Shown one piece after another: positions 1-64,000 of a DNA stretch of 64,000 nucleotides. Location of the stretch: positions 1-64,000 of the forward strand of contig JAJTGY010000016.1 in assembly GCA_021298015.1 (NCBI GenBank), read 5' to 3'. How positions within the stretch are numbered: the first letter of the stretch is position 1; every line of letters begins with the position of its first letter. This stretch comes from Flammeovirgaceae bacterium (GTDB taxonomy: Bacteria; Bacteroidota; Bacteroidia; Cytophagales; Cyclobacteriaceae). The position numbers and the translations under genes are program-made. The notes beneath the pieces are model-generated. The model had not been told where the DNA came from, made no database searches, and saw only the letters and a list, made by a program, of their open reading frames with translations.

Positions 1-36
1 AACGATCTGGCTCTCGGTAAATTTTGTCTTTTTCAT
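1..36 (-). CDS. IS3-family transposase OrfA, N-terminal 12 codons only
   Basis: The 12 visible residues, MKKTKFTESQIV, match the characteristic N-terminus of IS3-family OrfA proteins, the helix-turn-helix subunit that binds the element ends and is fused to OrfB by frameshifting in the active transposase. A GGGGAG ribosome binding site lies 3 bases before the ATG. The rest of the gene is outside the window, so intactness cannot be judged. Confidence 0.75.
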   Translation of the reverse strand, partial: MKKTKFTESQIV

Positions 37-98
37 TTCTCCCCATTTTAACGATTAAACTACATTTATAATCGCTACTGTTTTTGGGGGAACTTTCA
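1..98 (-). mobile_element. End of an IS3-family insertion sequence (left part outside the window)
   Basis: Read on the minus strand, base 98 starts TGAAAGTTCCCCCAAAAA, which has the 5'-TG and CCCCCAAAAA pattern seen at ends of IS3-family elements. About 60 bases further in, an OrfA-type transposase begins and runs off the window edge. The boundary is supported independently: a coding frame coming from base 290 is conserved-looking up to DFVPY and then meets a TGA made by the first three bases of the element. The other end and the target duplication lie outside the window. The family assignment rests on the OrfA N-terminus; the exact end is inferred. Confidence 0.7.
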
Positions 99-290
99 AT
101 ATGGCACAAAATCGTACTCTGGTTTACTTTGTTTTAACGTAAACAGAAAGAGTAGCTTTTGAAGACGAATTTTATCTAGCTTTCCGTCAAATAGCTGAAG
201 GAGTGCGAGTATTATTTTTCTTCTGTAAACCACGATGCAATCTACAACAATTAAAATGAATATTGAGTTTAGGTGTATGGGTTTTAACAA
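96..290 (-). pseudogene. Gene interrupted by the IS3 element; Panacea-like N-terminal fragment
   Basis: The open frame has a coding-like stretch IILALLQLFDGKLDKIRLQK followed by LLFLFT and ending YDFVPY, where the IS end supplies a TGA. The combination LQKLLFLF...YDFVPY recalls the N-terminus of SocA/Panacea (DUF4065)-type proteins, many of which are antitoxins, but the match is from memory and distant. The missing C-terminal part should lie on the far side of the IS, outside the window. The true start is unclear: an ATG at 290, or a later GTG just before VVYRRK. Inferred to be a gene inactivated by insertion. Confidence 0.5.
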
Positions 291-469
291 AACGCTCTAA
301 TTGCAACTTTAAATTACTCTCGCTGCATCAACTTCAAGCTGAACCGGATTTTTTGAATGAAGCCTTCTTCCCAAGTTGGCTCATCAAGATTTATGATGAA
401 TGCTTGCAGGTCTGGCATGTCCCAAATCTGTGATGCAAGTCAAAACTCAAGGGCGTATTTTTTAATGCC
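291..469. other. Stretch without a supported gene
   Basis: Together with the interrupted gene this is the left border of the PUL. A 34-codon minus-strand frame (418 down to 314, starting MPDLQAFIINLDEP) looks somewhat coding-like and could be a gene remnant, but it is too short to support. No RNA gene or promoter was recognised. Confidence 0.4.
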
Positions 470-503
470 ATGTATTGGCCAGCACCCGTGCGGGCCAATA
501 CAT
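470..503 (-). repeat. Long hairpin just after the PUL's last stop codon
   Basis: An 11-base perfect inverted repeat (470-480 against 493-503, ATGTATTGGCC) encloses a second 4-base stem (GCAC/GTGC), giving a stem of about 15 pairs with a tiny loop. It starts 8 bases after the GH30 stop codon. On the minus strand it is followed by GGCATTAAAAAATACG, so there is no U-run. It may be a 3' mRNA-protecting hairpin, a factor-assisted end of transcription, or a dispersed palindromic repeat. Confidence 0.5.
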
Positions 504-510
504 CAGAAAA

Positions 511-1902
511 TCAATTTTCCATCACCACCGTGCTTAACGAGTGGGCCGGTAGCGTCAACCCAACCGCGCGCTTGACCAAGAGACGGACCTGCGCAGCGGA
601 AGATCGGTCAGTCTGCACGATCACCACCACCTTTCCTTCGGGTGTGCGGAAGGCCACGTGCGGAAGGCTGTCGGGCCCATTGGAATACACCCGCACCGAA
701 CCCGGAGGCACAAACCGCGAAGCGTGCGCAATGATGTAGTATGAAACATTCCGGGTGATGGAATCCCCGATGGTGAGTGCCCCGAGGCAACTGGTGCACC
801 CGCCATCGTCCGTATGCGGACCAAATTCCGGATCGTTGGCCAGGTTCCACTCCAGCACGGTGCGCGCCCAGTTTTGCGTAGTGCCAATCAACACGTGGCG
901 CGCATGCCACTGCAGATCACCGCCAAACTCGCCCTTGGCTGAGGTCCATTGCTCGGTGAAGTAAATGTTTTTGTCCGGGTGGGCTGCGTGAACGTTAGCC
1001 ATCGCGCTTGCTTCGCCTGCATACAAGTGAAACGCTGATCCGTCCACAAATTTTCGGGCTACGGAGTCATTCAAAATGGAGATCGGATATTCGGGATGGT
1101 CGCAGTTGTGGTCGTACACCACGATGCGGGTGGTGATCCGGTTTTTCTGAAAGGCCGGCCCCAGGTTGTTTTTGACAAAAGACGCCTGCTCGCCAGCGGT
1201 CATCAGCATGCTGGGTGTGTTGTGCGGATTCTCCGGCTCGTTTTGCAGCGTAACGGCATGCAGGGTAATGCCCTGCTGTTGCATGGCTGATACGTATCGA
1301 ACAAAGTAATCGGCATAGGCCTGGAAAAATTCTGGTCTGAGGCTGCCGCCTTTCGCCTGGCCGTTCGTCTTCATCCAGGCCGGGGCCGACCACGGGCTGG
1401 CCATTAGGTTCACGTCCGGGCTAAGCGCCCGAATTTCCTTCAGCAACGGAATGAGGTACAACGTGTCGCGGGAGAGATTGAAGTGATCGAGCTGCGGATC
1501 AACTTCACCAGCCGGTAAATCGCAATAGGAAAAAACCTGGTCATCGAGATCGGAGGCGCCCATACTCACCCGCAGGTAACGGATACCTATTCCGTTGCCC
1601 TCTCGGGTGAACAACTCGCGCAGCAAGGCCGCCCGTGCCGCGCTATCCAGTTGATAAATCAGTCGTGCACTGCCACCGGTTAACGTAAAGCCAAAGCCAT
1701 CGATGGATTGGTACCGAACGGCCGTATCCAATTTGATTTCCCAGACGATGGTGTCATCGCTCGGTCTTGATGGTGTTAACTCTTGCTCGGCCAGCAGCCA
1801 TTGCCGGTCGGCTGTGGTGGTGTAGAGTTTAACTTCCCGTGAAGGTTGACAATGACAAAAAAGGCAAAAACCAATTAGTGTGAAAAATCGGACATACGCC
1901 AT
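511..1902 (-). CDS. GH30 family glycoside hydrolase (glucosylceramidase / beta-1,6-glucanase type), lipoprotein
   Basis: A retaining beta-glycosidase of clan GH-A, 463 residues. The catalytic acid/base is Glu222 in LQNEPE and the nucleophile Glu317 in YFTEQW. The TIM barrel (about 60-380) is followed by the small beta domain typical of GH30. The N-terminus ends in a cysteine-rich segment (LFCHC) that fits a lipoprotein signal, so the enzyme is probably anchored to an outer or periplasmic membrane face. It is the last gene of the PUL, 9 bases after the GH3 stop. GH30 members in Bacteroidota PULs commonly cut beta-1,6-glucosidic bonds; that specificity is inferred, since subfamily cannot be fixed by eye. 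Confidence 0.88.
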   Translation of the reverse strand: MAYVRFFTLIGFCLFCHCQPSREVKLYTTTADRQWLLAEQELTPSRPSDDTIVWEIKLDTAVRYQSIDGFGFTLTGGSARLIYQLDSAARAALLRELFTREGNGIGIRYLRVSMGASDLDDQVFSYCDLPAGEVDPQLDHFNLSRDTLYLIPLLKEIRALSPDVNLMASPWSAPAWMKTNGQAKGGSLRPEFFQAYADYFVRYVSAMQQQGITLHAVTLQNEPENPHNTPSMLMTAGEQASFVKNNLGPAFQKNRITTRIVVYDHNCDHPEYPISILNDSVARKFVDGSAFHLYAGEASAMANVHAAHPDKNIYFTEQWTSAKGEFGGDLQWHARHVLIGTTQNWARTVLEWNLANDPEFGPHTDDGGCTSCLGALTIGDSITRNVSYYIIAHASRFVPPGSVRVYSNGPDSLPHVAFRTPEGKVVVIVQTDRSSAAQVRLLVKRAVGLTLPAHSLSTVVMEN

Positions 1903-1911
1903 ACTCTGAGT

Positions 1912-4185
1912 TTACTTCAGAGCAAATTTGGCGGTTTTTACCTCTTGCGAATTCGTGCCGATCTGGATTTCAAAATCGCCCGGCTCTGCTACCCACTTCA
2001 AATCGGCATTGTAAAACGAAAGCGTATGGGCAGAAATCGTAAAGATTACGGTCTTCTTTTCACCGGCCTTGAGGAAAACTTTTTCGAAGCCGCGCAGCTC
2101 TTTCACCGGGCGTGTGATGGAGCCCACCACATCGCGGATGTACAGTTGCACCACCTCTGCGCCATCGCGCGTGCCGGTGTTTGTTACTTCAATGCTGGCG
2201 GTAACCGTGTCGCGTGCCGTCATTTCGGTGGCACTCAGGGTTACATCGCCATAGCTGAAGGTGGTGTAGCTCAAACCAAAGCCAAACGGATACAACGGTT
2301 CATTGGGCACATCCAGATAGTTCGACTGAAATTTGCTGAACCATTTGCCCGTGAGCGGGCGCCCGGTGTTCTTGTGGGCATAGAAAATCGGCACCTGGCC
2401 CAGGTGCTGCGGAAATGTAGTGGTGAGTTTTCCCGAGGGGTTCACCTCTCCAAACAATACATCGGCAATGGCATCGCCCGCTTCACTGCCGCCAAACCAC
2501 ACGTTGAGGATGGCGGGCACTTGCTTGTTTTCGTCCGTGAGTACAAGCGGCCGCCCGGTGAAGAGCACCAACACTACCGGCTTACCGGTGGCGATCAGCG
2601 CCTGCAATAAATCTTTTTGGGTTTGCGGAATCTCGATGTTTACACGACTCGAAGCTTCGCCACTCATTTCAGCCGATTCACCAAGTGCAGCCACGATCAC
2701 ATCCGACTGCCGGGCGAGGCGCACGGCTTCCTCGCGCAAAGCGGCTTCGCTGCGGTTGTCGCGGTTGAGGCCCTTACCAAAAATCGTGGCGTTGGCTTCC
2801 AGCACGGCATCGGCATCAAGATTCGAGCCTTTGGCATACACCACCCGGGCCTGTGTTCCCACCGATTTCTGTAATCCGCTTAACAGCGGAACAGATTCGG
2901 CATGACGCGCGGCCACACTCCACGTGCCCGCCATGTTCACGGCCGTATTCGCCAGCGGGCCCACCAGCGCAATGGTACCCTGCTTCTTCAACGGCAGTAC
3001 GTTGCCTTCGTTGCGCAGCAGCACAAAACTCTGGGCTGCAATTTTTCTGGCCGTAGCCCGGTTGTCGGAAGTAAACACTTCTGTTTTGGCACGCTGTTCA
3101 TTGCAATAGCGGTATGGATCGTCAAACAAACCGAGTTTGAATTTGGCTTCAAGAATTCTGCGGCACGCTTGTGTGACTTGTGCTTCGGTGATTTTGCCTT
3201 CGTCCACCGACTTCTTCAGGGTGGTGAGTAATCCTTCACTCACCATGTCCATGTCGAGGCCGGCTGCGAGTGCTCGGGCCGATACTTCCTGAAGATTACC
3301 AATACCATGGTTAATCATTTCACTCACACCGGTATAGTCGCTCACCACAAAACCGGTGAAGCCCCACTCGGTGCGCAGCAGGTCGGTGAGCAACCATTGA
3401 TTGGCCGTGGCCGGGATGCCGTCAATTTCGTTGAACGAGGCCATCATGCTGCCTGCACCCGCTTCCACAGCCGCTTTGTAAGGCGGCAGATAGTCGTTGT
3501 ACATGCGATGGCGACTCATGTCCACTGTATTGTAATCACGACCCGCGTCAGACGCACCGTAAAGCGCAAAGTGTTTGGGGCAGGACATAATGGTATTGGG
3601 TGCACTGAGATCGGTGCCCTGATAACCGCGCACCATGGCGCGGGCAATTTCACTGGCGAGGTAGGGATCTTCGCCATTGCCTTCGGAGATCCGACCCCAG
3701 CGGGGATCGCGGGCGATGTCCACCATGGGCGAGAAGGTCCAGTTGATGCCATCGGCACTGGCCTCCTGCGCAGCCACGCGCGCGCTTTGCTCAATCGCCT
3801 GCATGTCCCACGTGCAACTGAGGCCAAGCGGAATGGGGAACACCGACTCGTAGCCGTGAATCACATCCATGCCAAATAACAACGGAATTTTCAGTCGGCT
3901 TTTCTCCACGGCAATCTGCTGCATCTCGCGAATGGCAGCCACGCCTTTGATATTGAACAATCCGCCCACGCTGCCTTGTTCGATTTTCTTGGCGATGTCC
4001 GAATTCAGCGCCTGGCCGGTAGTGAATTGCCCGGCCGAGGGCAGATTAAGTTGGCCGATTTTTTCTTCGAGCGTCATCACACGCAACAGCGAATCCACTT
4101 TCGCATCCATAGCGGTGGAGGCTGATTTTTTTTCGCAGGCTACGAACGCGCACGCCAGCAAACCAAGAACAAGTAACTTCTTCAT
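1912..4185 (-). CDS. bglX: GH3 beta-glucosidase (BglX type), lipoprotein
   Basis: A 757-residue exo-acting beta-glucosidase expected to release glucose from oligosaccharides made by the neighbouring GH144 and GH30 enzymes. A lipoprotein signal ends at Cys17 (ACAFVAC). The GH3 N-terminal barrel carries KHFALYG near 204 and the nucleophile Asp283 in GFVVSDYTG. The C-terminal alpha/beta sandwich and a terminal fibronectin-III-like domain (about 650-750) complete the usual BglX layout, and the length is normal. The gene starts 8 bases after the GH144 stop, so it is surely cotranscribed. Periplasmic location is inferred from the signal. Confidence 0.92.
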   Translation of the reverse strand: MKKLLVLGLLACAFVACEKKSASTAMDAKVDSLLRVMTLEEKIGQLNLPSAGQFTTGQALNSDIAKKIEQGSVGGLFNIKGVAAIREMQQIAVEKSRLKIPLLFGMDVIHGYESVFPIPLGLSCTWDMQAIEQSARVAAQEASADGINWTFSPMVDIARDPRWGRISEGNGEDPYLASEIARAMVRGYQGTDLSAPNTIMSCPKHFALYGASDAGRDYNTVDMSRHRMYNDYLPPYKAAVEAGAGSMMASFNEIDGIPATANQWLLTDLLRTEWGFTGFVVSDYTGVSEMINHGIGNLQEVSARALAAGLDMDMVSEGLLTTLKKSVDEGKITEAQVTQACRRILEAKFKLGLFDDPYRYCNEQRAKTEVFTSDNRATARKIAAQSFVLLRNEGNVLPLKKQGTIALVGPLANTAVNMAGTWSVAARHAESVPLLSGLQKSVGTQARVVYAKGSNLDADAVLEANATIFGKGLNRDNRSEAALREEAVRLARQSDVIVAALGESAEMSGEASSRVNIEIPQTQKDLLQALIATGKPVVLVLFTGRPLVLTDENKQVPAILNVWFGGSEAGDAIADVLFGEVNPSGKLTTTFPQHLGQVPIFYAHKNTGRPLTGKWFSKFQSNYLDVPNEPLYPFGFGLSYTTFSYGDVTLSATEMTARDTVTASIEVTNTGTRDGAEVVQLYIRDVVGSITRPVKELRGFEKVFLKAGEKKTVIFTISAHTLSFYNADLKWVAEPGDFEIQIGTNSQEVKTAKFALK

Positions 4186-4193
4186 ACATCAGA

Positions 4194-5531
4194 TCAGTAA
4201 GTAAATCCAAGTTTTGTCAGGCCTTGTTGTACCTCGGGGCACGACATGAACAGCTTCCATAAAAGTCCGCTGCGGTGGTTTTCCATCATCACCACGATCG
4301 GGCCCTGATCAATGGCGAGGTACCACGGCTTCTGCCAATTGAAGTGCTCGCTGAAGCCATCGTAAAAACCGTATTGATCAAAAATCTTCGTGCCGAGGCT
4401 ATCGTAGAAATAGCGCATGGCTGCCTGGCTCTCCTCGGGCGTGTAGGGAAAAGACGACAACGCGGCCGTGGGTGAGATTACGCCTTTGTCTTCGTTCGGA
4501 CTGTGTGCGGCATAAAACTTTATCGAGTAACCGGCCGTGAGGCCCCAACTGTTCGGGCCATAGCCTTTGTACTGGAGTGGATTTTCTACACAGTAGCGGT
4601 AGTTGATGAGCGTGTGATTAACATTATGTTGCCAGTAATCGGCATAGGCATCCTTCAGCTTGCGCGGATCAAGGCCCAGGAATGAATAGTGCGACCAAAA
4701 CAGCGGGCCACCATACTGGGGTGCTCCATTGTGTTTGAGGCTGAGGTGCAAACCGTACTGGCGATGAGCCGTATCGTTGCGGATAGCGCCCTTGCGGGCC
4801 CAGCCTTCGTGGTAGGCTTCGGCCGGAATGCCGTGCGTGGGCGATGCGGCTGCCAGCACATAGGTGATGAGACATTCGTTGTACCCTTCAAGCGGAAAGT
4901 TCATGGCCCACTGTTTGTCGGGCGACCAATGCCAGTACAATACGTTTTTGTTTCCGTTGCGGTACCAATCCCATTCCACCCCGCGCCACAACGCATCGAT
5001 TTTCTGAGCAAGCGCTTGTTCTTCTGCGGTTCCATCTTTGAAATACTGCCGGGCACAGAGCAAGCCTTGTACGAGGTACGCGGTCTCCACCAGATCGCCC
5101 CCGTTATCGTTCGCGCTGAAGGGTTTCACCTTTCCGGTTTCGCCATACATCCAGTGTGGCCAGGCGCCATGGAAGCGGTCCGCTTTCTCCAGCCAGTAGG
5201 TGAGTTTGGTGAGGTGCGCCACGCCTTCTTGGCGCGTGATAAAACCCCGCTCGATGCCCACCAAAATGGCCATGATGCCAAAGCCCGTGCCCCCCGAAGT
5301 GACAACGCTCTTATCGTTATCCGGATAGTCGTTATCGAGGTGAATGCGCTCGCACGCAGCTCCGGATACCGGCTCCGCGCCCTTCCAGAAATACTGAAAG
5401 GTATTTTGCTGCACGAGTGTGAAGAGTGAGTCGTCAGTCAGTGCCCGCGCACCTTCCGGTTTTGAGCCCCCGCAGCCAATCAACCCAACGAATACCACAC
5501 TGATAAAAAGGAAGCTGATGATTTTTCCCAT
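4194..5531 (-). CDS. GH144 family beta-1,2-glucanase-like lipoprotein (short form)
   Basis: 445 residues with a lipoprotein signal ending at Cys20 (VGLIGC). The rest is the glucoamylase-like (PF10091) alpha/alpha barrel that defines GH144, with the signature segments GGTGFGIMA, RFHGAWPHWM, NDNGGDLVETA and DQGPIVVMMENHR. Characterised GH144 enzymes from Chitinophaga and Parabacteroides cut beta-1,2-glucan; the Asp, Asp and Glu of NDNGGDLVE are in the region proposed to be catalytic. It is a clear tandem paralogue of the next gene upstream, but lacks that protein's Ig-like domains. One copy may act endo and the other exo (releasing sophorose); which is which cannot be told from sequence. Confidence 0.85.
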   Translation of the reverse strand: MGKIISFLFISVVFVGLIGCGGSKPEGARALTDDSLFTLVQQNTFQYFWKGAEPVSGAACERIHLDNDYPDNDKSVVTSGGTGFGIMAILVGIERGFITRQEGVAHLTKLTYWLEKADRFHGAWPHWMYGETGKVKPFSANDNGGDLVETAYLVQGLLCARQYFKDGTAEEQALAQKIDALWRGVEWDWYRNGNKNVLYWHWSPDKQWAMNFPLEGYNECLITYVLAAASPTHGIPAEAYHEGWARKGAIRNDTAHRQYGLHLSLKHNGAPQYGGPLFWSHYSFLGLDPRKLKDAYADYWQHNVNHTLINYRYCVENPLQYKGYGPNSWGLTAGYSIKFYAAHSPNEDKGVISPTAALSSFPYTPEESQAAMRYFYDSLGTKIFDQYGFYDGFSEHFNWQKPWYLAIDQGPIVVMMENHRSGLLWKLFMSCPEVQQGLTKLGFTY

Positions 5532-5534
5532 ATC

Positions 5535-7514
5535 TCAAAAATTGAAGCCTAGTTTGGTCAAGCCGCTCTGCACCTCAGGGGCGGACATAAAAAGATCCCA
5601 CAGCAGGCCGGTTCTGTGATTTTCAATCATGACGATAATTGGCCCCTGATCAATCGCCAGATAGGAGGATGCGGTCCAGTTTTGCGTAATGTTGAAAGCG
5701 TCATAGAATCCATAGGTTCCCCAAAGGCGATCGCCCAATGTGTAATAAAAAAACTTTAGTGCCAGCATGGACTCATCGGGTGTATAGGGAAATGACGAGA
5801 GAGCGGCCGTTGGGGAAATAACACCGAGGTCATTGGTGGGTGAGTGTGCCGAATAGCCCATGTGGTTATCGCTGGCCGTCAGGCCCCAGTTATCTCCGCT
5901 ATAACCCACAAATCGTTGCGGGTTTCGAATACAATACTTCCGGTTAATCAGAGAATGGTTGCGGTTTTGGAGGAAGTAATCGGAACACCAGGCATCACCA
6001 AGCCCACGCGGATCGAGCCCCAGAAAAGAATAATGAGCAAAAAACAGCGGCCCTCCGTAAGCGGGGCCCAGGGGCAACTGGATTCCTTCATAAGTATTTC
6101 CATTTCTCATATTCCCATTGCTCGCCCAACCATTATCATACACAGGTTTGGGGATGGTATGCGTGGGTGAAGCCGCTGCCAGCGTATACACAATCAACGA
6201 CTCGTTCCAACCTTTGATTTGCATGTTCATGGTCCACTGCTTATCGGGCGACCAGTGCCAGTATAACGTGTTCTGATTACTACGCCTGAACCAATCCCAT
6301 TCAACCGCCTGCCAAAGTTGGTTGATGCGGTTAATAAAATCCTGTTCGGCCGGCTCAACCGGATTGAGGTACTGACGAAATGTTATGAGGCCTTGAATTA
6401 GAAAAGCAGTCTCGACCAGGTCTGCACCGTTATCATTCGGACTAAAAGGAATCACTTTACCGGTATTCCCATTCATCCAGTGTGGCCAGGCACCATGAAA
6501 ACGATCTGCCGTTTCAAGAAAATCGAGAATACGATCCAATCTTTGAAGGCCCTGGTCACGCGTAATGAAACCTCGTTCTATGCCAACAATCAAAGCCATT
6601 ATGCCAAAGCCAGAACCACCTGCGGTAACTAAATCCCCTGACGTGTTTCTTTCCCGTGCCATACCGCTGGCAGGGTGCGCAAAATCATAGAAGTATTTAA
6701 ACGTTTGTTCTTGAATGAGGGTCAGCAGTTGATCATCACTAACCACAGGAAACTTGGGTGTTAGATCAACTTCTGTATAAAAGTTTCGGGTAAACGTGGT
6801 GTGTACTTCGCTATTGGCGCCCCGTATATCTCCGGATATCCAAAGCTGGTGACGGGACAGGTGGGTGAGTAATTGCGTTGGTTGAATCTTCACGGTAGTA
6901 GTTCCCTGCAGGGTAACCGTGGCAGGGGCAAGGCCGGCCTGCCCGGCAATTCTGAAATAGTCTCCCGTAACAGTTAGCGGATCAAGCGCTTGGGAAAAAG
7001 TGATTTCGACCTGAGTATTTCGCTTTATGTTGATGATAGGATTGGTTGCGAGTAGCTCCTGACCATTAAATTTCAAAGACGTGATGGTTAAATTGGCAGC
7101 AGCTGTTGAAATTGAAATGGTGATTCCGGGAAACACTTCACCACTTCCGCCCGTGAGGGTATTGGATATCTCAATCTGGTATGAATGATTGGCTTTAAGA
7201 TTCGCGGCCGGTTGTGCAGAAATCGTGCGGCCATTGTCCAAAAAAGTGAAAGCCATTGGCACAACAGCACCGCCTGTTTCGCGTAATACAAATGACGAGG
7301 GCACCCGTGCGGCATCGAGAGTGGCGGAAAATGTGGCCACGATGGGTTGATTGGTGGGAGCATTCTCATTTGTGCCCTGTGGTTGCAGGGCATAGGCTCC
7401 TACCCTGATTTGCGACAACTGGAGAACGCTGGTTGTCGGTTGAGGGTTATCTGAGCATCCAGAAACCAAGGTTGCGGATACAACAACAAGTAGTCGAAAA
7501 AATGATTTAATCAT
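5535..7514 (-). CDS. GH144 family beta-1,2-glucanase-like protein with two N-terminal Ig-like domains
   Basis: 659 residues. A lipoprotein signal ends at a Cys in LVSGC near residue 20. Two Ig-like (Big_5 type) domains span about 25-235, each with the 'ATFSATLDAARVPSSF' and 'ITFSQALDPLTVTG' pattern, then a GH144 catalytic domain with RFHGAWPHWM, NDNGADLVETA and DQGPIIVMIENHR. The Ig domains probably hold the enzyme away from the membrane. I start it at the ATG at 7514, since an extended frame opens only with TTG inside a terminator U-run. That terminator immediately precedes the gene, so it probably depends on read-through or its own promoter. Confidence 0.85.
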   Translation of the reverse strand: MIKSFFRLLVVVSATLVSGCSDNPQPTTSVLQLSQIRVGAYALQPQGTNENAPTNQPIVATFSATLDAARVPSSFVLRETGGAVVPMAFTFLDNGRTISAQPAANLKANHSYQIEISNTLTGGSGEVFPGITISISTAAANLTITSLKFNGQELLATNPIINIKRNTQVEITFSQALDPLTVTGDYFRIAGQAGLAPATVTLQGTTTVKIQPTQLLTHLSRHQLWISGDIRGANSEVHTTFTRNFYTEVDLTPKFPVVSDDQLLTLIQEQTFKYFYDFAHPASGMARERNTSGDLVTAGGSGFGIMALIVGIERGFITRDQGLQRLDRILDFLETADRFHGAWPHWMNGNTGKVIPFSPNDNGADLVETAFLIQGLITFRQYLNPVEPAEQDFINRINQLWQAVEWDWFRRSNQNTLYWHWSPDKQWTMNMQIKGWNESLIVYTLAAASPTHTIPKPVYDNGWASNGNMRNGNTYEGIQLPLGPAYGGPLFFAHYSFLGLDPRGLGDAWCSDYFLQNRNHSLINRKYCIRNPQRFVGYSGDNWGLTASDNHMGYSAHSPTNDLGVISPTAALSSFPYTPDESMLALKFFYYTLGDRLWGTYGFYDAFNITQNWTASSYLAIDQGPIIVMIENHRTGLLWDLFMSAPEVQSGLTKLGFNF

Positions 7515-7518
7515 ATTC

Positions 7519-7556
7519 AAAAAAAGGGAGGGCCCGCTTACGCGGCTACCCTCCCT
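7519..7556 (-). terminator. Intrinsic terminator inside the PUL
   Basis: On the minus strand AGGGAGGG (7556-7549) pairs with CCCTCCCT (7532-7525), with an inner CCGC/GCGG stem and a 4-base loop, followed directly by seven Ts (7525-7519). It lies 17 bases after the stop of the LamG lipoprotein gene and just before the GH144 start. Its position fits partial termination that keeps SusC/SusD/LamG expression above the enzyme genes. Confidence 0.88.
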
Positions 7557-7573
7557 GTCAATGAGTCTTACGA

Positions 7574-8827
7574 TTACGGTTTACCGGAGTTGTACATCGC
7601 AGTAACTTCTGCCTGCGTCAATGCTTTATGGTAAACAATCAAGTCATCCATTAAACCGTGGAAATGGTTGGCTCCGGGGGCATCATAGTTACCCCAAGGT
7701 TCATTATCCCAGAGTGTGCCGCCTCGCGAATGCACAAACCCAAGGGCAAGTTCATCGAGAACGTCTGGAGCAGCTCCACGCCAGCTGAGGCCAGTGGCAA
7801 AACGGGGATTTGCATCATTTGGCCAGTTGTCAAAATCCTGCTCTTTGATGCGTTCACCGTTCAAATACACTGTGCCTACCCGGGTAGCCGCATTGTAAAC
7901 AAAGACATAATGAGCCCACTGGTCTTTAATGACTGCGCTCATCCCAGCCGGACGGAAATCCTTGGAGAATGTCCATCCCTGCCAGCCGAGGTTACCTTCA
8001 CCATCGGCCCACATATCTTCGCTAAACTTCCCTGCACCTGCGGAATTGGTGTGCGCATAGGCAGCAGCAAGTTTAAAAGCATTGTAGCTTCCGAAGATCT
8101 CCATCTGAAAACCATTGAACGCCCCTAAGCCAAGAACAAACTGACCTTTTGCAAGCGAAGAATTTGGTCTAACCCAAATACTCAAAGCCCAGCTTCCGTT
8201 ATTCATGAACTGGCTGCCATTGGCATATTCAATAATACTGGTTGTACCATTGAAACTGGCTGCTTTGCCAGCTTCTGCTTTGCGACCGGCCACATACGTG
8301 ATACCTACCGTTCCGTTTGCCTTAGGCGTACGTCCTCCAATGATGTCAGTGGCGTTATCCTCAAATGTAAAATGCGCAAATGCGCCGGGCACCGCAAACG
8401 TTCCCTCTGAAGTGAAATTCCGCTCAATAGCTGCCGTAAGCGTTTTCCCCTCTGTACTCTTCAAGCCTGCGCCAAAGTTCAAGATGAAAAGGCTCCCGGT
8501 GCCGAAGTCACTATTGGGTGCAATGGTTACCTGATTTCCATTTACGGTTATCGTAACGGGCACATTCTGCGAATCGAACTGACGCACCAACGTAATTGCA
8601 CTTGTTGACGCCTGGTCAACAGCAACATTGAACGTAGCGAGAATATCGGACGTAACCCGGATGCCGGTTGCACTGGTCGCTCCATTTAAATCGACCCCGT
8701 TTGCCGTAAGGCTAACCAGCGTTAATGCCGGGGGTTCATCATCGTTACAACCGGTAAACACCGTTACCAGCATCAGCACGGAGGCCGCAAGCCCCGCCAA
8801 CCCCATCATCCATTTTGCTTTTTTCAT
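7574..8827 (-). CDS. Surface glycan-binding lipoprotein with Ig-like and LamG domains (SusE/F position)
   Basis: 417 residues. Lipoprotein signal ending at Cys27 (VFTGC) followed by acidic NDDE, a pattern linked to surface export of Bacteroidota lipoproteins. An Ig-like domain (about 35-135) is followed by a LamG/concanavalin-like domain (about 150-415) with the typical GSWALSIWVRP and MDDLIVYHKALTQAEV segments. By position after SusD it should be the locus's accessory surface glycan-binding protein; no hydrolase motif was seen. Ligand is inferred from the enzymes (beta-glucan). Confidence 0.82.
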   Translation of the reverse strand: MKKAKWMMGLAGLAASVLMLVTVFTGCNDDEPPALTLVSLTANGVDLNGATSATGIRVTSDILATFNVAVDQASTSAITLVRQFDSQNVPVTITVNGNQVTIAPNSDFGTGSLFILNFGAGLKSTEGKTLTAAIERNFTSEGTFAVPGAFAHFTFEDNATDIIGGRTPKANGTVGITYVAGRKAEAGKAASFNGTTSIIEYANGSQFMNNGSWALSIWVRPNSSLAKGQFVLGLGAFNGFQMEIFGSYNAFKLAAAYAHTNSAGAGKFSEDMWADGEGNLGWQGWTFSKDFRPAGMSAVIKDQWAHYVFVYNAATRVGTVYLNGERIKEQDFDNWPNDANPRFATGLSWRGAAPDVLDELALGFVHSRGGTLWDNEPWGNYDAPGANHFHGLMDDLIVYHKALTQAEVTAMYNSGKP

Positions 8828-8874
8828 AGTTTGTAAATTGGTTTTTAGTTAAACATGATTATCACAGTGATCTA

Positions 8875-10383
8875 TTAATTATCCCATCCGGGATTTTGAT
8901 CCAGCTTTCCTTGGGTTAAGTCTATCTCCGTCTGGGGTATGGGCAATAGTTCGTGCTTGCCGGCCACAAAGCCCAAAGGCCCCAGCAAGGCTGAAGCCCT
9001 GCCGGTTCGCACGAGATCCCAGAAGCGGTGCCCCTCAAGCGCCAACTCTACCCTGCGTTCGTGAAGAATGCGATCGCGCAGTTGATCTTTATTGGTTGTT
9101 GTTACATTCGGTAAAATGGAGTTATTCCCCTCGCGAGCCCGCTGCCGCACCCGGTTCAGGTGGGTGTGGGCTTCCGTGGGGCGGTTATCTTCGTTAAGTG
9201 CCTCCGCAGCCATTAACAAGACATCCGAAAAACGAATGAATCTGCGATTGTGACCGAATGACGGAGGAACGCGGTTGCCCGGTGTCCAAACCTTTTGATT
9301 GTAACATTCGATTTCCTCCTGCCCAAACGAATCGGTGGACAAATCCGGTGTAGTACCATCGCCAAGAATGGTTACGCCTTCCAATACTTCGCCAAGAAAA
9401 ATAACGGTCGACTCTAGCCGCGGATCACCCGGTTCGAAGGAATCCCTGAGGTTCTTTGTGGGGCGATTAAAACCCCATCCACGATTAGGTGTACCCCGAA
9501 CGGCCTGCACATTGCCATATTGGTTACCTCCATTAGCAACGCCCTCCTCTCCAAAGGAAGCTACTTCAAAAACGGACTCTATACCATGCTCACCGATAAC
9601 TGCGTGGGCATTATCAAAATCCGGTTCCAGATTATATTCGAGGGAATTGATTACTTCCAGCGCATAGGTGGCCGCCGATGCAAAATCATTTTGCGCAGTA
9701 CTTCGTCTGGTTAAGTAAACCTTTGCCAGCAGGGCGCGGGCCGACCCTTTGGTTGCGCGCCCACGATCGCTTGCCCCATACGCTGATTTCTCGGGTAACA
9801 CGCTTACTGCAAAAAGAAGATCATCAATGATGAGCTGATAGATTTCTTCTCTTGAACTTCGGGGGAGTTGCCCGGTTACTGTTGTCGTGAGCTTTGGCAC
9901 CCCTCCGAAGCCCCGCACCAAGTCGAAATAAAAAAACGCGCGGAGAAACCGGGCCTCGCCCAGGTATCGGTCCTTCAGGGTTCCATCCATTTGAATTGAA
10001 GGAACCTTTTCGATGACCACATTGGCTCTGCGGATGGCCAGGTAAAGTGTATTCCACCAGCGCAAAATGGCGCCTTCTGTTTTGATATGCTGAAAGCGGT
10101 CAAATGGGCCAATCGTGGCAGAGGCATCATCTGGATTGCTGCCTTTGGCGGCATCGTCAGACATGATGTCGAAAATCGGGAACAGCCCGGTGTTGAAGTT
10201 TGGATCGCGCAGCGTGTTGTACACCGCGTTGGTAGCCAGCAAGGCATCAGATGCGGTTGTGGGAAAACTCGCCTGAGTAAGATTACCCTGCGGAGGCTTT
10301 TCCAGAAATTCCTCACAGGAAAAAAACAGCACACCAAGTGTTATCATAGTGGCGCGGAGTAAGCGAGGGCTACATGTGCTCAT
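8875..10383 (-). CDS. susD: SusD/RagB-family outer-membrane glycan-binding lipoprotein
   Basis: 502 residues. SusD proteins form the lid over the SusC channel and capture oligosaccharides at the cell surface. Seen: lipoprotein signal with Cys at FFSCEEFLEKPP, the usual RagB/SusD start; TPR-like helices with EARFLRAFFYFDLVRGFGGVP near 140-165; the C-terminal SusD domain with RFSDVLLMAAEALNE and ERRVELALEGHRFWDLVR; and the closing PIPQTEIDLTQGKLDQNPG. The length is normal. It starts 11 bases after the SusC stop, so the pair is cotranscribed. An internal ATG at 10347 would also leave a signal peptide. Confidence 0.94.
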   Translation of the reverse strand: MSTCSPRLLRATMITLGVLFFSCEEFLEKPPQGNLTQASFPTTASDALLATNAVYNTLRDPNFNTGLFPIFDIMSDDAAKGSNPDDASATIGPFDRFQHIKTEGAILRWWNTLYLAIRRANVVIEKVPSIQMDGTLKDRYLGEARFLRAFFYFDLVRGFGGVPKLTTTVTGQLPRSSREEIYQLIIDDLLFAVSVLPEKSAYGASDRGRATKGSARALLAKVYLTRRSTAQNDFASAATYALEVINSLEYNLEPDFDNAHAVIGEHGIESVFEVASFGEEGVANGGNQYGNVQAVRGTPNRGWGFNRPTKNLRDSFEPGDPRLESTVIFLGEVLEGVTILGDGTTPDLSTDSFGQEEIECYNQKVWTPGNRVPPSFGHNRRFIRFSDVLLMAAEALNEDNRPTEAHTHLNRVRQRAREGNNSILPNVTTTNKDQLRDRILHERRVELALEGHRFWDLVRTGRASALLGPLGFVAGKHELLPIPQTEIDLTQGKLDQNPGWDN

Positions 10384-10394
10384 AATCCTGAACC

Positions 10395-13388
10395 TTAGAA
10401 TGTTAAATTCATGCCGACTGAAAAAATGCGGGGTACCGGATACGAGGCCACATCAAGTGCATTGAGCACTGGGTTGCCCCCAACCAGATCAGGGTTATAT
10501 CCGGTAAACCGACTGATGGTAAAAAGGTTTGTCGCCCGCAGGTAGACACGCGCATTTTGTAGTGAAGCCCGTTCCGCAAATGAGCGTGGAAGGTTGTAGC
10601 CGAGCGTAAGATTGCGCAAGCGAATAAACGAACCATCGTAAATGAAACGGGAAGATGGCTCGTAGTTGATGCCCCCATTACTCGGCCTTGGTTCGGTATT
10701 GTTTGTTCCCTCTCCATTCCAGAAATTGAAATACCGCTGTTCAAAATTGTACGGGTCTGGCCTTACTGTCTCCTTGGCGTTAAAGATTTTGTTTCCGCTT
10801 TGGCCCTGGAAATCAAAGGCGAGATCAAAACCACGGTATTCCGCAGAAGCGCTCAACCCATACAGCAGTTTTGGTATAGGTGATCCCAGATTCGTCCGAT
10901 CTGCAGCTGTCAATTGCCCGTCCCGGTTCACATCTTCAAACTTGAGATCTCCAACGCCCGTTTGCGAAAGGTGTGGATAGGAGGCCAGGTCGGCTGCGCT
11001 CTGGAAGACTCCGATTACGTTATACCCGTAAAATGAGCCAATCGGCACCCCGGGTACCGTGCGGGTAACCGGGCGACCATTGAAAAGCCCGGTTAACTGC
11101 TCATCGGCCTCACCCGTTCCGCTAACCTTCAGCGTCTCGTTGTGAATAGTTGTTGCATTTACGTTTACGTTGTATTTGATACCTCTCACTTCACTTCGCC
11201 ACCCCGCCAAAAACTCAAAGCCCCGGTTAAGCACCTGGCCGGCATTGAATGTGATCAGGGCCCCATCGCCATTGCCAAAATAGCCCGGCACCGGTAGGTC
11301 AATCAGAATGTCATCGGTTACTCGATTGTAGTAGTCAATCTCAGCTGTCAGTCGATCATCAAAAAAACCCATTTCCACACCAATGTCGATTTGCTGAGTG
11401 TTCTCCCACTTCAAATTCGGATTTCCCGAAATGCCATACGTGGCCCCGGGATACTGATTATCGGCTCCAAAAAGTGCGTTGATGCCATTGAGCACGAGTG
11501 AATACTGCCGGAGGTAATTTATTTTCTCGTTGCCGGTAAGCCCCCAGCTGGCTCGCACCTTAAGATTTGAAAACGGGCTGCCTGCCATGAACGGCTCGTT
11601 CATCACATTCCACCCCACGGCCAGTGATGGAAAATTAGCGAACCGGTTGGCATCCGTGAATTTGGACGATCCATCGCGTCTGAAGGTAGCGGTAAACAGA
11701 TACTTATCGCTCCAGGCGTAATTTATCCGGAACAAATACGACATCATAGAAAAGTTAAATCCAGGATCAACCCCATTACTGGCAGAATTGGGACTCACCA
11801 GATTCGGAAATATGTTGACGTACCAAAAGTCCTCTCCGGATCTGATCAAATTCTCCGCTCCGAGAAACACGGTTTCCGATGACGACTGCTGAACACTGTA
11901 ACCGGCCAGCGCATTAATGCGATGATTTCCAAATGACTTATTGTACGTTAATGTGTTCTCCCAAAGCCAATCCACCCGATCAAAATATCCTTTACCAAGA
12001 TCATCGGTAGCGTTTTGCTGCTGAGGATTAACAAAAAAAACGGGGGTGTAACTGGTCGCTTTGTTATACTCCATGTCCACACCAAAACTTGTTTTGAATG
12101 TGAACCCTTTTAAAAAGTCAGCCTCTGCGTAAATGTTGTTCACACTCCTAAGACCACGGTTAAAACTGTTGGTATACTCAATATCGGCCAGCACATTACC
12201 CACGCCTGGCACGGGCGAAAACGAACCATCGGCTTGAAACGGTTGAATGGTTGGCCATGCCCGGTACACATTAAATACGGCATTGCCGGCTGTGTTCTTT
12301 TGTTCGTAAGGCGTAAAGGACAAGTTGCTACCTAAGCGAAGAAACTTAGCCAGATTCAGGGTGTTGTTAAACTTCAGCGTGAACCGGTCATAGCTCGACT
12401 TTGTGATGATGCCATCCTGACTAAAGTACCCCAGCGAGGTATAATACTGAAACTTTTCAGAGCCGCCCGAAAACGAAACCTGATAGTTTTGCATCGGAGC
12501 CGTCTCAAAAATCAGATCTTGCCAATTCGTATTCGGTACAGCATCAATATTGTTGTAGGTACCCGGGTTGATTTTGTTTCTGACAATGGCGTACTCACGA
12601 CCGTTCAACAAGTCAATTTCACGAGGCACTTGCTGCAAACTGTACTCGGCCACTACATTGATGGTGGGGAATTCATTGCCGGCTGCCCCCCCCTTCTTGG
12701 TGGTCACCAAAACAACTCCATTAGCTCCGCGTGATCCGTAGATGGCTGTGGCGGAAGCGTCCTTCAAAACATCAATTGACTCAATGTCAGCTGCACTTAG
12801 AAAATCAATATTCTGTAAGATCACTCCGTCTACCACAAAAATCGGAGAGGAGTCGTTGAATGTACCTATCCCGCGGATGCGCACATATGTACCAGCCCCT
12901 GGAGCTCCCGAGAATGATGCCACCTGCACACCCGGCACCTTGCCCTGCAACGACTGCATGGGGTTGATGGCCGGCACACGTGTTAAATCAGCACCCCGCA
13001 CCGAAGAAACCGAACCGGTTAAGTCGGTCTTCCGAACGGTACCATAGCCGATCACAATCACCTCTTCCAAAGCCGTGCGATCTTCGTCTAGTTCGACATT
13101 GATCTCCGTGCGGCTGGCAACGGGCACCTCTTTGATCACAAAGCCAACAAAAGAAAAAACCAAAATACTGTTCTGATCGGGAACTTCAATTTCGTAACGG
13201 CCCTCCGCATCAGTTGTGGTGCCTTCGGTAGTGCCCTTAATCATGATGTTTACCCCAGGGAGCGGGGATTTGTCGGGTGCTGAAAGAACCTGGCCACGCA
13301 CCCTGATTTGAGCTGTAGCCTCTGCCGCCAAAAAGCAAAATGCTAGGAAGAGAATGGCTTGGAAAGGTTTTTTCTGGTTCAACTTCAT
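10395..13388 (-). CDS. susC: SusC/RagA-family TonB-dependent outer-membrane transporter
   Basis: 997 residues. It imports oligosaccharides through the outer membrane using TonB energy, paired with SusD. Seen: signal peptide ending AEATAQ; an N-terminal carboxypeptidase-D regulatory-like beta sandwich (GQVLSAPDKSPLPGVNIMIKG); a TonB box region (ALEEVIVIGYGTVRK); a plug with VRIRGIGTFNDSSPIFVVDG; and a long beta barrel ending in NLTF with terminal Phe. There is no N-terminal FecR-interacting secretin/TonB-N extension, so control by an ECF sigma/anti-sigma pair is unlikely. I use the ATG at 13388; the longer frame starts with TTG. Confidence 0.95.
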   Translation of the reverse strand: MKLNQKKPFQAILFLAFCFLAAEATAQIRVRGQVLSAPDKSPLPGVNIMIKGTTEGTTTDAEGRYEIEVPDQNSILVFSFVGFVIKEVPVASRTEINVELDEDRTALEEVIVIGYGTVRKTDLTGSVSSVRGADLTRVPAINPMQSLQGKVPGVQVASFSGAPGAGTYVRIRGIGTFNDSSPIFVVDGVILQNIDFLSAADIESIDVLKDASATAIYGSRGANGVVLVTTKKGGAAGNEFPTINVVAEYSLQQVPREIDLLNGREYAIVRNKINPGTYNNIDAVPNTNWQDLIFETAPMQNYQVSFSGGSEKFQYYTSLGYFSQDGIITKSSYDRFTLKFNNTLNLAKFLRLGSNLSFTPYEQKNTAGNAVFNVYRAWPTIQPFQADGSFSPVPGVGNVLADIEYTNSFNRGLRSVNNIYAEADFLKGFTFKTSFGVDMEYNKATSYTPVFFVNPQQQNATDDLGKGYFDRVDWLWENTLTYNKSFGNHRINALAGYSVQQSSSETVFLGAENLIRSGEDFWYVNIFPNLVSPNSASNGVDPGFNFSMMSYLFRINYAWSDKYLFTATFRRDGSSKFTDANRFANFPSLAVGWNVMNEPFMAGSPFSNLKVRASWGLTGNEKINYLRQYSLVLNGINALFGADNQYPGATYGISGNPNLKWENTQQIDIGVEMGFFDDRLTAEIDYYNRVTDDILIDLPVPGYFGNGDGALITFNAGQVLNRGFEFLAGWRSEVRGIKYNVNVNATTIHNETLKVSGTGEADEQLTGLFNGRPVTRTVPGVPIGSFYGYNVIGVFQSAADLASYPHLSQTGVGDLKFEDVNRDGQLTAADRTNLGSPIPKLLYGLSASAEYRGFDLAFDFQGQSGNKIFNAKETVRPDPYNFEQRYFNFWNGEGTNNTEPRPSNGGINYEPSSRFIYDGSFIRLRNLTLGYNLPRSFAERASLQNARVYLRATNLFTISRFTGYNPDLVGGNPVLNALDVASYPVPRIFSVGMNLTF

Positions 13389-13473
13389 GATTTTCAATAA
13401 TTTATATGATCCGCCAATAAATGACTTCAGCCTCGCTTTTCATTCTCCAATGAATTGTATTTCAACATTTTAA

Positions 13474-13485
13474 CGATTTAAATCG
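13474..13485. promoter_or_regulatory. Perfect 12-base palindrome upstream of susC
   Basis: CGATTTAAATCG, overlapping a second palindrome AATCGATT (13481-13488), lies 86 bases before the susC ATG in the 303-base leader that separates the PUL from its presumed regulator. Its place suits an operator for the PUL promoter, possibly for the zinc-ribbon regulator. Nothing else in 13389-13691 was recognised; the region is AT-rich and no clean TTG/TAnnTTTG promoter was found. Confidence 0.35.
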
Positions 13486-13691
13486 ATTGCAATTGACCAG
13501 TGAAATTATAATTGAAACAAGGGCTGTGCTATTTTTTTGACCGACAACATCAAGAATTTTGCTCTCGTGAAAGGTAAAAGAGCAGGTTTTTTGCGCTTGG
13601 TTAACATGAAAAAAATGGAAAAAGAGCATTTTCACCACATTTACCCCAAATGCGTTTTGCGGTTGAATCGCAAATCTGACTTTTTTGGGTA

Positions 13692-15548
13692 CTAATTGAG
13701 CGGAATGGACGAAAAGCCGCCTGTTGGAATGGTCCAGACTTCACGGTTTATGATGAGGTCGTTTTCACCTTGTTCCTGGATCAGCTTTTGAACACGCTTT
13801 CTGAAACTCCAAACCGTATTTCTCCGCAAATCGAGCGTATGCGAGAGTTCTTCCAGTGTGTATCGTCCAGGAAAGTGAATTTCAATATAAACCAAATAGA
13901 AGGCCTTGAATATGGGGAACCGCAGGCCTTGAAAAAGGGTGTGAGCGGTCACTGACTCATCGTACCCGCAACGGGTGCAACGTCTGGAAAAGAGGCGGGT
14001 GCTTTCAAAATAATGATCGTGGCCACATTTGCGGCATCGGTACCCGGCATTCCACTTCGTTTGCTCCAGAAAACGGTAACAGGCGGCATCATCAACAAAG
14101 ATGCGTTTGAACTGCTCGTAACTGATATCGCGTTTGAAGGCGGACTCCTGCCGGATTTCCTGAATGCTGCTTTTCAACCGCCAGTTGTCGATGTCTAAAA
14201 GGCTATTGATTCTCTTGATTTCCTCTGCCTGCCGCGCCAGTTCCTGGTTTTTGGTCGCCAACTCAACCGTGCGCTCGCGCACCTTCTCCTCCAGTTCGCG
14301 ATTGACCTTATTCTGAAGTTGAATGTTTTCCTCCTTCTGTTCAATGATGCTGCGCAGGGAACGATCCTGATCCGCCTTCAAAATTCGTATTCGGTCTCCC
14401 AACGCAAAAGTCAGGAACAACATCTCGAGAACGAAACTAAAATGGAGAGTGTAGTGCGAGACGATCGTGAACGGCAAAAAATTAAAGTAAACCAACATGC
14501 GGAGAAGAAATCCAATAAACAACACGCCATAGGCGATGACAAAAAACCGGGCGGGTTTGTATCCCTGATGCCACAGGTGAATTGCCGAGTAAAAGATCAA
14601 CGATAACGGAATGAGATCGAGATTCCGGTACGTCAACAAATGAGGAAAAAACGCCAGGAACAAAATAAACCAGCTCGTTCGAAGCACCATCATCGCGACT
14701 ATCGCCCTGTCCAGCCCGGGGGTCTTCTCCGCTGTGCTTAAAAATTTGCGGGTAAACAACAGCGACCAGATGATCAGCGAGTACAGAAAAATGCCTGCTG
14801 CATAATCGTTCCAGCCGGGATGTTGCGGCCACAAGTACTGAAACCCTATGCCATCGAGGCTCATGGCATAGCCGGCAACACTCAGGAGGTAGCCAATATA
14901 ATAGACGTGTTTAATTTCGCGAATGGCCAGATAGACCAAAAAATTATAGAGACTAATGATCAGGATCATGCCATAGAATGTCCCAAACAAAAAGTATTCG
15001 TTCAACGCATAGTACACAAACCGGTTAACCGATCGCAGCGCAATCCGCAGGTCGGCAAACTCGTGTGAGGTAACCCGGAAGTAGTAGGTTACCACCGTGT
15101 CGGGCGGAACCTGCAAAACCAGCTCAAAATTCTTGTGTCGGAATGATCTGCTCTTGAACGGATACTGATCACCCATCTCCACCTTTCGGTAACCTCCACC
15201 TTTTTGAGGAACAAATGCATCGATGTAATCAATGGTCTGATCGTAAAACTCCAACAGCCAGACACGATCTGATCGGTCGTTCGACCTCACGGGAAAGCTT
15301 ATCCAATAGGCGGCATTCTCCTGAAAGTCGATATTCTGGTAACTCGTGTGCTGTTTAAAAAGCAGTTCAGAGGGCTGACGAATGACCTGTTCCAGATTCA
15401 GGCGCTGTGTGGTATCAACGAAATAATAGAGTTCATGCGGCATAAAATTCCGCTCCTCTAGCGCATCGTCAATTTCCACCGGTGGTTGTGCTTGCGCCTG
15501 CCAGGTCCAAACCAATATCCAAACGACGAACCACCTTCCCTTCATCAT
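13692..15548 (-). CDS. Membrane-bound regulator: 7TMR-DISM sensor fused to IS1595-type zinc ribbon and HTH
   Basis: 618 residues. Signal peptide (1-20, ending AQAQ), an extracellular 7TMR-DISMED2 beta domain (about 25-170), a seven-helix 7TMR-DISM membrane domain (about 183-385), a coiled coil (about 390-470), then a cytoplasmic module with a four-cysteine zinc ribbon (Cys505, 508, 524, 527) and SVTAHTLFQGLRFPIFKAFY, the hallmark of the N-terminal region of IS1595 transposases. A helix-turn-helix-like segment (TLEELSHTLDLRRNTVWSFR, about 563-582) closes it. No DDE nuclease domain follows. The gene lies directly upstream of susC in the same direction, so it is inferred to sense a glycan or envelope signal and control the PUL while staying in the membrane. 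It replaces the usual HTCS or sigma/anti-sigma regulator. Confidence 0.85.
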   Translation of the reverse strand: MMKGRWFVVWILVWTWQAQAQPPVEIDDALEERNFMPHELYYFVDTTQRLNLEQVIRQPSELLFKQHTSYQNIDFQENAAYWISFPVRSNDRSDRVWLLEFYDQTIDYIDAFVPQKGGGYRKVEMGDQYPFKSRSFRHKNFELVLQVPPDTVVTYYFRVTSHEFADLRIALRSVNRFVYYALNEYFLFGTFYGMILIISLYNFLVYLAIREIKHVYYIGYLLSVAGYAMSLDGIGFQYLWPQHPGWNDYAAGIFLYSLIIWSLLFTRKFLSTAEKTPGLDRAIVAMMVLRTSWFILFLAFFPHLLTYRNLDLIPLSLIFYSAIHLWHQGYKPARFFVIAYGVLFIGFLLRMLVYFNFLPFTIVSHYTLHFSFVLEMLFLTFALGDRIRILKADQDRSLRSIIEQKEENIQLQNKVNRELEEKVRERTVELATKNQELARQAEEIKRINSLLDIDNWRLKSSIQEIRQESAFKRDISYEQFKRIFVDDAACYRFLEQTKWNAGYRCRKCGHDHYFESTRLFSRRCTRCGYDESVTAHTLFQGLRFPIFKAFYLVYIEIHFPGRYTLEELSHTLDLRRNTVWSFRKRVQKLIQEQGENDLIINREVWTIPTGGFSSIPLN

Positions 15549-15591
15549 CAGGTGAAGATAGAAAAAACTACATCAACCGCGCACAAAAAAG

Positions 15592-17001
15592 CTATTGCAG
15601 GTGCTTCAGGCGCACCACTTCCGCATCTTTCAACATTCGCCACTTGCCGCGCGGCAGGTCTTTTTTATCGAGGCCCGCATATACCACCCGATCCAGTTTA
15701 AGCACCTGGTAGTCGAGCGACTCAAAAATTCTGCGCACAATACGGTTCCACCCGATATGCAACTCGATGCCAATCGTTTTCTTGTCGTCACTCACGATGG
15801 CCACATCATCGGGCACGGCCTTGCCTTCTTCCAACTGCACACCTGCGGCAATCGTGTCGAAGTCGGCCTTGGTGATGGGTTTATCCAACTCCACTTTGTA
15901 AATCTTTTTCACATTATACGAAGGGTGCGTCAGCTTATCGGCCAGGTCGCCATCGTTGGTGAGCAACAGCAAGCCCGTGGTATTGCGGTCCAGCCGACCT
16001 ACGGGGTACACGCGCTGCTTGCACGCGCCTGCAATCAGGTTCATCACCGTGTTGCGCTCTTGCGGATCTTCCGTAGTGGTAATAAACCCTTTGGGTTTGT
16101 TGAGTAAGATGTAAACGGGTTTCTCCGCAGTCAGCTTTTTCCCCTCGTAACGCACGTCATCGGTGGCCTTCACTTTATAGCCCATCTCCGTAACGGTCGT
16201 GCCATTTACGCTGACCAGGCCCATCTTGATCAGATCATCCGCTTCGCGTCTTGAGCACACCCCGCTGTTGGAGATAAACTTGTTCAACCGGATCAGGCCA
16301 TCACCTTTCTTAACACTCTCCTCCTTAGCCTTGCGGTGATACTGTTTTTCTTTTCGGTTTTCAACAAATGATCTCTTCTTCCGCGGTGCGCGTGCAAAAG
16401 GTCGGCTGCGCATAGACTCGCCAGAATCCTCTCGCCTCCGATCATCTCGTTCGGTCCGGTCGCCATACGGTTTTCGAAAGCCCCGGCCCGTGCCGCGGTC
16501 TTCGCCACGAGAGTACGGTGCTTTACTACCTCTTTTGGGAAAACGATCACCGTCTCCCCTGGGCTCCGGGCGTTCCGACCGGTCTCCGTAGGATTTGCCG
16601 CTGGCGCGACCGGCCCCGCGATCTTCACCGCGCGCGTAAGGTCGCTTGCTTTCACCCCGCGAAAAAGGCGCTTTGCCTCTGCGCGGAAATTCTCCGCCTT
16701 CCTCTTTTCTGCGATCGGTGCGGTCGCCAAACGGCTTTCGAAATCCGGAACGTGGCCCTTGGTCACGGTCAGCGCGGCCTGCGGAATAGGGGCGCTGACT
16801 GCGCGACCCGGAACCGGATTCTCCGCGGCTGCCAAATCCGCCCCGTTTGGCACCTCCTTGACGCGGTCTGCGGGCGTCATCTTCGGGCGAACGGGAGTCG
16901 CGGTAAGACGATGAAAATCGGCCAGCGGGGCGTTGGCGTTGAGGGCGACCAGAACCTCTGCGGTTGCCGGATGATCGGTCGGGGCGTGTGTTGCGTGCCA
17001 T
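15592..17001 (-). CDS. rluB: Ribosomal large-subunit pseudouridine synthase (RluB/RsuA family) with long Arg/Gly-rich N-terminus
   Basis: 469 residues. The C-terminal 240 residues are a complete RsuA/RluB-type enzyme that isomerises uridine in rRNA: an S4 RNA-binding domain (LNKFISNSGVCSRREADDLI), the LLNKPKGFITT segment and the catalytic aspartate in PVGRLDRNTTGLLLLTNDG. The N-terminal 220 residues are a disordered Arg/Gly/Ser/Pro/Asp-rich tail with recurrent RGEDRG and KPYGDRTER units, probably for RNA binding. Such tails are common on this enzyme in Bacteroidota. Whether the target is 23S (RluB) or another uridine cannot be fixed. Confidence 0.9.
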   Translation of the reverse strand: MARNTRPDRSSGNRRGSGRPQRQRPAGRFSSSYRDSRSPEDDARRPRQGGAKRGGFGSRGESGSGSRSQRPYSAGRADRDQGPRSGFRKPFGDRTDRRKEEGGEFPRRGKAPFSRGESKRPYARGEDRGAGRASGKSYGDRSERPEPRGDGDRFPKRGSKAPYSRGEDRGTGRGFRKPYGDRTERDDRRREDSGESMRSRPFARAPRKKRSFVENRKEKQYHRKAKEESVKKGDGLIRLNKFISNSGVCSRREADDLIKMGLVSVNGTTVTEMGYKVKATDDVRYEGKKLTAEKPVYILLNKPKGFITTTEDPQERNTVMNLIAGACKQRVYPVGRLDRNTTGLLLLTNDGDLADKLTHPSYNVKKIYKVELDKPITKADFDTIAAGVQLEEGKAVPDDVAIVSDDKKTIGIELHIGWNRIVRRIFESLDYQVLKLDRVVYAGLDKKDLPRGKWRMLKDAEVVRLKHLQ

Positions 17002-17021
17002 AGGAATTAAAGATAGATAAA

Positions 17022-17058
17022 AATAAAAAAGCGCTCTTCGCCTGAGGCCAAGAGCGCT
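17022..17058 (-). terminator. Intrinsic terminator after scpB
   Basis: On the minus strand AGCGCTCTT (17058-17050) pairs with AAGAGCGCT (17038-17030), with an inner GCC/GGC stem, followed by TTTTTTATTTTT. It lies 20 bases past the scpB stop and before the pseudouridine synthase gene, and so ends the dksA-like/scpB transcript. Confidence 0.9.
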
Positions 17059-17077
17059 CGAGTTGTGTTAATACGAA

Positions 17078-17647
17078 TTACTGATTCTCCGGTGCTTCAC
17101 CAATGGTATTCACCTCTTGCGAGAAATCCTTCGGGGTGGGCAACTCCTGGATATCATTTATGCCAAAATACTCCATGAACTTGGGGCTGGTGCCATACAA
17201 CATGGGGCGGCCAACGGTTTCCGCTTTGCCCCGGATTTCAATCAATCCCTTGTCCAGCAATTTCTGCATGGCGTAGTCGCAGTTTACCCCGCGAATGTTT
17301 TCCACTTCGGTCTTCGAAATCGGCTGTTTGTAGGCGATGATAGAGAGGGTTTCCATAGCCGATGTCGACAGTCTTTTCTTCGACTGCTGCTTGAGCATAA
17401 TGCCAATGCTGCTCTGGTAAGCCGGCTTGGTCATAAACTGATAGCCGCCTCCGGCCTTGTACACCTGAAAGGCATACTCGTCATTCTGGTATTTTTCTTC
17501 CAGGCGCTGAATGGTTCCCGTAATATCCTCTTCCGGAACTTCCGCATTGAACATTTCGGAAAGGCAGGCTTTGATTTCGGCTACTCGCGTAGGTGTGGGC
17601 GAGCAGAAGATAAGCGCTTCAACATGGTTTTGTAAGAAGTCCATCAA
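17078..17647 (-). CDS. scpB: Segregation and condensation protein B
   Basis: 189 residues. ScpB dimers are the winged-helix (kite) subunit of the Smc-ScpA-ScpB condensin that organises and segregates the chromosome. The two winged-helix domains are visible: N-terminal VEALIFCSPTPTRVAEIKAC and C-terminal LSTSAMETLSIIAYKQPIS followed by EVENIRGVNCDYAMQKLLDKG and GRPMLYGTSPKFMEYFGI. Its ATG overlaps the stop of the DksA-like gene by 4 bases, so the two are translationally coupled. Partners scpA and smc are not in this window. Confidence 0.93.
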   Translation of the reverse strand: MMDFLQNHVEALIFCSPTPTRVAEIKACLSEMFNAEVPEEDITGTIQRLEEKYQNDEYAFQVYKAGGGYQFMTKPAYQSSIGIMLKQQSKKRLSTSAMETLSIIAYKQPISKTEVENIRGVNCDYAMQKLLDKGLIEIRGKAETVGRPMLYGTSPKFMEYFGINDIQELPTPKDFSQEVNTIGEAPENQ

Positions 17648-18390
17648 TCCTGCTTCATCATTTTCGCTTCAATCGACTGCGTGGTGTGCGGCACGGCAAT
17701 CAGGCGCTCCTTGGAGATCAACTTGCCGGTAACCGAGCAAATACCATAGGTGCCATTCTTGATTCGGATCAGCGCGTTCTCCAGATTTTGAATGTACTTC
17801 TGTTGGCGTGCGGCCAACTGGCTGAGGTTTTCCTTCTCGGCTGTTTCGGCCCCGTCTTCCAATACTTTCGTATTACCACCGGAGGTGGCATCGGTACCTT
17901 CATCGTTATTGCGGGTCAGGGTATCCTTCAGGATGCGAAACTCTTCGCGCGCCTTCTCCAGTTTTTTATTAATCAGTAATTCAAACTCTTTCAACTCGTC
18001 ATCGCTGTAGCGTGTGCGGTCATCCACGGTGGACGGCTTGGCCGGCTTATGCGCTACGGGCCGCTGGGTCTGTTGCGGAAAAATATTGAGTTGCGGGGCA
18101 ACTTTGGGGGGTGCCATGGCCATTTTGCCTTCCATCTTTTTAGGGGGCGAGGGGGCTTCCGCTTTCTTTATCACCGGTGTTTTGACCTCCACCTTGCTCA
18201 TCACGGCCTTCTTTTCAACTTTTTTCAGAGCCACTTTGGCAGGCTTCTTCGCAGCTTCCTTTTTAGCCGGGTTCGCTTCCTTTTTAGCCGGGTTCGGGGT
18301 AGGCTTTTTCTTAGCCGGTTTTGCAGCCGCTTTGGGCTTCGAAGAAGCCTTTTTAGCCGGTTTTGCGGGTTTTTTCTTAGACTTCGCCAT
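17644..18390 (-). CDS. DksA/TraR-family protein with lysine/alanine/proline-rich N-terminus and degenerate zinc finger
   Basis: 248 residues from the ATG at 18390, chosen because GGAGG lies 5 bases upstream; the longer frame to 18462 has no such site. Residues 1-125 are a Lys/Ala/Pro tail with PAKKEA repeats. Residues 130-245 match the DksA coiled coil and C-terminal domain (RYSDDELKEFELLINKKLEK, then NGTYGICSVTGKLISKERL). DksA binds the RNA polymerase secondary channel and tunes transcription with ppGpp. Here only one of the four zinc cysteines remains (GICSVTG), as in many Bacteroidota homologues, so metal binding is unlikely. The DNA for the tail holds an 18-base tandem repeat. Confidence 0.82.
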   Translation of the reverse strand: MAKSKKKPAKPAKKASSKPKAAAKPAKKKPTPNPAKKEANPAKKEAAKKPAKVALKKVEKKAVMSKVEVKTPVIKKAEAPSPPKKMEGKMAMAPPKVAPQLNIFPQQTQRPVAHKPAKPSTVDDRTRYSDDELKEFELLINKKLEKAREEFRILKDTLTRNNDEGTDATSGGNTKVLEDGAETAEKENLSQLAARQQKYIQNLENALIRIKNGTYGICSVTGKLISKERLIAVPHTTQSIEAKMMKQD

Positions 18391-18525
18391 AATATCCTCC
18401 GTTTTGTAAGGTGTTAAAAAAGATCGCGCAAAAATACGGGCGCAGGCCCCTAAAACAAACATAAGCGGGTAATTAATTCCCTGGCCAAAAGATCATGCCG
18501 GGCCGGTGCAGCGGGTGTGCGCGAC

Positions 18526-18855
18526 TCAGGTCCAGCTGAACCCTTCGTGGCACACCCCATGCTGATTGAGAAAATGGCGGAATTCGGAATACGCGGTGTT
18601 GGTGCAGAATCGTTCTGCCAGTCGTTGCAGCAACCCGGCCTTGTCAGCGTGATTCACGCCAAGTAATGCGAAAAGTTTTTTCGCTTCCTGGGCGGGGACG
18701 TGGGCGCTGTACTCGTAATTGGAATCACCCCAATACTCCTCCACCCGCTTACCGATATCATACCCTTCCACCACCAACACCTCACCCTCCCAGCGCGCCT
18801 CAATGGTGATGCGGATGTCACGATCCTCGTATCGGAATAATGTGAACTCGTTCAC
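18526..18855 (-). CDS. Conserved-looking hypothetical protein, 109 aa
   Basis: I do not recognise this protein. It is acidic and soluble, with no signal peptide or membrane segment. The N-terminal half looks like beta strands (FTLFRYEDRDIRITIEARWE, LVVEGYDIG) and the C-terminal half is helical (AQEAKKLFALLG, LLQRLAERF). The gene lies between the DksA-like gene and a decayed lipoprotein gene, all on the minus strand. Good codon usage and a clean frame suggest that it is real. Confidence 0.6.
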   Translation of the reverse strand: MNEFTLFRYEDRDIRITIEARWEGEVLVVEGYDIGKRVEEYWGDSNYEYSAHVPAQEAKKLFALLGVNHADKAGLLQRLAERFCTNTAYSEFRHFLNQHGVCHEGFSWT

Positions 18856-18871
18856 TGGTCTTGATAATTCA

Positions 18872-19397
18872 TCAGCATTTGTTCGGCCTCCGTATCAGCA
18901 CGATTCGGACAGAGTCCCGCAAATCCTGAATCACAGTTCCTTTGTCGCCCTGGCGTTCCGCCAACGCGGCCAGGTGATAGTTGGCGCGGGCGGCAACGCG
19001 GCTATTCGGATTTTCCAGTTGGCGTTCACAAGGCATCCGGGCTCCCGTTAAATCATCCCGATCGATCATCTCCCGCAAACCCGAAAACTCTTTATCGGTA
19101 AACAATTGGCGCGAAAAGGTGTCCTCACCCGGCAAATACAAGCGGAGGTATTGCTGCACATTTTGAATTGAGAATAGCCATGGCGTCATCGTTATTGGAG
19201 ACCATGCTGGGGCCAGCCGCGAGCAACCCGCTCAATTCAAAACGCGAGGAATGAAACTTCGAGACCACAATCGTCTCAGCCGCAACAGCCTCCTCGTTCG
19301 CTGCCAGGCTATATGTCACCTCAGCCTGGATATCATAAAAAGCTTCCCGTTGCAATTTCTGGAGTTCAATCGTCATACCATCAACTTGCGCAATCAC
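18872..19397 (-). pseudogene. Decayed, frameshifted lipoprotein-like gene (DUF6340-like)
   Basis: Two minus-strand frames overlap. The first (19397 down to 19125) begins near FYDIQAEVTYSLAANEEAV and has strand-rich coding texture, then turns into nonsense. The second (19189 down to 18872) resumes coding texture with VQQYLRLYLPGEDTFSRQ and AARANYHLAALAERQGD, a tetratricopeptide-like helix pair. Joined in that order they resemble the C-terminal half of DUF6340-type Bacteroidota lipoproteins. A shift around 19190-19200 would join them, and the N-terminal half and signal peptide are missing. I infer a gene remnant; a sequencing error could explain the shift but not the missing half. Confidence 0.5.
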
Positions 19398-19517
19398 GCG
19401 ATCGCCAGCAGAAAAAAAGACAAGCTACCTCAAAACCCAACAACGGGGTTGAATTGATCCAGGGTCAGCGCAGCACCTAAACTAAAATTGAAAAATACTC
19501 GCGACCTTGGCCGTGTT

Positions 19518-20225
19518 ATGAGTCTTCACCTGGAGGCTTCCCCCGGAGCCATTGCACCCCTTGTTCTGATTGCCGGAGATCCCCTGCGGGCAAAGCATAT
19601 TGCCGAAACACAATTGGAACGGGCAGTATGTTACAACCGCATTCGCCACATGTTGGGGTATACCGGCTATTACCGCGGTCAGCGCCTCTCCGTTCAGGGC
19701 ACGGGCATCGGCATTCCCAGCACCGCGCTCTATTTGCATGAGCTTATCCACGAGTATGGGGTAAAGGTGGTGATGCGGGTGGGCACCTGTGGTGCTATTC
19801 AACCCGAGCTTGAGTTGGGCTCGGTCATCATTGCCTCGCGCGCGCTAACGGACTCGGCTGCGGTTCGGGCTTTTAGCCCTGCGCCATCCCCTATGGCCGA
19901 TCCGGACATGATGAATTTGGCGCAGCAAAAGGCCCGGCTGCTGAATATTTCTGTAGAGGTCGGGCCGCTTTTCAGCACAGACTTATTTTACAGCCCCGAT
20001 ACGGCCCGATATCAAAAACCGGCAGCCGAGGGCGTATTGGGCGTGGACATGGAAACGGCTATGCTCTACGCCATGGCCTCCCACTACGGCATTCAGGCTC
20101 TGGCCCTGCTCACGGTCAGCGACAATATCATTACGGGTGCAACCGCACCGGCTGTGGCCCGCGAAAAACACAACGAGGCCATGATGCAATTGGCGCTCGA
20201 ATTGGCGGCTGATCTGGCCTCCTGA
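19518..20225 (+). CDS. deoD: Purine-nucleoside phosphorylase, DeoD type
   Basis: 235 residues. It cleaves purine nucleosides with phosphate to base and ribose-1-phosphate in purine salvage. Seen: the start MSLHLEA typical of DeoD, phosphate loop GDPLRAKHIAE, RVGTCGAI, GVDMETAMLYA and the catalytic aspartate Asp202 in TVSDNI. I use the ATG at 19518; the longer frame opens with TTG and adds 10 residues outside the family. No good ribosome binding site is seen. The stop is followed after 57 bases by the GCS2-CBS gene. Confidence 0.93.
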   Translation: MSLHLEASPGAIAPLVLIAGDPLRAKHIAETQLERAVCYNRIRHMLGYTGYYRGQRLSVQGTGIGIPSTALYLHELIHEYGVKVVMRVGTCGAIQPELELGSVIIASRALTDSAAVRAFSPAPSPMADPDMMNLAQQKARLLNISVEVGPLFSTDLFYSPDTARYQKPAAEGVLGVDMETAMLYAMASHYGIQALALLTVSDNIITGATAPAVAREKHNEAMMQLALELAADLAS

Positions 20226-20282
20226 CGTTTGTCATTTTATTGCCGGGTGTTCGTGGCGTTCTTCGGCCACTATTGCCAACCC

Positions 20283-22205
20283 ATGGGTGAGCACAGCATT
20301 CGTATTGCCGAGTACTCGGAGGAGCGCAGAGCTTTCTTGCAACATCTGTTGCATGACGTGCAGGCGTTGGACCTGATGGTGGAGCGCGGCCTCATCGAAA
20401 CCGGCATTGCCCGCATCGGTGCCGAGCAGGAGTTTTTTCTGGTCGATCGGCATTTCAAACCAACCCGCAACGGGCCCGAGATTTTAACCCAATTGAACGA
20501 CCCCCACTACGCCACCGAACTGGCGCGGTACAATCTTGAAATCAATCTCGACCCTCTCCCACTGCAAGGCGACTGTCTGAAAAAAATGGAAGGTCAGTTG
20601 TGCCAGTTGCTGAAGCAGGCCAACGCAGCAGCCGGGCAATGGGGTGACCGCGTTTTGCTTACCGGCATTCTGCCCTCCATCGATCTTCGGGCGGTTGACC
20701 TCGACTATCTGACACCCAACCCGCGTTACCAGGCCCTGGGAGAAATCGTAAGGCGACTGCGCGGCCAGGACTTTGAAGTGAACATCAAGGGCGTGGACGA
20801 GTTAATGCTCGCCCACACCAACATTCTGCTCGAAGCCTGCAACACCAGTTTCCAGGCTCACTTGCAGGTGAATGCAGACGATTTTGTCAGCCTGTACAAC
20901 TGGGCTCAGGCCATTTCGGGTCCGGTGCTGGCCGTGTGCACCAATTCTCCGCTGTTGTTTGGGCGCGAGTTGTGGAGCGAAACCCGCATCACCTTGTTTC
21001 AACAAAGTTTGGACATGCGCAGCCGAAAATATAATCTGCGTGAACGTCAGCAGCGCGTGTCCTTCGGAAGTAAGTGGATTCGCTCGGTAACGGAGGTTTA
21101 CAAAGATGACATCTCGCGCTATCCGCTGATTTTCCTGACCCAGCTGGAAGCCGACTCCCTGGCGCAACTCCAACGTGGCGAAACGCCCGAACTCAAGGCA
21201 CTGCGCATACACAACGGCACCATCTGGAAATGGAATCGACCCTGCTACGGTGTGATCAACGGAAAGCCACACCTGCGCATTGAGAACCGCTACATTCCGG
21301 CCGGCCCAACGGTAGCGGACGAAATGGCCAACCTTGCCTTTTGGGTTGGTTTAATGAAGGCCATGCCCGAATCGCACCGCGCAATTTGGCACGTCATGGA
21401 TTTTGAAGACGCCAAGGAAAACTTTTACAAAGCCGCCCGCATCGGTTTGTTCAGTCAAATGCGATGGAACAACACGTTCTGGAAAACCCAGGATCTCGTG
21501 CTTGACATCTTGCTTCCGTTGGCACGAACCGGGTTGACTGCAGCCGGCATTGAGCCTGCTCATATCGATCATTACCTCGCCATTATTGAGGCGCGGGTGC
21601 GCGCAGGTGTTACCGGTAGCCAATGGATGGTCGAAAACTTCCGGCACCTGAAGCGGCAGCTGGGCCGTGAGGAAGCCGCGGTAACGCTGACCGCAGCACT
21701 GTGCCAGCGCATGGATACAGAAAAACCCCTGCACGAGTGGTTGCCCGTAACGGTAGCGGAGCGCGACCTGCTTTCGCTCGACTATGGGCACGTGGGCAAT
21801 GTCATGTCCACTGATCTGGTAACGGCACGGGCCAACGATCCGCTCGCGTTGGTGCAAAAAGTAATGGAGTGGCGTCAGATCCGGCACTTACCGGTGGAGG
21901 ACGACCAGGGCAACATTCGGGGCATCATCACCCGCAGGCGAATTGACGATTTCCTGAGCCGGCCGGGGCCTGCCCTGCCGCTCACCGCAGAGGATGTGAT
22001 GATTCGCGATCCGATTTGCTTTACCCCCAGCGTGTCGATTACCGAGGCGATGCAACTGATGCTGGATTGCAAGGTCAGTTGCCTGCCCGTTATTGACCAG
22101 GGGCAACTGGTGGGCATTGTAACGGAACAGGATATGACCGCCCTTCACGAAAAAATGAGCCGACAAAATACCCGCCCCGCTTTGCGGTTTCCCGGGCCAT
22201 CATGA
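20283..22205 (+). CDS. Glutamate-cysteine ligase (GCS2)-like protein with C-terminal CBS pair
   Basis: 640 residues from the ATG at 20283. Residues about 30-430 look like a GCS2/YbdK-type carboxylate-amine ligase (ARIGAEQEFFLVDR, ELARYNLEINLDPLPL, SFQAHLQV, IENRYIPAGPTVADE). This fold joins an amino acid to a glutamate or similar carboxylate using ATP. Residues about 500-635 hold two CBS motifs (VGNVMSTDLVTARANDPLA, DVMIRDPICFTPS) that normally bind adenine nucleotides. The fusion suggests ligase activity set by cell energy state. The exact substrate is unknown; the N-terminal part may have lost or changed activity. Confidence 0.8.
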   Translation: MGEHSIRIAEYSEERRAFLQHLLHDVQALDLMVERGLIETGIARIGAEQEFFLVDRHFKPTRNGPEILTQLNDPHYATELARYNLEINLDPLPLQGDCLKKMEGQLCQLLKQANAAAGQWGDRVLLTGILPSIDLRAVDLDYLTPNPRYQALGEIVRRLRGQDFEVNIKGVDELMLAHTNILLEACNTSFQAHLQVNADDFVSLYNWAQAISGPVLAVCTNSPLLFGRELWSETRITLFQQSLDMRSRKYNLRERQQRVSFGSKWIRSVTEVYKDDISRYPLIFLTQLEADSLAQLQRGETPELKALRIHNGTIWKWNRPCYGVINGKPHLRIENRYIPAGPTVADEMANLAFWVGLMKAMPESHRAIWHVMDFEDAKENFYKAARIGLFSQMRWNNTFWKTQDLVLDILLPLARTGLTAAGIEPAHIDHYLAIIEARVRAGVTGSQWMVENFRHLKRQLGREEAAVTLTAALCQRMDTEKPLHEWLPVTVAERDLLSLDYGHVGNVMSTDLVTARANDPLALVQKVMEWRQIRHLPVEDDQGNIRGIITRRRIDDFLSRPGPALPLTAEDVMIRDPICFTPSVSITEAMQLMLDCKVSCLPVIDQGQLVGIVTEQDMTALHEKMSRQNTRPALRFPGPS

Positions 22206-22267
22206 TCAATATCATGGTTTTTCTCACGTTTGTTGCCGTACCTTAAGCCGTATAAAAAGGAGGATGT

Positions 22268-22432
22268 ATGAAAACACGTGAATTTGTGAAAGCTGCCGAA
22301 AATCTGAAAATTGAGCAGGAAAAAAGGTATCAGCGAAAAGTGAAGCGAATTCAGGAGGAAAAACAGACCGCGTTACGCGACTTCAAAAAACCAAAAGGCT
22401 GGAGTTTGCGGAAAGAAACCAAATCGAAGTAA
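22268..22432 (+). CDS. Small basic protein, 54 aa
   Basis: Starts MKTREFVKAAENLKIEQEKR and is strongly charged, helical and lysine/arginine-rich, ending KSK. A strong ribosome binding site (AAGGAGG) lies 5 bases before the ATG, unusual for this genome, and the gene sits 23 bases ahead of hpf. I do not recognise the family. A role at the ribosome or on RNA is a guess from charge and neighbour only. Confidence 0.6.
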   Translation: MKTREFVKAAENLKIEQEKRYQRKVKRIQEEKQTALRDFKKPKGWSLRKETKSK

Positions 22433-22455
22433 AAAACTTAACCATACCCCTACAT

Positions 22456-22749
22456 ATGAAGATGAACATCCAAAGCGTGGGCCTGACCCCACGCGAATCA
22501 CTGGTTGATTTGTTACAGGAAAAACTGGACACCCTCGACCGCTTCAGCGACCGGATCATGGAAGCCAAAGTGACGTTGAAAGTTGACAAGGCCGATGACC
22601 GCCAGAACAAGATTCTGGAAGTGCGTTTGGTGGTACCCGGCAATGACATTTTCGTGAAAAAGCAAGGCGCCACATTTGAAGAGCTGGTGCCGAAAGTGAC
22701 GGAAACACTTCAGCGCGAAGTGAAGGAATGGAAAGAGCGAAAAAGCTAA
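22456..22749 (+). CDS. hpf: Ribosome hibernation promoting factor (HPF/RaiA family, short form)
   Basis: 97 residues, covering only the beta-alpha-beta-beta-beta-alpha domain that sits in the 30S decoding channel and shuts translation in stationary phase. Seen: MNIQSVGLTP start, LVDLLQEKLDTLDRFSDRI helix, and LVVPGNDIFVKKQGATFEEL followed by a C-terminal basic helix. There is no long-form dimerisation domain. It follows the small basic ORF by 23 bases and precedes another small gene by 10, suggesting a stress operon. Confidence 0.9.
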   Translation: MKMNIQSVGLTPRESLVDLLQEKLDTLDRFSDRIMEAKVTLKVDKADDRQNKILEVRLVVPGNDIFVKKQGATFEELVPKVTETLQREVKEWKERKS

Positions 22750-22759
22750 ATGACAGGTT

Positions 22760-23041
22760 ATGAACTACCGTAGAATCTCACTTGACGAACTGCGGAAAAG
22801 CCACTTCGCACCACACGATGTGCTTACCGATCACCTTGAATGCCGCCAGCGCGAACATGATTTGAGATCCGCCACGGCATTCACCAACACGGAGCATGAT
22901 GAAGTGGGTTTGGTTATCGAACTGGCGAATGGCGAGCAGGTCGAGTATGTGTCGGACATGATTGATCTGGAAGAAAGCCTGGTGGAAGTCAAAGGCGGTT
23001 ATGCGATCCCCATTAAGTCAATTGTAAAAGTTGAAATCTAA
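22760..23041 (+). CDS. Hypothetical protein, 93 aa
   Basis: Not recognised. Soluble and acidic, starting MNYRRISLDELRKSHFAP. The second half is strand-rich (HDEVGLVIELANGEQVEYVS, LVEVKGGYAIPIKSIVKVEI), like a small beta-barrel or SH3-like fold. It lies 10 bases after hpf and 18 before a membrane protein on the same strand, and is probably cotranscribed. Confidence 0.6.
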   Translation: MNYRRISLDELRKSHFAPHDVLTDHLECRQREHDLRSATAFTNTEHDEVGLVIELANGEQVEYVSDMIDLEESLVEVKGGYAIPIKSIVKVEI

Positions 23042-23059
23042 AACCTAACCGAATAATTT

Positions 23060-23470
23060 ATGTCGCGAAGTCTGATCTCAATCCTGATGGCCGGGGTGCT
23101 GGTATTGGCTACCAGCATGCTGATGATGTATGCAGCCGCTTTTGCACTGCCCTCACTCTCCGAAGAATACTACAGTACGGTCTTCCGATCGTCCAACTTC
23201 GAGGCGCAGTGGCTGTTCTACATTCACCCGTTTGTGCTAAGTGCGGCCTTGTTGTGGTTTTGGCATCATTTGAAGGATCAGCTAAGCGAAGGCAGGGTGG
23301 CCAAGGCCGTTGAGTTTGGCGCCCGTTATGGCGTAGTGGCCATGTTGCCGGTGCTGCTGCTAACGTTCAGCTCCATCGATATCTCCTTTCTGATGGTGAT
23401 GACCTGGCTGTTCTATGGCATCGTTCAGGCGATGGTAGCCGGGCTCGTGTATGCCGGCCGACACGCCTGA
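23060..23470 (+). CDS. Four-helix inner-membrane protein, 136 aa
   Basis: Four likely membrane helices: about 5-30 (LISILMAGVLVLATSMLMMY), 52-72 (YIHPFVLSAALLWFW), 90-108 (YGVVAMLPVLLLTF) and 110-132. The loops are short and no enzymatic motif was seen. The family is not recognised. It ends the hpf-led operon; the convergent DinB-like gene begins 2 bases after its stop. Confidence 0.65.
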   Translation: MSRSLISILMAGVLVLATSMLMMYAAAFALPSLSEEYYSTVFRSSNFEAQWLFYIHPFVLSAALLWFWHHLKDQLSEGRVAKAVEFGARYGVVAMLPVLLLTFSSIDISFLMVMTWLFYGIVQAMVAGLVYAGRHA

Positions 23471-23471
23471 A

Positions 23472-24020
23472 TCACATTGGCACATTGCGCAACGCCTGAA
23501 CCATGTGTCGATGGCTGTGCATAATAAAGAATTGAAGCACATCGCCCAGTTTAAGGCGAACCCAGCGACTGATAGAGATGGGTATGCGAATGCGATTTAG
23601 ATTGACACCACGGGCTTCGCGAAGCAATTTCAACAGCCACTCCTGCTGACGGATGAATTCAGCTACTACCTGTTGCGCATCCAGTTGAGTGGGAGGCGTG
23701 TGCGATTTAAACGCCTTCATCTTTTTCATGTTTTCGCCCGGCTTCATCATTTTGGTAAAGTAAGCCCCCAACCAACCGCTCGAAAAAACGGGAGACGGCT
23801 GGCCTCCTTTTTGAATTTCGGCCTCCATCCGGGGCAGGTAATAATCACCATAGCTGTCCAAGTGCCATAGGCACTGCGCGATACTCCACCCACCGGAAGC
23901 CGAGGGTGCGTTGAGTACTGCGAGCGTCAGATTTTGAAATACCCGGATTGCTGTTTCCAAATCTTGTTCGACACGCTCTTCCAGGTCGCGTAATAATTCG
24001 TTTGAAGCTTGTGTTGGCAT
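23472..24020 (-). CDS. DinB-like metal-binding protein
   Basis: 182 residues from the ATG at 24020; the longer frame opens with TTG. It is a four-helix DinB/DinB_2 fold, related to bacillithiol and mycothiol transferases. Metal-binding histidines are seen as His53 in LWHLD and the pair in FIMHSHRHMVQAL (His168/His172). In this superfamily they hold a divalent metal. The substrate is unknown. It is the last gene of a short minus-strand run behind a Crp/Fnr regulator, 75 bases downstream of it. Confidence 0.82.
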   Translation of the reverse strand: MPTQASNELLRDLEERVEQDLETAIRVFQNLTLAVLNAPSASGGWSIAQCLWHLDSYGDYYLPRMEAEIQKGGQPSPVFSSGWLGAYFTKMMKPGENMKKMKAFKSHTPPTQLDAQQVVAEFIRQQEWLLKLLREARGVNLNRIRIPISISRWVRLKLGDVLQFFIMHSHRHMVQALRNVPM

Positions 24021-24095
24021 GGCTGTATTCTTTGCCCAAAAGTGCGGGCCTCCGGCCAAAATAATCTTGGTATTTGCCAAGATTCAGCGCAAAAG

Positions 24096-24677
24096 TCAAA
24101 TTCTAACGCTGTTCAATAATTTGCTGAAGTTCGTGGCGTCCATGCCGAGGTAATTCGCCAAATACTTGTGAGGGATTAACTGTAAGATATGGGGGCTGCG
24201 TTTTAGGAGCGTACGAAATCGTTCCTCCGCGGAGAAGCACTCCAACTCAACCAAACGTTCCATGATACCGGACATTGACCAGGTAACGCCTTTGCGCACC
24301 AGTGTTTCGAGCGAACGGTGGTTGGCCATCAGGGTAAGCAGGTCGGCCTGCCGGGCACGCAGAAATTCGGAGGGACTCAGCGTTTCATAATAATACCGCG
24401 AGGGCTGTTGCATCAACAACGAATCCAACACCCCGCCAAAGGAATGAGTATAGGTAAAGACAAGCGTTGCCTCTTTCGCTCCATCCGAAAAATACACCCG
24501 TTGAATTCCGCTCAGCACAAAATAAATGAAACGCTCAGGCTCGCCCGCGAGGGTTAACTGCTCCTTGCGTTTCGCGGAAACGGGCGACCAGATCGCAGCA
24601 AACGCATCCCACTCAGCGGTTTGAAGTGGTTGAAATCGGTTTGTCAGTTGTTGCAGCGCTGCAAATGCATCACGCAT
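24096..24677 (-). CDS. Crp/Fnr-family transcriptional regulator
   Basis: 193 residues. An N-terminal cyclic-nucleotide-binding-type beta barrel (about 20-120, with RFIYFVLSGIQRVYFSDG) and a C-terminal winged helix (about 135-193; LIPHKYLANYLGMDATNFSK is the recognition region). The short RIG-rich end is typical of Bacteroidota Crp-like proteins that do not bind cAMP. The ligand is unknown. It lies between the VOC lipoprotein and the DinB-like gene and may control them. Confidence 0.87.
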   Translation of the reverse strand: MRDAFAALQQLTNRFQPLQTAEWDAFAAIWSPVSAKRKEQLTLAGEPERFIYFVLSGIQRVYFSDGAKEATLVFTYTHSFGGVLDSLLMQQPSRYYYETLSPSEFLRARQADLLTLMANHRSLETLVRKGVTWSMSGIMERLVELECFSAEERFRTLLKRSPHILQLIPHKYLANYLGMDATNFSKLLNSVRI

Positions 24678-24687
24678 AAAAGGCCAT

Positions 24688-25377
24688 TTAGTACAAAGGC
24701 CACCCGGAAAAAATTACTTTGCCTTTCGGTGAATCAATCTCGAAAGACAGGGTAAGCGAAGAGCCGGACACTACGTTGAGGCCAAGCTTCAATTGCTGAT
24801 TCATTTTTTCCATCGGCCCGACATCCGGACGCGCAACCGAAACCGCCACCAAGCGGCAACCGACCGGTGATGTTTGTGATGGATGGGTGCTTTCCCCATC
24901 CCATTCAATAAAAAACGGAAAGGATTCCGCATTCGTGATAGCAAACGAAGTCCACGCCAGCATTTTTCCGTCCGGCTTCGCCCGTGAGCCGGGACGATCT
25001 TCACTGCAGACGAGGCCGATGGCGCGAAGTTTCTCCCTCGTTTTGAGGCGATCGCGCGTGCGCACCGCCCAACCGATGGCGGTCAAACTATCCAGCGGTT
25101 GAATAAAACCCGGAATGCTGTCGGCTCCGGGCTGCGGAGCGAGGATTTCAATGTACACGTTGTCATCAAGCGCTACCAGCGCATTTTGACTGAACCGCCC
25201 GGGATGAATTCCGCCAAACACGGGCTCCACTCCGGTAAGGGCTTTGAATTGCTCAATCCCTTTTTGAAGATCGTTAATTCCCAGAATAATGTGGTCAACC
25301 TGCTCTTGGGGCTGACGTGCGGTAGGCCTGCAGGCGGCCAGCGCCAAAACCATAATCAGGAATAAAGCTTTCATCAT
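24688..25377 (-). CDS. VOC-family glyoxalase-like lipoprotein
   Basis: 229 residues. A lipoprotein signal ends at Cys16 (LALAAC). The rest matches the glyoxalase-like VOC domain (PF13468 type): DHIILGINDLQKGIEQFKAL near 30-50, NALVALDDNVYIEILAP, and a second beta module. VOC enzymes bind a metal between paired beta modules; substrate is unknown. Its start overlaps the GMC oxidase stop by 4 bases, so the two are translationally coupled and may act on one compound. Confidence 0.8.
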   Translation of the reverse strand: MMKALFLIMVLALAACRPTARQPQEQVDHIILGINDLQKGIEQFKALTGVEPVFGGIHPGRFSQNALVALDDNVYIEILAPQPGADSIPGFIQPLDSLTAIGWAVRTRDRLKTREKLRAIGLVCSEDRPGSRAKPDGKMLAWTSFAITNAESFPFFIEWDGESTHPSQTSPVGCRLVAVSVARPDVGPMEKMNQQLKLGLNVVSGSSLTLSFEIDSPKGKVIFSGWPLY

Positions 25378-27002
25378 GTGCCTTTTGTTGGATCAGATAA
25401 AGATTGCATTTTTTCTTCAAGAGTTTGACCCCGATAGCCCGGTTTCACCGGCACACGATCCATCGCGTACTCGGCAAGTGCCGTGATGGTGAGCGAAGGA
25501 TTAACTCCGAGATTGGCTGGAATGATGCTGCCATCCAGGATATAGAAATCGGGATAGCCATGTACCTGAAACCGATCATCCACTACACCTTCTTCTGCCG
25601 TGCGCCCCATGGGACAGCCGCCCAAAATGTGTGCCGTTGAAGCCAGTCCGAACATAACTTCACTGAACGCGTTGTGGGCTACTCCATTGACTTTCTTAGC
25701 ATAGCGATGCAGCGCTTCCTGGCCAATGGGAATGTAGCTCGGCACAGGCTGCCCGCTGGTATTTTTCATCGACAACCGGGTGCCCAACCAGTTGCGCTTC
25801 AAACGCATTTGCATGGCATTCGGCAGTGACTGCATGATCAGAAATATCACTCCATGGCGGGCGGGATTGATGGAGAAAAATGACCGCAGGAAATTCCACG
25901 GGTGCGCCAGGGCATTGCCCAACATTTTGGCCGTACGCACCAGCGGGTGCCCGGGTCCAGCGGCCATCACGGCCAATTTCATCATCGCTCCGGAGCCGTC
26001 TGGAAATTTGCACACTTCAATAGACGTGCTTTCATCTGGCTGAAATACCGTGCCGATGGCCAGGCCATGATTCAACTTGCGGTCAGCCGCCAGTACACCG
26101 GACAGCATCTCCGAGTTTGTAAGAATGTTTTCGCCAAGCGTGTCGGACAAACCCGGCAGGGTATTCAAAACGTGCTTCTGGCGCAGGAGCAAATCCAGAG
26201 TACCGAGTACTCCACCGCTCACCACCAGGCCCTTCGATTGATATACCTGCTTTTTACTCGGCCACCAACGTGTGCTGCTTCGGGTGTGCACCGTATAGCC
26301 GCCCTCTCCAAATTCAATACGCGTTACTTCGTTTTCGGCCAGTATGCGCACGCCAAAAACGTGCTCGGCCAGCCAGAGGTAATTTTTGTCCAACGTGTTC
26401 TTGGCGTTGTGCCGGCAGCCCACCATGCAACCCGCGCATTCGGTGCAGCCTTGCCGCAACGGTCCGAGCCCATTGAAATAGGGATCAACCGGCTTTTTCG
26501 GATCGCCCAGGTATACGCCAACATAATCCACCGCCCGATAGGAATCGGCATGCCCCATCTCGGCTGCCACTTCGTGCAGCACACGGTCTTCATCATGTTC
26601 GCGCAAGTAACGCGCGCTGCCGAGCATGACCTTCGCCTTTTCAAAGAAGGGGGCTAACGTTTGCTTCCAGTTCCTGATCTGTGCCCAGCGCGGGCTTTCG
26701 TAGAATGAATCGCGCGGCATCATGTGAGTGTTGGCATACACCAACGAACCTCCACCTACCCCCACCCCGGAAATCACAAACACATCGCGAAAAAAACTAA
26801 GCTTCTGGAAGCCGAAGAAGCGCAAGGCCGGCCACCACAGGTATTGACGCACGTTCCAGTTTGATTTCGGAAAGTCTTTTGATTTCCAGCGCTTCCCTTT
26901 CTCAATAACTAAAACAGAATAGCCTTTCTCGGCCAGCCGCATGGCGGAGACTGATCCACCGAAACCAGATCCGATAACGATATAATCAAAGCGAGCTGAC
27001 AT
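25374..27002 (-). CDS. GMC-family oxidoreductase, cholesterol-oxidase-like, with cysteine cluster
   Basis: 542 residues. An N-terminal FAD-binding Rossmann motif (VIGSGFGGSVSAMRLAEKGY) is followed by GVGVGGGSLVYANTHMMP, and the C-terminal GMC segment HILGGCPMGR has the catalytic-site histidine. GMC enzymes oxidise alcohols or sterols. A cluster CTECAGCMVGC near residue 195, as in the bacterial long GMC subgroup, may bind an iron-sulfur cluster or a metal. No signal peptide is seen. It starts an operon with the VOC lipoprotein. Confidence 0.87.
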   Translation of the reverse strand: MSARFDYIVIGSGFGGSVSAMRLAEKGYSVLVIEKGKRWKSKDFPKSNWNVRQYLWWPALRFFGFQKLSFFRDVFVISGVGVGGGSLVYANTHMMPRDSFYESPRWAQIRNWKQTLAPFFEKAKVMLGSARYLREHDEDRVLHEVAAEMGHADSYRAVDYVGVYLGDPKKPVDPYFNGLGPLRQGCTECAGCMVGCRHNAKNTLDKNYLWLAEHVFGVRILAENEVTRIEFGEGGYTVHTRSSTRWWPSKKQVYQSKGLVVSGGVLGTLDLLLRQKHVLNTLPGLSDTLGENILTNSEMLSGVLAADRKLNHGLAIGTVFQPDESTSIEVCKFPDGSGAMMKLAVMAAGPGHPLVRTAKMLGNALAHPWNFLRSFFSINPARHGVIFLIMQSLPNAMQMRLKRNWLGTRLSMKNTSGQPVPSYIPIGQEALHRYAKKVNGVAHNAFSEVMFGLASTAHILGGCPMGRTAEEGVVDDRFQVHGYPDFYILDGSIIPANLGVNPSLTITALAEYAMDRVPVKPGYRGQTLEEKMQSLSDPTKGT

Positions 27003-27246
27003 CCGCAGGTAGCCGGCTCAAGGTAAACAAATTATGCTATCGGATACTCTTCGCGCCCATCGGGGTACCGCGCAAACCGACCGCGCGAGGCTCGATGGTC
27101 TGATACTTCCAATTTGCAGGTTGCCGTTGCTAGTTCAAAACCTGAATTACCAGTGTTTCACCGCTGGTGGGGCAACGGCTTGCAACTGGCCGGAAAAATT
27201 CAAAACATTTGCCTGACGGTGTTGACGTAAACCTTTTCCTTTACCT

Positions 27247-27765
27247 ATGAAAAATGTCCTCGTTTTTGTCTTGTTCGCGGTGGCCGGATTTTCATGCCAA
27301 CCCCAAAAGGAACAACCGGTCAAATTGGAACCCATCACCATTGGTGACATTACCCGCAGTGAAATTTGCCGGGCCAGCCTGGATGGCTTATCGAAAGGCG
27401 ACATTGACAGCTTTGTTGGATCTATGGCAGATAATGCGGTATACGTATTCAATAATGGTGACAGCTTAGTCGGAAAGGAAGCCATCACCAACTATTGGCT
27501 TGATCGTAGAGAGAACCTGATCGATAAACTCACCTTCTCCAGCGATGTTTGGCTGGTAATCAATGTGAACGAGGCGCCTTCGAGCCGAGTCATGACGGGC
27601 CCGTGGGTGATGGGTTGGTTCCTGGCCAAAGCCACTTACAAAACAGGCAAGTCGATGCAGCAGTGGATACACACCGATTACCACCTGAATGACGAGGGTA
27701 AAATTGACCGGGTGATTCAATACCTCGATCGGCAATCCATCAATCAGGCGCAGCAAAGCGAATAG
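27247..27765 (+). CDS. SnoaL-like (NTF2 fold) lipoprotein
   Basis: 172 residues. Lipoprotein signal with Cys17 (AVAGFSC). The remainder is an NTF2/SnoaL-like fold: SLDGLSKGDIDSFVGSMADN, GKEAITNYWLDRR and RVIQYLDRQSI at the end. This fold serves as small-molecule-binding or cyclase-like domain; the function here is not known. It stands alone: 244 bases without a gene lie upstream (27003-27246) and a convergent gene follows. Confidence 0.78.
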   Translation: MKNVLVFVLFAVAGFSCQPQKEQPVKLEPITIGDITRSEICRASLDGLSKGDIDSFVGSMADNAVYVFNNGDSLVGKEAITNYWLDRRENLIDKLTFSSDVWLVINVNEAPSSRVMTGPWVMGWFLAKATYKTGKSMQQWIHTDYHLNDEGKIDRVIQYLDRQSINQAQQSE

Positions 27766-27784
27766 TTGAATCGGCCGGGTTCGA

Positions 27785-28024
27785 TTAATCCCGTTTTATC
27801 AATTTTTTGGGCCGGCTCGCGAAGCGCCCGATGCCATAACCAATCAACAACAACCAGGGCAACCCATGTACGGCCGTGTCGAACCAATCCAGCGGCTGCA
27901 TGCCCCGCGCGCCTCCCGCAATCCATTTTAACTTACCCCACAGGTGGGGCTCCGGGAAGAACGGAGCCAGGCCGAGCGAAACGCAGGCAAAAATCAGGAG
28001 CCAGGGGTTAAAGAGCTTTTTCAT
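27785..28024 (-). CDS. Small two-helix membrane protein, 79 aa
   Basis: Two hydrophobic helices (about 5-25, WLLIFACVSLGLAPFF; and about 48-66, AVHGLPWLLLIGYGIG) separated by a short loop, with a lysine/arginine C-terminal tail (RFASRPKKLIKRD). Not recognised. It starts 17 bases inside the end of the acyl-CoA dehydrogenase gene in another frame, so it is likely expressed by translational coupling. Confidence 0.6.
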   Translation of the reverse strand: MKKLFNPWLLIFACVSLGLAPFFPEPHLWGKLKWIAGGARGMQPLDWFDTAVHGLPWLLLIGYGIGRFASRPKKLIKRD

Positions 28025-29831
28025 CTACGATCACTTCGTCAATACCTTTTGGATTCGTGAGGTACTGAGGATCCAGGAGTGTGGCCGCACAGGCTGCGGC
28101 ATGTGGCATCTCGTATCGGAAAAAGAATTTCATGGTGTGTACAATGCTTTCGTAATACTCGGCTGATAGGTCACCCCCATTCACCTGCTGAAGTTTCTCC
28201 CCAGCGGCTACGGCCTGCTTTAACCACTGCCATCCAATCACCAGGTAGCTCATCATCTCCATAAACACGGTGGCATCGGCCGCGTAGCGGTCAACATCGC
28301 CTTCCAATGCATACTTGCGAAGGTGCTGCAGCACCTGTTGCACGCGGGTGAGTTCCTCCGTCAGTTGCCGCGCCTGCAATTGCAACGCAGCATGGCCCGA
28401 TGCGCTTCGAATGGTATCGGTAATGCGATCGGCCAATAGGTGCAAAGCCTTGCCTTTCTCCATCGTTACTTTGCGTCCGAGCAAGTCGAGCGATTGAATG
28501 CCCGTGGTTCCCTCGTACAGTGTTGAAATTTTCAGATCGCGGTAATACTGTTGTGCAGGAAAATCCATGGTGAACCCGTAACCACCAAACACCTGAATCG
28601 CCAGCGAAGCCGCGCGGTTGGCGCCTTCTGATCCATATGCCTTTATAATAGGCGTGAGAATCTCAAGCAGCAGCCAGGCATTTTGTTTTTCCTCACCTTC
28701 CGCTGCGTGTGCCAGGTCGAATTGCCGGTTGCACTCCATCGCCAACGACAATCCGCCTTCTATGATGGCGCGTTGCGTAAGCAGCATCCGCTTCACATCG
28801 GGATGGTTGATGATGAGAGTCGGGGGTTTCAACGGATCTTTCTCACTGAGCAGGCGGCCCTGTGGGCGCTCTTTTGCATACTGTAAGGAAGCCTGGTAGG
28901 CAGCCATGGCTACCGATAGCGCGCCCATGCCCACGCTGATGCGCGCTTCATTCATCATCTGAAACATGTAGGAGAGCCCCTTGTTCGCCTCACCCACGAG
29001 CCAGCCCCTGCACTGGCCCTTGTCTCCGAAAACCAGGTGCGTGGTTACATACGCGCGCTGGCCCATTTTCTGAAAATCGCCTGCGCAAAACACATCATTA
29101 TCCACCAACTCGCCCTTTTCGTTGGGCCAATACTTAGGAATAATGAATAACGAAATGCCCTTTGTGCCGGCCGGAGCACCTTCGATTCGCGCCAGTGTAA
29201 GGTGCACAAAGTTGTCGCAAGCCTGGTGTTGGCCACCGCTGATAAAAATCTTTTGCCCTTTGATGTGGTAATAATCGTTGCCGATCGGCTTCGCGGACGT
29301 GGTGATGTCGGACAACGAACTGCCCGCCTGCGGTTCGGTGAGTGCCATGGTACCTTGCCACTCGCCATTGTACATGCGGGGCACAAACATCTGCTGCTGC
29401 TCGCGCGTACCGAAACTGTTAATCAGTGCAGCCGAGCCGGCTGTGAGTTCGAGATAGCCCACCGCTCCGTTGTTGGCGGAATTAAAAATGGAGTGCGCGG
29501 CATTGAATACCATCATCGGCAATTGCAGGCCTCCGTGCTCCTCATTGGCGGCTCCGCCAATCCAGCCCTGTTCGGCTCCATTGCGGATAATGGTGCGCAG
29601 CTGCGGATGGGTGGTCACCCCGCCTTTGCCATCAAAGACGGCATGTTGTGCATCCATCACCCGGAAATAAGGTGCCATATCCCGATCAGCTAATTGCCGG
29701 GCGGACTCGATCATCATCCAGCACTGCTCATCATTCAAATGTTGAAAGCGTGGATAGGAAAACAAATCACTCAGGCGGTGCACATCCTGCAACAGAAACC
29801 GAATGTGATCAAAGCTGGTGTAGGTGCTCAT
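28008..29831 (-). CDS. Acyl-CoA dehydrogenase with C-terminal extension
   Basis: 607 residues from the ATG at 29831 (MSTYTSFDHIRFLLQDV); the frame extends 50 residues further but that part does not fit the family. A flavoprotein that makes the alpha-beta double bond in fatty acyl-CoA oxidation. Seen: MALTEPQAGSSLSDI, IKGQKIFISGG and the catalytic glutamate in STLYEGTTGIQSLDLLGRKV. The extra 100 C-terminal residues are the acetyl-CoA-dehydrogenase-like tail of the 600-residue subgroup. Cytosolic; probably beta-oxidation. Confidence 0.93.
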   Translation of the reverse strand: MSTYTSFDHIRFLLQDVHRLSDLFSYPRFQHLNDEQCWMMIESARQLADRDMAPYFRVMDAQHAVFDGKGGVTTHPQLRTIIRNGAEQGWIGGAANEEHGGLQLPMMVFNAAHSIFNSANNGAVGYLELTAGSAALINSFGTREQQQMFVPRMYNGEWQGTMALTEPQAGSSLSDITTSAKPIGNDYYHIKGQKIFISGGQHQACDNFVHLTLARIEGAPAGTKGISLFIIPKYWPNEKGELVDNDVFCAGDFQKMGQRAYVTTHLVFGDKGQCRGWLVGEANKGLSYMFQMMNEARISVGMGALSVAMAAYQASLQYAKERPQGRLLSEKDPLKPPTLIINHPDVKRMLLTQRAIIEGGLSLAMECNRQFDLAHAAEGEEKQNAWLLLEILTPIIKAYGSEGANRAASLAIQVFGGYGFTMDFPAQQYYRDLKISTLYEGTTGIQSLDLLGRKVTMEKGKALHLLADRITDTIRSASGHAALQLQARQLTEELTRVQQVLQHLRKYALEGDVDRYAADATVFMEMMSYLVIGWQWLKQAVAAGEKLQQVNGGDLSAEYYESIVHTMKFFFRYEMPHAAACAATLLDPQYLTNPKGIDEVIVDEKAL

Positions 29832-30160
29832 ATCAAAAAAATTTGTGTGTCCGAAAGTAGCGAAAGCAAACGGAAACCGCAGACGGGCAATCATAATTTT
29901 TTGACCACCGCAATAATTGCCCCCACTGATCTCCACTTGCCGACAAGCTGTTTTTGTCGGGTGCTGCCTCTGCTTTACCATGGCTCGTTACCAAACGGCT
30001 ACACCAAGTTGGTTAACCAATGGCAGCAAGACAACACCAAAACCAATCCAACTGAATTTGAGTGGGCCTACAACAAGTTTTTGAAAGGCAAATGAAGTGA
30101 TCAAGCTCCGCAACGATCCAGGTTGAGGGCCGTATACGGATCAGGGTTGCGATTGATACT
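29832..30160. other. Intergenic stretch without a supported gene
   Basis: Between the divergently placed ends of an acyl-CoA dehydrogenase start and a transferase gene end. A plus-strand frame ending at 30095 (EFEWAYNKFLKGK) crosses into the neighbouring gene and has no good start or ribosome site. No hairpin with a U-run or RNA gene was seen. Confidence 0.4.
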
Positions 30161-30853
30161 TCAGACAAAATGAGTTTCAAATTCCGGGAGTTGTTGTATC
30201 GGCTTCCACAACAAATCGCCCGGGTCGAAATACCGCGCTTGTTCAGCCCCGAGAAATAATTTATAGTTCATCTTTCGATCGCCTTCCACTACGTAGCCAG
30301 GATAGTAATAACGAAAGTGATGCTTGCGGAGAAAATCTAATGTGAGAAGAATCAGCCATTTACCGGGGCTATATCGCTCATACTGCGGGTCATAAAAATG
30401 CAGAATCGAAGCCGCAGACGTTTCGCCTGTGTCAAAGTAGCCGGCAGCGATAAGGTGGCCGGAATCATAAACCGAAATACAATACGTTTGATAGATGGAC
30501 CGTCCGCTTGGTTCGTCATCCCAAAGCCACTGGGCAACTCCGGTAGCTCCGTCAAAGTTAATCGTGTTACGGTACCGGGCATAGAGCTGTTCGTGTTCCG
30601 CACCAATGTGATTTACGCGCTCAATGGTTACGCGGAAATGCCGGTTTCGCTTCCAGATTCGGTTGTGCGAGGGCCGCGACTGCACTGCTGCTACTTCATA
30701 ACGTAGCCAATGCACGCGAAGCAGCCCCTCACGCTGCAAATGAGACTTAGTAAAAATCGCCTGATGCATGCGAAACCAACCGAGCGCCAGTAGTTGATCT
30801 AACTCGCGACCGGCCAGCGATGCGGGGTATCGGATTTCAAAATAGGGTTCCAC
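30161..30853 (-). CDS. Aminoacyl-tRNA-protein transferase-like protein (ATE/Bpt C-terminal fold)
   Basis: 230 residues. Resembles the GNAT-like C-terminal half of arginyl/leucyl-tRNA protein transferases: LLALGWFRMHQAIFT at the start, YCISVYDSGHLIAAGYFDTG, and the RYYYPGYVVEGDRKMNYK signature. Such proteins attach amino acids to N-termini in N-degron pathways, but many short Bacteroidota homologues have not been tested. The ATE_N cysteine domain is missing. Also plausible as a plain GNAT acetyltransferase. Confidence 0.72.
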   Translation of the reverse strand: MEPYFEIRYPASLAGRELDQLLALGWFRMHQAIFTKSHLQREGLLRVHWLRYEVAAVQSRPSHNRIWKRNRHFRVTIERVNHIGAEHEQLYARYRNTINFDGATGVAQWLWDDEPSGRSIYQTYCISVYDSGHLIAAGYFDTGETSAASILHFYDPQYERYSPGKWLILLTLDFLRKHHFRYYYPGYVVEGDRKMNYKLFLGAEQARYFDPGDLLWKPIQQLPEFETHFV

Positions 30854-30875
30854 AAAACATCAAACCGGCCGGCAA

Positions 30876-32726
30876 CTAAGGTCGCAATTCCAAAATTACC
30901 ATTCGATTTCCTGGTACGGTAAAATTCTGCGAAAGCGAAGTGCGTTGGCCGGTATGCACATTTCGGCCCTGCGTAAAACCGGTCAGGCGCTCGGCATAGC
31001 GGGCCACGTCAACCGTTTTCTCTTTGGCGTTCGTATTCATCACGCACATCACTGTTTGCTGGTCATCATACCGGAAGTACACGTACAACGCATCATCGGG
31101 CTGAAACTGCATGAGTTTACCTGTGGTGAGGGCCGAAGATGTTTTGCGGAAATTCGCCAACGTACGGGTGAATTGATACACGTCTTCTTCAATGGCCGTG
31201 CGGCCGGCTGCCGTAAATTTGTTTTGTGCATCCCCGGGCCACCCTCCCGGAAAATCGAGGCGCACCCAACCATCCGGATTGGTAAACCCTTTCATGATAA
31301 TCTCCGTGCCATAGTACAATTGCGGAATGCCCCGGCAGGTGAGCAGCCAGCCAATCGCTGACTTTTGCTTTTCCACATCCTCGCCCACGATGGAATAAAT
31401 GCGGCTGAGATCGTGGTTATCGAGGAAGATCACCAATCTCGTGGGGTCCTCATATCCCACATCTTGCGCCAACGTCTGATACAAACGATTTACGCCCTCT
31501 GTCCAACCATAGGGTTGCGTCAGTGCGGGTACAATGCCATACAGATTGGTTTGAAAATCCGTGACGCCCGGCAAGTTGCTCTTGAACGGCACGTTGAGTT
31601 TGTTCTTGGTAAAATACGTTTGCCCGGTGATGCCGTGGATCCACGTCTCACCAAACAAATGCAAGGCAGGATATTCGTTGAGCAACGCTTCGTTGCAGCG
31701 ATTCATGAATTCCAAATCATTATATAAATAGGTATCAATGCGCCAGGCATCCACGCCAAATTCTTCTACGCTCCAGATAGCATTTTGAATCAGGAAATTG
31801 GCCACGTGCGGATTATGTTGATTGAGGTCAGGCATCTTAGGCGTAAACCAGCCGTTACTCATTTTCTTCCGGTCACTTTCCGCGCCATACGGATCGTACA
31901 GCACATTGTCTTTGTACGTGGTGTTGGTGTAGCTTGGCCAGTGGTGCACCCAGTCGGCATCGGGCTTATCGGCAATAAAAAAGTGGGTGTTGCCCACGTG
32001 GTTGTACACGGCATCCTGAATAAGCTTCATCCCCCGCTGGTGCAGCGCATCGCTCAACTGCTTATAGGCCGGTGCTCCCCCGAAGCGAGCATCCACCCGG
32101 TAGTGGTTGGTGATGTTATAACCATGTTCGCTACGCTCGGCCACGTCATTTTCCAAAACAGGCATCAGCCACAACGCAGTGACGCCTAAATCCTGCAGGT
32201 AGTCGAGATGATTGATAATGCCGCGGATATCACCCCCGTGCCGGTGAAAAAGGGAGTCGCGGTGCAACGACTGATCGCGCATGCCGGCCACGCGGTCGTT
32301 GGTGGGGTCGCCATTGCTGAACCGGTCGGGCATAATCAGGTAAATAAAGTCCGAAGAGGATACGCCCTGGGCAAAAGCCTTGCCGCGGTCTGCTCTTCGC
32401 GGTTTGATTTCAAACTCAACCGGCTTCGGATTTTTTTTGGTCGTCCACGCGATTTGGAATTTCCCCGGCTTCACATCAGGCGCTAATGAAAGAGTAAGGT
32501 AGATGTAGTTGGGATTGGGCGCATACTCTACCTTTTCCACCACAACACCCGGGTAGTGGATCACCGGCTGCGGTTGCTGAGCGCCAATGGCTGGTCCATG
32601 CAGCATGACTTCGATTCGATTCGTCTTCATACCCGCCCACCAATGCGGAGGGTAGCATTGAATCGTTTGCGCCCCAGCGGCCAGGGCCCCGGACAACAGG
32701 CAAACCAACAGCATACTGCGAATCAT
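30876..32726 (-). CDS. GH13 alpha-amylase (neopullulanase/SusA-like), secreted
   Basis: 616 residues from the ATG at 32726, which opens a clear signal peptide (LLVCLLSGALAAGAQ). The N-terminal cyclomaltodextrinase-type Ig domain (about 20-115) precedes the barrel with all four GH13 regions: DAVYNH, WRIDTY (nucleophile Asp), LFGETW (acid Glu) and FLDNHD. A C-terminal beta domain completes it. It cuts alpha-1,4 bonds in starch-derived oligosaccharides in the periplasm. No susC/susD pair flanks it, so it stands apart from the beta-glucan PUL. Confidence 0.93.
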   Translation of the reverse strand: MIRSMLLVCLLSGALAAGAQTIQCYPPHWWAGMKTNRIEVMLHGPAIGAQQPQPVIHYPGVVVEKVEYAPNPNYIYLTLSLAPDVKPGKFQIAWTTKKNPKPVEFEIKPRRADRGKAFAQGVSSSDFIYLIMPDRFSNGDPTNDRVAGMRDQSLHRDSLFHRHGGDIRGIINHLDYLQDLGVTALWLMPVLENDVAERSEHGYNITNHYRVDARFGGAPAYKQLSDALHQRGMKLIQDAVYNHVGNTHFFIADKPDADWVHHWPSYTNTTYKDNVLYDPYGAESDRKKMSNGWFTPKMPDLNQHNPHVANFLIQNAIWSVEEFGVDAWRIDTYLYNDLEFMNRCNEALLNEYPALHLFGETWIHGITGQTYFTKNKLNVPFKSNLPGVTDFQTNLYGIVPALTQPYGWTEGVNRLYQTLAQDVGYEDPTRLVIFLDNHDLSRIYSIVGEDVEKQKSAIGWLLTCRGIPQLYYGTEIIMKGFTNPDGWVRLDFPGGWPGDAQNKFTAAGRTAIEEDVYQFTRTLANFRKTSSALTTGKLMQFQPDDALYVYFRYDDQQTVMCVMNTNAKEKTVDVARYAERLTGFTQGRNVHTGQRTSLSQNFTVPGNRMVILELRP

Positions 32727-32784
32727 ATCAGAAAAATTCAACCGGAGAAAGGTAAGCAGAATTACCCCATCGTGCCGAGGGATT

Positions 32785-33060
32785 TTACTCAAAATCATCA
32801 GCCTGCCGCAACAGCAAATCCTGGTGTTGCTTCAGCAGGCGATCGTACAAACCCTCTTCGTATTGATAACCTGTAACGCGAATGCTCTCGCGGCTGGCCT
32901 GCCGGTTGATCACCGGCAACAAGACATAACTTACGTTCAGTCCATCGCGTTGCATGGCATATACCTTATTGGTAAACGCATTCTCCGTCAGATTTGCGGT
33001 CACCGCTTCAAACGTGCGCCTGCCATCATCTTTGACTACCAACCAACTGCGGGTGTACAT
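32785..33060 (-). CDS. Hypothetical protein, 91 aa
   Basis: Not recognised. From the ATG at 33060 it begins MYTRSWLVVKDDGRRTFEAV and reads as a small soluble alpha/beta protein (AFTNKVYAMQRDGLNVSYVL). The longer frame to 33186 adds 42 residues of non-coding texture. It lies 58 bases upstream of the amylase gene and ends with acidic LRQADDFE. Confidence 0.55.
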   Translation of the reverse strand: MYTRSWLVVKDDGRRTFEAVTANLTENAFTNKVYAMQRDGLNVSYVLLPVINRQASRESIRVTGYQYEEGLYDRLLKQHQDLLLRQADDFE

Positions 33061-33407
33061 CCGGCAAAGGTAGCGTAAGTTTTGGTGCAGGGTAAGCGCG
33101 CGCACAACATCCCCGCAAAGGAATCTAGCGGAGCTATGCCCGAGCTTCGCAAAATCAGTTGGCCGGTTGTTATATAAATCGCGCACCCGGTAGTTTAGCT
33201 CAAGCGCTTCGTTGTATAGCGTGGCGTGCGCTCAGCGAAAAATCCAGAGTTTGTCGACATCGTGATTCGCAAAAACGCAGAACTCACGATTCAAAATATT
33301 CGCTCCCGAAGTTAGATTTTGCGCGAGATGGAAACATCTGGTGAAATCAAGATCGTAGGCGCGTACTGCGATATGGACATCGGTGAGGTAACTTGTTTCG
33401 ACTAAGA
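33061..33407. other. Intergenic stretch without a supported gene
   Basis: Short frames on both strands are broken or lack starts. A plus-strand frame (33329, METSGEIKIVGAY) ends after 22 codons. A minus-strand frame crossing into the TerB-like gene is a shadow. No tRNA, U-run hairpin or operator was recognised. Confidence 0.4.
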
Positions 33408-33845
33408 TTAGCCCAACATTATCTGAACGCGCTTCATGGTTTCGGTCACCGGTTGTCCGTTCTGAATATTGCCGCGCACGGTATTGATCAACTCGCCCAC
33501 GATTTCGCGTTTGTATCCAAACTTGATTGCAAACAGGTTGCATAACTTGGCCTCCTCGGCATGCACCGATTGGTCTATGCTCATCATATAAACCAGATCG
33601 TATAACTGTTGAAACTTGACTTTGGGATCAGTTGGTACCTCAAATTGAACTCCGCCCGGGTTTTTTCGGATCTGCTTGAGCTTTCCCTCGGAAATACCAT
33701 TTCGTTTCGCAATGTTCTTTAGCAAATCGTACTCCAGATCGAGAAACTGGCCATCTACAGCGGCCATCTCAATAAGGTTTTTCATGTGGCTTTTGGCCGT
33801 GGCCGAGCCCTGATTAAAAAGGCTGAGCAGGTCTGACATCTTCAT
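33408..33845 (-). CDS. TerB-like protein
   Basis: 145 residues from the ATG at 33845. All-helical TerB/DjlA-like domain: MKNLIEMAAVDGQFLDLEYD, IAKRNGISEGKLKQI and MMSIDQSVHAEEAKLCNLFA show the paired acidic helices of the family, which bind metal ions or sense envelope stress. Role unproven. Its start overlaps the end of the upstream hypothetical gene by 4 bases. Confidence 0.75.
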   Translation of the reverse strand: MKMSDLLSLFNQGSATAKSHMKNLIEMAAVDGQFLDLEYDLLKNIAKRNGISEGKLKQIRKNPGGVQFEVPTDPKVKFQQLYDLVYMMSIDQSVHAEEAKLCNLFAIKFGYKREIVGELINTVRGNIQNGQPVTETMKRVQIMLG

Positions 33846-34192
33846 AGAACAGGTGGTTTGGTGCGAGGAAAATAGAAAAAAAACCGGCACGAAAAACGGC
33901 AGCTCCCGCTTCTTTTTTCAATCTGCCTTTTTAGCGGAAAAAGCAGTTTTCTTGTCCGCAACAGGCGATCATCCTCACGGTATTGCCTGCCCAAGCGGGT
34001 AAATTCGACCACTATCTTTCCTGCGGAAAAGTTCGAGTACAGCGGCTTGACCAGGTTGCGGTTCTCCATTTCCAGCGCAATGTCGAATGCCAACTGAAAG
34101 CGGTCACTGCCGAAGCCTAACGCCTCCATCACGTTCAGCATGTCAGACCTGCCCGTGTGGGATTTCAGAACTTTAGATATGTACTCGCCCAT
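33842..34192 (-). CDS. Hypothetical protein, 116 aa
   Basis: Not recognised. From the ATG at 34192 it begins MGEYISKVLKSHTGRSDML. A helical first half (LGFGSDRFQLAFDIALEMEN) is followed by an odd arginine/phenylalanine/cysteine-rich end (SCRFSCRFFFYFPR) that may reflect a frame altered near the 3' end. The ATGA overlap with the TerB-like gene supports translation. The frame extends upstream to 34270, without support. Confidence 0.45.
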   Translation of the reverse strand: MGEYISKVLKSHTGRSDMLNVMEALGFGSDRFQLAFDIALEMENRNLVKPLYSNFSAGKIVVEFTRLGRQYREDDRLLRTRKLLFPLKRQIEKRSGSCRFSCRFFFYFPRTKPPVL

Positions 34193-34304
34193 ACTCAACG
34201 TGCCGGTTTGAAAAACACTCGAAAGTAGCCGAACTCCGCGCCCTTTGTGATTCTGGGCACAAATTCGCATTTGAAAAGGCGAATGGAAAACAAAAAAGCC
34301 ACAA

Positions 34305-37300
34305 TCACGACTGGTTCTCTGCTGACTTCACCCGCGGAGGAATTAACTTGTATACCACCGGGGTTACCACCCGGCTCAGCAGAGTAGAGCTGATCAACCC
34401 GCCAATGAGCACAATGGCCAGGGGCGAAATCAGCGGGTTCGATGACCAGGCAATGGGTAACAACCCGCCAATGGCCGTAAGCGATGTGAGAATGATCGGG
34501 AGAAAACGCACTTCACCGGCTTCCCGAATGGCTTGTTCCAGACCCTTGCCCTGTTCGCGCAAGTGGTTGGTAAAGTCGACCAGCAAGATGGTGTTCTTCA
34601 CTTCAATGCCGGCCAGTGCTATCAAGCCCACCACAGCTACAAACGAAAGCGAGTTGCCGGTGACCAACAGTGCCAGTACGGCACCGACAATACCCAGCGG
34701 TATGACCGACAAAACGATGAGCGTACTTTTAAATGTGCCGAATTCCAGAATGAGCACGGCAAAAAAAAGGAACACCGTAATGATAATCACGCTTTCAAAA
34801 CCACCAAACGATTCTTGCCGGCTTTCGACCTCACCGCCCATGCCGTAACTGTACCCGGCCGGCAGCGGCATCTTCTCCAATTGACCAATCACGTCATTCA
34901 GCACATTGCTGACCAGAAAATTTTTGTCCACGTAGGCGGTAACGGCCACCATTCTGATTTTATCGAAGTGATTAATGTTGAGGGGCGATGCCTCCAGTTT
35001 GAAATCGGCCACCTGCCGAAGCGGTATCGCCCTGCCCTGCTGGTTGTTGACAAAAAGATTTTCCAAGGCGTCAAGTGTGGGGGTGCCGGCATTTCCTTTG
35101 GTTAATACGATGCTGACATCTTCGCCATTGTCATTCGAGAATTTGCCCACGTTCAATCCGGCCACGGCCAGGCGCACGGTGCGGTCAATACTAACCGTGG
35201 GTACACCCAACATCTGCGCCTTCTCTTTATTAATGTCCACTTGGATATCGGACTTCAGGTGCTCCACGGGGTTGCTGATGTAAATGGTGCCTTCCGTACT
35301 CGCCAGCATCGCCTCCACCCGCGCGGCCAGTGAGCGCAACGTGTCCAGGTTGTCGCCAAACAAGCGCACCTCTACCGGGGCGTTGATGGGCGGGCCCTGT
35401 TCAAAGTTTTTGACTTCTACTTTCGCGCCCGGGTAGGGTGTCCACTTGTTGCGCAACTCGTCAATAAGTTCCAGCTTGGCTTCAGCCGAAGTGTTCTCGT
35501 CAAGCTGAACAAAAATCTGGGAGAAGTCGGTGCGCTCATTTTCGGGTATCACATTATAGTAGATGCGGGGGTTGCCTTTGCCTACGTTGGTAGCATAGAA
35601 CTGCACCTGTTCATGCTGAGCCAATTCAGTTTCCACCTGGCGGGTAACGCTGTCGGTATAATCGAGGTTGGATTGCAGCGGGGTCCTGATCTCGACTAAA
35701 AACTGGGGCTTTTCACTGGCGGGGAATAAACTAAAACCAATGACCGGAAAGAGTTGAAGCGACCCTCCGAAAATCAACACGGCCACACCCACTGTCCACC
35801 ACGGCTTGTCCAACGCCTTATCGAGCAGGCGGGCATAGCTGCCATGAATCAATTTCTTCAACCCGCGCATGAACAGGTTACCGTCCGGGTGCCCGTGCAC
35901 TTCTTTCAGCAACCGGCTGGAGAGAAAAGGAATGATGGTGAGGGACACCACCATAGAGGCGAGCACCGAGGTAATTACGCCCATCGGCAACGAGCGAATA
36001 AATTCTCCGGCCCCCTCCGGTAGAAAGACCAGGGGCAAAAAGGCAATGATCAGCGTGGCCGTACAGCCAATTACGGCAATGCCAATTTGCTGTGTCGCCT
36101 TCAGCGTAGCCTCCAGTCGGGAATGTCCTTCGCGCAACCACCGTTCGATGTTTTCCACTACCACAATGCTGTCATCCACCAATAAACCCAGCGCCACCAC
36201 CAGGCCCACAATGCTGAGTTGGTTCAGGCTGTAGCCCATGGCGTTCATCAGCACAATGCCAATGGCCAGCGACAGCGGAATCGAGATCATCACAATGATG
36301 GCCGCGCGTTGGCCCAGCGGTAAAAGTGTGATAGCCACCAGCAGAATGGCAATGGCAAAATCGACACCAAGGCCACCCAACCGCTTGTTCACGTTGTTGG
36401 CCTGATCGAAATGATGGACCAGATCAATGTTGGCCGGCAGCGAACTCTTGAATTTTTCAATCACCGGGGTGTACACCTTTTGCGTTTTGGTAATGTTCTC
36501 ACCTGACTTCTGAGCGGCTGTGATGAACACACTGCGGTATCCGTTCAGGCGCGTGATGTGTGCCTCATCTTCAAAGCTGCTGTACACGTCAGCGATGTCG
36601 CCCAGGGTAATGTTTCGGCCGTTGGCGGAATACACAATCGTCTGGCGTACCTCATTTGTGGTGCGGTAGTTGCCGCTGGTTTTGATGTTGAATGATTTGG
36701 TGCCCGCATTGAGGTTGCCCCCGGGTATGTTGGCAATCTCGCTTTGTAAACTGCCGACCACCGCATCCAGCGGAATACGGGCCTGCGCCATTTTATCCAG
36801 CCTGAGGTCAACGCGCACCACGGGGTCGGGCAATCCGTGGATATCTACCTTTTTTAGTTGCTTGATCTGTTCCAGTTGATCCTGAAGATTCTCGGCATAC
36901 TTTTTCAACACTTCGCGCGATGCACTTTCAGATACCAGCGCGATTTGAATGATGTTGACATCTGAAGGGGTAAATTTGCGCACTTCAAGGCTGGCAATGT
37001 TGGCGGGTAATTCGCTGCGCAAGGCATTCACCTCACGCACCAACTCACTGTACTTTTCGTCAACATCGCTTTCGTAGGTATACTCGACAAAGATCACAAC
37101 CACACCGTCACTAATGGTCGTATTAATGCGTTTCAGATCTTCCAATTCGGATATCTCCCGCTCCAGCGGTTCGGCAATCAGCTCCTCCATGTCTTTGGGA
37201 CTGGTGCCCGGATACACCACCACAATGGGAAACTGTGGCGCATGCAATTCAGGATCTTCCGAGCGGGGCATGTTCAGAATGGTCGTGACGCCCAGCGCGA

Positions 37301-37364
37301 TCACCATCAGGAAAATGACCAGCGTGAACTGATAGTTTTTGACCGCGTAATCTGAAATCTTCAT
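34305..37364 (-). CDS. RND efflux permease (AcrB/HAE1 type)
   Basis: 1019 residues with the twelve-helix, two-loop RND plan: helix 1 at 14-32 (FTLVIFLMVIALGVTTIL), the paired helix-4 aspartates in LLVDDSIVVVENIER needed for proton relay, and closing helices with ALAGIEVKNTILLVDFTN. It exports drugs, detergents or lipids from periplasm through the TolC-like channel. It is the last gene of the tetR operon, 32 bases after the adaptor. The substrate is unknown. Confidence 0.95.
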   Translation of the reverse strand: MKISDYAVKNYQFTLVIFLMVIALGVTTILNMPRSEDPELHAPQFPIVVVYPGTSPKDMEELIAEPLEREISELEDLKRINTTISDGVVVIFVEYTYESDVDEKYSELVREVNALRSELPANIASLEVRKFTPSDVNIIQIALVSESASREVLKKYAENLQDQLEQIKQLKKVDIHGLPDPVVRVDLRLDKMAQARIPLDAVVGSLQSEIANIPGGNLNAGTKSFNIKTSGNYRTTNEVRQTIVYSANGRNITLGDIADVYSSFEDEAHITRLNGYRSVFITAAQKSGENITKTQKVYTPVIEKFKSSLPANIDLVHHFDQANNVNKRLGGLGVDFAIAILLVAITLLPLGQRAAIIVMISIPLSLAIGIVLMNAMGYSLNQLSIVGLVVALGLLVDDSIVVVENIERWLREGHSRLEATLKATQQIGIAVIGCTATLIIAFLPLVFLPEGAGEFIRSLPMGVITSVLASMVVSLTIIPFLSSRLLKEVHGHPDGNLFMRGLKKLIHGSYARLLDKALDKPWWTVGVAVLIFGGSLQLFPVIGFSLFPASEKPQFLVEIRTPLQSNLDYTDSVTRQVETELAQHEQVQFYATNVGKGNPRIYYNVIPENERTDFSQIFVQLDENTSAEAKLELIDELRNKWTPYPGAKVEVKNFEQGPPINAPVEVRLFGDNLDTLRSLAARVEAMLASTEGTIYISNPVEHLKSDIQVDINKEKAQMLGVPTVSIDRTVRLAVAGLNVGKFSNDNGEDVSIVLTKGNAGTPTLDALENLFVNNQQGRAIPLRQVADFKLEASPLNINHFDKIRMVAVTAYVDKNFLVSNVLNDVIGQLEKMPLPAGYSYGMGGEVESRQESFGGFESVIIITVFLFFAVLILEFGTFKSTLIVLSVIPLGIVGAVLALLVTGNSLSFVAVVGLIALAGIEVKNTILLVDFTNHLREQGKGLEQAIREAGEVRFLPIILTSLTAIGGLLPIAWSSNPLISPLAIVLIGGLISSTLLSRVVTPVVYKLIPPRVKSAENQS

Positions 37365-37396
37365 AAATGAATAATTAGCGTGAGGGACAAAAAAGT

Positions 37397-38437
37397 CTAC
37401 GGCAGAACCGAAATCAGAGAACCATCCTTCAGATAGGCACTGCCGCTGATGATTAGCGTACGGGCCTGTTCCAGCCCGCCAACGAGAATCACTTTATCCT
37501 TTTCAATGCGACCGATAACAACAGGGACTTTTTTGGCTGTTTGTTTGTCATCCGTCACGAAAACATAGCCCGATTGGGCATTGCCATCCAGCAAGGCCTC
37601 ATAAGGGATTTGCCAGGCGGCCTGACTGCGCGAGGCCGATATGGTGGCTTTACCAAACAACCCGGCTGCCAGGCTTTTCGGATTCTCTATAGTTAGTTCC
37701 AGAACAAACGCACCACTGCTGGCATCGGTGCCTTCTGACTTTCGTGTGACGCGGGCTTTGAAGGATTGATCCGGCAGTGCATCGGTGGTGACAAAAGCCA
37801 TGTCGCCAACTTGCACTGCGGCCCACTCCCGATCACTAACGCCTGTTTTTAACAGCCATTGTCCCCGGCCGGCACCATTGGTGAGTAGTACGGGGGTGCC
37901 CGGGGATATCACTTGTCCTTCGCTGGCCAGTTTTTGCAACACAAAGCCGTTGCTCACGGCACGGATTTCCGAGTACGAGCGGTTGAAGTTTGCGGCATCC
38001 AGTTGTTGTGATGCCACCTCCATGCCGGTTCGCGCATTTTGATATTGCTCCAGGGTGGCTACACTGTCACGGTAGAGGTTTTCCACACGGGCGAAGTCGC
38101 GCTTCGCTTTGTCGAAAGCTAACCGGGCCTGTGCTACCTCCGCCTCGATTTCGGTAAGGTTAAGGCGCGCCAGCAATTGCCCGCTGCGCACGGCATCGCC
38201 TTCCCGAACAAAAAGCTTCTCAATGACGCCCCCTGTTTTAAAAGCGAGGTAGGTTTCATCATCGGTGGTGAATTGCCCGGAGGTTTGAATGCTGATGGTC
38301 TGGATTTCTTTAACCAGGGGTTGCACACGCACCGGCACACGCTCGGTTACGCGCGGTGTTTTGGCTTGCTTGCCATTGCCATCGCTGCAACTTTGTGCCA
38401 TAACAGCCAGTGCAAAGAAGAAAAGGATATTTTTCAT
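37397..38437 (-). CDS. RND efflux periplasmic adaptor (HlyD/AcrA family), lipoprotein
   Basis: 346 residues. Lipoprotein signal with Cys17 (MAQSCSDGN). The lipoyl half motifs (VIEKLFVREGDAVRSGQLLA and VLQKLASEGQVISPGTPVLL) frame a short helical hairpin (LNLTEIEAEVAQARLAFDKA), followed by the beta-barrel and membrane-proximal domains. It bridges the inner-membrane pump and the outer-membrane channel. 18 bases after the tolC stop. Confidence 0.93.
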   Translation of the reverse strand: MKNILFFFALAVMAQSCSDGNGKQAKTPRVTERVPVRVQPLVKEIQTISIQTSGQFTTDDETYLAFKTGGVIEKLFVREGDAVRSGQLLARLNLTEIEAEVAQARLAFDKAKRDFARVENLYRDSVATLEQYQNARTGMEVASQQLDAANFNRSYSEIRAVSNGFVLQKLASEGQVISPGTPVLLTNGAGRGQWLLKTGVSDREWAAVQVGDMAFVTTDALPDQSFKARVTRKSEGTDASSGAFVLELTIENPKSLAAGLFGKATISASRSQAAWQIPYEALLDGNAQSGYVFVTDDKQTAKKVPVVIGRIEKDKVILVGGLEQARTLIISGSAYLKDGSLISVLP

Positions 38438-38455
38438 GATTCGCAGATGTTTCGT

Positions 38456-39811
38456 CTAGTTCAACGGGTAGGAGGCCATTTCGCGTTCGAGGCTGGCTTC
38501 GGCCACCAATACTCTATACAGATTGACACGCACCAGCAGTTCGGCACTGGTCAGTTGATTGCGCGCATCCACCGCCTCAATGAAGGTGTTGACGCCTTCT
38601 TTGTAACCCTTCTCGATTAAACGCTGGTAACTTTGCGCAGCTTCCAGTTGCTTTAGGGCCGACTGGTAATTTTGAAAGGCACTGACCAGCGCATTCCGCG
38701 ACACTTCGGTCGAGAGGCGCAGTTGCCGGTTGACTTGATCTACGTTGAGTTCCGCGTTTCTCACGTCAAGCCGCGACTGAGAAATTCTATGCCGATTCGT
38801 GAACCCGGAAAAGAGCGGCATCTCAAGTTGAAAGCCGTAAAGATAATAGTTGGCTTTGCTGGAGTATTCCATGTTTTCGGCCTGCGCCCCCAAGTCCACA
38901 AAGCCGCTGACGCGGGGTGCCCAGAACAGCTTGTTCATTTTCAACACCTGTTGGTTGAGCTCTTGAGCCGTTTTAATCTGCAGCAACTCTTCGCGTTGCG
39001 TGGGTACGGCATCCTCGGCCAGCAGGGTCGTAACCGTGCTCAGCTCGGGCACAAAATCTGTGTTGATCTCCTCCGTGCCCTCACGGTTAAGCAAAAAGTT
39101 GAAATACAACCGGCCATTTTCGACCTGCCGCTCGGCATCCACCAGTTGTGCTTTGATATTTTCAATTTCGGCTTGCGAACGAAGCACGTAGGCGGGCAAC
39201 CCTTTGCCGTTGGCCAGCAACGCCTCGTTGACACGCTTGCCCTCCTGCGCCCGCGTGAGTGCGCTCTGGTAAATCACAACACCTTCGCGGGCGCTCAGGT
39301 AATTGAAGTAGGCCACTTTGATGTTGCGAACCAATTCCCGCTGGTACACCTGAACTTCGTATTCCTGCAACAGCACTTGCTGCCCCCTGATCTTCTTGTT
39401 GTAAATCAAATCCGTATTCAGCAACGGCATGGACGTTCGCGCACGGACATCGTAAAAGTTGCGCGGAAAAAAGTTTGTGTTGACGTTTTCCATACGCGGA
39501 AACTGGTCGGAAGCCGTGAGCTGGTTCAGCGTGGTGTACACGGGGTTCATGATATCGCCTATGGGAAAGCTGATGCTTCGGCCGCCTTCACCGCTGGTGA
39601 AGTTGCCCAGTAGCGATACGGAAGGCGCAAACATGCCATTGGCCATTTTTAACGATAGCAGGGCCATTTCCAGGCTGATGCTCTTTTGCTGCACCACAAT
39701 GTTTCGCTCCAGCCCCTGGCGAACATAACTGTCCAAAGCATCGGGGCTTTGGGCTTGTGCAAAGCCGCCCATCAAAAGCCCTAGAAAAAGTAGAAAAAAT
39801 GCCGTTTTCAT
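38456..39811 (-). CDS. TolC-family outer-membrane efflux channel
   Basis: 451 residues from the ATG at 39811; the frame's GTG at 39820 is less likely. A signal peptide ends GGFAQAQ. Two TolC repeats of alternating beta strands and long helices are visible (LDSYVRQGLERNIVVQQKSI; YLYGFQLEMPLFSGFTNRHR). It forms the outer-membrane exit duct for the RND pump. It sits 11 bases behind tetR. Confidence 0.92.
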   Translation of the reverse strand: MKTAFFLLFLGLLMGGFAQAQSPDALDSYVRQGLERNIVVQQKSISLEMALLSLKMANGMFAPSVSLLGNFTSGEGGRSISFPIGDIMNPVYTTLNQLTASDQFPRMENVNTNFFPRNFYDVRARTSMPLLNTDLIYNKKIRGQQVLLQEYEVQVYQRELVRNIKVAYFNYLSAREGVVIYQSALTRAQEGKRVNEALLANGKGLPAYVLRSQAEIENIKAQLVDAERQVENGRLYFNFLLNREGTEEINTDFVPELSTVTTLLAEDAVPTQREELLQIKTAQELNQQVLKMNKLFWAPRVSGFVDLGAQAENMEYSSKANYYLYGFQLEMPLFSGFTNRHRISQSRLDVRNAELNVDQVNRQLRLSTEVSRNALVSAFQNYQSALKQLEAAQSYQRLIEKGYKEGVNTFIEAVDARNQLTSAELLVRVNLYRVLVAEASLEREMASYPLN

Positions 39812-39813
39812 TA

Positions 39814-39826
39814 TGAACACTGTTAA
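39814..39826. promoter_or_regulatory. Possible second TetR half-site at the tetR-tolC junction
   Basis: TGAACACTGTTAA shares 12 of 13 bases with the centre of the perfect palindrome upstream of tetR. It covers the tetR stop codon and the spacer before tolC. It could let the regulator touch the downstream genes separately, or be chance. Confidence 0.35.
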
Positions 39827-40482
39827 GTTATTGTAATATTTTTTTGGTGCTTAATCTGTTCTAACATCTTCACTAATTCTTCGTAGGCGTTGGTCAGGAG
39901 CAGATCGATATCCATACCGCTGTTGCGCACAAGGCCCACATGACCCAAATGGCCGCTGGTGCGCAGTGTGCACAAACCGTGCATGGTACTCCAGATCACA
40001 AAGGATATATTGGCGGTGTGAAGGTTTTTGAAATACCCCTTCTGCTGGCATTCGGCAACCGTGCGCAACAAAATATCGAATGCCCGGTCACCTTCATCCC
40101 AATCCTGGGCCGCGCAGCTCTCCACGTGTTGCAGGGGCTCCTCCATCACTAACATAAGCTTGTATGTATCCTGATTTTCCTGGGCAAAACGGATATAGGC
40201 ACGCCCCATGGCCTTCAGGCGTTCGAAAGGATCGGTGACGCCCTTCAGCACACCAAAGTAGTCGATCAACAATTTAAATCCCTCCCGGTGCAAGTCAAAA
40301 ATGATCTCATTTTTGTCTTTGTAATAGAGGTAAATCGTAGCCGGAGAGTATTCAATCTTCTCGGCAATGTTGCGAATAGACGTTGACTCCCAACCGCGCT
40401 CGGTGAATAACTCACGGGCTGCCGTCAGGATGTCCTTTTTCAGCTCTTCCTTGTGCCGTTGCTTTCGTTCGACCACACCCAT
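39823..40482 (-). CDS. TetR/AcrR-family repressor of the efflux operon
   Basis: 219 residues from the ATG at 40482. N-terminal HTH of the family: ILTAARELFTERGWESTSIR and IAEKIEYSPATIYLYYKDKN. The C-terminal ligand domain is helical and not assignable (TetR_C-type; LKAMGRAYIRFAQENQDTYK). It is the first gene of the operon, so by position and operator it represses itself and the pump until a substrate binds. An upstream in-frame start at 40518 would overlap the operator and is not preferred. Confidence 0.92.
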   Translation of the reverse strand: MGVVERKQRHKEELKKDILTAARELFTERGWESTSIRNIAEKIEYSPATIYLYYKDKNEIIFDLHREGFKLLIDYFGVLKGVTDPFERLKAMGRAYIRFAQENQDTYKLMLVMEEPLQHVESCAAQDWDEGDRAFDILLRTVAECQQKGYFKNLHTANISFVIWSTMHGLCTLRTSGHLGHVGLVRNSGMDIDLLLTNAYEELVKMLEQIKHQKNITIT

Positions 40483-40502
40483 CGTTTTGTCTTGCGTGTA
40501 CG

Positions 40503-40528
40503 CAAACTTACTGAACACTGTTCAGTAA
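40503..40528 (-). promoter_or_regulatory. Palindromic operator overlapping a promoter -7 element, for the tetR-efflux operon
   Basis: TTACTGAACA-C-TGTTCAGTAA (40508-40528) is a perfect inverted repeat with 10-base arms and one centre base. On the minus strand its end merges into TAAGTTTG (40510-40503), which fits the Bacteroidota -7 consensus TAnnTTTG; no clear -33 TTG is seen. The site starts 26 bases before the tetR ATG. A repressor dimer here would block the promoter. It is also 99 bases upstream of the divergent GMC gene. Confidence 0.8.
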
Positions 40529-40626
40529 ATCATGAAGTTTTTCCGGATTTTTTTGAAAGCCCACATTTTGGCCGGATTTCCATGCTTTTGGCGCGGCACT
40601 CCTGCCGGATTGACTTACCTTGGGGC

Positions 40627-42246
40627 ATGACCTACGACTTTATCATTGTCGGTGCCGGTTCGGCAGGTTGTGTTTTGGCGAATCGCCTTTCGGTCGATCC
40701 GGCCCACACGGTGCTGTTGCTGGAAGTGGGTGGTAAAGACAAAAACCCGCTGATCCACATCCCGGGTGGATATATGAATCTACATCACTCCTCCGTGGAT
40801 TGGGGTTGTTACTATACCGTGCCCCAACCCCATCTAAAAAACCGCAAAATTTATCATCCGCGCGGCAAGGTGTTGGGCGGCAGCAGTTCAACCAATGCCA
40901 TGGCCTACATCCGCGGGCAACGCGAAGATTATGACCATTGGGCCTTGCTCGGCTGCGAAGGCTGGGGATACAATGATGTGTTGCCGTACTTCCGCAAGTC
41001 CGAACACAACGAGCAGTTTGAAGACACCTTCCATGCACGCGGAGGTGAGATGAACGTGACTCAAGCCTATTGGCATCACACCCCGCTGGGTACCGCCTTC
41101 ATTGAGGCATGTGCCGAGGCCGGCATTCCCCGCAATAACGATGTCAATGGCGAGCGGCAGGAAGGCGTGGGCTGGTTTCAGTACACCATGAAAGCTGCGA
41201 AGCGCCAGAGTGCGGCACGGGCATTTTTGGTGCCTGTATTGGAACGCAAGAACCTGACGGTGATAACCGGGGCTCAATGCAAGCGCATTTTGATTGATCG
41301 CGACCGGGCCACCGGTGTTGAATTTAAGACGGGCACCAGCAGCACGTTGGTTGCGCGGGCACAGCGCGAAGTGATTTTGTGCGCAGGGGCGTTTGAATCA
41401 CCCAAGCTGCTCATGCTATCCGGCATTGGCGCGCGCGAAGAACTCGGCCGCCATGGCATTGACGTAAAAAAAGAGTTGCCGGGTGTCGGCCAAAACCTGC
41501 ACGATCATTTGTTCTTTCCGGTAAGCAGCCTGTGCCATCAGCCGATTAGTAATAATCATTACCTGCCGCTGTACCGCCAGGCTTTTCAAGTCGTGAATTA
41601 CCTGATCAACAAGCGTGGGCCGCTTTCGATCGGGCCGCTGGAAGCCGTGGCTTTTCTGAAATCGTCATCCGGGTTGCCCACGCCCGATCTGCAATTTCAG
41701 TTTACGCCCACGAATGCCGGTATTGATCGCGTAGTGGACATCTATGACCTCAACACCTTTCCGCATGTAGATGGGTACACGATACTGCCAACCCAGGTGC
41801 GGCCGAAGAGCCGGGGCCGCGTGGCCCTGGCCAGCATTCATGAAAATGATCCCCCCGTCATCGATCCACGCTACCTCAGCGAGGATGACGACAAAAAAAT
41901 TATGATAGCCGGTGGGCGCAAAGCACGCGAAGTATTGGAGGCCACCGCTTTTGACAAGTTCCGAATACGCACGCACCTGCCGGCTCAGCATTCGTCAGAC
42001 GATGATTGGTTGCAGTACATCGCCCAATCGGCCGAGTGTGTCTATCATCCGGTGGGCACGTGTAAAATGGGCACTGATGAAGGGGCTGTAGTTGATTCGC
42101 AGTTGCGCGTGCGGGGCGTGGAGAAACTTCGCGTGGCCGATGCCAGCGTGATGCCCCGCATCAGCAGCGGCAATACCAATGCGCCCACGATTATGATTGC
42201 CGAAAAGGCCGCGGATATGATTTTACAAACCCTAACTTTGGGCTGA
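40627..42246 (+). CDS. GMC oxidoreductase, choline-dehydrogenase-like
   Basis: 539 residues from the ATG at 40627, where MTYDFIIVGAGSAGCVLANR opens the FAD Rossmann fold; the longer frame adds non-family sequence. GMC signature GKVLGGSSSTNAMAYIRGQ near 80-97, and the active-site pair His474 (VYHPVGTCKMG) and Asn518 (GNTNAP). It oxidises alcohols with FAD; choline or a polyol/aromatic alcohol is possible. The maoC gene follows 1 base after its stop, so they form an operon. Confidence 0.9.
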   Translation: MTYDFIIVGAGSAGCVLANRLSVDPAHTVLLLEVGGKDKNPLIHIPGGYMNLHHSSVDWGCYYTVPQPHLKNRKIYHPRGKVLGGSSSTNAMAYIRGQREDYDHWALLGCEGWGYNDVLPYFRKSEHNEQFEDTFHARGGEMNVTQAYWHHTPLGTAFIEACAEAGIPRNNDVNGERQEGVGWFQYTMKAAKRQSAARAFLVPVLERKNLTVITGAQCKRILIDRDRATGVEFKTGTSSTLVARAQREVILCAGAFESPKLLMLSGIGAREELGRHGIDVKKELPGVGQNLHDHLFFPVSSLCHQPISNNHYLPLYRQAFQVVNYLINKRGPLSIGPLEAVAFLKSSSGLPTPDLQFQFTPTNAGIDRVVDIYDLNTFPHVDGYTILPTQVRPKSRGRVALASIHENDPPVIDPRYLSEDDDKKIMIAGGRKAREVLEATAFDKFRIRTHLPAQHSSDDDWLQYIAQSAECVYHPVGTCKMGTDEGAVVDSQLRVRGVEKLRVADASVMPRISSGNTNAPTIMIAEKAADMILQTLTLG

Positions 42247-42247
42247 T

Positions 42248-42712
42248 ATGGCAAAAGTCGTCATCAACAGCTTTCAGGAGTTTCTGCAATACACCGGAAA
42301 GGAAATCGGGGTATCGGACTATTTGATCATCACGCAGGAGCAAATCAATGAATTCGCCCATGCCACCCACGACCACCAGTGGATCCACACCGACCCGCAG
42401 CGGGCCGCAGCGGAAAGTCAGTTCAAAAGCACCATCGCACACGGCTACCTGACACTGTCGCTGGTACCCCATTTCTGGTACGAAGTAGCCGAGGTCAACA
42501 ATGTCAAAATGCTGGTGAACTACGGCATTGAGAACTTGCGCTTCAACCAGCCGGTGTTGGTCAATCAGGCCGTGCGCATGCGGGTAAAGCTGAGAGCGCT
42601 GACTGACCTTCGGGGTATCGCGAAAGCCGAGATGGACGTGGTATTGGAAATCTTCGAAAACCCCAAGCCGGCCTTTACTGCCACCATCGTATTTTTGTAC
42701 CACTTCAAATAA
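42248..42712 (+). CDS. MaoC-family (R)-specific enoyl-CoA hydratase-like protein
   Basis: 154 residues, hot-dog fold. The hydratase catalytic pair region is intact: FAHATHDHQWIHTDPQRA (Asp/His) and FKSTIAHGYLTLSLVPHFWY. MaoC enzymes hydrate enoyl-CoA in fatty-acid or polyhydroxyalkanoate metabolism. It follows the GMC gene by one base. The stretch to the next gene (42713-42768) shows nothing. Confidence 0.9.
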   Translation: MAKVVINSFQEFLQYTGKEIGVSDYLIITQEQINEFAHATHDHQWIHTDPQRAAAESQFKSTIAHGYLTLSLVPHFWYEVAEVNNVKMLVNYGIENLRFNQPVLVNQAVRMRVKLRALTDLRGIAKAEMDVVLEIFENPKPAFTATIVFLYHFK

Positions 42713-42768
42713 GTCGATTTAACAGGCATAAAATACAGGAAACCTAAACAAGAAATTGCTTTGTCAAA

Positions 42769-44016
42769 ATGCTCTACAAGCTAAAGATAAGTCGATTCAA
42801 GAGCATCGAAAACGCTGATCTCGAATTTGCGATGCTGAATTTTTTTATTGGCACAAACGCAAGTGGAAAAAGTAATTTTTTTGATGCCCTGCGGGTTCTA
42901 CAGGGCATAGGGTATGGATTTACCATACAGGAAATTTTTCATGGTAAGGCGAAGACCTCAAGCAGCATTGAGTGGGATGGAATAAGGGGAGGGGGCGATG
43001 TGGCAGTTTACAAAGCAAAAGAGGGAAAAAGGGGACGTCCAACAATGCCTGATGCAAAAGATACTTTTGCATTCGAGGCAACCTACAAGTTTGATGACAA
43101 GGAGTACTGGTATTCTGCCAAAATTAACCCCTCGAAAGGTATAGTCGCTCACGAAGCATTTAGCTACAAAGACGCTTCAGGCTGGCATAATGTTTTTGAA
43201 GCTATTGAGGCAAATCTTACAACCAGAGTGATTAAAGCAAAGATTTTTAGCGGCAGCAAGGGCAAGGCTCCACACTTCACTTTTAATCGACATATCCCGG
43301 TAATTCATCAAATACAAGACCTTAAACCGGGGGAGTTTCCTTTTGAACACCGCGATGCCATCCAGAGGGCTGTTGAGCTTTTGCAAGACACACAAAAGCT
43401 TGATCTGGTTCCCACGGTATTGCGCGAATATTCCAGACAACTCCAGACGGAACGAATTGGGGAGCATGGGGAAAACTTTGCCGCGTTGGTCAAGTCTATC
43501 CTTTCAGACACTACAAAACGCGAAGCCTTTAATGCATGGCTTAGAAAGCTGACACCGAACGATCTTGATGAGGCAATCATTAAAAAAGGAGCACTTGGAG
43601 AGCCTATCTTCGGTGTTACCGAGGGAAGAAATGAGATTCTAGCTCCGCAGCTTTCGGATGGTACACTAAGATTCGCTGCGCTAACTGCTGCGCTGTTCCA
43701 AGCCGCGGCACCACATATCTTGTTGCTTGAAGAGGTTGATAACGGAATACATCCAACACGATTGCGTTTACTGGTGGAACTTCTAATAGCTCGCGCTGCG
43801 AAAGGCTCATCTCAGATTTTCATAACTACTCATTCGCCAATCGTGTTGACTTGGCTTGACCCAAAATCATATGATTGGATTTTTCATTGCTCTCGCACTG
43901 CAAAGGGGGCGTCAGTGATTCAGCCTGTCACGCAAATTCCCAATTTTTCAGAACTTACTAGAAAGCAGCCGTTCGGAGAATTGTTTACTGAGGGTTGGAT
44001 TGAGAATAGTCTATGA
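42769..44016 (+). CDS. AAA/ABC-type ATPase (AAA_21), likely anti-phage module subunit
   Basis: 415 residues. Walker A GTNASGKS at 28-35, the signature-like LSDGTLRFAAL at 295-305, Walker B ILLLEEVD at 317-324 and the switch histidine in FITTHSPIVL. The insert between Walker A and the signature is about 260 residues, as in the RecF/OLD-type ATPases of PARIS, AbiL and related two-gene defence systems. The next gene overlaps by 4 bases and is Toprim-like. The pair is AT-richer than maoC and ridA on either side, suggesting transfer. Function in defence is inferred. Confidence 0.85.
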   Translation: MLYKLKISRFKSIENADLEFAMLNFFIGTNASGKSNFFDALRVLQGIGYGFTIQEIFHGKAKTSSSIEWDGIRGGGDVAVYKAKEGKRGRPTMPDAKDTFAFEATYKFDDKEYWYSAKINPSKGIVAHEAFSYKDASGWHNVFEAIEANLTTRVIKAKIFSGSKGKAPHFTFNRHIPVIHQIQDLKPGEFPFEHRDAIQRAVELLQDTQKLDLVPTVLREYSRQLQTERIGEHGENFAALVKSILSDTTKREAFNAWLRKLTPNDLDEAIIKKGALGEPIFGVTEGRNEILAPQLSDGTLRFAALTAALFQAAAPHILLLEEVDNGIHPTRLRLLVELLIARAAKGSSQIFITTHSPIVLTWLDPKSYDWIFHCSRTAKGASVIQPVTQIPNFSELTRKQPFGELFTEGWIENSL

Positions 44017-44585
44017 GTTTCAGGGTTTTGATCATACCAGAAGATCCAATCTACAATGGGTTTATACTCCGTCCGTTAGGCGAAAAAATCATGCGTGAGT
44101 TAGGAAAAACCAATGCTCGGATAGAGGTTTTGACTAACCCCAAGCTGTCAGGCTTCGAGCATGCAAAATCGCAATTGGACGCTATCTGCGAAAGATATAA
44201 TCATTATGATTTGATCTTGTTCCTGCCTGACCGTGACGGAAAACAAACAAGAGATGCCGTACTTGAAAAGATTACGGAGAGACTTCAAGAAGAGGGATAC
44301 CCATTTATTGCTACAGCTGCAATTGAGGAAGTTGAGGCCTGGCTTCTTGCCGGCCATAAAACTTCTTTAAAGCGAAATTGGGTGGCTATCCGGGGGGATG
44401 CGCATATAAAAGAAAATGACTTTTTAGAGTTCATTAATGAGTATGGCGATGATGGCCCCGGCCAGGGTAGAGAAAGATTAATGAGGGAGACCCTTAGAAA
44501 TTTTTCCGGCCTTTGCCAAACTTGCTCGGAACTGAGGCGATTGACTTCCAAAATCAGGCAACTACTAAACCAAAATGAACAATGA
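44013..44585 (+). CDS. Toprim/DUF4276-like partner of the ATPase
   Basis: 190 residues. N-terminal strand with acidic residue (LIIPEDPIYNGF), then LILFLPDRDGKQTRD with the D-x-D pattern, then AAIEEVEAWLLAG with further acidics: the order expected of a Toprim-type metal site, as in DUF4276 or AriB-like effectors. Such partners cut tRNA or DNA in two-gene defence systems after the ATPase senses phage. Family assignment is by eye. It overlaps the ATPase stop and the ridA start by 4 bases each. Confidence 0.65.
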   Translation: MSFRVLIIPEDPIYNGFILRPLGEKIMRELGKTNARIEVLTNPKLSGFEHAKSQLDAICERYNHYDLILFLPDRDGKQTRDAVLEKITERLQEEGYPFIATAAIEEVEAWLLAGHKTSLKRNWVAIRGDAHIKENDFLEFINEYGDDGPGQGRERLMRETLRNFSGLCQTCSELRRLTSKIRQLLNQNEQ

Positions 44586-45112
44586 TCAAGAATTTCCTAC
44601 TTTTCAGCTTTACGAGTTGTATGATGCTTACGCATGTCTCGGTGGGCCAAACCATCGATTACGACAAGAAGCTGAAGGAACTGGGCATTGAACTGATCCC
44701 GGCTACCAAACCCATTGCCAACTATGTAAAGGCTGTTCGCACCGGTAATCTTTTGTTTCTGGCCGGACACGGACCGAGCCTGACCGATGGCACGGTGATG
44801 ACGGGTAAACTGGGCCAGAACTATACCGTAGAACAAGGCTACCAGGCCGCCCGCCAAACGGCCATTTCCCTGATCTCGACACTGAAGAATGAGTTGGGCG
44901 ATCTGAACAAAGTCAAACGCATCGTGAAAGTGTTAGGTATGGTGAATTGCACCCCTGAGTTTACCGACCAGCCGAAAGTGATGAATGGCTGCAGCGACTT
45001 GCTCGTTCAGGTGTTTGGCGAAAAAGGCAAACACGCCCGGTCGGCTGTGGGTATGAACGCCCTGCCCCTGGGCATGGCGGTGGAAGTGGAGATCATTGTA
45101 GAAATCGAATAA
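44582..45112 (+). CDS. RidA-family protein with signal peptide
   Basis: 176 residues. An N-terminal secretion signal (LLFSFTSCMMLTHVSVG) precedes a complete RidA/YjgF domain: LFLAGHGPSLTDGTVMTGKL, VKRIVKVLGMVNCTPEFTD and SAVGMNALPLGMAVEVEIIV with the conserved Arg-Ser-Ala-Val region. RidA deaminates reactive enamines in the cytosol; an exported form suggests another substrate. ATGA overlap couples it to the defence module stop, possibly after insertion of the module. Confidence 0.85.
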   Translation: MIKNFLLFSFTSCMMLTHVSVGQTIDYDKKLKELGIELIPATKPIANYVKAVRTGNLLFLAGHGPSLTDGTVMTGKLGQNYTVEQGYQAARQTAISLISTLKNELGDLNKVKRIVKVLGMVNCTPEFTDQPKVMNGCSDLLVQVFGEKGKHARSAVGMNALPLGMAVEVEIIVEIE

Positions 45113-45115
45113 CAC

Positions 45116-46075
45116 GTGACGTACTTTCTATTTGCGCTCGGCTTCGTTCTTTTGATCAAAGGAGCGGCTTGGCTCGTGGATGGAGCCTCCGCCATCGGCC
45201 GAAAGTTTCGCGTACCCGAGATGATCATCGGACTCACGATTGTTTCGTTCGGCACCTCGTTGCCCGAATTACTGGTGACCACCATGGCTAGTCTCGAAGG
45301 CAAAGCCGAATTGGGTGTGAGCAACATTCTGGGCAGTAACATTGCCAATATTCTGATCATCCTGGGATTGGCGGCCATCATTCGCCCGCTGCCTATTGCC
45401 CGCGATACCTACCTGATTGACATTCCCATTTCGATGTTCGCGGTCATGCTCCTGGGATTTTTAGCAAACTCACATTTCATCACCGACTCCACCGCATTGG
45501 AAATCACCCGCATTGACGGTGGCATTCTGCTTTTCTTTTTCTTCTGCTTCATGGTGTACATCCTGGCGGAGGCCCGCGCCAAGCCGGCTGAGGCCGATCC
45601 CCAAATGACCGCGGGTCAAATGCCCATGGCTGCTTTAAAAATAGGGGTGGGCATTTTGATGCTGTATTTTGGAGGCGAATGGGTGGTGGATGGCGCTTCC
45701 TTAATCGCCACACGGGCCGGATTAAGTGAAGCCTTCATCGGGCTCACCATTGTGGCCGTAGGTACCTCATTACCTGAATTGGTGACATCGGCCGTGGCGG
45801 CCTACAAGGGCAATGTGAGCATTGCCGTGGGCAACGCTATTGGATCGAATATCTTCAACGTGCTCTGGATTCTGGGCTTCACCGCCATGGTGTCACCCAT
45901 CCCGTTTTCGCCTGCCAGCAACCTGGACATCATGATGGTGCTCATGGCCTCCGCTTCGCTGATTGTTGCGGTCATCATCGGCAAGTATCCCCGCATCAGC
46001 CGGCCCGAAGGTGTGCTGTTCATAGTCGTGTATGCCGCGTATGTCGTTTATCTCATTAAAGCGACCGGTCTTTAA
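45116..46075 (+). CDS. Calcium/sodium antiporter (YrbG/CaCA family)
   Basis: 319 residues with about ten membrane helices. Two inverted alpha repeats are visible: GLTIVSFGTSLPELLVTTMA followed by GSNIANIL, and GLTIVAVGTSLPELVTSAVA followed by GSNIFNVL, each with the ion-binding Glu. It trades Na+ for Ca2+ across the inner membrane. It begins with GTG, 3 bases after the ridA stop. The stop overlaps the convergent GNAT gene by 4 bases. Confidence 0.93.
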   Translation: MTYFLFALGFVLLIKGAAWLVDGASAIGRKFRVPEMIIGLTIVSFGTSLPELLVTTMASLEGKAELGVSNILGSNIANILIILGLAAIIRPLPIARDTYLIDIPISMFAVMLLGFLANSHFITDSTALEITRIDGGILLFFFFCFMVYILAEARAKPAEADPQMTAGQMPMAALKIGVGILMLYFGGEWVVDGASLIATRAGLSEAFIGLTIVAVGTSLPELVTSAVAAYKGNVSIAVGNAIGSNIFNVLWILGFTAMVSPIPFSPASNLDIMMVLMASASLIVAVIIGKYPRISRPEGVLFIVVYAAYVVYLIKATGL

Positions 46076-46527
46076 TACGAGCCCTTCATCCACTCGTAAG
46101 TGGCATAGTGCTCACCATTCATGCCCAGGCGTTCGTACACTTTTTGTGCCCCCGTGTTGGTCTTATCGACATACAGCCGAATGCCGCGCAACGTGGGATC
46201 TTCTTCCACCATCTTTTTGATGTAATCATACAGCGCTGAGTATACTCCGCGGCCGCGGTGGGCTTGTTCAATGTACACTGATTGGATCCACAGCACGGTG
46301 CCGTACCGCCAGTCGCTCCACTCGTAGGTCGTCATCAGGCAGCCCAGTACGGCTCCCTCCGCTTCCGCGACATAGTATTTACCGCGCTCCGGGTGATAAA
46401 ACAGCTCCATTACACCGCGTGTCAGGATGTCTTCGGGCAAACGGATTTTCTCCGTTTCCCACGCCATCTTTTTTTGGAAGTCTATGATAGCCGCGATGTC
46501 GGTTTCAAGTGCTGGCCGAATAATCAT
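46072..46527 (-). CDS. GNAT-family N-acetyltransferase
   Basis: 151 residues. Standard GNAT fold: IRPALETDIAAIIDFQKKM at the N-terminus, then YVAEAEGAVLGCLMTTYEWS and the acetyl-CoA loop QSVYIEQAHRGRGVYSALYD, closing GAQKVYERLGMNGEHYATYE. The acceptor is unknown. It sits alone, convergent to the antiporter gene. Confidence 0.9.
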   Translation of the reverse strand: MIIRPALETDIAAIIDFQKKMAWETEKIRLPEDILTRGVMELFYHPERGKYYVAEAEGAVLGCLMTTYEWSDWRYGTVLWIQSVYIEQAHRGRGVYSALYDYIKKMVEEDPTLRGIRLYVDKTNTGAQKVYERLGMNGEHYATYEWMKGSY

Positions 46528-46559
46528 ACCTGGTTAATTGATGTAACGAAATTTAGATT

Positions 46560-47687
46560 CTATAAGGCTTGTCGAATATCAGCCAGCAGGTCGGCTGCGT
46601 CTTCAATGCCAACGGAAAAGCGGATCAGGGTTGGTTTAATACCCTGTCGTTTACGCTCGGCCTCCGTCATTTTGGCGTGAGACGTTTTCACCGGCTCCGT
46701 CATGGTGCTTTCCACGCCTCCGAGGCTGATGGCCTTCTTAATGATCTTCAGGCGCTTCAGGAATTTGCCGGTATCTCCTTTAATATCAAACGACATCATG
46801 CCGCCAAAACCACTCATTTGCTTTTTTGCAATCGCGTGACCCGGGTGTGTTTTCAGTCCGGGATAGTACACGGCCGATATTTTTGACTCGTTACTTAGGG
46901 CGCGCGCCAACGTCATGGCGTTTTCGTTTTGCTGCTGCACGCGAAGTACGATCGTTTTCAGGCTGCGCTCCACCAGCCAGCAGGTGAAGGCATCGAGGCT
47001 TCCGCCACAGTTTAAGGCACTGGCGCGCACCTTCTCCATCAAGGCATGGGAGGTTACCACCACACCACAACACAAGTCCGAGTGCCCGCCAATATATTTT
47101 GTGCCGCTGTGTGCGACTATATCAATACCCAGGTCAATCGGGTTTTGATTGATGGGTGAAGCGAACGTATTGTCGATCATCGACACAATCTTATGCTGAC
47201 GGGCAATGCGGGCCACGGCTCGCACATCCGTTATGCGCAGCAACGGATTGGAAGGCGTTTCAATATAGATCAGTTTGGTATTGGGCCGGATGGCGCGCTG
47301 AAAGTTTTTGGGATCAGTCGCCTCCACCAGCGTGTAGCCAATGCCATAGCGCTCCAATTCATTCAGCACTGCGTGATAGGTGCCCCCATACAGTTCGTTC
47401 TGAAACACAATGTGGTCTCCTGCTTTTACCATGGCCATCATGGCCGTCATGATGGCGGCCATCCCGCTGCTGAAAACCATACCGGCTTCTCCGTTTTCCA
47501 GGGCCGCCATTTTTTCGGCTACCGCTTTGTGATTAGGCGTATTGAAGTAGCGGGGGTAGCGCACCTCAGCCGAGTAGTCGTAGGCCGCGGAGGGGTAGAT
47601 GGGGGTTACCACCCCGCCCCATTGCAGGTCGGCCAGCGCCCCGAAGTGAACGCTTTGTGTGATTTTGGAACGGGACTTGGGTTTCAT
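46560..47687 (-). CDS. Trans-sulfuration PLP enzyme (cystathionine gamma-synthase/lyase family)
   Basis: 375 residues. The fold-type I PLP lysine is Lys197 in DIVAHSGTKYIGGHSD; the phosphate/ring segment SSGMAAIMTAMMAM and YIETPSNPLLRITD are present. Members act in cysteine-methionine interconversion as cystathionine gamma-synthase, gamma-lyase or methionine gamma-lyase; sequence alone does not decide. No SAM riboswitch was seen in the upstream stretch. Confidence 0.9.
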   Translation of the reverse strand: MKPKSRSKITQSVHFGALADLQWGGVVTPIYPSAAYDYSAEVRYPRYFNTPNHKAVAEKMAALENGEAGMVFSSGMAAIMTAMMAMVKAGDHIVFQNELYGGTYHAVLNELERYGIGYTLVEATDPKNFQRAIRPNTKLIYIETPSNPLLRITDVRAVARIARQHKIVSMIDNTFASPINQNPIDLGIDIVAHSGTKYIGGHSDLCCGVVVTSHALMEKVRASALNCGGSLDAFTCWLVERSLKTIVLRVQQQNENAMTLARALSNESKISAVYYPGLKTHPGHAIAKKQMSGFGGMMSFDIKGDTGKFLKRLKIIKKAISLGGVESTMTEPVKTSHAKMTEAERKRQGIKPTLIRFSVGIEDAADLLADIRQAL

Positions 47688-48031
47688 GTCTGCAAGTAAT
47701 GGAAAAATCCCAAGGCTATAAACCCGTTAACTGCCCGGATCCGTGTTAAAAGCAAGCCCATGTGCCGGTCGGCTGGCATACCCTGGCGGGTCCAGCCAAG
47801 ACTTCATTCCGGAGAAAGCCCACGTTCAAGAACATGAAATAAAACCACTAAAACTTACATGCGTAATTTTCAGCCCTTTCCCGGGCCTGTTGGTTATGGC
47901 TTTTTTATGGAGGTTTAACCAACCAACGGGCAAAGAAGGGTTGAGCGCCTCCATCGTGATTTTTTGAGATCATCAGGGGGCCGGTGAAGGTGGAGCGTCC
48001 GGAAAAAATCAAGATCCGAAACCCAAAGACC
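47688..48031. other. Intergenic stretch before the envelope cluster
   Basis: No supported gene. It holds an imperfect hairpin, GTTGGTTA (47889-47896) against TAACCAAC (47916-47923), without a U-run. A 74-codon plus-strand frame has a low-complexity, unmatched product. It is the only sizable gap before the 11-gene plus-strand cluster, so its promoter may lie here, but no TTG/TAnnTTTG was found. Confidence 0.4.
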
Positions 48032-48520
48032 ATGACCGCCAACCGCCCTTTGTCCAAAAATTTCTGGCTGCACGAAATGATCGCCAGCCAATCCGCCACA
48101 CGGTTCGGTTTTACCGAACAGTTCACACCACCAGACGATGTCGTTCGAAACCTGGAAGCGTTGTGCAAGCACGTGCTGCAACCCTTGCGCGATGCCATTA
48201 AATCACCCATTGCGGTGAGCAGCGGCTACCGCTGCCAGCGCGTTAACGCGCTCATCGGGGGTGCGCAGCGAAGCCAGCACCTCACCGGCCACGCGGCCGA
48301 TATTCAGGATTTCAAACACGGCAACGAATTTCTGTTTCGCAAGATCATCGAGCTCAAGCTGCCGTTCGATCAGATCATCAACGAATTCAACTTTGACTGG
48401 GTGCACGTGAGCTACGACCCCAAACGCCACCGCAGAAAGATCACGGAGGCCTACAAAGACCCAAGCGGCATGACGAAATACCGGCCGTTCGTTTTGCCAA
48501 AGGCATGGGGATTGAAATAA
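48032..48520 (+). CDS. Peptidase M15-type (D-Ala-D-Ala carboxypeptidase-like, endolysin-like) protein
   Basis: 162 residues from the ATG at 48032. M15 zinc site: His83 and Asp90 in SQHLTGHAADIQ and His125 in DWVHVS, with the GYRCQRVNALIGG segment. M15 enzymes cut the peptide stems of peptidoglycan; many are phage-derived. No signal peptide, so it needs another export route or acts in the cytosol. First gene of the cluster, 28 bases before a membrane protein. Confidence 0.85.
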   Translation: MTANRPLSKNFWLHEMIASQSATRFGFTEQFTPPDDVVRNLEALCKHVLQPLRDAIKSPIAVSSGYRCQRVNALIGGAQRSQHLTGHAADIQDFKHGNEFLFRKIIELKLPFDQIINEFNFDWVHVSYDPKRHRRKITEAYKDPSGMTKYRPFVLPKAWGLK

Positions 48521-48548
48521 CCATTCGCTCCAACAAACCTCTTCGCTT

Positions 48549-49742
48549 ATGACCGGAACCACCGCACTAGATGTCGTGATTGGGCTGGTGTTTATTTACA
48601 GCCTGTACAGCCTGCTGGCCTCTCTCATTCAAGAGATCATTGCCACTAATCTTTCGTTTCGCGCCAAAGTGCTGGAAAAAGCCATTGTGCGCATGCTCGA
48701 GAACGAAAGAAATTACCAGTGGGCGATTACCAGTCGCATCAAGAATTTAGCGGGCCTGCTGTCGCGATCTTCTCAGGTAGCAAATGGCACATTGGCCGAT
48801 GACTTTTATAAACAGCCATTAATTAAGTATCTGGGAGAAGACAAGTGGCACCGAAAACCAGCTTACCTGGAAGCCAGTAATTTCTCGAAGGCGCTGCTAG
48901 ATGTTTTGAAGGGTCCGGGTTTTAAAGCCGGTGATGATGTCCGTAAAGCAATTGAGATATACCTGTCTTCCAGGCCGTCCCCTCCGCCCGGCACTAAGGA
49001 TGATACGATAGATCATTTGAATTCCCTGTGGGCCGATGCGCAGGGTGACGTGGAGCGCTTCCGTGAGTTACTTGAAAAGTGGTTTGACGATACCATGCTT
49101 CGGGCTACGGAATGGTATAAAAAATACAATCAGGTTTTTCTGTTGATCATCGGTTTGTTGATCGCGATATTCTTCAATGTTGACACCGTACAGATTGTGC
49201 GTAAGCTCTCTCACGACCCTGACTTACGCTTGCAGCTGGTGCAGCGGGCCGATGCCTACCTGAAGGATCATCCGAACGTGCTGGAGAACGCTCGGCAACA
49301 AAAGGCCCGCATCGACCGGCAGCTTGAAATGAAAAAGAAAGCAACCGGAGCCGACTCAACGCAAGCAGAGCGAGAAAAAAGAAGAATCGACTCGTTGGCC
49401 AAGGTTTACGAGGCTGATATGCAGCGGCTGCAAAAGGAAGCGGATACGCTGATCAAAGGAGATCTGAAAGATGTAAGCGAACTGCTGGCGTTAGGCTGGG
49501 GTAGGCAATGCGAGAAAAAAACGCCTTGCGCAAACTGCCGGTTTTTACCTAACGGATTATCCTGGTGCTCCCCGTTGGGCTGGCTGCTCACCGCACTTGC
49601 CCTATCGTTAGGGGCACCCTTCTGGTTCGATTTGCTTAACAAGCTGATGAAATTACGCGGGGCTGTGCGCCCGCCCCCAGGCCCGCCAACAACCGGGGGT
49701 TCGGCCGGCAGCGAACAACCTCGAATTAAACGTGTGGGGTAA
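48549..49742 (+). CDS. Three-helix membrane protein with long soluble loop, 397 aa
   Basis: Not a named family to me. Membrane helices at about 8-30 (VVIGLVFIYSLYSLLASLI), 196-216 (QVFLLIIGLLIAIFF) and 345-362 (GWLLTALALSLGAPFW), followed by APFWFDLLNKLMKLRGA, which I recall as a conserved ending in uncharacterised proteins. Between the second and third helices lies a coiled-coil stretch and a cysteine group (CEKKTPCANC). The C-terminal tail is proline/glycine-rich. Its stop overlaps the subtilase start by 1 base. Confidence 0.7.
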   Translation: MTGTTALDVVIGLVFIYSLYSLLASLIQEIIATNLSFRAKVLEKAIVRMLENERNYQWAITSRIKNLAGLLSRSSQVANGTLADDFYKQPLIKYLGEDKWHRKPAYLEASNFSKALLDVLKGPGFKAGDDVRKAIEIYLSSRPSPPPGTKDDTIDHLNSLWADAQGDVERFRELLEKWFDDTMLRATEWYKKYNQVFLLIIGLLIAIFFNVDTVQIVRKLSHDPDLRLQLVQRADAYLKDHPNVLENARQQKARIDRQLEMKKKATGADSTQAEREKRRIDSLAKVYEADMQRLQKEADTLIKGDLKDVSELLALGWGRQCEKKTPCANCRFLPNGLSWCSPLGWLLTALALSLGAPFWFDLLNKLMKLRGAVRPPPGPPTTGGSAGSEQPRIKRVG

Positions 49743-50752
49743 TGAAGGTGACGGTGACAAAATACCTGAACGTGCGCGTAGGCAAGCCCAGCCTAAACGC
49801 GCCTTGTTATCAATACCTGGCACCGGGAAGTGAGATTGAAGTGGAAGATCAATCCTACACTGGCGATTCATTTGACGGGATCAATACCTGGCTCAAAGAT
49901 CGTGCTGGCAATTATTACTGGAGTGGAGGTGTTAAGTCTATTCAATTCTTTGAATTAGCAATACCGCATTCTACGATCATTAACTACAACAGCCTCGTTA
50001 AATCAACCCTTGGACCACGGATATTAGGGAATGGAGTAAATGTCGCTCTGCTTGACAGCGGAATTAATGTTGACCACCCAGATCTTAATGGTGCAGTGGT
50101 TCAGTCATTGAGCTTTGTTGACGGACAGAATGCAACAGATGACCCTTGGGGACATGGGACGCTGATGGCTGGATTTATAGGAGGCAGAACGGTGTCAACC
50201 ACGGGAATACTAGGTGTTGCTCCTAAATGTAATCTTATCAATCTTAAAGTGGTTGCGAACAACGGTGTAACAAAAATGATGTCGCTTAAGAACTGCCTTA
50301 ACCATATAATCAATAATCAGCAGATGCTTAAAATAGACATTATCAATTTAAGCATCTCCATTTCTGACCTAACATTCATCACAAAAGAACTGTCAACACT
50401 TGCTGCAATGGAAATTAAAGTCATTGCGGCCGCTGGAACGGAAGAAATTTTAAGAATGAACACTGTGCGCCTATTGGCACAGCACCCACGAGTAGATGGT
50501 GTCGGAGTTACGAGCGACATCCAATTTGGTTCGACCGGAACTCTTCCAGCTGCGCTGTCCTGCTTTTATCAAAACAAGAAACTATTCTCTACCTCTAATA
50601 ACGGTGGTTATCAAGAAGTCTCCGGGGATAGCATATTTACAGCTATTACCTCTGGATTGGCAGCCATTGCGATTCAATCAGGTCAAAGCCTCGTAAGCGT
50701 ATACATCTCAAGAAGCTTGTTCACACCAGACATTATTGCTCCCTTTAAATAA
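49742..50752 (+). CDS. SH3-like domain + subtilisin-like (S8) protease, no signal peptide
   Basis: 336 residues. An SH3b-like domain (1-68, TVTKYLNVRVGKPS) precedes a subtilase. The catalytic triad is present: Asp105 (LLDSGINVDHPDL), His138 (PWGHGTLMAG) and Ser297 (SGDSIFTAITSG). Odd points: the usual oxyanion asparagine is a threonine (VIAAAGTEE, Thr233), the GTSMATP motif has become GDSIFTAI, and there is no signal peptide or prodomain. It may be a cytosolic protease with slow or regulated activity, or a partly inactive binder. Its base composition is more AT-rich than the first cluster genes. Confidence 0.83.
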   Translation: MKVTVTKYLNVRVGKPSLNAPCYQYLAPGSEIEVEDQSYTGDSFDGINTWLKDRAGNYYWSGGVKSIQFFELAIPHSTIINYNSLVKSTLGPRILGNGVNVALLDSGINVDHPDLNGAVVQSLSFVDGQNATDDPWGHGTLMAGFIGGRTVSTTGILGVAPKCNLINLKVVANNGVTKMMSLKNCLNHIINNQQMLKIDIINLSISISDLTFITKELSTLAAMEIKVIAAAGTEEILRMNTVRLLAQHPRVDGVGVTSDIQFGSTGTLPAALSCFYQNKKLFSTSNNGGYQEVSGDSIFTAITSGLAAIAIQSGQSLVSVYISRSLFTPDIIAPFK

Positions 50753-50763
50753 ACTAATGCTAT

Positions 50764-52641
50764 ATGAAGTTTCTAATTTTTGTCGCTCTGCTTATCGTGT
50801 CAATCTCCAGCCTATCTCAGACACCTGTTCGTGATGCCATTTTACTTAGGAAATATTCAACCCAGGTGGGCAACAAAACAGAGATTGAGATAAACAATGA
50901 AAGCCGTCCAACTATTTTGAGAGTCTTTCATTATTATGTTGACCATGACTTCTCGAATTTAGAAATTGAAATAAATGGTAAAAATCCATTTATTAGTATC
51001 TCAGGAACAACGCATACTGAGGCCAATGCGGCTCCCGAAAAAAGTCTAATTGGTCAAGCGCTACGTCCTGATGTTGCCGGCCTCAACGTCACCACTGTAG
51101 CCGATGGCCTGGCGAAGTTTCTGGTTGAGCGCACCAAACAGGAGCTCAGCATCACCTTTTTTGAGAAATTCAAAACGTTTCTTGACTCTCCGGAAGCAGA
51201 GGATTTTCGCACCCTGTTCCCAAGTACAAAAAAGGTACTGGATGCCGTTGATCGCGAGATTTACCAGTATGCCAATTACCTGAACTTACTACGCGAGGCC
51301 TTTGACAAAGACCTCCGAGCGCTCATGAATAACCTCCCTCCGGTGATTGACAGGCGTATGACTAGCCCCGCGGCTGAGTATGCACTGCTTTCGCTCGATG
51401 TTATCTCCAAATTGAAAGCCGGAATACACCCGGCTGAAATACTTGATCATTTATCGACACGACAGGTGCCGGATGACCTCCAGGCATTTCAGGAAGCCTT
51501 AAAGGTGTTTGCCATCGTGTCGTCATCCATTCGGTCTGGCAACCCAGATCGTTATTGGGTATCGACCGACTCACTTGGATTACTGTTGAATGACAGAAAT
51601 ACCTTAAGAATTTATTTGGGATTGATTTATGCTCAACACGGGGATGTAGAAATCAACAAGAAGAAACTTAAGGTCTATTTGGATGAGGTTGCAGCCGCTT
51701 ACGCAAAAAATGAGGAAGCGATCAGAAATCTTATTCAGGAAATTGCCTTCAAGCTACAAGCAATTGATCAGGCCCTACGCGAAGCAAAACAGATAAAGAA
51801 AAGCGGGGAGAAAGTAGGGAGCTACATTGATTTGTTCACCTCTACCATTCAACTGCTAGAGGCAGCCAACAAAGTAAATGACTTAAAGCTATTGGGGATA
51901 ACAGTAGGAGAGACGTCAAAAGGGAAATTCATTGCTATCCTGAACCATGCAGCTGAATTGGCTGCGGACTTGAACGAACGAAAATTTAATGCAGCCATCG
52001 TAGACTTATCTGCCTTGCTTACAGAGGCACTCGGAAGTGCCCCCACATGGAATGACGAGTTAATCCGCTATGGCACTTTTATGGCTAATGTGGCGCAAGC
52101 ACAAAATTCCAACGAAGTTCAAGCCGCTATTGAGGCTGTGGCTCTACCCGTGGGTAGTGCCTCTATCAAGCGTAAGTCGGCCAGAAATATTTCGCTAAAC
52201 GCCTACGTGGGCCTGGCCGGGGGCTATGAGTATAATTCTTCCACTGATGAATGGAAAGGTACTTTCGGTATTAATACCCCCGTAGGTATTGCGTTCAGCC
52301 GGGGGCATTATAAAGAGCAGAAGGCTTGTTTCAAGGAGCGCGGCTCATCCACACTGTTTGTGTCATTAGTAGACATCGGGGCATTTTCAACCTACCGATT
52401 CAACGACTCGCAAACGGAGGAACTTCCAGACGTAACGCTAGCCAATATTTTTGCGCCCGGTTTATACTATGTCTACGGATTTCCCAAAACGCCAGTTTCG
52501 TTGGGGGTTGGCGGGCAACTAGGCCCGCAACTTCGCGAACTCACCACTACAGCGGCTACCAACAATGGCTTTAATGGCAGCCTTCGAATTTTCTTGGCTA
52601 TGGACATTCCCCTGATAAACTTCTTTACGAAATCGCGTTAG
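50764..52641 (+). CDS. Exported helical protein with C-terminal beta-barrel-like region, 625 aa
   Basis: Not recognised. Signal peptide (LIFVALLIVSISSLSQ). The middle (about 120-450) is mostly helical and charged (LNLLREAFDKDLRALMNNLP; AQHGDVEINKKKLKVYLDEV). The last 170 residues alternate like membrane strands (NAYVGLAGGYEYNSSTDEWK; TPVGIAFSRGHY; ALVSLGVGGQLGP-like) and end in charged KSR rather than an aromatic. Probably an outer-membrane anchored protein. It starts 11 bases after the subtilase stop, so it may be that protease's partner. Confidence 0.65.
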   Translation: MKFLIFVALLIVSISSLSQTPVRDAILLRKYSTQVGNKTEIEINNESRPTILRVFHYYVDHDFSNLEIEINGKNPFISISGTTHTEANAAPEKSLIGQALRPDVAGLNVTTVADGLAKFLVERTKQELSITFFEKFKTFLDSPEAEDFRTLFPSTKKVLDAVDREIYQYANYLNLLREAFDKDLRALMNNLPPVIDRRMTSPAAEYALLSLDVISKLKAGIHPAEILDHLSTRQVPDDLQAFQEALKVFAIVSSSIRSGNPDRYWVSTDSLGLLLNDRNTLRIYLGLIYAQHGDVEINKKKLKVYLDEVAAAYAKNEEAIRNLIQEIAFKLQAIDQALREAKQIKKSGEKVGSYIDLFTSTIQLLEAANKVNDLKLLGITVGETSKGKFIAILNHAAELAADLNERKFNAAIVDLSALLTEALGSAPTWNDELIRYGTFMANVAQAQNSNEVQAAIEAVALPVGSASIKRKSARNISLNAYVGLAGGYEYNSSTDEWKGTFGINTPVGIAFSRGHYKEQKACFKERGSSTLFVSLVDIGAFSTYRFNDSQTEELPDVTLANIFAPGLYYVYGFPKTPVSLGVGGQLGPQLRELTTTAATNNGFNGSLRIFLAMDIPLINFFTKSR

Positions 52642-52644
52642 CTC

Positions 52645-52941
52645 ATGAGCTACTACGGCAACATCCTTACCTTGGTGCAGGCCACCCCGGTGCAACAACA
52701 GCAGGTGGCAACGGTACTCACCGCTCACAACTGTGTTTACCAGCAAGTCGATCAAACCTTTTACCTCGAAACCCGCAGCATTGCGCACACCCAACAGGTA
52801 GCCCGTGAGGTGGAAGGCCTGGGCGTTCCCTTTGCCTTCTTTCATAACCGGGTCTCCAAAGGTTCCTTCTGTTATCCGGTTGGCTTACCCGATGACGTAC
52901 GCGAAAAAATTCACCAGATTCTTTTTGTCGACCCGGCATGA
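52645..52941 (+). CDS. Hypothetical protein, 98 aa
   Basis: Not recognised. Soluble, alpha/beta, starting MSYYGNILTLVQATPVQQQQ; no signal peptide. It begins 3 bases after the previous stop and overlaps the next start by 4, so it is surely translated with its neighbours. It could be a cytosolic immunity or chaperone-type partner, by size only. Confidence 0.6.
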   Translation: MSYYGNILTLVQATPVQQQQVATVLTAHNCVYQQVDQTFYLETRSIAHTQQVAREVEGLGVPFAFFHNRVSKGSFCYPVGLPDDVREKIHQILFVDPA

Positions 52942-53924
52942 GAGCGTTGATCGTATGTATGATATTGGCTCCGGTGCTGGTCTACCCACAAAAGAACTTT
53001 GACGGCTTTCGGCAAATCTATCCCGTCACCGATGATCCGTACATCGGGTTACGAACGAGCTACGTGCCGAGTGAAACCATTCTCTTCGAAGCCAGTCCAA
53101 CCGTACGCTACAGTTTCAGTAACAACATCATGGACGGACTGATGGAAGACAAGCCTCACATGCGCGCCTGGTACATTTCCTTCCGGCCTCACCTGCGGAT
53201 GTATACCGATAACTCGTTGCCGGTGAAAACACCATCTTACCGGATATTTTTCGGTACACAGCACATGTTTCGGTTTACGAATGACCGCTTTCTCACCGTT
53301 GCCCTCGAAAGCGGACACTACAGCAATGGACAGGCCGGCTGCGCCTTCAACGAAAATATCGCAGATGGAACGCCAGCATGCGACAGCGTGTACCGACTGA
53401 TCAACGACCATTCCGATCTTTCCCACATGCTGAATCGGTCCAGCGGTAATTTTTCTACCAATCTCACTGAACTCATTTTCAACTATCGGATAAACCAACT
53501 GGACGATGACATGCGCCCCAGACGCGTGCACTCCATACGAGCCGGATTTGTACTCTATCACGATAACTTTTTAGGAGTACTGCCTTTTGGCGGGTATTTC
53601 GAGGCTGACATTGACCTTTACGGACGTATCCGCTACCAGCTTGGTTACGAGTACATTCATTCGTTCGACAGTGGCACTCGCTTGTCTGTGGCCGAAAACC
53701 TGGAACTTATTCAGGGCGCTCACCCGCGCGTTAATCCGTGGCGCAGCGATTTACGCATCACCTACTATGCGTGGAAAAATATTCCGGAGTTTGGAGTATT
53801 TCTCTCCTATCTCGCGGGGCACGACAATTATAACTTCCGGTTTGTCGACTCCGGCCACCAACTGATGGGTGGCATTACGTGGAGCATCTTCCCACCGGTA
53901 GCCTTAAAAAGCGGTAACCCATGA
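52938..53924 (+). CDS. Outer-membrane beta-barrel protein with HxSNG lipase-type motif
   Basis: 328 residues. Short signal peptide (LIVCMILAPVLVYPQ) and strands of alternating polarity throughout (IFFGTQHMFRFTNDRFLTVA; INQLDDDMRPRRVHSIRAGF). At 127-131 it reads HYSNG, preceded by ALESG. Outer-membrane phospholipase A (PldA) and lipid A deacylase (PagL) both carry a His-x-Ser-Asn core in a barrel strand, so an acyl hydrolase is plausible, though overall similarity to either is not clear. The barrel ends in ALKSGNP, not Phe. Confidence 0.6.
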   Translation: MRALIVCMILAPVLVYPQKNFDGFRQIYPVTDDPYIGLRTSYVPSETILFEASPTVRYSFSNNIMDGLMEDKPHMRAWYISFRPHLRMYTDNSLPVKTPSYRIFFGTQHMFRFTNDRFLTVALESGHYSNGQAGCAFNENIADGTPACDSVYRLINDHSDLSHMLNRSSGNFSTNLTELIFNYRINQLDDDMRPRRVHSIRAGFVLYHDNFLGVLPFGGYFEADIDLYGRIRYQLGYEYIHSFDSGTRLSVAENLELIQGAHPRVNPWRSDLRITYYAWKNIPEFGVFLSYLAGHDNYNFRFVDSGHQLMGGITWSIFPPVALKSGNP

Positions 53925-54700
53925 AAAAGCCGGAAATCATTCGCTCGCCTAAGCCGCCAGCCGCCAAGGACTTTCTGTGGCGATACTTTGACATCCATAA
54001 ATTTCTCAAACTCCTGCACGATCGCACCGTGCGCTTTGCCCGAATGGATCAGTTCGAAGACCCGCTCGAGGGAATTCCCATCAGCGCTTTGGTTACCTAC
54101 GCAGAAAAAGTTAACCTCAATCTCGTCAAAAACGTTTCGCTAAGCGAACTGATTCTCGACAAAACGCTCTTCGACCCGTTGCCGCTGCCCCTGCAAAAGA
54201 AACTCAATGCCATTAATGCTATTCAGCGAACGTCATTCGTCAGCTGTTGGTTTGCCGATGCTACCGAATCGGTGGCGATGTGGAATTTGTATGCCAATGC
54301 CGATGGCGTAGCCGTGAAAGTGCAGTTCGGCAAACTAGTCAGGCAATTGGTCATGGCTCCTGCGCGCAACCTGTCCGCCTACTACGGTGGTCGCGTATCT
54401 TATCAAAACCTGACCAACGTTTACCGGGCTACCCAAAACAACTCGGTAGGGCGAGTGGCCTTACGCAAGGACAGCAGCTTCAAACACGAAAGTGAGTTTC
54501 GCTTTGTGGTTCGCGTAAACGACCACCATAACGCACACACCGGTCTGGATTCGCAGCCGTTGGCGCTCCATCAGCTAAACATGAAAGTGATCTGCCATCC
54601 GCGCATGCCCCGATGGAAAAAGGAAAACATCCGGCAGTTACTGCGCCAGGCGCAATTAGAGCACGCATTTGAAGAGTCCGCTATCCGATTGCGAAGCTAG
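53921..54700 (+). CDS. DUF2971-family protein
   Basis: 259 residues. The family's signature is clear: FLWRYFDIHKFLKLLHDRTV, RFARMDQFEDPLEG, SFVSCWFADATESVAMWNLY and HESEFRFVVR. Function of DUF2971 is unknown; it turns up often in phage-defence and accessory regions. No signal peptide, so it is cytosolic. It overlaps the barrel gene's stop by 4 bases. Confidence 0.85.
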   Translation: MKKPEIIRSPKPPAAKDFLWRYFDIHKFLKLLHDRTVRFARMDQFEDPLEGIPISALVTYAEKVNLNLVKNVSLSELILDKTLFDPLPLPLQKKLNAINAIQRTSFVSCWFADATESVAMWNLYANADGVAVKVQFGKLVRQLVMAPARNLSAYYGGRVSYQNLTNVYRATQNNSVGRVALRKDSSFKHESEFRFVVRVNDHHNAHTGLDSQPLALHQLNMKVICHPRMPRWKKENIRQLLRQAQLEHAFEESAIRLRS

Positions 54701-54709
54701 CCCACAACT

Positions 54710-56035
54710 ATGAACGACCCCACCCCCTTCACCCCCAACGGCAGCGACCAACTCGCTCCCGCCAGCGCAGAGGTAACCTGGCCCGAAGTGCCCACCGCTA
54801 TGCTGGTGGTGCACGGCATCGGCAACCAACTGCCGCTGGAAACGCTCGACCAGTTTGGCCGCGGCCTCATCCAGGTCTACCAACAAGCGTTTGGCGAAAG
54901 CCTCATCGTGAGCCACCACCTGGTAGACAAGCCCGACACGCGCGGGGGCATGTGGTTCGATAACGTGCTGCGCCTCTCGCGCAAAGGCAAGCCGGGCTTC
55001 ATCGACTTGTACGAATACTACTGGGCCTACTACTCCGAAGACAAAGCCACGTGGCGCGACATCAACGGCTGGATACAAGGCGTGGTAAAAGGCGCCCGCC
55101 ACTTCTACAAACGCAACGCCAGCCTGGGCCAGCAATACAAAGACAAGAGCCTGTTCTTCCACTCGCGCACAGGCGAATTCAGCAGCTTTCGCTACAACCT
55201 GTTTGTGTCGTTTGCCTCCAAAGTATTGCTCGGGCTCGATGCCCTCTGGCGCGGCTTCCTCTGGTTAATCACCCGCATTCCCTTCCTGGGCAGTCTGGCC
55301 GATGCCCTCATTCGAAGTTATTCGGACAATGCCGTGCGCGGCCTCACCAACGTGATTGGCGATGTGGTGGTCTACAACGTGAACGACCCCAAGTCTAAAT
55401 TTTATGACGTCAAAAAACGCATACAGGAAGGGGCCGTTAAGTCGTTGAAGTACCTGATTGAACGGGAGGACGGCAACGAGAAAAATTTACCCTACTACGC
55501 GCACGTAGTAGTAGCTGGCCACTCGCTTGGCAGCCAGGTGGCCTACGATGCCATCAACCGCATGAACCTGCTGGTGAACCAGGGCGAAGTGAACGGATAC
55601 CGGAAAGACGGCACGCACAAAACCACGGGCGCGAAACTGGAAAAGCAACTCTGCGGCTTTGTCACCTTTGGCAGCCCGCTGGATAAGATCATGTTTTTCC
55701 TGCGCGAGAATGTACCCGATGAGCAGTATTTACGTCAACAGTTTCTCGATCACTTCAACGGCTTTAAGCAGCGCGACATCAACTTCGGCAACTCGAACCG
55801 GGGCAATCCGAATTACGTGAAAACCAACAGCAGCCTGCAACGCCACCTTGAAGATATTCCCTGGCGTAATTACTATGACGGCTACGACTACGTGAGCGGT
55901 GGTCTGGATTATTACCACAACCTCACCAACATCGACTGCCGCTTCAAGCCTTCCGGTTTCATCAAGTTCACGCACAGCGACTACTGGACCCATCCGCCTT
56001 TCTACCGCGATATCATCCGCCACTTCATCCAATAA
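54710..56035 (+). CDS. Alpha/beta-hydrolase (lipase-like) protein
   Basis: 441 residues. Lipase elbow GHSLGSQVAYDAI with Ser272 as nucleophile; an HGIGNQ oxyanion-type strand at 35-40; a possible third-triad histidine near the end (FTHSDYWTHPP). A hydrophobic segment at about 165-200 could insert into membrane. No signal peptide. GC-rich compared with the next gene. Likely a cytosolic or peripheral esterase or phospholipase; such proteins with HGIGxQ occur in secreted-toxin and defence loci. Confidence 0.78.
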   Translation: MNDPTPFTPNGSDQLAPASAEVTWPEVPTAMLVVHGIGNQLPLETLDQFGRGLIQVYQQAFGESLIVSHHLVDKPDTRGGMWFDNVLRLSRKGKPGFIDLYEYYWAYYSEDKATWRDINGWIQGVVKGARHFYKRNASLGQQYKDKSLFFHSRTGEFSSFRYNLFVSFASKVLLGLDALWRGFLWLITRIPFLGSLADALIRSYSDNAVRGLTNVIGDVVVYNVNDPKSKFYDVKKRIQEGAVKSLKYLIEREDGNEKNLPYYAHVVVAGHSLGSQVAYDAINRMNLLVNQGEVNGYRKDGTHKTTGAKLEKQLCGFVTFGSPLDKIMFFLRENVPDEQYLRQQFLDHFNGFKQRDINFGNSNRGNPNYVKTNSSLQRHLEDIPWRNYYDGYDYVSGGLDYYHNLTNIDCRFKPSGFIKFTHSDYWTHPPFYRDIIRHFIQ

Positions 56036-56044
56036 CCCCGACCT

Positions 56045-56653
56045 ATGTCATCACCTCAGCCTATCCTCCAACACTCGTCCGACCTTGCTGCGGCTGCTCA
56101 TGCCGCACATGTTACCCCGTTCTTTGACACCTCCGCTACGGATGCCCTCCTTACGCAAGCGCGCAAGCACAGTGCGCGCTCACTTTACCTGGGCCTGGCG
56201 GTTCTGCTTGTATCGCTGGCTGCGCTGGTGATCATCCTGTTCACTACCAAACGGCCTGAGCCGGCAGGCAACAGGTTAACGCCCGTAGACTGTTGCGAAA
56301 ACGATAAAGCCAAAATACTGCAATGCCCTGCCTGTGGCGGTTACGATCCGTTGGTCTACGTGGCGCTAGTGGTGTTGGTGATTTCATCTGCGGGCGGGGT
56401 AGCGCTGCTGCGCACTGCAGCCCGCACCGCCAAACGGGCAACCGACCTGGAAGACGACCGCCTGGCCCTGCGCGATGCCCGCCTGGCGTGGGAGCTCTCG
56501 CGCGGGTTGCCGGATTGGATGGAAAAGGAACCGAAATCCACCACTACCGAACCGAACGGAAGAAAAATTACCCGCGGCCGCGAATATTCCTTCCCGCGGC
56601 AGCGCACGCAACAACAGATTGTGGAGGGGTTGATGGGAAGAATCAGTAAGTAG
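56045..56653 (+). CDS. Two-helix membrane protein, 202 aa
   Basis: Not recognised. Helices at 44-64 (SLYLGLAVLLVSLAALVIIL) and 101-122 (YVALVVLVISSAGGVALL), with a CPACGGYDP cysteine pair between them and a long basic, proline-rich cytosolic tail (SFPRQRTQQQIVEGLMGR). It starts 9 bases after the hydrolase stop and may be its membrane partner. Confidence 0.65.
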   Translation: MSSPQPILQHSSDLAAAAHAAHVTPFFDTSATDALLTQARKHSARSLYLGLAVLLVSLAALVIILFTTKRPEPAGNRLTPVDCCENDKAKILQCPACGGYDPLVYVALVVLVISSAGGVALLRTAARTAKRATDLEDDRLALRDARLAWELSRGLPDWMEKEPKSTTTEPNGRKITRGREYSFPRQRTQQQIVEGLMGRISK

Positions 56654-56674
56654 ACGCAGATCAAAATCAGTCAT

Positions 56675-58111
56675 ATGGATAGCAAGAGAGACTTGGGATT
56701 TTTTAACGGAGTAAAAGCAGAACTGCTTCCACTAATAGCCGGATTAGTATCATTTACATTACTGGTTGAAGAAGCTGTGAATCACATCGAAAGCTTTCTT
56801 TCGATTGACCTAAAGGCAAGCACCAAGTTATTTGTTATTATATACTTTGTGGCCCCGGTGATAGCGGTTCTTTATTGGATTACTGGCTTTAACTATCGAG
56901 AAGGATTGAAAGCCATTATCTGCGAAAAGCGATCACATTTTTTTTCAATTTTCGTTTTTGTTTTGCTCGGGCTAATTGTCCTTTTGGTGTTTGCTTTTTT
57001 TCTAGTTCCTGCAAATCTCTTTGGCCTTTTGTCATCTGCAACCATTCTGCTTCAGTTGATTTTCCTGATCTTTCTCTCACTTCGGAAACGATCCAACACT
57101 TTTAACTTCAGGCGCGAGTCAAAGCAGGCCAAAATGCAAATGTGGATTGTATTTGTGGGGTTGATAACATTTTGGGTCACATATTACTGGCGGACGTTTT
57201 ACACCAACGACAACAAACAGTATAAGGCAGAAACGAAAGAAGCCTACAGAAATGCCCTAAACGATAGGCTATTTGTTGGATCCTTTGACACTGCCCTAGT
57301 AAAACGTAAGGAGTACAAAAAAAAAGACAGCCTCGCCAAAGAGTTTCTCAAAAGTTACCAGCGATATGCCTTTCGGCTCAATCCCCGTGATTGCGAGGCC
57401 TGCATCAATTTAACACTCAATTTCAATGATCTTGTAGACACAGCGCTACATGTGGCGCAAGTCACAGATTCTTGTTTTTGCAGGCCGCCAGCTAAGAAAA
57501 CCCATTCAAGAGCGTCCACTCAAAATTGTGAAGACAAAAATAGAGACAGGTGCACAGCATCAACTGATTTTTTTACATCATCCAACTCGGGGCTCATTCG
57601 ATATTACATTGACGAATCGCTTAAGGCAGCGGATAGAGCCTATCGCACACACTGGTCTGCCTGGCTGCGAACGGTGCAGTATAGAGGACTGCTTCTGTTT
57701 CTTACAGTAGTGCTTTTCTTTTTGCTGGCATGGTATTATTCCTATATCGAATGGCTGGAAACTGATATGAAGGGCGATTTCTCCGAAATCAACATTTCAA
57801 AAATCTCCGTTTACATACTCTTTTTGTTAACGGTGCCATTTTTTAAGCCCGTAACAGAAGAAAACACCGTCTTTGACAAACCACACGTATCCTTCAATAA
57901 TTCACTTACTTACAACACCTACAATGCACCCCGTTCATGGGGCCGCGATAGTATAGATTGGTCAAAAATGCCCAATCCGAATCAATTGCGTTTTGATGCA
58001 CTTGACACGAACCTGAAGTCAATCAAGGATAGCGTTGTAAAACTTAAAGCAGACATAGAGCGACTAAAGAAGGAAAAAACTAAACCCACCAAAGCATATG
58101 ATGAAAACTAG
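56675..58111 (+). CDS. Multi-helix membrane protein with soluble loop and coiled-coil end, 478 aa
   Basis: Not recognised. Four or five helices in the first half (about 15-35, 50-70, 86-115, 116-135, 152-171), a long soluble region with clustered cysteines (NPRDCEACINL; DSCFCRPP), two more helices (about 330-350 and 372-390) and a C-terminal coiled coil (SIKDSVVKLKADIERLKKE). AT-rich. The cysteines and tetratricopeptide-like middle might bind a partner. Overlaps the next gene by 14 bases. Confidence 0.65.
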   Translation: MDSKRDLGFFNGVKAELLPLIAGLVSFTLLVEEAVNHIESFLSIDLKASTKLFVIIYFVAPVIAVLYWITGFNYREGLKAIICEKRSHFFSIFVFVLLGLIVLLVFAFFLVPANLFGLLSSATILLQLIFLIFLSLRKRSNTFNFRRESKQAKMQMWIVFVGLITFWVTYYWRTFYTNDNKQYKAETKEAYRNALNDRLFVGSFDTALVKRKEYKKKDSLAKEFLKSYQRYAFRLNPRDCEACINLTLNFNDLVDTALHVAQVTDSCFCRPPAKKTHSRASTQNCEDKNRDRCTASTDFFTSSNSGLIRYYIDESLKAADRAYRTHWSAWLRTVQYRGLLLFLTVVLFFLLAWYYSYIEWLETDMKGDFSEINISKISVYILFLLTVPFFKPVTEENTVFDKPHVSFNNSLTYNTYNAPRSWGRDSIDWSKMPNPNQLRFDALDTNLKSIKDSVVKLKADIERLKKEKTKPTKAYDEN

Positions 58112-58880
58112 TGGTCTTATTCTCATGCTGTTGAACCTTTGTTACCTACCCCCTGCGTTGGCGCAATACGAAGCCGAGAGGCTCATGGCGATCGAACGCA
58201 ACTTTGCGATTGTGGACTCGGCAGTTTTTTTTATAGAAAAGTATGAAAAAGTAGCGCTCAATTACGTCCTGACAACTGATCTAGTAGCTCGAAAATACAA
58301 TTTTGCCACACTCATTGAACAAATGAAAATAAACAACCAATGCCGGAGTGAGGAAAAAATCAATGGTTTTATCAGGTGCCACGTTTTGATACAACTTAGA
58401 CAGCTATCTTCTTTTCCATATGAATCCAAAAACGACTTGAAGGAACTGTATCACCACACGTTGAAGCTCTTTAACTATGACTCAAAGGATTTTGATGAGG
58501 GCCTACTGAATATTTACCAGTTGCACCGGGCACATGTGAGAACATTAATCCGGAGCAAAGCCCAAGAAGAGAAAATTAATGAAAGCCTTAATCAACTGAC
58601 AGCAGCTACCCGCCTCCTTGAGGCCACAACCGCTCAGCATATGAAAATTACGGCAAGTGGTTTTCAAGATACACGCACATGGTTAAAGGCGTTAACCGAC
58701 TCGCTTTCTGGTGCAAGAAAAGAGGCAGAAAGTAGGTATTTAGCTAACCTGATGTTCAGGAATGCCAGGAAACGCTATGCGATTAGCAGCCTTAGTCATG
58801 AGGAAATCATACGTGAGGTGGCAGGAAATAAATATCAAGATGCCAAAAGAAACCTAAGGCGAAAATTGCGTGAGAAGTGA
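58098..58880 (+). CDS. Exported helical hypothetical protein, 260 aa
   Basis: Not recognised. Signal peptide (LILMLLNLCYLPPALAQ) followed by an all-helical, charged body (SAVFFIEKYEKVALNYVLTT; AQEEKINESLNQLTAATRLL). Periplasmic by inference. AT-rich like the preceding gene, with which it is translationally coupled. It closes the cluster; 141 bases then lead to hsdM. Confidence 0.65.
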   Translation: MMKTSGLILMLLNLCYLPPALAQYEAERLMAIERNFAIVDSAVFFIEKYEKVALNYVLTTDLVARKYNFATLIEQMKINNQCRSEEKINGFIRCHVLIQLRQLSSFPYESKNDLKELYHHTLKLFNYDSKDFDEGLLNIYQLHRAHVRTLIRSKAQEEKINESLNQLTAATRLLEATTAQHMKITASGFQDTRTWLKALTDSLSGARKEAESRYLANLMFRNARKRYAISSLSHEEIIREVAGNKYQDAKRNLRRKLREK

Positions 58881-58909
58881 TACGAAAAACCCTCTTCTAG
58901 TTGCTTGTT

Positions 58910-58917
58910 TATATTTG
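58910..58917 (+). promoter_or_regulatory. Candidate -7 promoter element for the type I RM locus
   Basis: TATATTTG fits the Bacteroidota -7 consensus TAnnTTTG, in the 141-base gap between the envelope cluster and hsdM. No clean -33 TTG at the expected distance. Transcription would start near 58924, leaving a leader of about 98 bases. Confidence 0.4.
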
Positions 58918-59021
58918 CCCTTGGTGTTATCAATTATGATTAGTCGAACTTCTCTTCGACCTCATTTCCTCCCATCAATTTCTGATGTATCTTTCCAAAC
59001 ACGTATAGTCTAGCGAAACCG

Positions 59022-60659
59022 ATGGCTAAAAAAGCAAAAGAAGTAGTAGAAGAACCCCTCGAAAAGAAACTCTGGAAAGCGGCCGACAAGCTGCGCAAGA
59101 ACATGGACGCGGCCGAGTACAAGCACGTGGCCCTCGGTCTCATCTTTCTTAAATACATCTCCGATGCCTTTGAAGAACTCCACCAACAACTGGTGGAGGG
59201 CAATGGTGAGTTTGAGGGTGCCGTTCCGGAAGATCGTAATGAGTATCTCGCTCAGCGAGTATTCTATGTGCCACCCTCAGCCCGGTGGAGTTGGCTGCAA
59301 GGTCGTGCAAAGCTCCCCACCATTGGCAAAGACATTGACGATGCCATGGACGCCATTGAAAAAGACAACCCCACGTTGAAGGGCGTGTTGCCCAAAGTGT
59401 TTGCGCAAGAAAAACTCGACAAGGGTAGCCTGGGCGGATTGGTAGACTTGATCAGCACCGCCACGTTGGGCACCAAAGAATCGCAAAGCAAAGATGTGTT
59501 GGGCCGTGTGTTCGAATACTTCCTCGGTGAGTTTGCGCTGGCCGAAGGCAAGAAGGGCGGCCAGTTCTATACGCCCGGCAGCGTGGTGAAACTGTTGGTG
59601 GAGATGCTGGAACCCTACGAAGGCCGCGTGTTCGACCCCTGCTGCGGCAGTGGCGGCATGTTTGTGCAAAGCGAGAAATTCATCAAATCCCATCAAGATT
59701 ATTATCGTAAAAAGAAACCCGGCCGCCCCTCCCCCTTCGGGGGAGCCGCAGGGGGTCTCAATCCGGCCGATCACATTTCCATCTATGGGCAAGAGAGCAA
59801 CCAAACCACGTGGCGCTTGGCCCGCATGAACCTGGCCATACGCGGCATAGACAGCAGCAATGTGAAGTGGAACAACGAGGGCAGCTTTCTGAACGATGCC
59901 CACAAAGACCTGAAGGCCGATTTCATTATTGCCAACCCACCCTTTAACGACAGCGACTGGAGTGGCGACTTGCTGAAGACCGATGCCCGCTGGGTATATG
60001 GCGTGCCCCCGGCAGGCAATGCCAACTACGCGTGGATACAGCACTTCCTCTATCACCTGGCACCGAACGGACTGGCCGGCTTTGTACTCAGCAAGGGCTC
60101 GCTCACCACCAAGAGCGGGGGCGAGTATGAAATACGCAAAGCCATTATTGACAACGACTTGTTGGAGTGTGTGGTAAACCTACCCACCAAGTTGTTTCTC
60201 AACACCCAGATACCCGCTTGCCTGTGGTTCTTGCGGAGAAATAAAATACAACGCAAGGGTGAAATACTTTTTATTGATGCCCGCAACCTGGGCTATTTGG
60301 TGAACCGCAGAAACCGCGACTTAACCGATGAAGACATAAACAAAGTAGCTGACGCATACCATGCTTGGAGAAACTCCTCCCTCTCCCTTGGAGAGGGCCG
60401 GGGTGAGGTCGAATATGAAGAAGTGCCCGGCTTCTGCAAAGGGGTGAAAGTAGATGATGTTAAAGCGCTTGACTATGTCATTACTCCGGGCCGTTATGTG
60501 GGTTTGCCCGATGATCAGGATGAATTTAATTTCAATGAAAGGTTTGAGTCGCTAAAAGCAGAGTTAGAAAAGCAGATTGCGGAAGAAGGTGACTTAAATG
60601 AAAGAATATCAAAGAATCTCGCAGCGGTGAATGCAGGCACTATGGAGAGAGTATCTTAG
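59022..60659 (+). CDS. hsdM: Type I restriction-modification DNA methyltransferase subunit HsdM
   Basis: 545 residues. Adenine-N6 methyltransferase that protects host DNA and is needed for the HsdR-HsdM-HsdS complex. N-terminal HsdM helical domain ([20 protein letters not shown]), SAM motif I with Asp205 in [11 protein letters not shown], and catalytic NPPF at 305-308. Two stretches do not belong to the family: residues about 234-247 and about 450-464, each encoded by a palindromic GC-rich DNA repeat in frame. They sit in surface loops (between motifs and near the C-terminus), so activity may survive. Confidence 0.95.
59729..59745 (+). repeat. REP-like palindromic insertion 1 in hsdM
   Basis: CTCCCCC-TTC-GGGGGAG, a 7-base perfect stem, is the core of an about 40-base GC-rich segment (ending near 59760) that adds residues [13 protein letters not shown] to HsdM without breaking the frame. 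The shape resembles dispersed palindromic repeats. Confidence 0.7.
60379..60397 (+). repeat. REP-like palindromic insertion 2 in hsdM
   Basis: CCCTCTCC-CTT-GGAGAGGG, an 8-base perfect stem followed by CCGGGGTGAGG, lies in frame and codes for [13 protein letters not shown]. The same stem plus tail recurs as a dispersed palindromic repeat in other bacteria, as I recall. It sits 634 bases after the first copy, with a different stem sequence. Confidence 0.75.
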
Positions 60660-60671
60660 GTAACAAAAAAA

Positions 60672-60705
60672 CCCGGAGGCTTGAATTGCTTCAGGGGCCT
60701 CCGGG
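60672..60705. terminator. Hairpin after hsdM, stronger as a minus-strand terminator
   Basis: CCCGGAGGC (60672-60680) pairs with GCCTCCGGG (60697-60705), with an inner TGAA/TTCA stem. On the plus strand only AACTATAATTT follows, a weak U-run; on the minus strand TTTTTTTGTTA follows, a strong one. It lies between hsdM and the Abi-like gene, so it may weaken read-through into them or stop antisense transcription. Confidence 0.7.
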
Positions 60706-60756
60706 AACTATAATTTGATGCAAAGCTAAGACAATTAGAAAACGTAAACAAGCAAA

Positions 60757-61437
60757 GTGAAGTTCAGGGATTTTGAAGATATCGTTTCCAACGCCAGAAT
60801 AGGCCGTTATTTGACCTCCATGGCTGGAAATTCAAAAAAAACCATGACGCTTTACCGCTTAAATCTAAGGCTTTCACAGGAGTTTTTCACCGTGGTCAGC
60901 TGTTTAGAAATTGCTTTGCGCAATAAAATAGACAGACATTATTCAGCTATCCATGGTGTGGATTGGCTCCGAGATTCGGCTCAGGGAACCGGATTTTTTA
61001 ACCAGCCTATTTGCGGCATAACTCCCAGAATTGTAAACACGGCCATGAGCAGACTCAACCCGTATTCCCACCAAAAATTATTGGCCGAAATGGACTTTGG
61101 CTTTTGGCGATATATGTTTGGCAGGCACCAATATTTTGCTGGCGGACAAACGCTGCTAGCTATTTTCCCCAATCGACCACCGAGTACGCCACATCAGCAA
61201 TACAACCATTCTTATGTTTTTGCGGAACTCGAAAAAATAAATATGCTGCGAAACCGGCTAGCGCACCACGAGCCAATATGTTTTGCTAACGGGCAAGCAG
61301 TAAAGAATACCACTTACGCCCGACAGCACTATGCACAGATATTGGAACTATTCCGTTGGATGAATATTAACGAACAAGCGCTACTATACGGGCTTGACCA
61401 CATTGAAACAGTTGCAGATCAAATCGATGCATTATGA
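60757..61437 (+). CDS. Abi-like HEPN RNase (AbiD/AbiF, Abi_2 family)
   Basis: 226 residues. Abi_2-type protein: N-terminal LNLRLSQEFFTVVSCLEIAL with the short helix pair, DFGFWRYMF, and the HEPN active site R-x4-H as Arg165-Asn-Arg-Leu-Ala-His170 in INMLRNRLAHHEPI. HEPN ribonucleases of this family stop phage growth by cutting RNA. It is placed between hsdM and hsdS and overlaps hsdS by 4 bases, so it is part of the RM operon. Antitoxin is not seen; HsdS or HsdM might restrain it. Confidence 0.87.
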   Translation: MKFRDFEDIVSNARIGRYLTSMAGNSKKTMTLYRLNLRLSQEFFTVVSCLEIALRNKIDRHYSAIHGVDWLRDSAQGTGFFNQPICGITPRIVNTAMSRLNPYSHQKLLAEMDFGFWRYMFGRHQYFAGGQTLLAIFPNRPPSTPHQQYNHSYVFAELEKINMLRNRLAHHEPICFANGQAVKNTTYARQHYAQILELFRWMNINEQALLYGLDHIETVADQIDAL

Positions 61438-62630
61438 GTGAGTGGAGGGAACATAAGCTTGGCGATTTTATTGAGGTAAAGCATGGATTTGCCTTTAGCG
61501 GAACGGGTATAACAGACCAGCCAACAAGAAATATTCTAGTAACTCCAGGTAACTTCAATATTGGTGGCGGATTTAAAAATTCCAAGTTTAAATACTTTAA
61601 CTACGAATTCCCAAACGAGTATATTCTAAAAACTGGTGACATCGTTGTTACCATGACGGATCTAAGTCAGGAAACTGATACGTTAGGGTACGCAGCCAAA
61701 ATTCCAATGTACGATGGTATCAATTTTCTTCACAACCAACGAATTGGCTTAGTTCAATTTAAGGGAAGCGAGGCTAACGAAGATTTTATTTATTGGTTAA
61801 TGCGTACCAAGGAGTATCAGAGTTTTATTGTGGGCTCGGCAAGCGGAACGTCAATCATGCACACATCTCCTTCAAGAATTAAAGAATATCAATTCTTACT
61901 TCCATCAAGAAGTGAACAAACCGCCATTGCCGAAGTCCTCAGCAGCCTGGATGATAAAATAGATCTACTCCACCGCCAAAACAAAACCCTGGAGCAACTA
62001 GCCGAAACGCTTTTTAGGCAGTGGTTTGTGGAAGATGAATGGAACGGCACACTAACTGAGTATATCAAAGTGCAGGGCGGGTTTGCATTCAAGAGCAAGG
62101 ACTTTAAAGAGGCTGGATTCGCGGGCATAGTCAAAATCAAAAATATATCGATGGGTTCAATTGATATTACAAACACGGATTTCGTTGATCAAGGAGTTGT
62201 TAAAAATGTTGATAAAAGATTTAAAATTAATAGTGGGGATTTTCTTATCGCGATGACTGGTGCTGAGATAGGAAAGATTGGAATCGTTGAGAAAACCGAA
62301 AAAGAAATTTGGGTTAATCAACGCGTAGGAAAGCTTGAAGCCAAAGTGCCCTACGGTGATTTGATTGGTTACTTGGCACTGAAATCAAGAGAAGGTCAAG
62401 AACATATTATAAATGCATGTGCTGGAAGTGCACAGGAAAATATTAGCTCAAGTGGAATTGAAGAAATGGCATTTCCTGGCTATGATAAGGAGAAAGTAAA
62501 ATCGTTGGGCGAAGAAATTCGTCCCTTATTTGATAAGATAATTTTTAACCAAAGCCAAATCCGCACGCTCACCCAACTACGGGATACTTTGCTGCCCAAG
62601 TTGATGAGCGGGGAGGTGCGGGTAAGGTAA
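61434..62630 (+). CDS. hsdS: Type I restriction-modification specificity subunit HsdS
   Basis: 398 residues. Two target-recognition domains: first about 1-150 (WREHKLGDFIEVKHGFAFS), second about 205-345 (IKVQGGFAFKSKDFKEAGFA), each followed by the conserved helix (QTAIAEVLSSLDDKIDLLHR and RPLFDKIIFNQSQIRTLTQL). It chooses the DNA sequence for methylation and cutting. Size and half-to-half symmetry are normal. It overlaps the Abi-like gene by 4 bases. Confidence 0.93.
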   Translation: MSEWREHKLGDFIEVKHGFAFSGTGITDQPTRNILVTPGNFNIGGGFKNSKFKYFNYEFPNEYILKTGDIVVTMTDLSQETDTLGYAAKIPMYDGINFLHNQRIGLVQFKGSEANEDFIYWLMRTKEYQSFIVGSASGTSIMHTSPSRIKEYQFLLPSRSEQTAIAEVLSSLDDKIDLLHRQNKTLEQLAETLFRQWFVEDEWNGTLTEYIKVQGGFAFKSKDFKEAGFAGIVKIKNISMGSIDITNTDFVDQGVVKNVDKRFKINSGDFLIAMTGAEIGKIGIVEKTEKEIWVNQRVGKLEAKVPYGDLIGYLALKSREGQEHIINACAGSAQENISSSGIEEMAFPGYDKEKVKSLGEEIRPLFDKIIFNQSQIRTLTQLRDTLLPKLMSGEVRVR

Positions 62631-62650
62631 TAACTTTGTAAATTTGTGGA

Positions 62651-63895
62651 ATGAAAAAAGCAATTCAAGTTGAACCATCTAAGGCTGTGCCGCGAATAGA
62701 GTACTTGAGAGTGGTGAATTATCGAGCACTTCAAAATTTAGAGTTGAAAGAAATAAAGCCCCTCACCGTTTTTCTTGGACCGAACGGAAGTGGCAAATCA
62801 ACAGTTTTTGATGTATTTGCTTTTTTAAGTGAGTGCTTTTCAGTTGGCCTAAGAAAGGCTTGGGATAAGAGAGGAAGATTCAAAGAATTAAGAACGAAAG
62901 GTTGTGATGGCCCAATCAGTTTTCTTATAAAATATCGCGAGACACCTAAAAGCCCCCTAATAACTTATGAATTGAAAATTGGTGAGAACCAGAAGGGACC
63001 TTTTGTTGAGAGTGAGAGACTTTTGTGGAGACGTGGTGAAAAAGGTAAACCGTTTGCTTTTTTAGAGTTTGAGAAAGGGATAGGTAAGGTAATATCTGGA
63101 GAGACTCCGGATATCTCTGATAGCAAGATTGAAGAGTCACTGGACAGCCCGGAAATGCTTGCTGTGAACACACTTGGACAATTATCGAAAAACCCTCGTG
63201 TTATTGCGTTACGAAGGTTTATTACAGGATGGTATTTATCTTACCTCACAGCGGATCAGACGCGGGGTATTCCTGAGGCAGGTCCACAAGAGAGGCTATC
63301 GGCTACTGGAGATAATCTGCCAAATGTGGTGCAGTACTTAAGAGAACAACATAGCCCTGTACTTGAAAAAGTGCTTTCGACACTCTCAAAACGGGTTCCC
63401 AGACTTGAGAAAGTTGAGGCCGACATAATGCAGGATGGAAGATTACTATTGCAAATCAAGGATGCACCATTTGACAAGCCAATCCTGTCGAAATTTGCAT
63501 CCGATGGTACATTGAAGTTGCTTGCATATTTAATGGTGCTAAATGACCCCAATCCGCCTCAGTTAATAGGAATTGAAGAACCGGAAAATCAGCTACACCC
63601 AAGATTGCTGCCAGACTTATGTGAGGAGTGTAGAGCCGCGGCAGAGTTTTCACAGCTAATGGTCACAACACATAGTCCTTATTTTGTAAATGGCCTGCGC
63701 GCAGATGAATTATATGTATTGTTTCGGGACGATAAAGGTTATACGCAGGCTAAGTTGGCTTCAGACATGCAGGGGATTAATGAATTTATTGAAGAAGGTG
63801 CATTACTCGGTAATCTTTGGGCCGAAGGACATTTTGAGGTTGGTGATCCTTTGGTAAATGCTGGTAGTTATAAGTTTAAACCAAAAAAAGGTTAA
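62651..63895 (+). CDS. AAA/ABC-type ATPase (AAA_21) of a two-gene module with DUF4276
   Basis: 414 residues. Walker A GPNGSGKS at 43-50, signature-like [12 protein letters not shown], Walker [14 protein letters not shown] and switch histidine in [12 protein letters not shown]. Sequence differs well from the 42.8 kb ATPase, but the layout is the same. Paired with the DUF4276 gene that follows directly. Such pairs are found in AbiL- and related anti-phage loci; here it sits after hsdS, where hsdR might otherwise be expected. Confidence 0.88.
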
Positions 63896-64000
63896 ATGCA
63901 CTTTGAATTCCTGCTAGAAGAAGAGTCTGCCGAAAGAGTTTTGGATAATTTATTGCCAAAAATAATAATGGGCGAGCACACGTATAGATGCATAAGGTTT
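63896..64000 (+). CDS. DUF4276-family protein, N-terminal 35 residues
   Basis: Starts directly after the ATPase stop: MHFEFLLEEESAERVLDNLL followed by PKIIMGEHTYR. That is the N-terminus typical of DUF4276, a Toprim-like family partnered with AAA_21 ATPases. It runs off the window edge, so completeness and active-site residues cannot be judged. Confidence 0.8.
   Translation, partial: MHFEFLLEEESAERVLDNLLPKIIMGEHTYRCIRF

Follow-up and report, generated by a model that had tools for sequence, protein, structure and literature searches.

We analysed a window of 64,000 nucleotides (the whole stretch of DNA examined here) from a Flammeovirgaceae bacterium. The window begins at the end of contig C50 and carries these features around a hairpin at the end of a polysaccharide gene cluster:

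1–98, minus strand: terminal part of an IS-like element, including a transposase start, at the contig edge; also found at C24:49–146 and C62:53514–53613
99–233, minus strand: start (45 codons) of a gene with a DUF488-bearing relative, truncated at the IS-like end
451–464, plus strand: 3' half of a terminator-like stem, GGGCGTATTTTTTA; the 5' half is missing in the window
470–503, minus strand (sense; it folds on the plus strand too): hairpin in the 3' flank of GH30, 15 of 16 columns paired, −19.8 kcal/mol
511–1902, minus strand: GH30 glycoside hydrolase (Pfam Glyco_hydro_30, 3.8e-46), the last gene of the cluster in the transcript direction
1912–10383, minus strand: GH3, two putative glucoamylases, a LamG/Big_5 protein and SusD, the neighbours of GH30 in the polysaccharide cluster

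Because the cluster genes between 511 and 10383 all lie on the minus strand, the end of GH30 is also the end of the cluster in the transcript direction. At the contig edge, positions 1–98 matched contig C24 at 98% and positions 1–103 matched C62 at 93%. We read window 1–98 as an IS end because the copy on C24 includes a transposase start (PF01527 HTH_Tnp_1, scoring 23.5 bits where the cut-off is 24.1, over 28 residues only). The peptide encoded at 233–99 on the minus strand was identical in 38 of 45 residues to the beginning of a 294-aa protein from the relative G044 (ORF on L074); the DUF488 domain of that protein lies in its later part, beyond the matched 45 residues. The terminator-like stem of window 451–464 is complete in G044 (L067 1486–1515). 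We found no plasmid match for window positions 1–540.

The first-pass annotation had described a nested hairpin of about 15 pairs at 470–503, and alignment of the arms in the window reproduced these coordinates exactly, with 470–485 and 488–503 pairing in 15 of 16 columns around a 2-nt loop. The outer arms, ATGTATTGGCC (470–480) and GGCCAATACAT (493–503), form a perfect 11-nt match, inside which one A·G mismatch is followed by GCAC/GTGC pairing. Folded as RNA, the 34 nt gave 14 pairs, a 4-nt loop and −19.8 kcal/mol, alike on each strand (z ~ −4.2 on either strand; 0 of 200 shuffles matched its stability). With flanks included (66 and 96 nt), z was −3.8 and −3.5, and 1 of 200 shuffles was equally stable. 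The GH30 stop codon, TGA, occupies 513–511 on the minus strand and is separated from the stem by 7 bases (504–510). The stem thus begins on the eighth base past the stop in the sense strand. The annotation was also right that the stem has no U-run: the tail past it reads GGCATTAAAAAATAC in the sense strand and CAGAAAATC in the plus strand, neither of which contains one, and the sense-direction bases beyond the stem are a run of A.

To place this structure against chance, we counted comparable arm pairs, defined as 16-nt arms with at least 15 pairs and a gap of no more than 20. At least one was present in 4 of 400 dinucleotide-shuffled windows. By arm length alone the hairpin is not unique and has peers in its own genome: 464 kb of the genome held 10 perfect inverted repeats with arms of at least 11 and loops of 3–20, the hairpin included. 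A search of the whole window against Rfam 15 at the gathering score returned 0 matches. The perfect 11-bp dyad might also suggest a double-stranded DNA operator for a dimeric protein. We consider this very improbable, given that the hairpin lies past a gene end and in a single copy, and that its inner second dyad better suits a folded hairpin.

We then compared the hairpin with other stems near stop codons in the same genome. The sample joined the window to 20 stretches of 20 kb (464 kb in all, ~13% of 3.61 Mb) and contained 359 ORFs of at least 120 aa under a simple non-overlap rule, each taken with 70 nt downstream; the analysis was repeated with longer tails. One mismatch was allowed in the stem counts, and a stem was called U-tailed if it had at least 4 U at or past its end. 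Stems of at least 12 pairs occurred within 70 nt of the stop in 10 of 359 ORFs, and nine of these 10 were U-tailed, the exception being the 470–503 hairpin. At a threshold of at least 11 pairs there were 15 such ORFs, three of which had stems without U: the hairpin itself, L105 and L110. The L110 stem belongs to a terminator seen from its reverse side; for the opposing gene this terminator is U-tailed. The L105 stem has 11 pairs and lies ~21 nt past the stop of a minus-strand ORF (5620–6690) in the same genome. The hairpin is thus an outlier among strong stems, and the genome otherwise has ordinary U-tailed terminators.

These counts bear on whether the hairpin is an intrinsic (Rho-independent) terminator, a class whose prediction in Bacteroides is treated in a portion of PMC7366714. 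The hairpin shares with intrinsic terminators a strong, stable, GC-topped and GC-rich stem directly past the last gene. It differs from them in having no U-run on either strand, with a run of A downstream in the sense direction instead, and a terminator scan of the window did not list it. Because the U-run is missing from both strands and the other nine strong stems near stops carry U tails, the hairpin is not a normal intrinsic terminator. The candidate fails on sequence, and we regard termination of this type as unlikely.

The first-pass annotation had also raised the possibility of a mobile repeat and had called for a genome search for copies. REP/BIME-type palindromic repeats are a known class, and the hairpin resembles them in being a palindrome of ~34 nt outside genes. 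Its position past a gene, close to an IS end and to a slot of varying genes, would also suit a REP- or MITE-like mobile palindromic repeat. Unlike such repeats, it is single-copy in this genome. A pattern search with the 10-bp arms and any spacer of 4–20 nt found one occurrence, and apart from the segment and its reverse complement, blastn of 440–535 against the genome returned only 12 short, weak matches, none with E better than 0.046. We found no exact copy in 95 other relatives, a set that includes G044 with its altered stem. Across 395 Bacteroidota genomes the real 8-bp arms occurred at 7 sites in 7 genomes (the hairpin's own included), against 31 sites in 27 genomes for the reversed-arm control, which was therefore commoner than the real arms (site totals tallied by eye from the table). 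On copy number and the reversed-arm control the mobile repeat is rejected; barring a large number of copies in unassembled gaps, it is refuted for this assembly, and we leave it almost no probability.

The same arms recur outside this genome. A scan of 84,980 genomes (GTDB) found them at 16 loci, and a search of a viral collection added one contig. Fourteen of these 17 loci lie between ORFs and three lie inside ORFs of at least 80 aa. Each of the 12 hosts examined among the 16 (L049, L055, L059 and L062 were left out) had one copy, which also speaks against a mobile repeat. In 10 of the 16 GTDB loci the hairpin stands 4–18 nt past the stop of the adjacent ORF and has no U-run. These 10 loci amount to ~6 independent places, because three Pseudoalteromonas and three Pseudovibrio loci look orthologous. 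Judged by eye, the adjacent genes encode a peptidoglycan-binding protein (the three Pseudovibrio loci), a small ORF (the three Pseudoalteromonas loci, where the hairpin sits between convergent ORF ends) and, at single loci, a TonB-receptor-like, an M23-peptidase-like, a PrmC-like and one other protein. On the viral contig (L065) we found no convincing ORF end beside the hairpin, and two analyses picked different frames there. We read the recurrence of the arms as a background of post-stop hairpins instead of as a widespread element. It does show that hairpins without a U-run occur directly past stop codons in unrelated bacteria.

A blastn search of window 104–512 against 62 genomes of the genus gave matches in 8, and the hairpin end was common to its own genome and one other of those 62, G044 (97% over window 450–512). 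For G044 the assembly has a completeness of 89% and a contamination of 6%, and the contig stops within GH30. Between the window and G044, 14 of 257 compared GH30 coding bases differ, as do 2 of 61 flanking non-coding bases. Both flank differences fall in the stem (473 and 488) and neither is compensated: pair 473/500 is lost on both strands, and pair 485/488 is lost on the plus strand and becomes G-U on the minus strand. The sense fold of G044 keeps 13 of 14 pairs but is weaker (−15.1 kcal/mol, z −1.8; 10 of 200 shuffles as stable). As weak evidence, from one comparison, these changes would argue against strong selection on the stem. In G007, whose GH30 is 95% identical, the sequence diverges directly past the stop and the hairpin is absent. 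Its 3' flank has another, weaker fold (−15.0 kcal/mol over 70 nt) and an 8-bp palindrome (TGCGGATT/AATCCGCA) 32 nt past the GH30 stop. The hairpin is thus present in two of three close genomes.

We extended the comparison to GH30 orthologs. Of 40 other matches, 29 loci were fetched, and 70 nt of flank was folded for 28 of them, among them G007; L025, with a flank of 7 bases, was left out of the folding, and neither the window row nor the L067 row was used. One of the 28 flanks had a comparable stem without a U-run. This stem (L022, in G015) has 17 pairs, begins 16 nt past the stop and reached −28.4 kcal/mol over 70 nt; its sequence is unrelated to the 470–503 hairpin.

The absence from G007 and the placing of both G044 flank differences in the stem would be expected of a neutral palindrome, that is, a remnant bordering a gene-insertion slot, with a stable fold that arose by accident and no notable role. 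The position 7 bases past a stop codon counts against this, as does the low number of shuffled windows (4 of 400) with such a stem anywhere. We hold a neutral origin to be a serious possibility, with appreciably less than an even chance.

The genes next to the hairpin also differ between G007, G044 and its own genome, which again favours a neutral palindrome. The DNA between a MacB/FtsX-like permease gene and GH30 is not the same in G007 and G044 (the identity of the permease was tested in G044; G007 has the matching end). The slot in G007 contains one unrelated ORF of 305 aa, lipoprotein-like by eye. In G044 it contains genes for a C-5 cytosine methylase, an HNH protein, a ParE-type toxin, the presumed antitoxin of that toxin (without a Pfam match) and a SUKH protein. 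The hairpin's own genome has the truncated gene of the DUF488-bearing kind and the IS-like end at this place, and a search there for the permease neighbour of G007 did not find it. Gene content of the slot varies among close genomes, and the hairpin therefore lies on the edge of a gene-turnover slot.

The G044 slot, on contig C160, also carries a repeat of ~84–106 nt three times (L076 10898–11009, 11536–11639 and 12198–12313). The copies stand between the ParE-type, SUKH and GH30 genes, and two of the three finish with a complete terminator-like stem on the plus strand (TACGCCC...GGGCGTATTTTTT), of which the window keeps the second half only (451–464).

A separate integron-like array was observed in the same genome on contig C85 (L113 3396–8580; about 50395–55579 of C85). 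In it, three attC-like repeats of ~126–137 nt follow the gene for a 362-aa tyrosine integrase. The NCBIfam matches of the integrase (XerA/integron type, XerC, integrase_gron and others) were all under cut-off. One cassette-like interval of the array holds dcm (over cut-off), a 249-aa ORF and vsr (over cut-off). Self-repeats of ~76–182 nt, plus two longer ones, also adjoin integrase genes in L117 (contig C8 of G007) and L119 (contig C1 of G041), and the folded repeat segments of these two loci are long imperfect palindromes with AAC...GTT-like ends. Such repeats were present in three of six integrase regions (L113, L117, L119) and absent in L112, L116 and L118. A search for the integron-integrase family gave no genome over the curated cut-off and also responded in 13 of 14 controls, so this search alone shows no integron.

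The array and the slot raise the reading that integron-like cassettes are taken up at the hairpin, which would act as a recombination site recognised in its folded single-stranded form. In integron attC sites a palindrome is flanked by outer core sites with AAC and GTT ends. Like them, the hairpin is an imperfect palindrome adjoining a slot whose genes vary between relatives; the integrase with its attC-like repeats on another contig and the G044 repeats between slot genes fit as well. Unlike them, it has no AAC...GTT ends, and at 34 nt it is far shorter than the ~126–137-nt repeats of its own genome, to which it has no similarity; the G044 repeats match the window at the 450–469 edge only. 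An attC site is rejected on these grounds, and a recombination site of any such kind would be a long shot. Equally improbable is the proposal that a slot acquiring cassettes lies at the polysaccharide cluster's end and has the stem as its fixed edge, with foreign defence and toxin–antitoxin genes inserting just beyond it and the stem either insulating the GH30 mRNA or serving as the folded target of a recombinase.

The explanation that we tentatively place first, at not quite an even chance, is that 470–503 is an ordinary non-coding stem-loop that would block 3' exonucleases after termination further on. GH30 transcription would run through the hairpin and would most likely terminate further downstream, by Rho or another route. 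Exonucleases acting 3' to 5' would then trim the RNA back as far as the stem, which would block them and set a stable mRNA end just past the GH30 stop codon, presumably to the benefit of the cell. The annotation's proposal that the stem may guard the mRNA end is plausible and still the role that suits it best. The hairpin has the stable stem near a stop codon expected of such a block (z ~ −4.2, with 7 bases between it and the stop of the cluster's last gene). It is not U-tailed in a genome that has U-tailed terminators, and 10 of the 16 GTDB loci with the same arms are likewise post-stop and without a U-run. The genome has a rho gene (659.7 bits against a cut-off of 509.45). Rho-ended transcripts are said, in an excerpt of PMC7815308, to be processed by 3' exonucleases. 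Stem-loop 3' ends that lack U, likened to Rho-dependent 3' ends of E. coli, are described for Streptomyces clavuligerus in part of PMC8269248.

The hairpin thus shares with mRNA-stabilising stem-loops at trimmed Rho-dependent ends a strong post-stop stem, the lack of a U-run and a rho gene. It differs from them in being weaker in G044, the sole relative found to share it. The uncompensated changes in G044, the absence from G007 despite a GH30 that is 95% identical, and the single comparable stem (L022) among 28 ortholog flanks also count against an exonuclease block. We looked downstream for a Rho loading site and observed no clear stretch of C over G (18 C against 15 G over the first 78 nt). 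Partly because a C-rich Rho site is lacking and the G044 stem is weaker, the neutral palindrome is the main rival to the exonuclease block and nearly as likely.

The hairpin on its own changes little. If it does cap the mRNA, it would be another end signal that terminator scans based on U-runs overlook, as happened in this analysis. The map of its surroundings is more useful, showing a variable gene slot that adjoins a conserved sugar cluster and, on another contig, an integron-like array.
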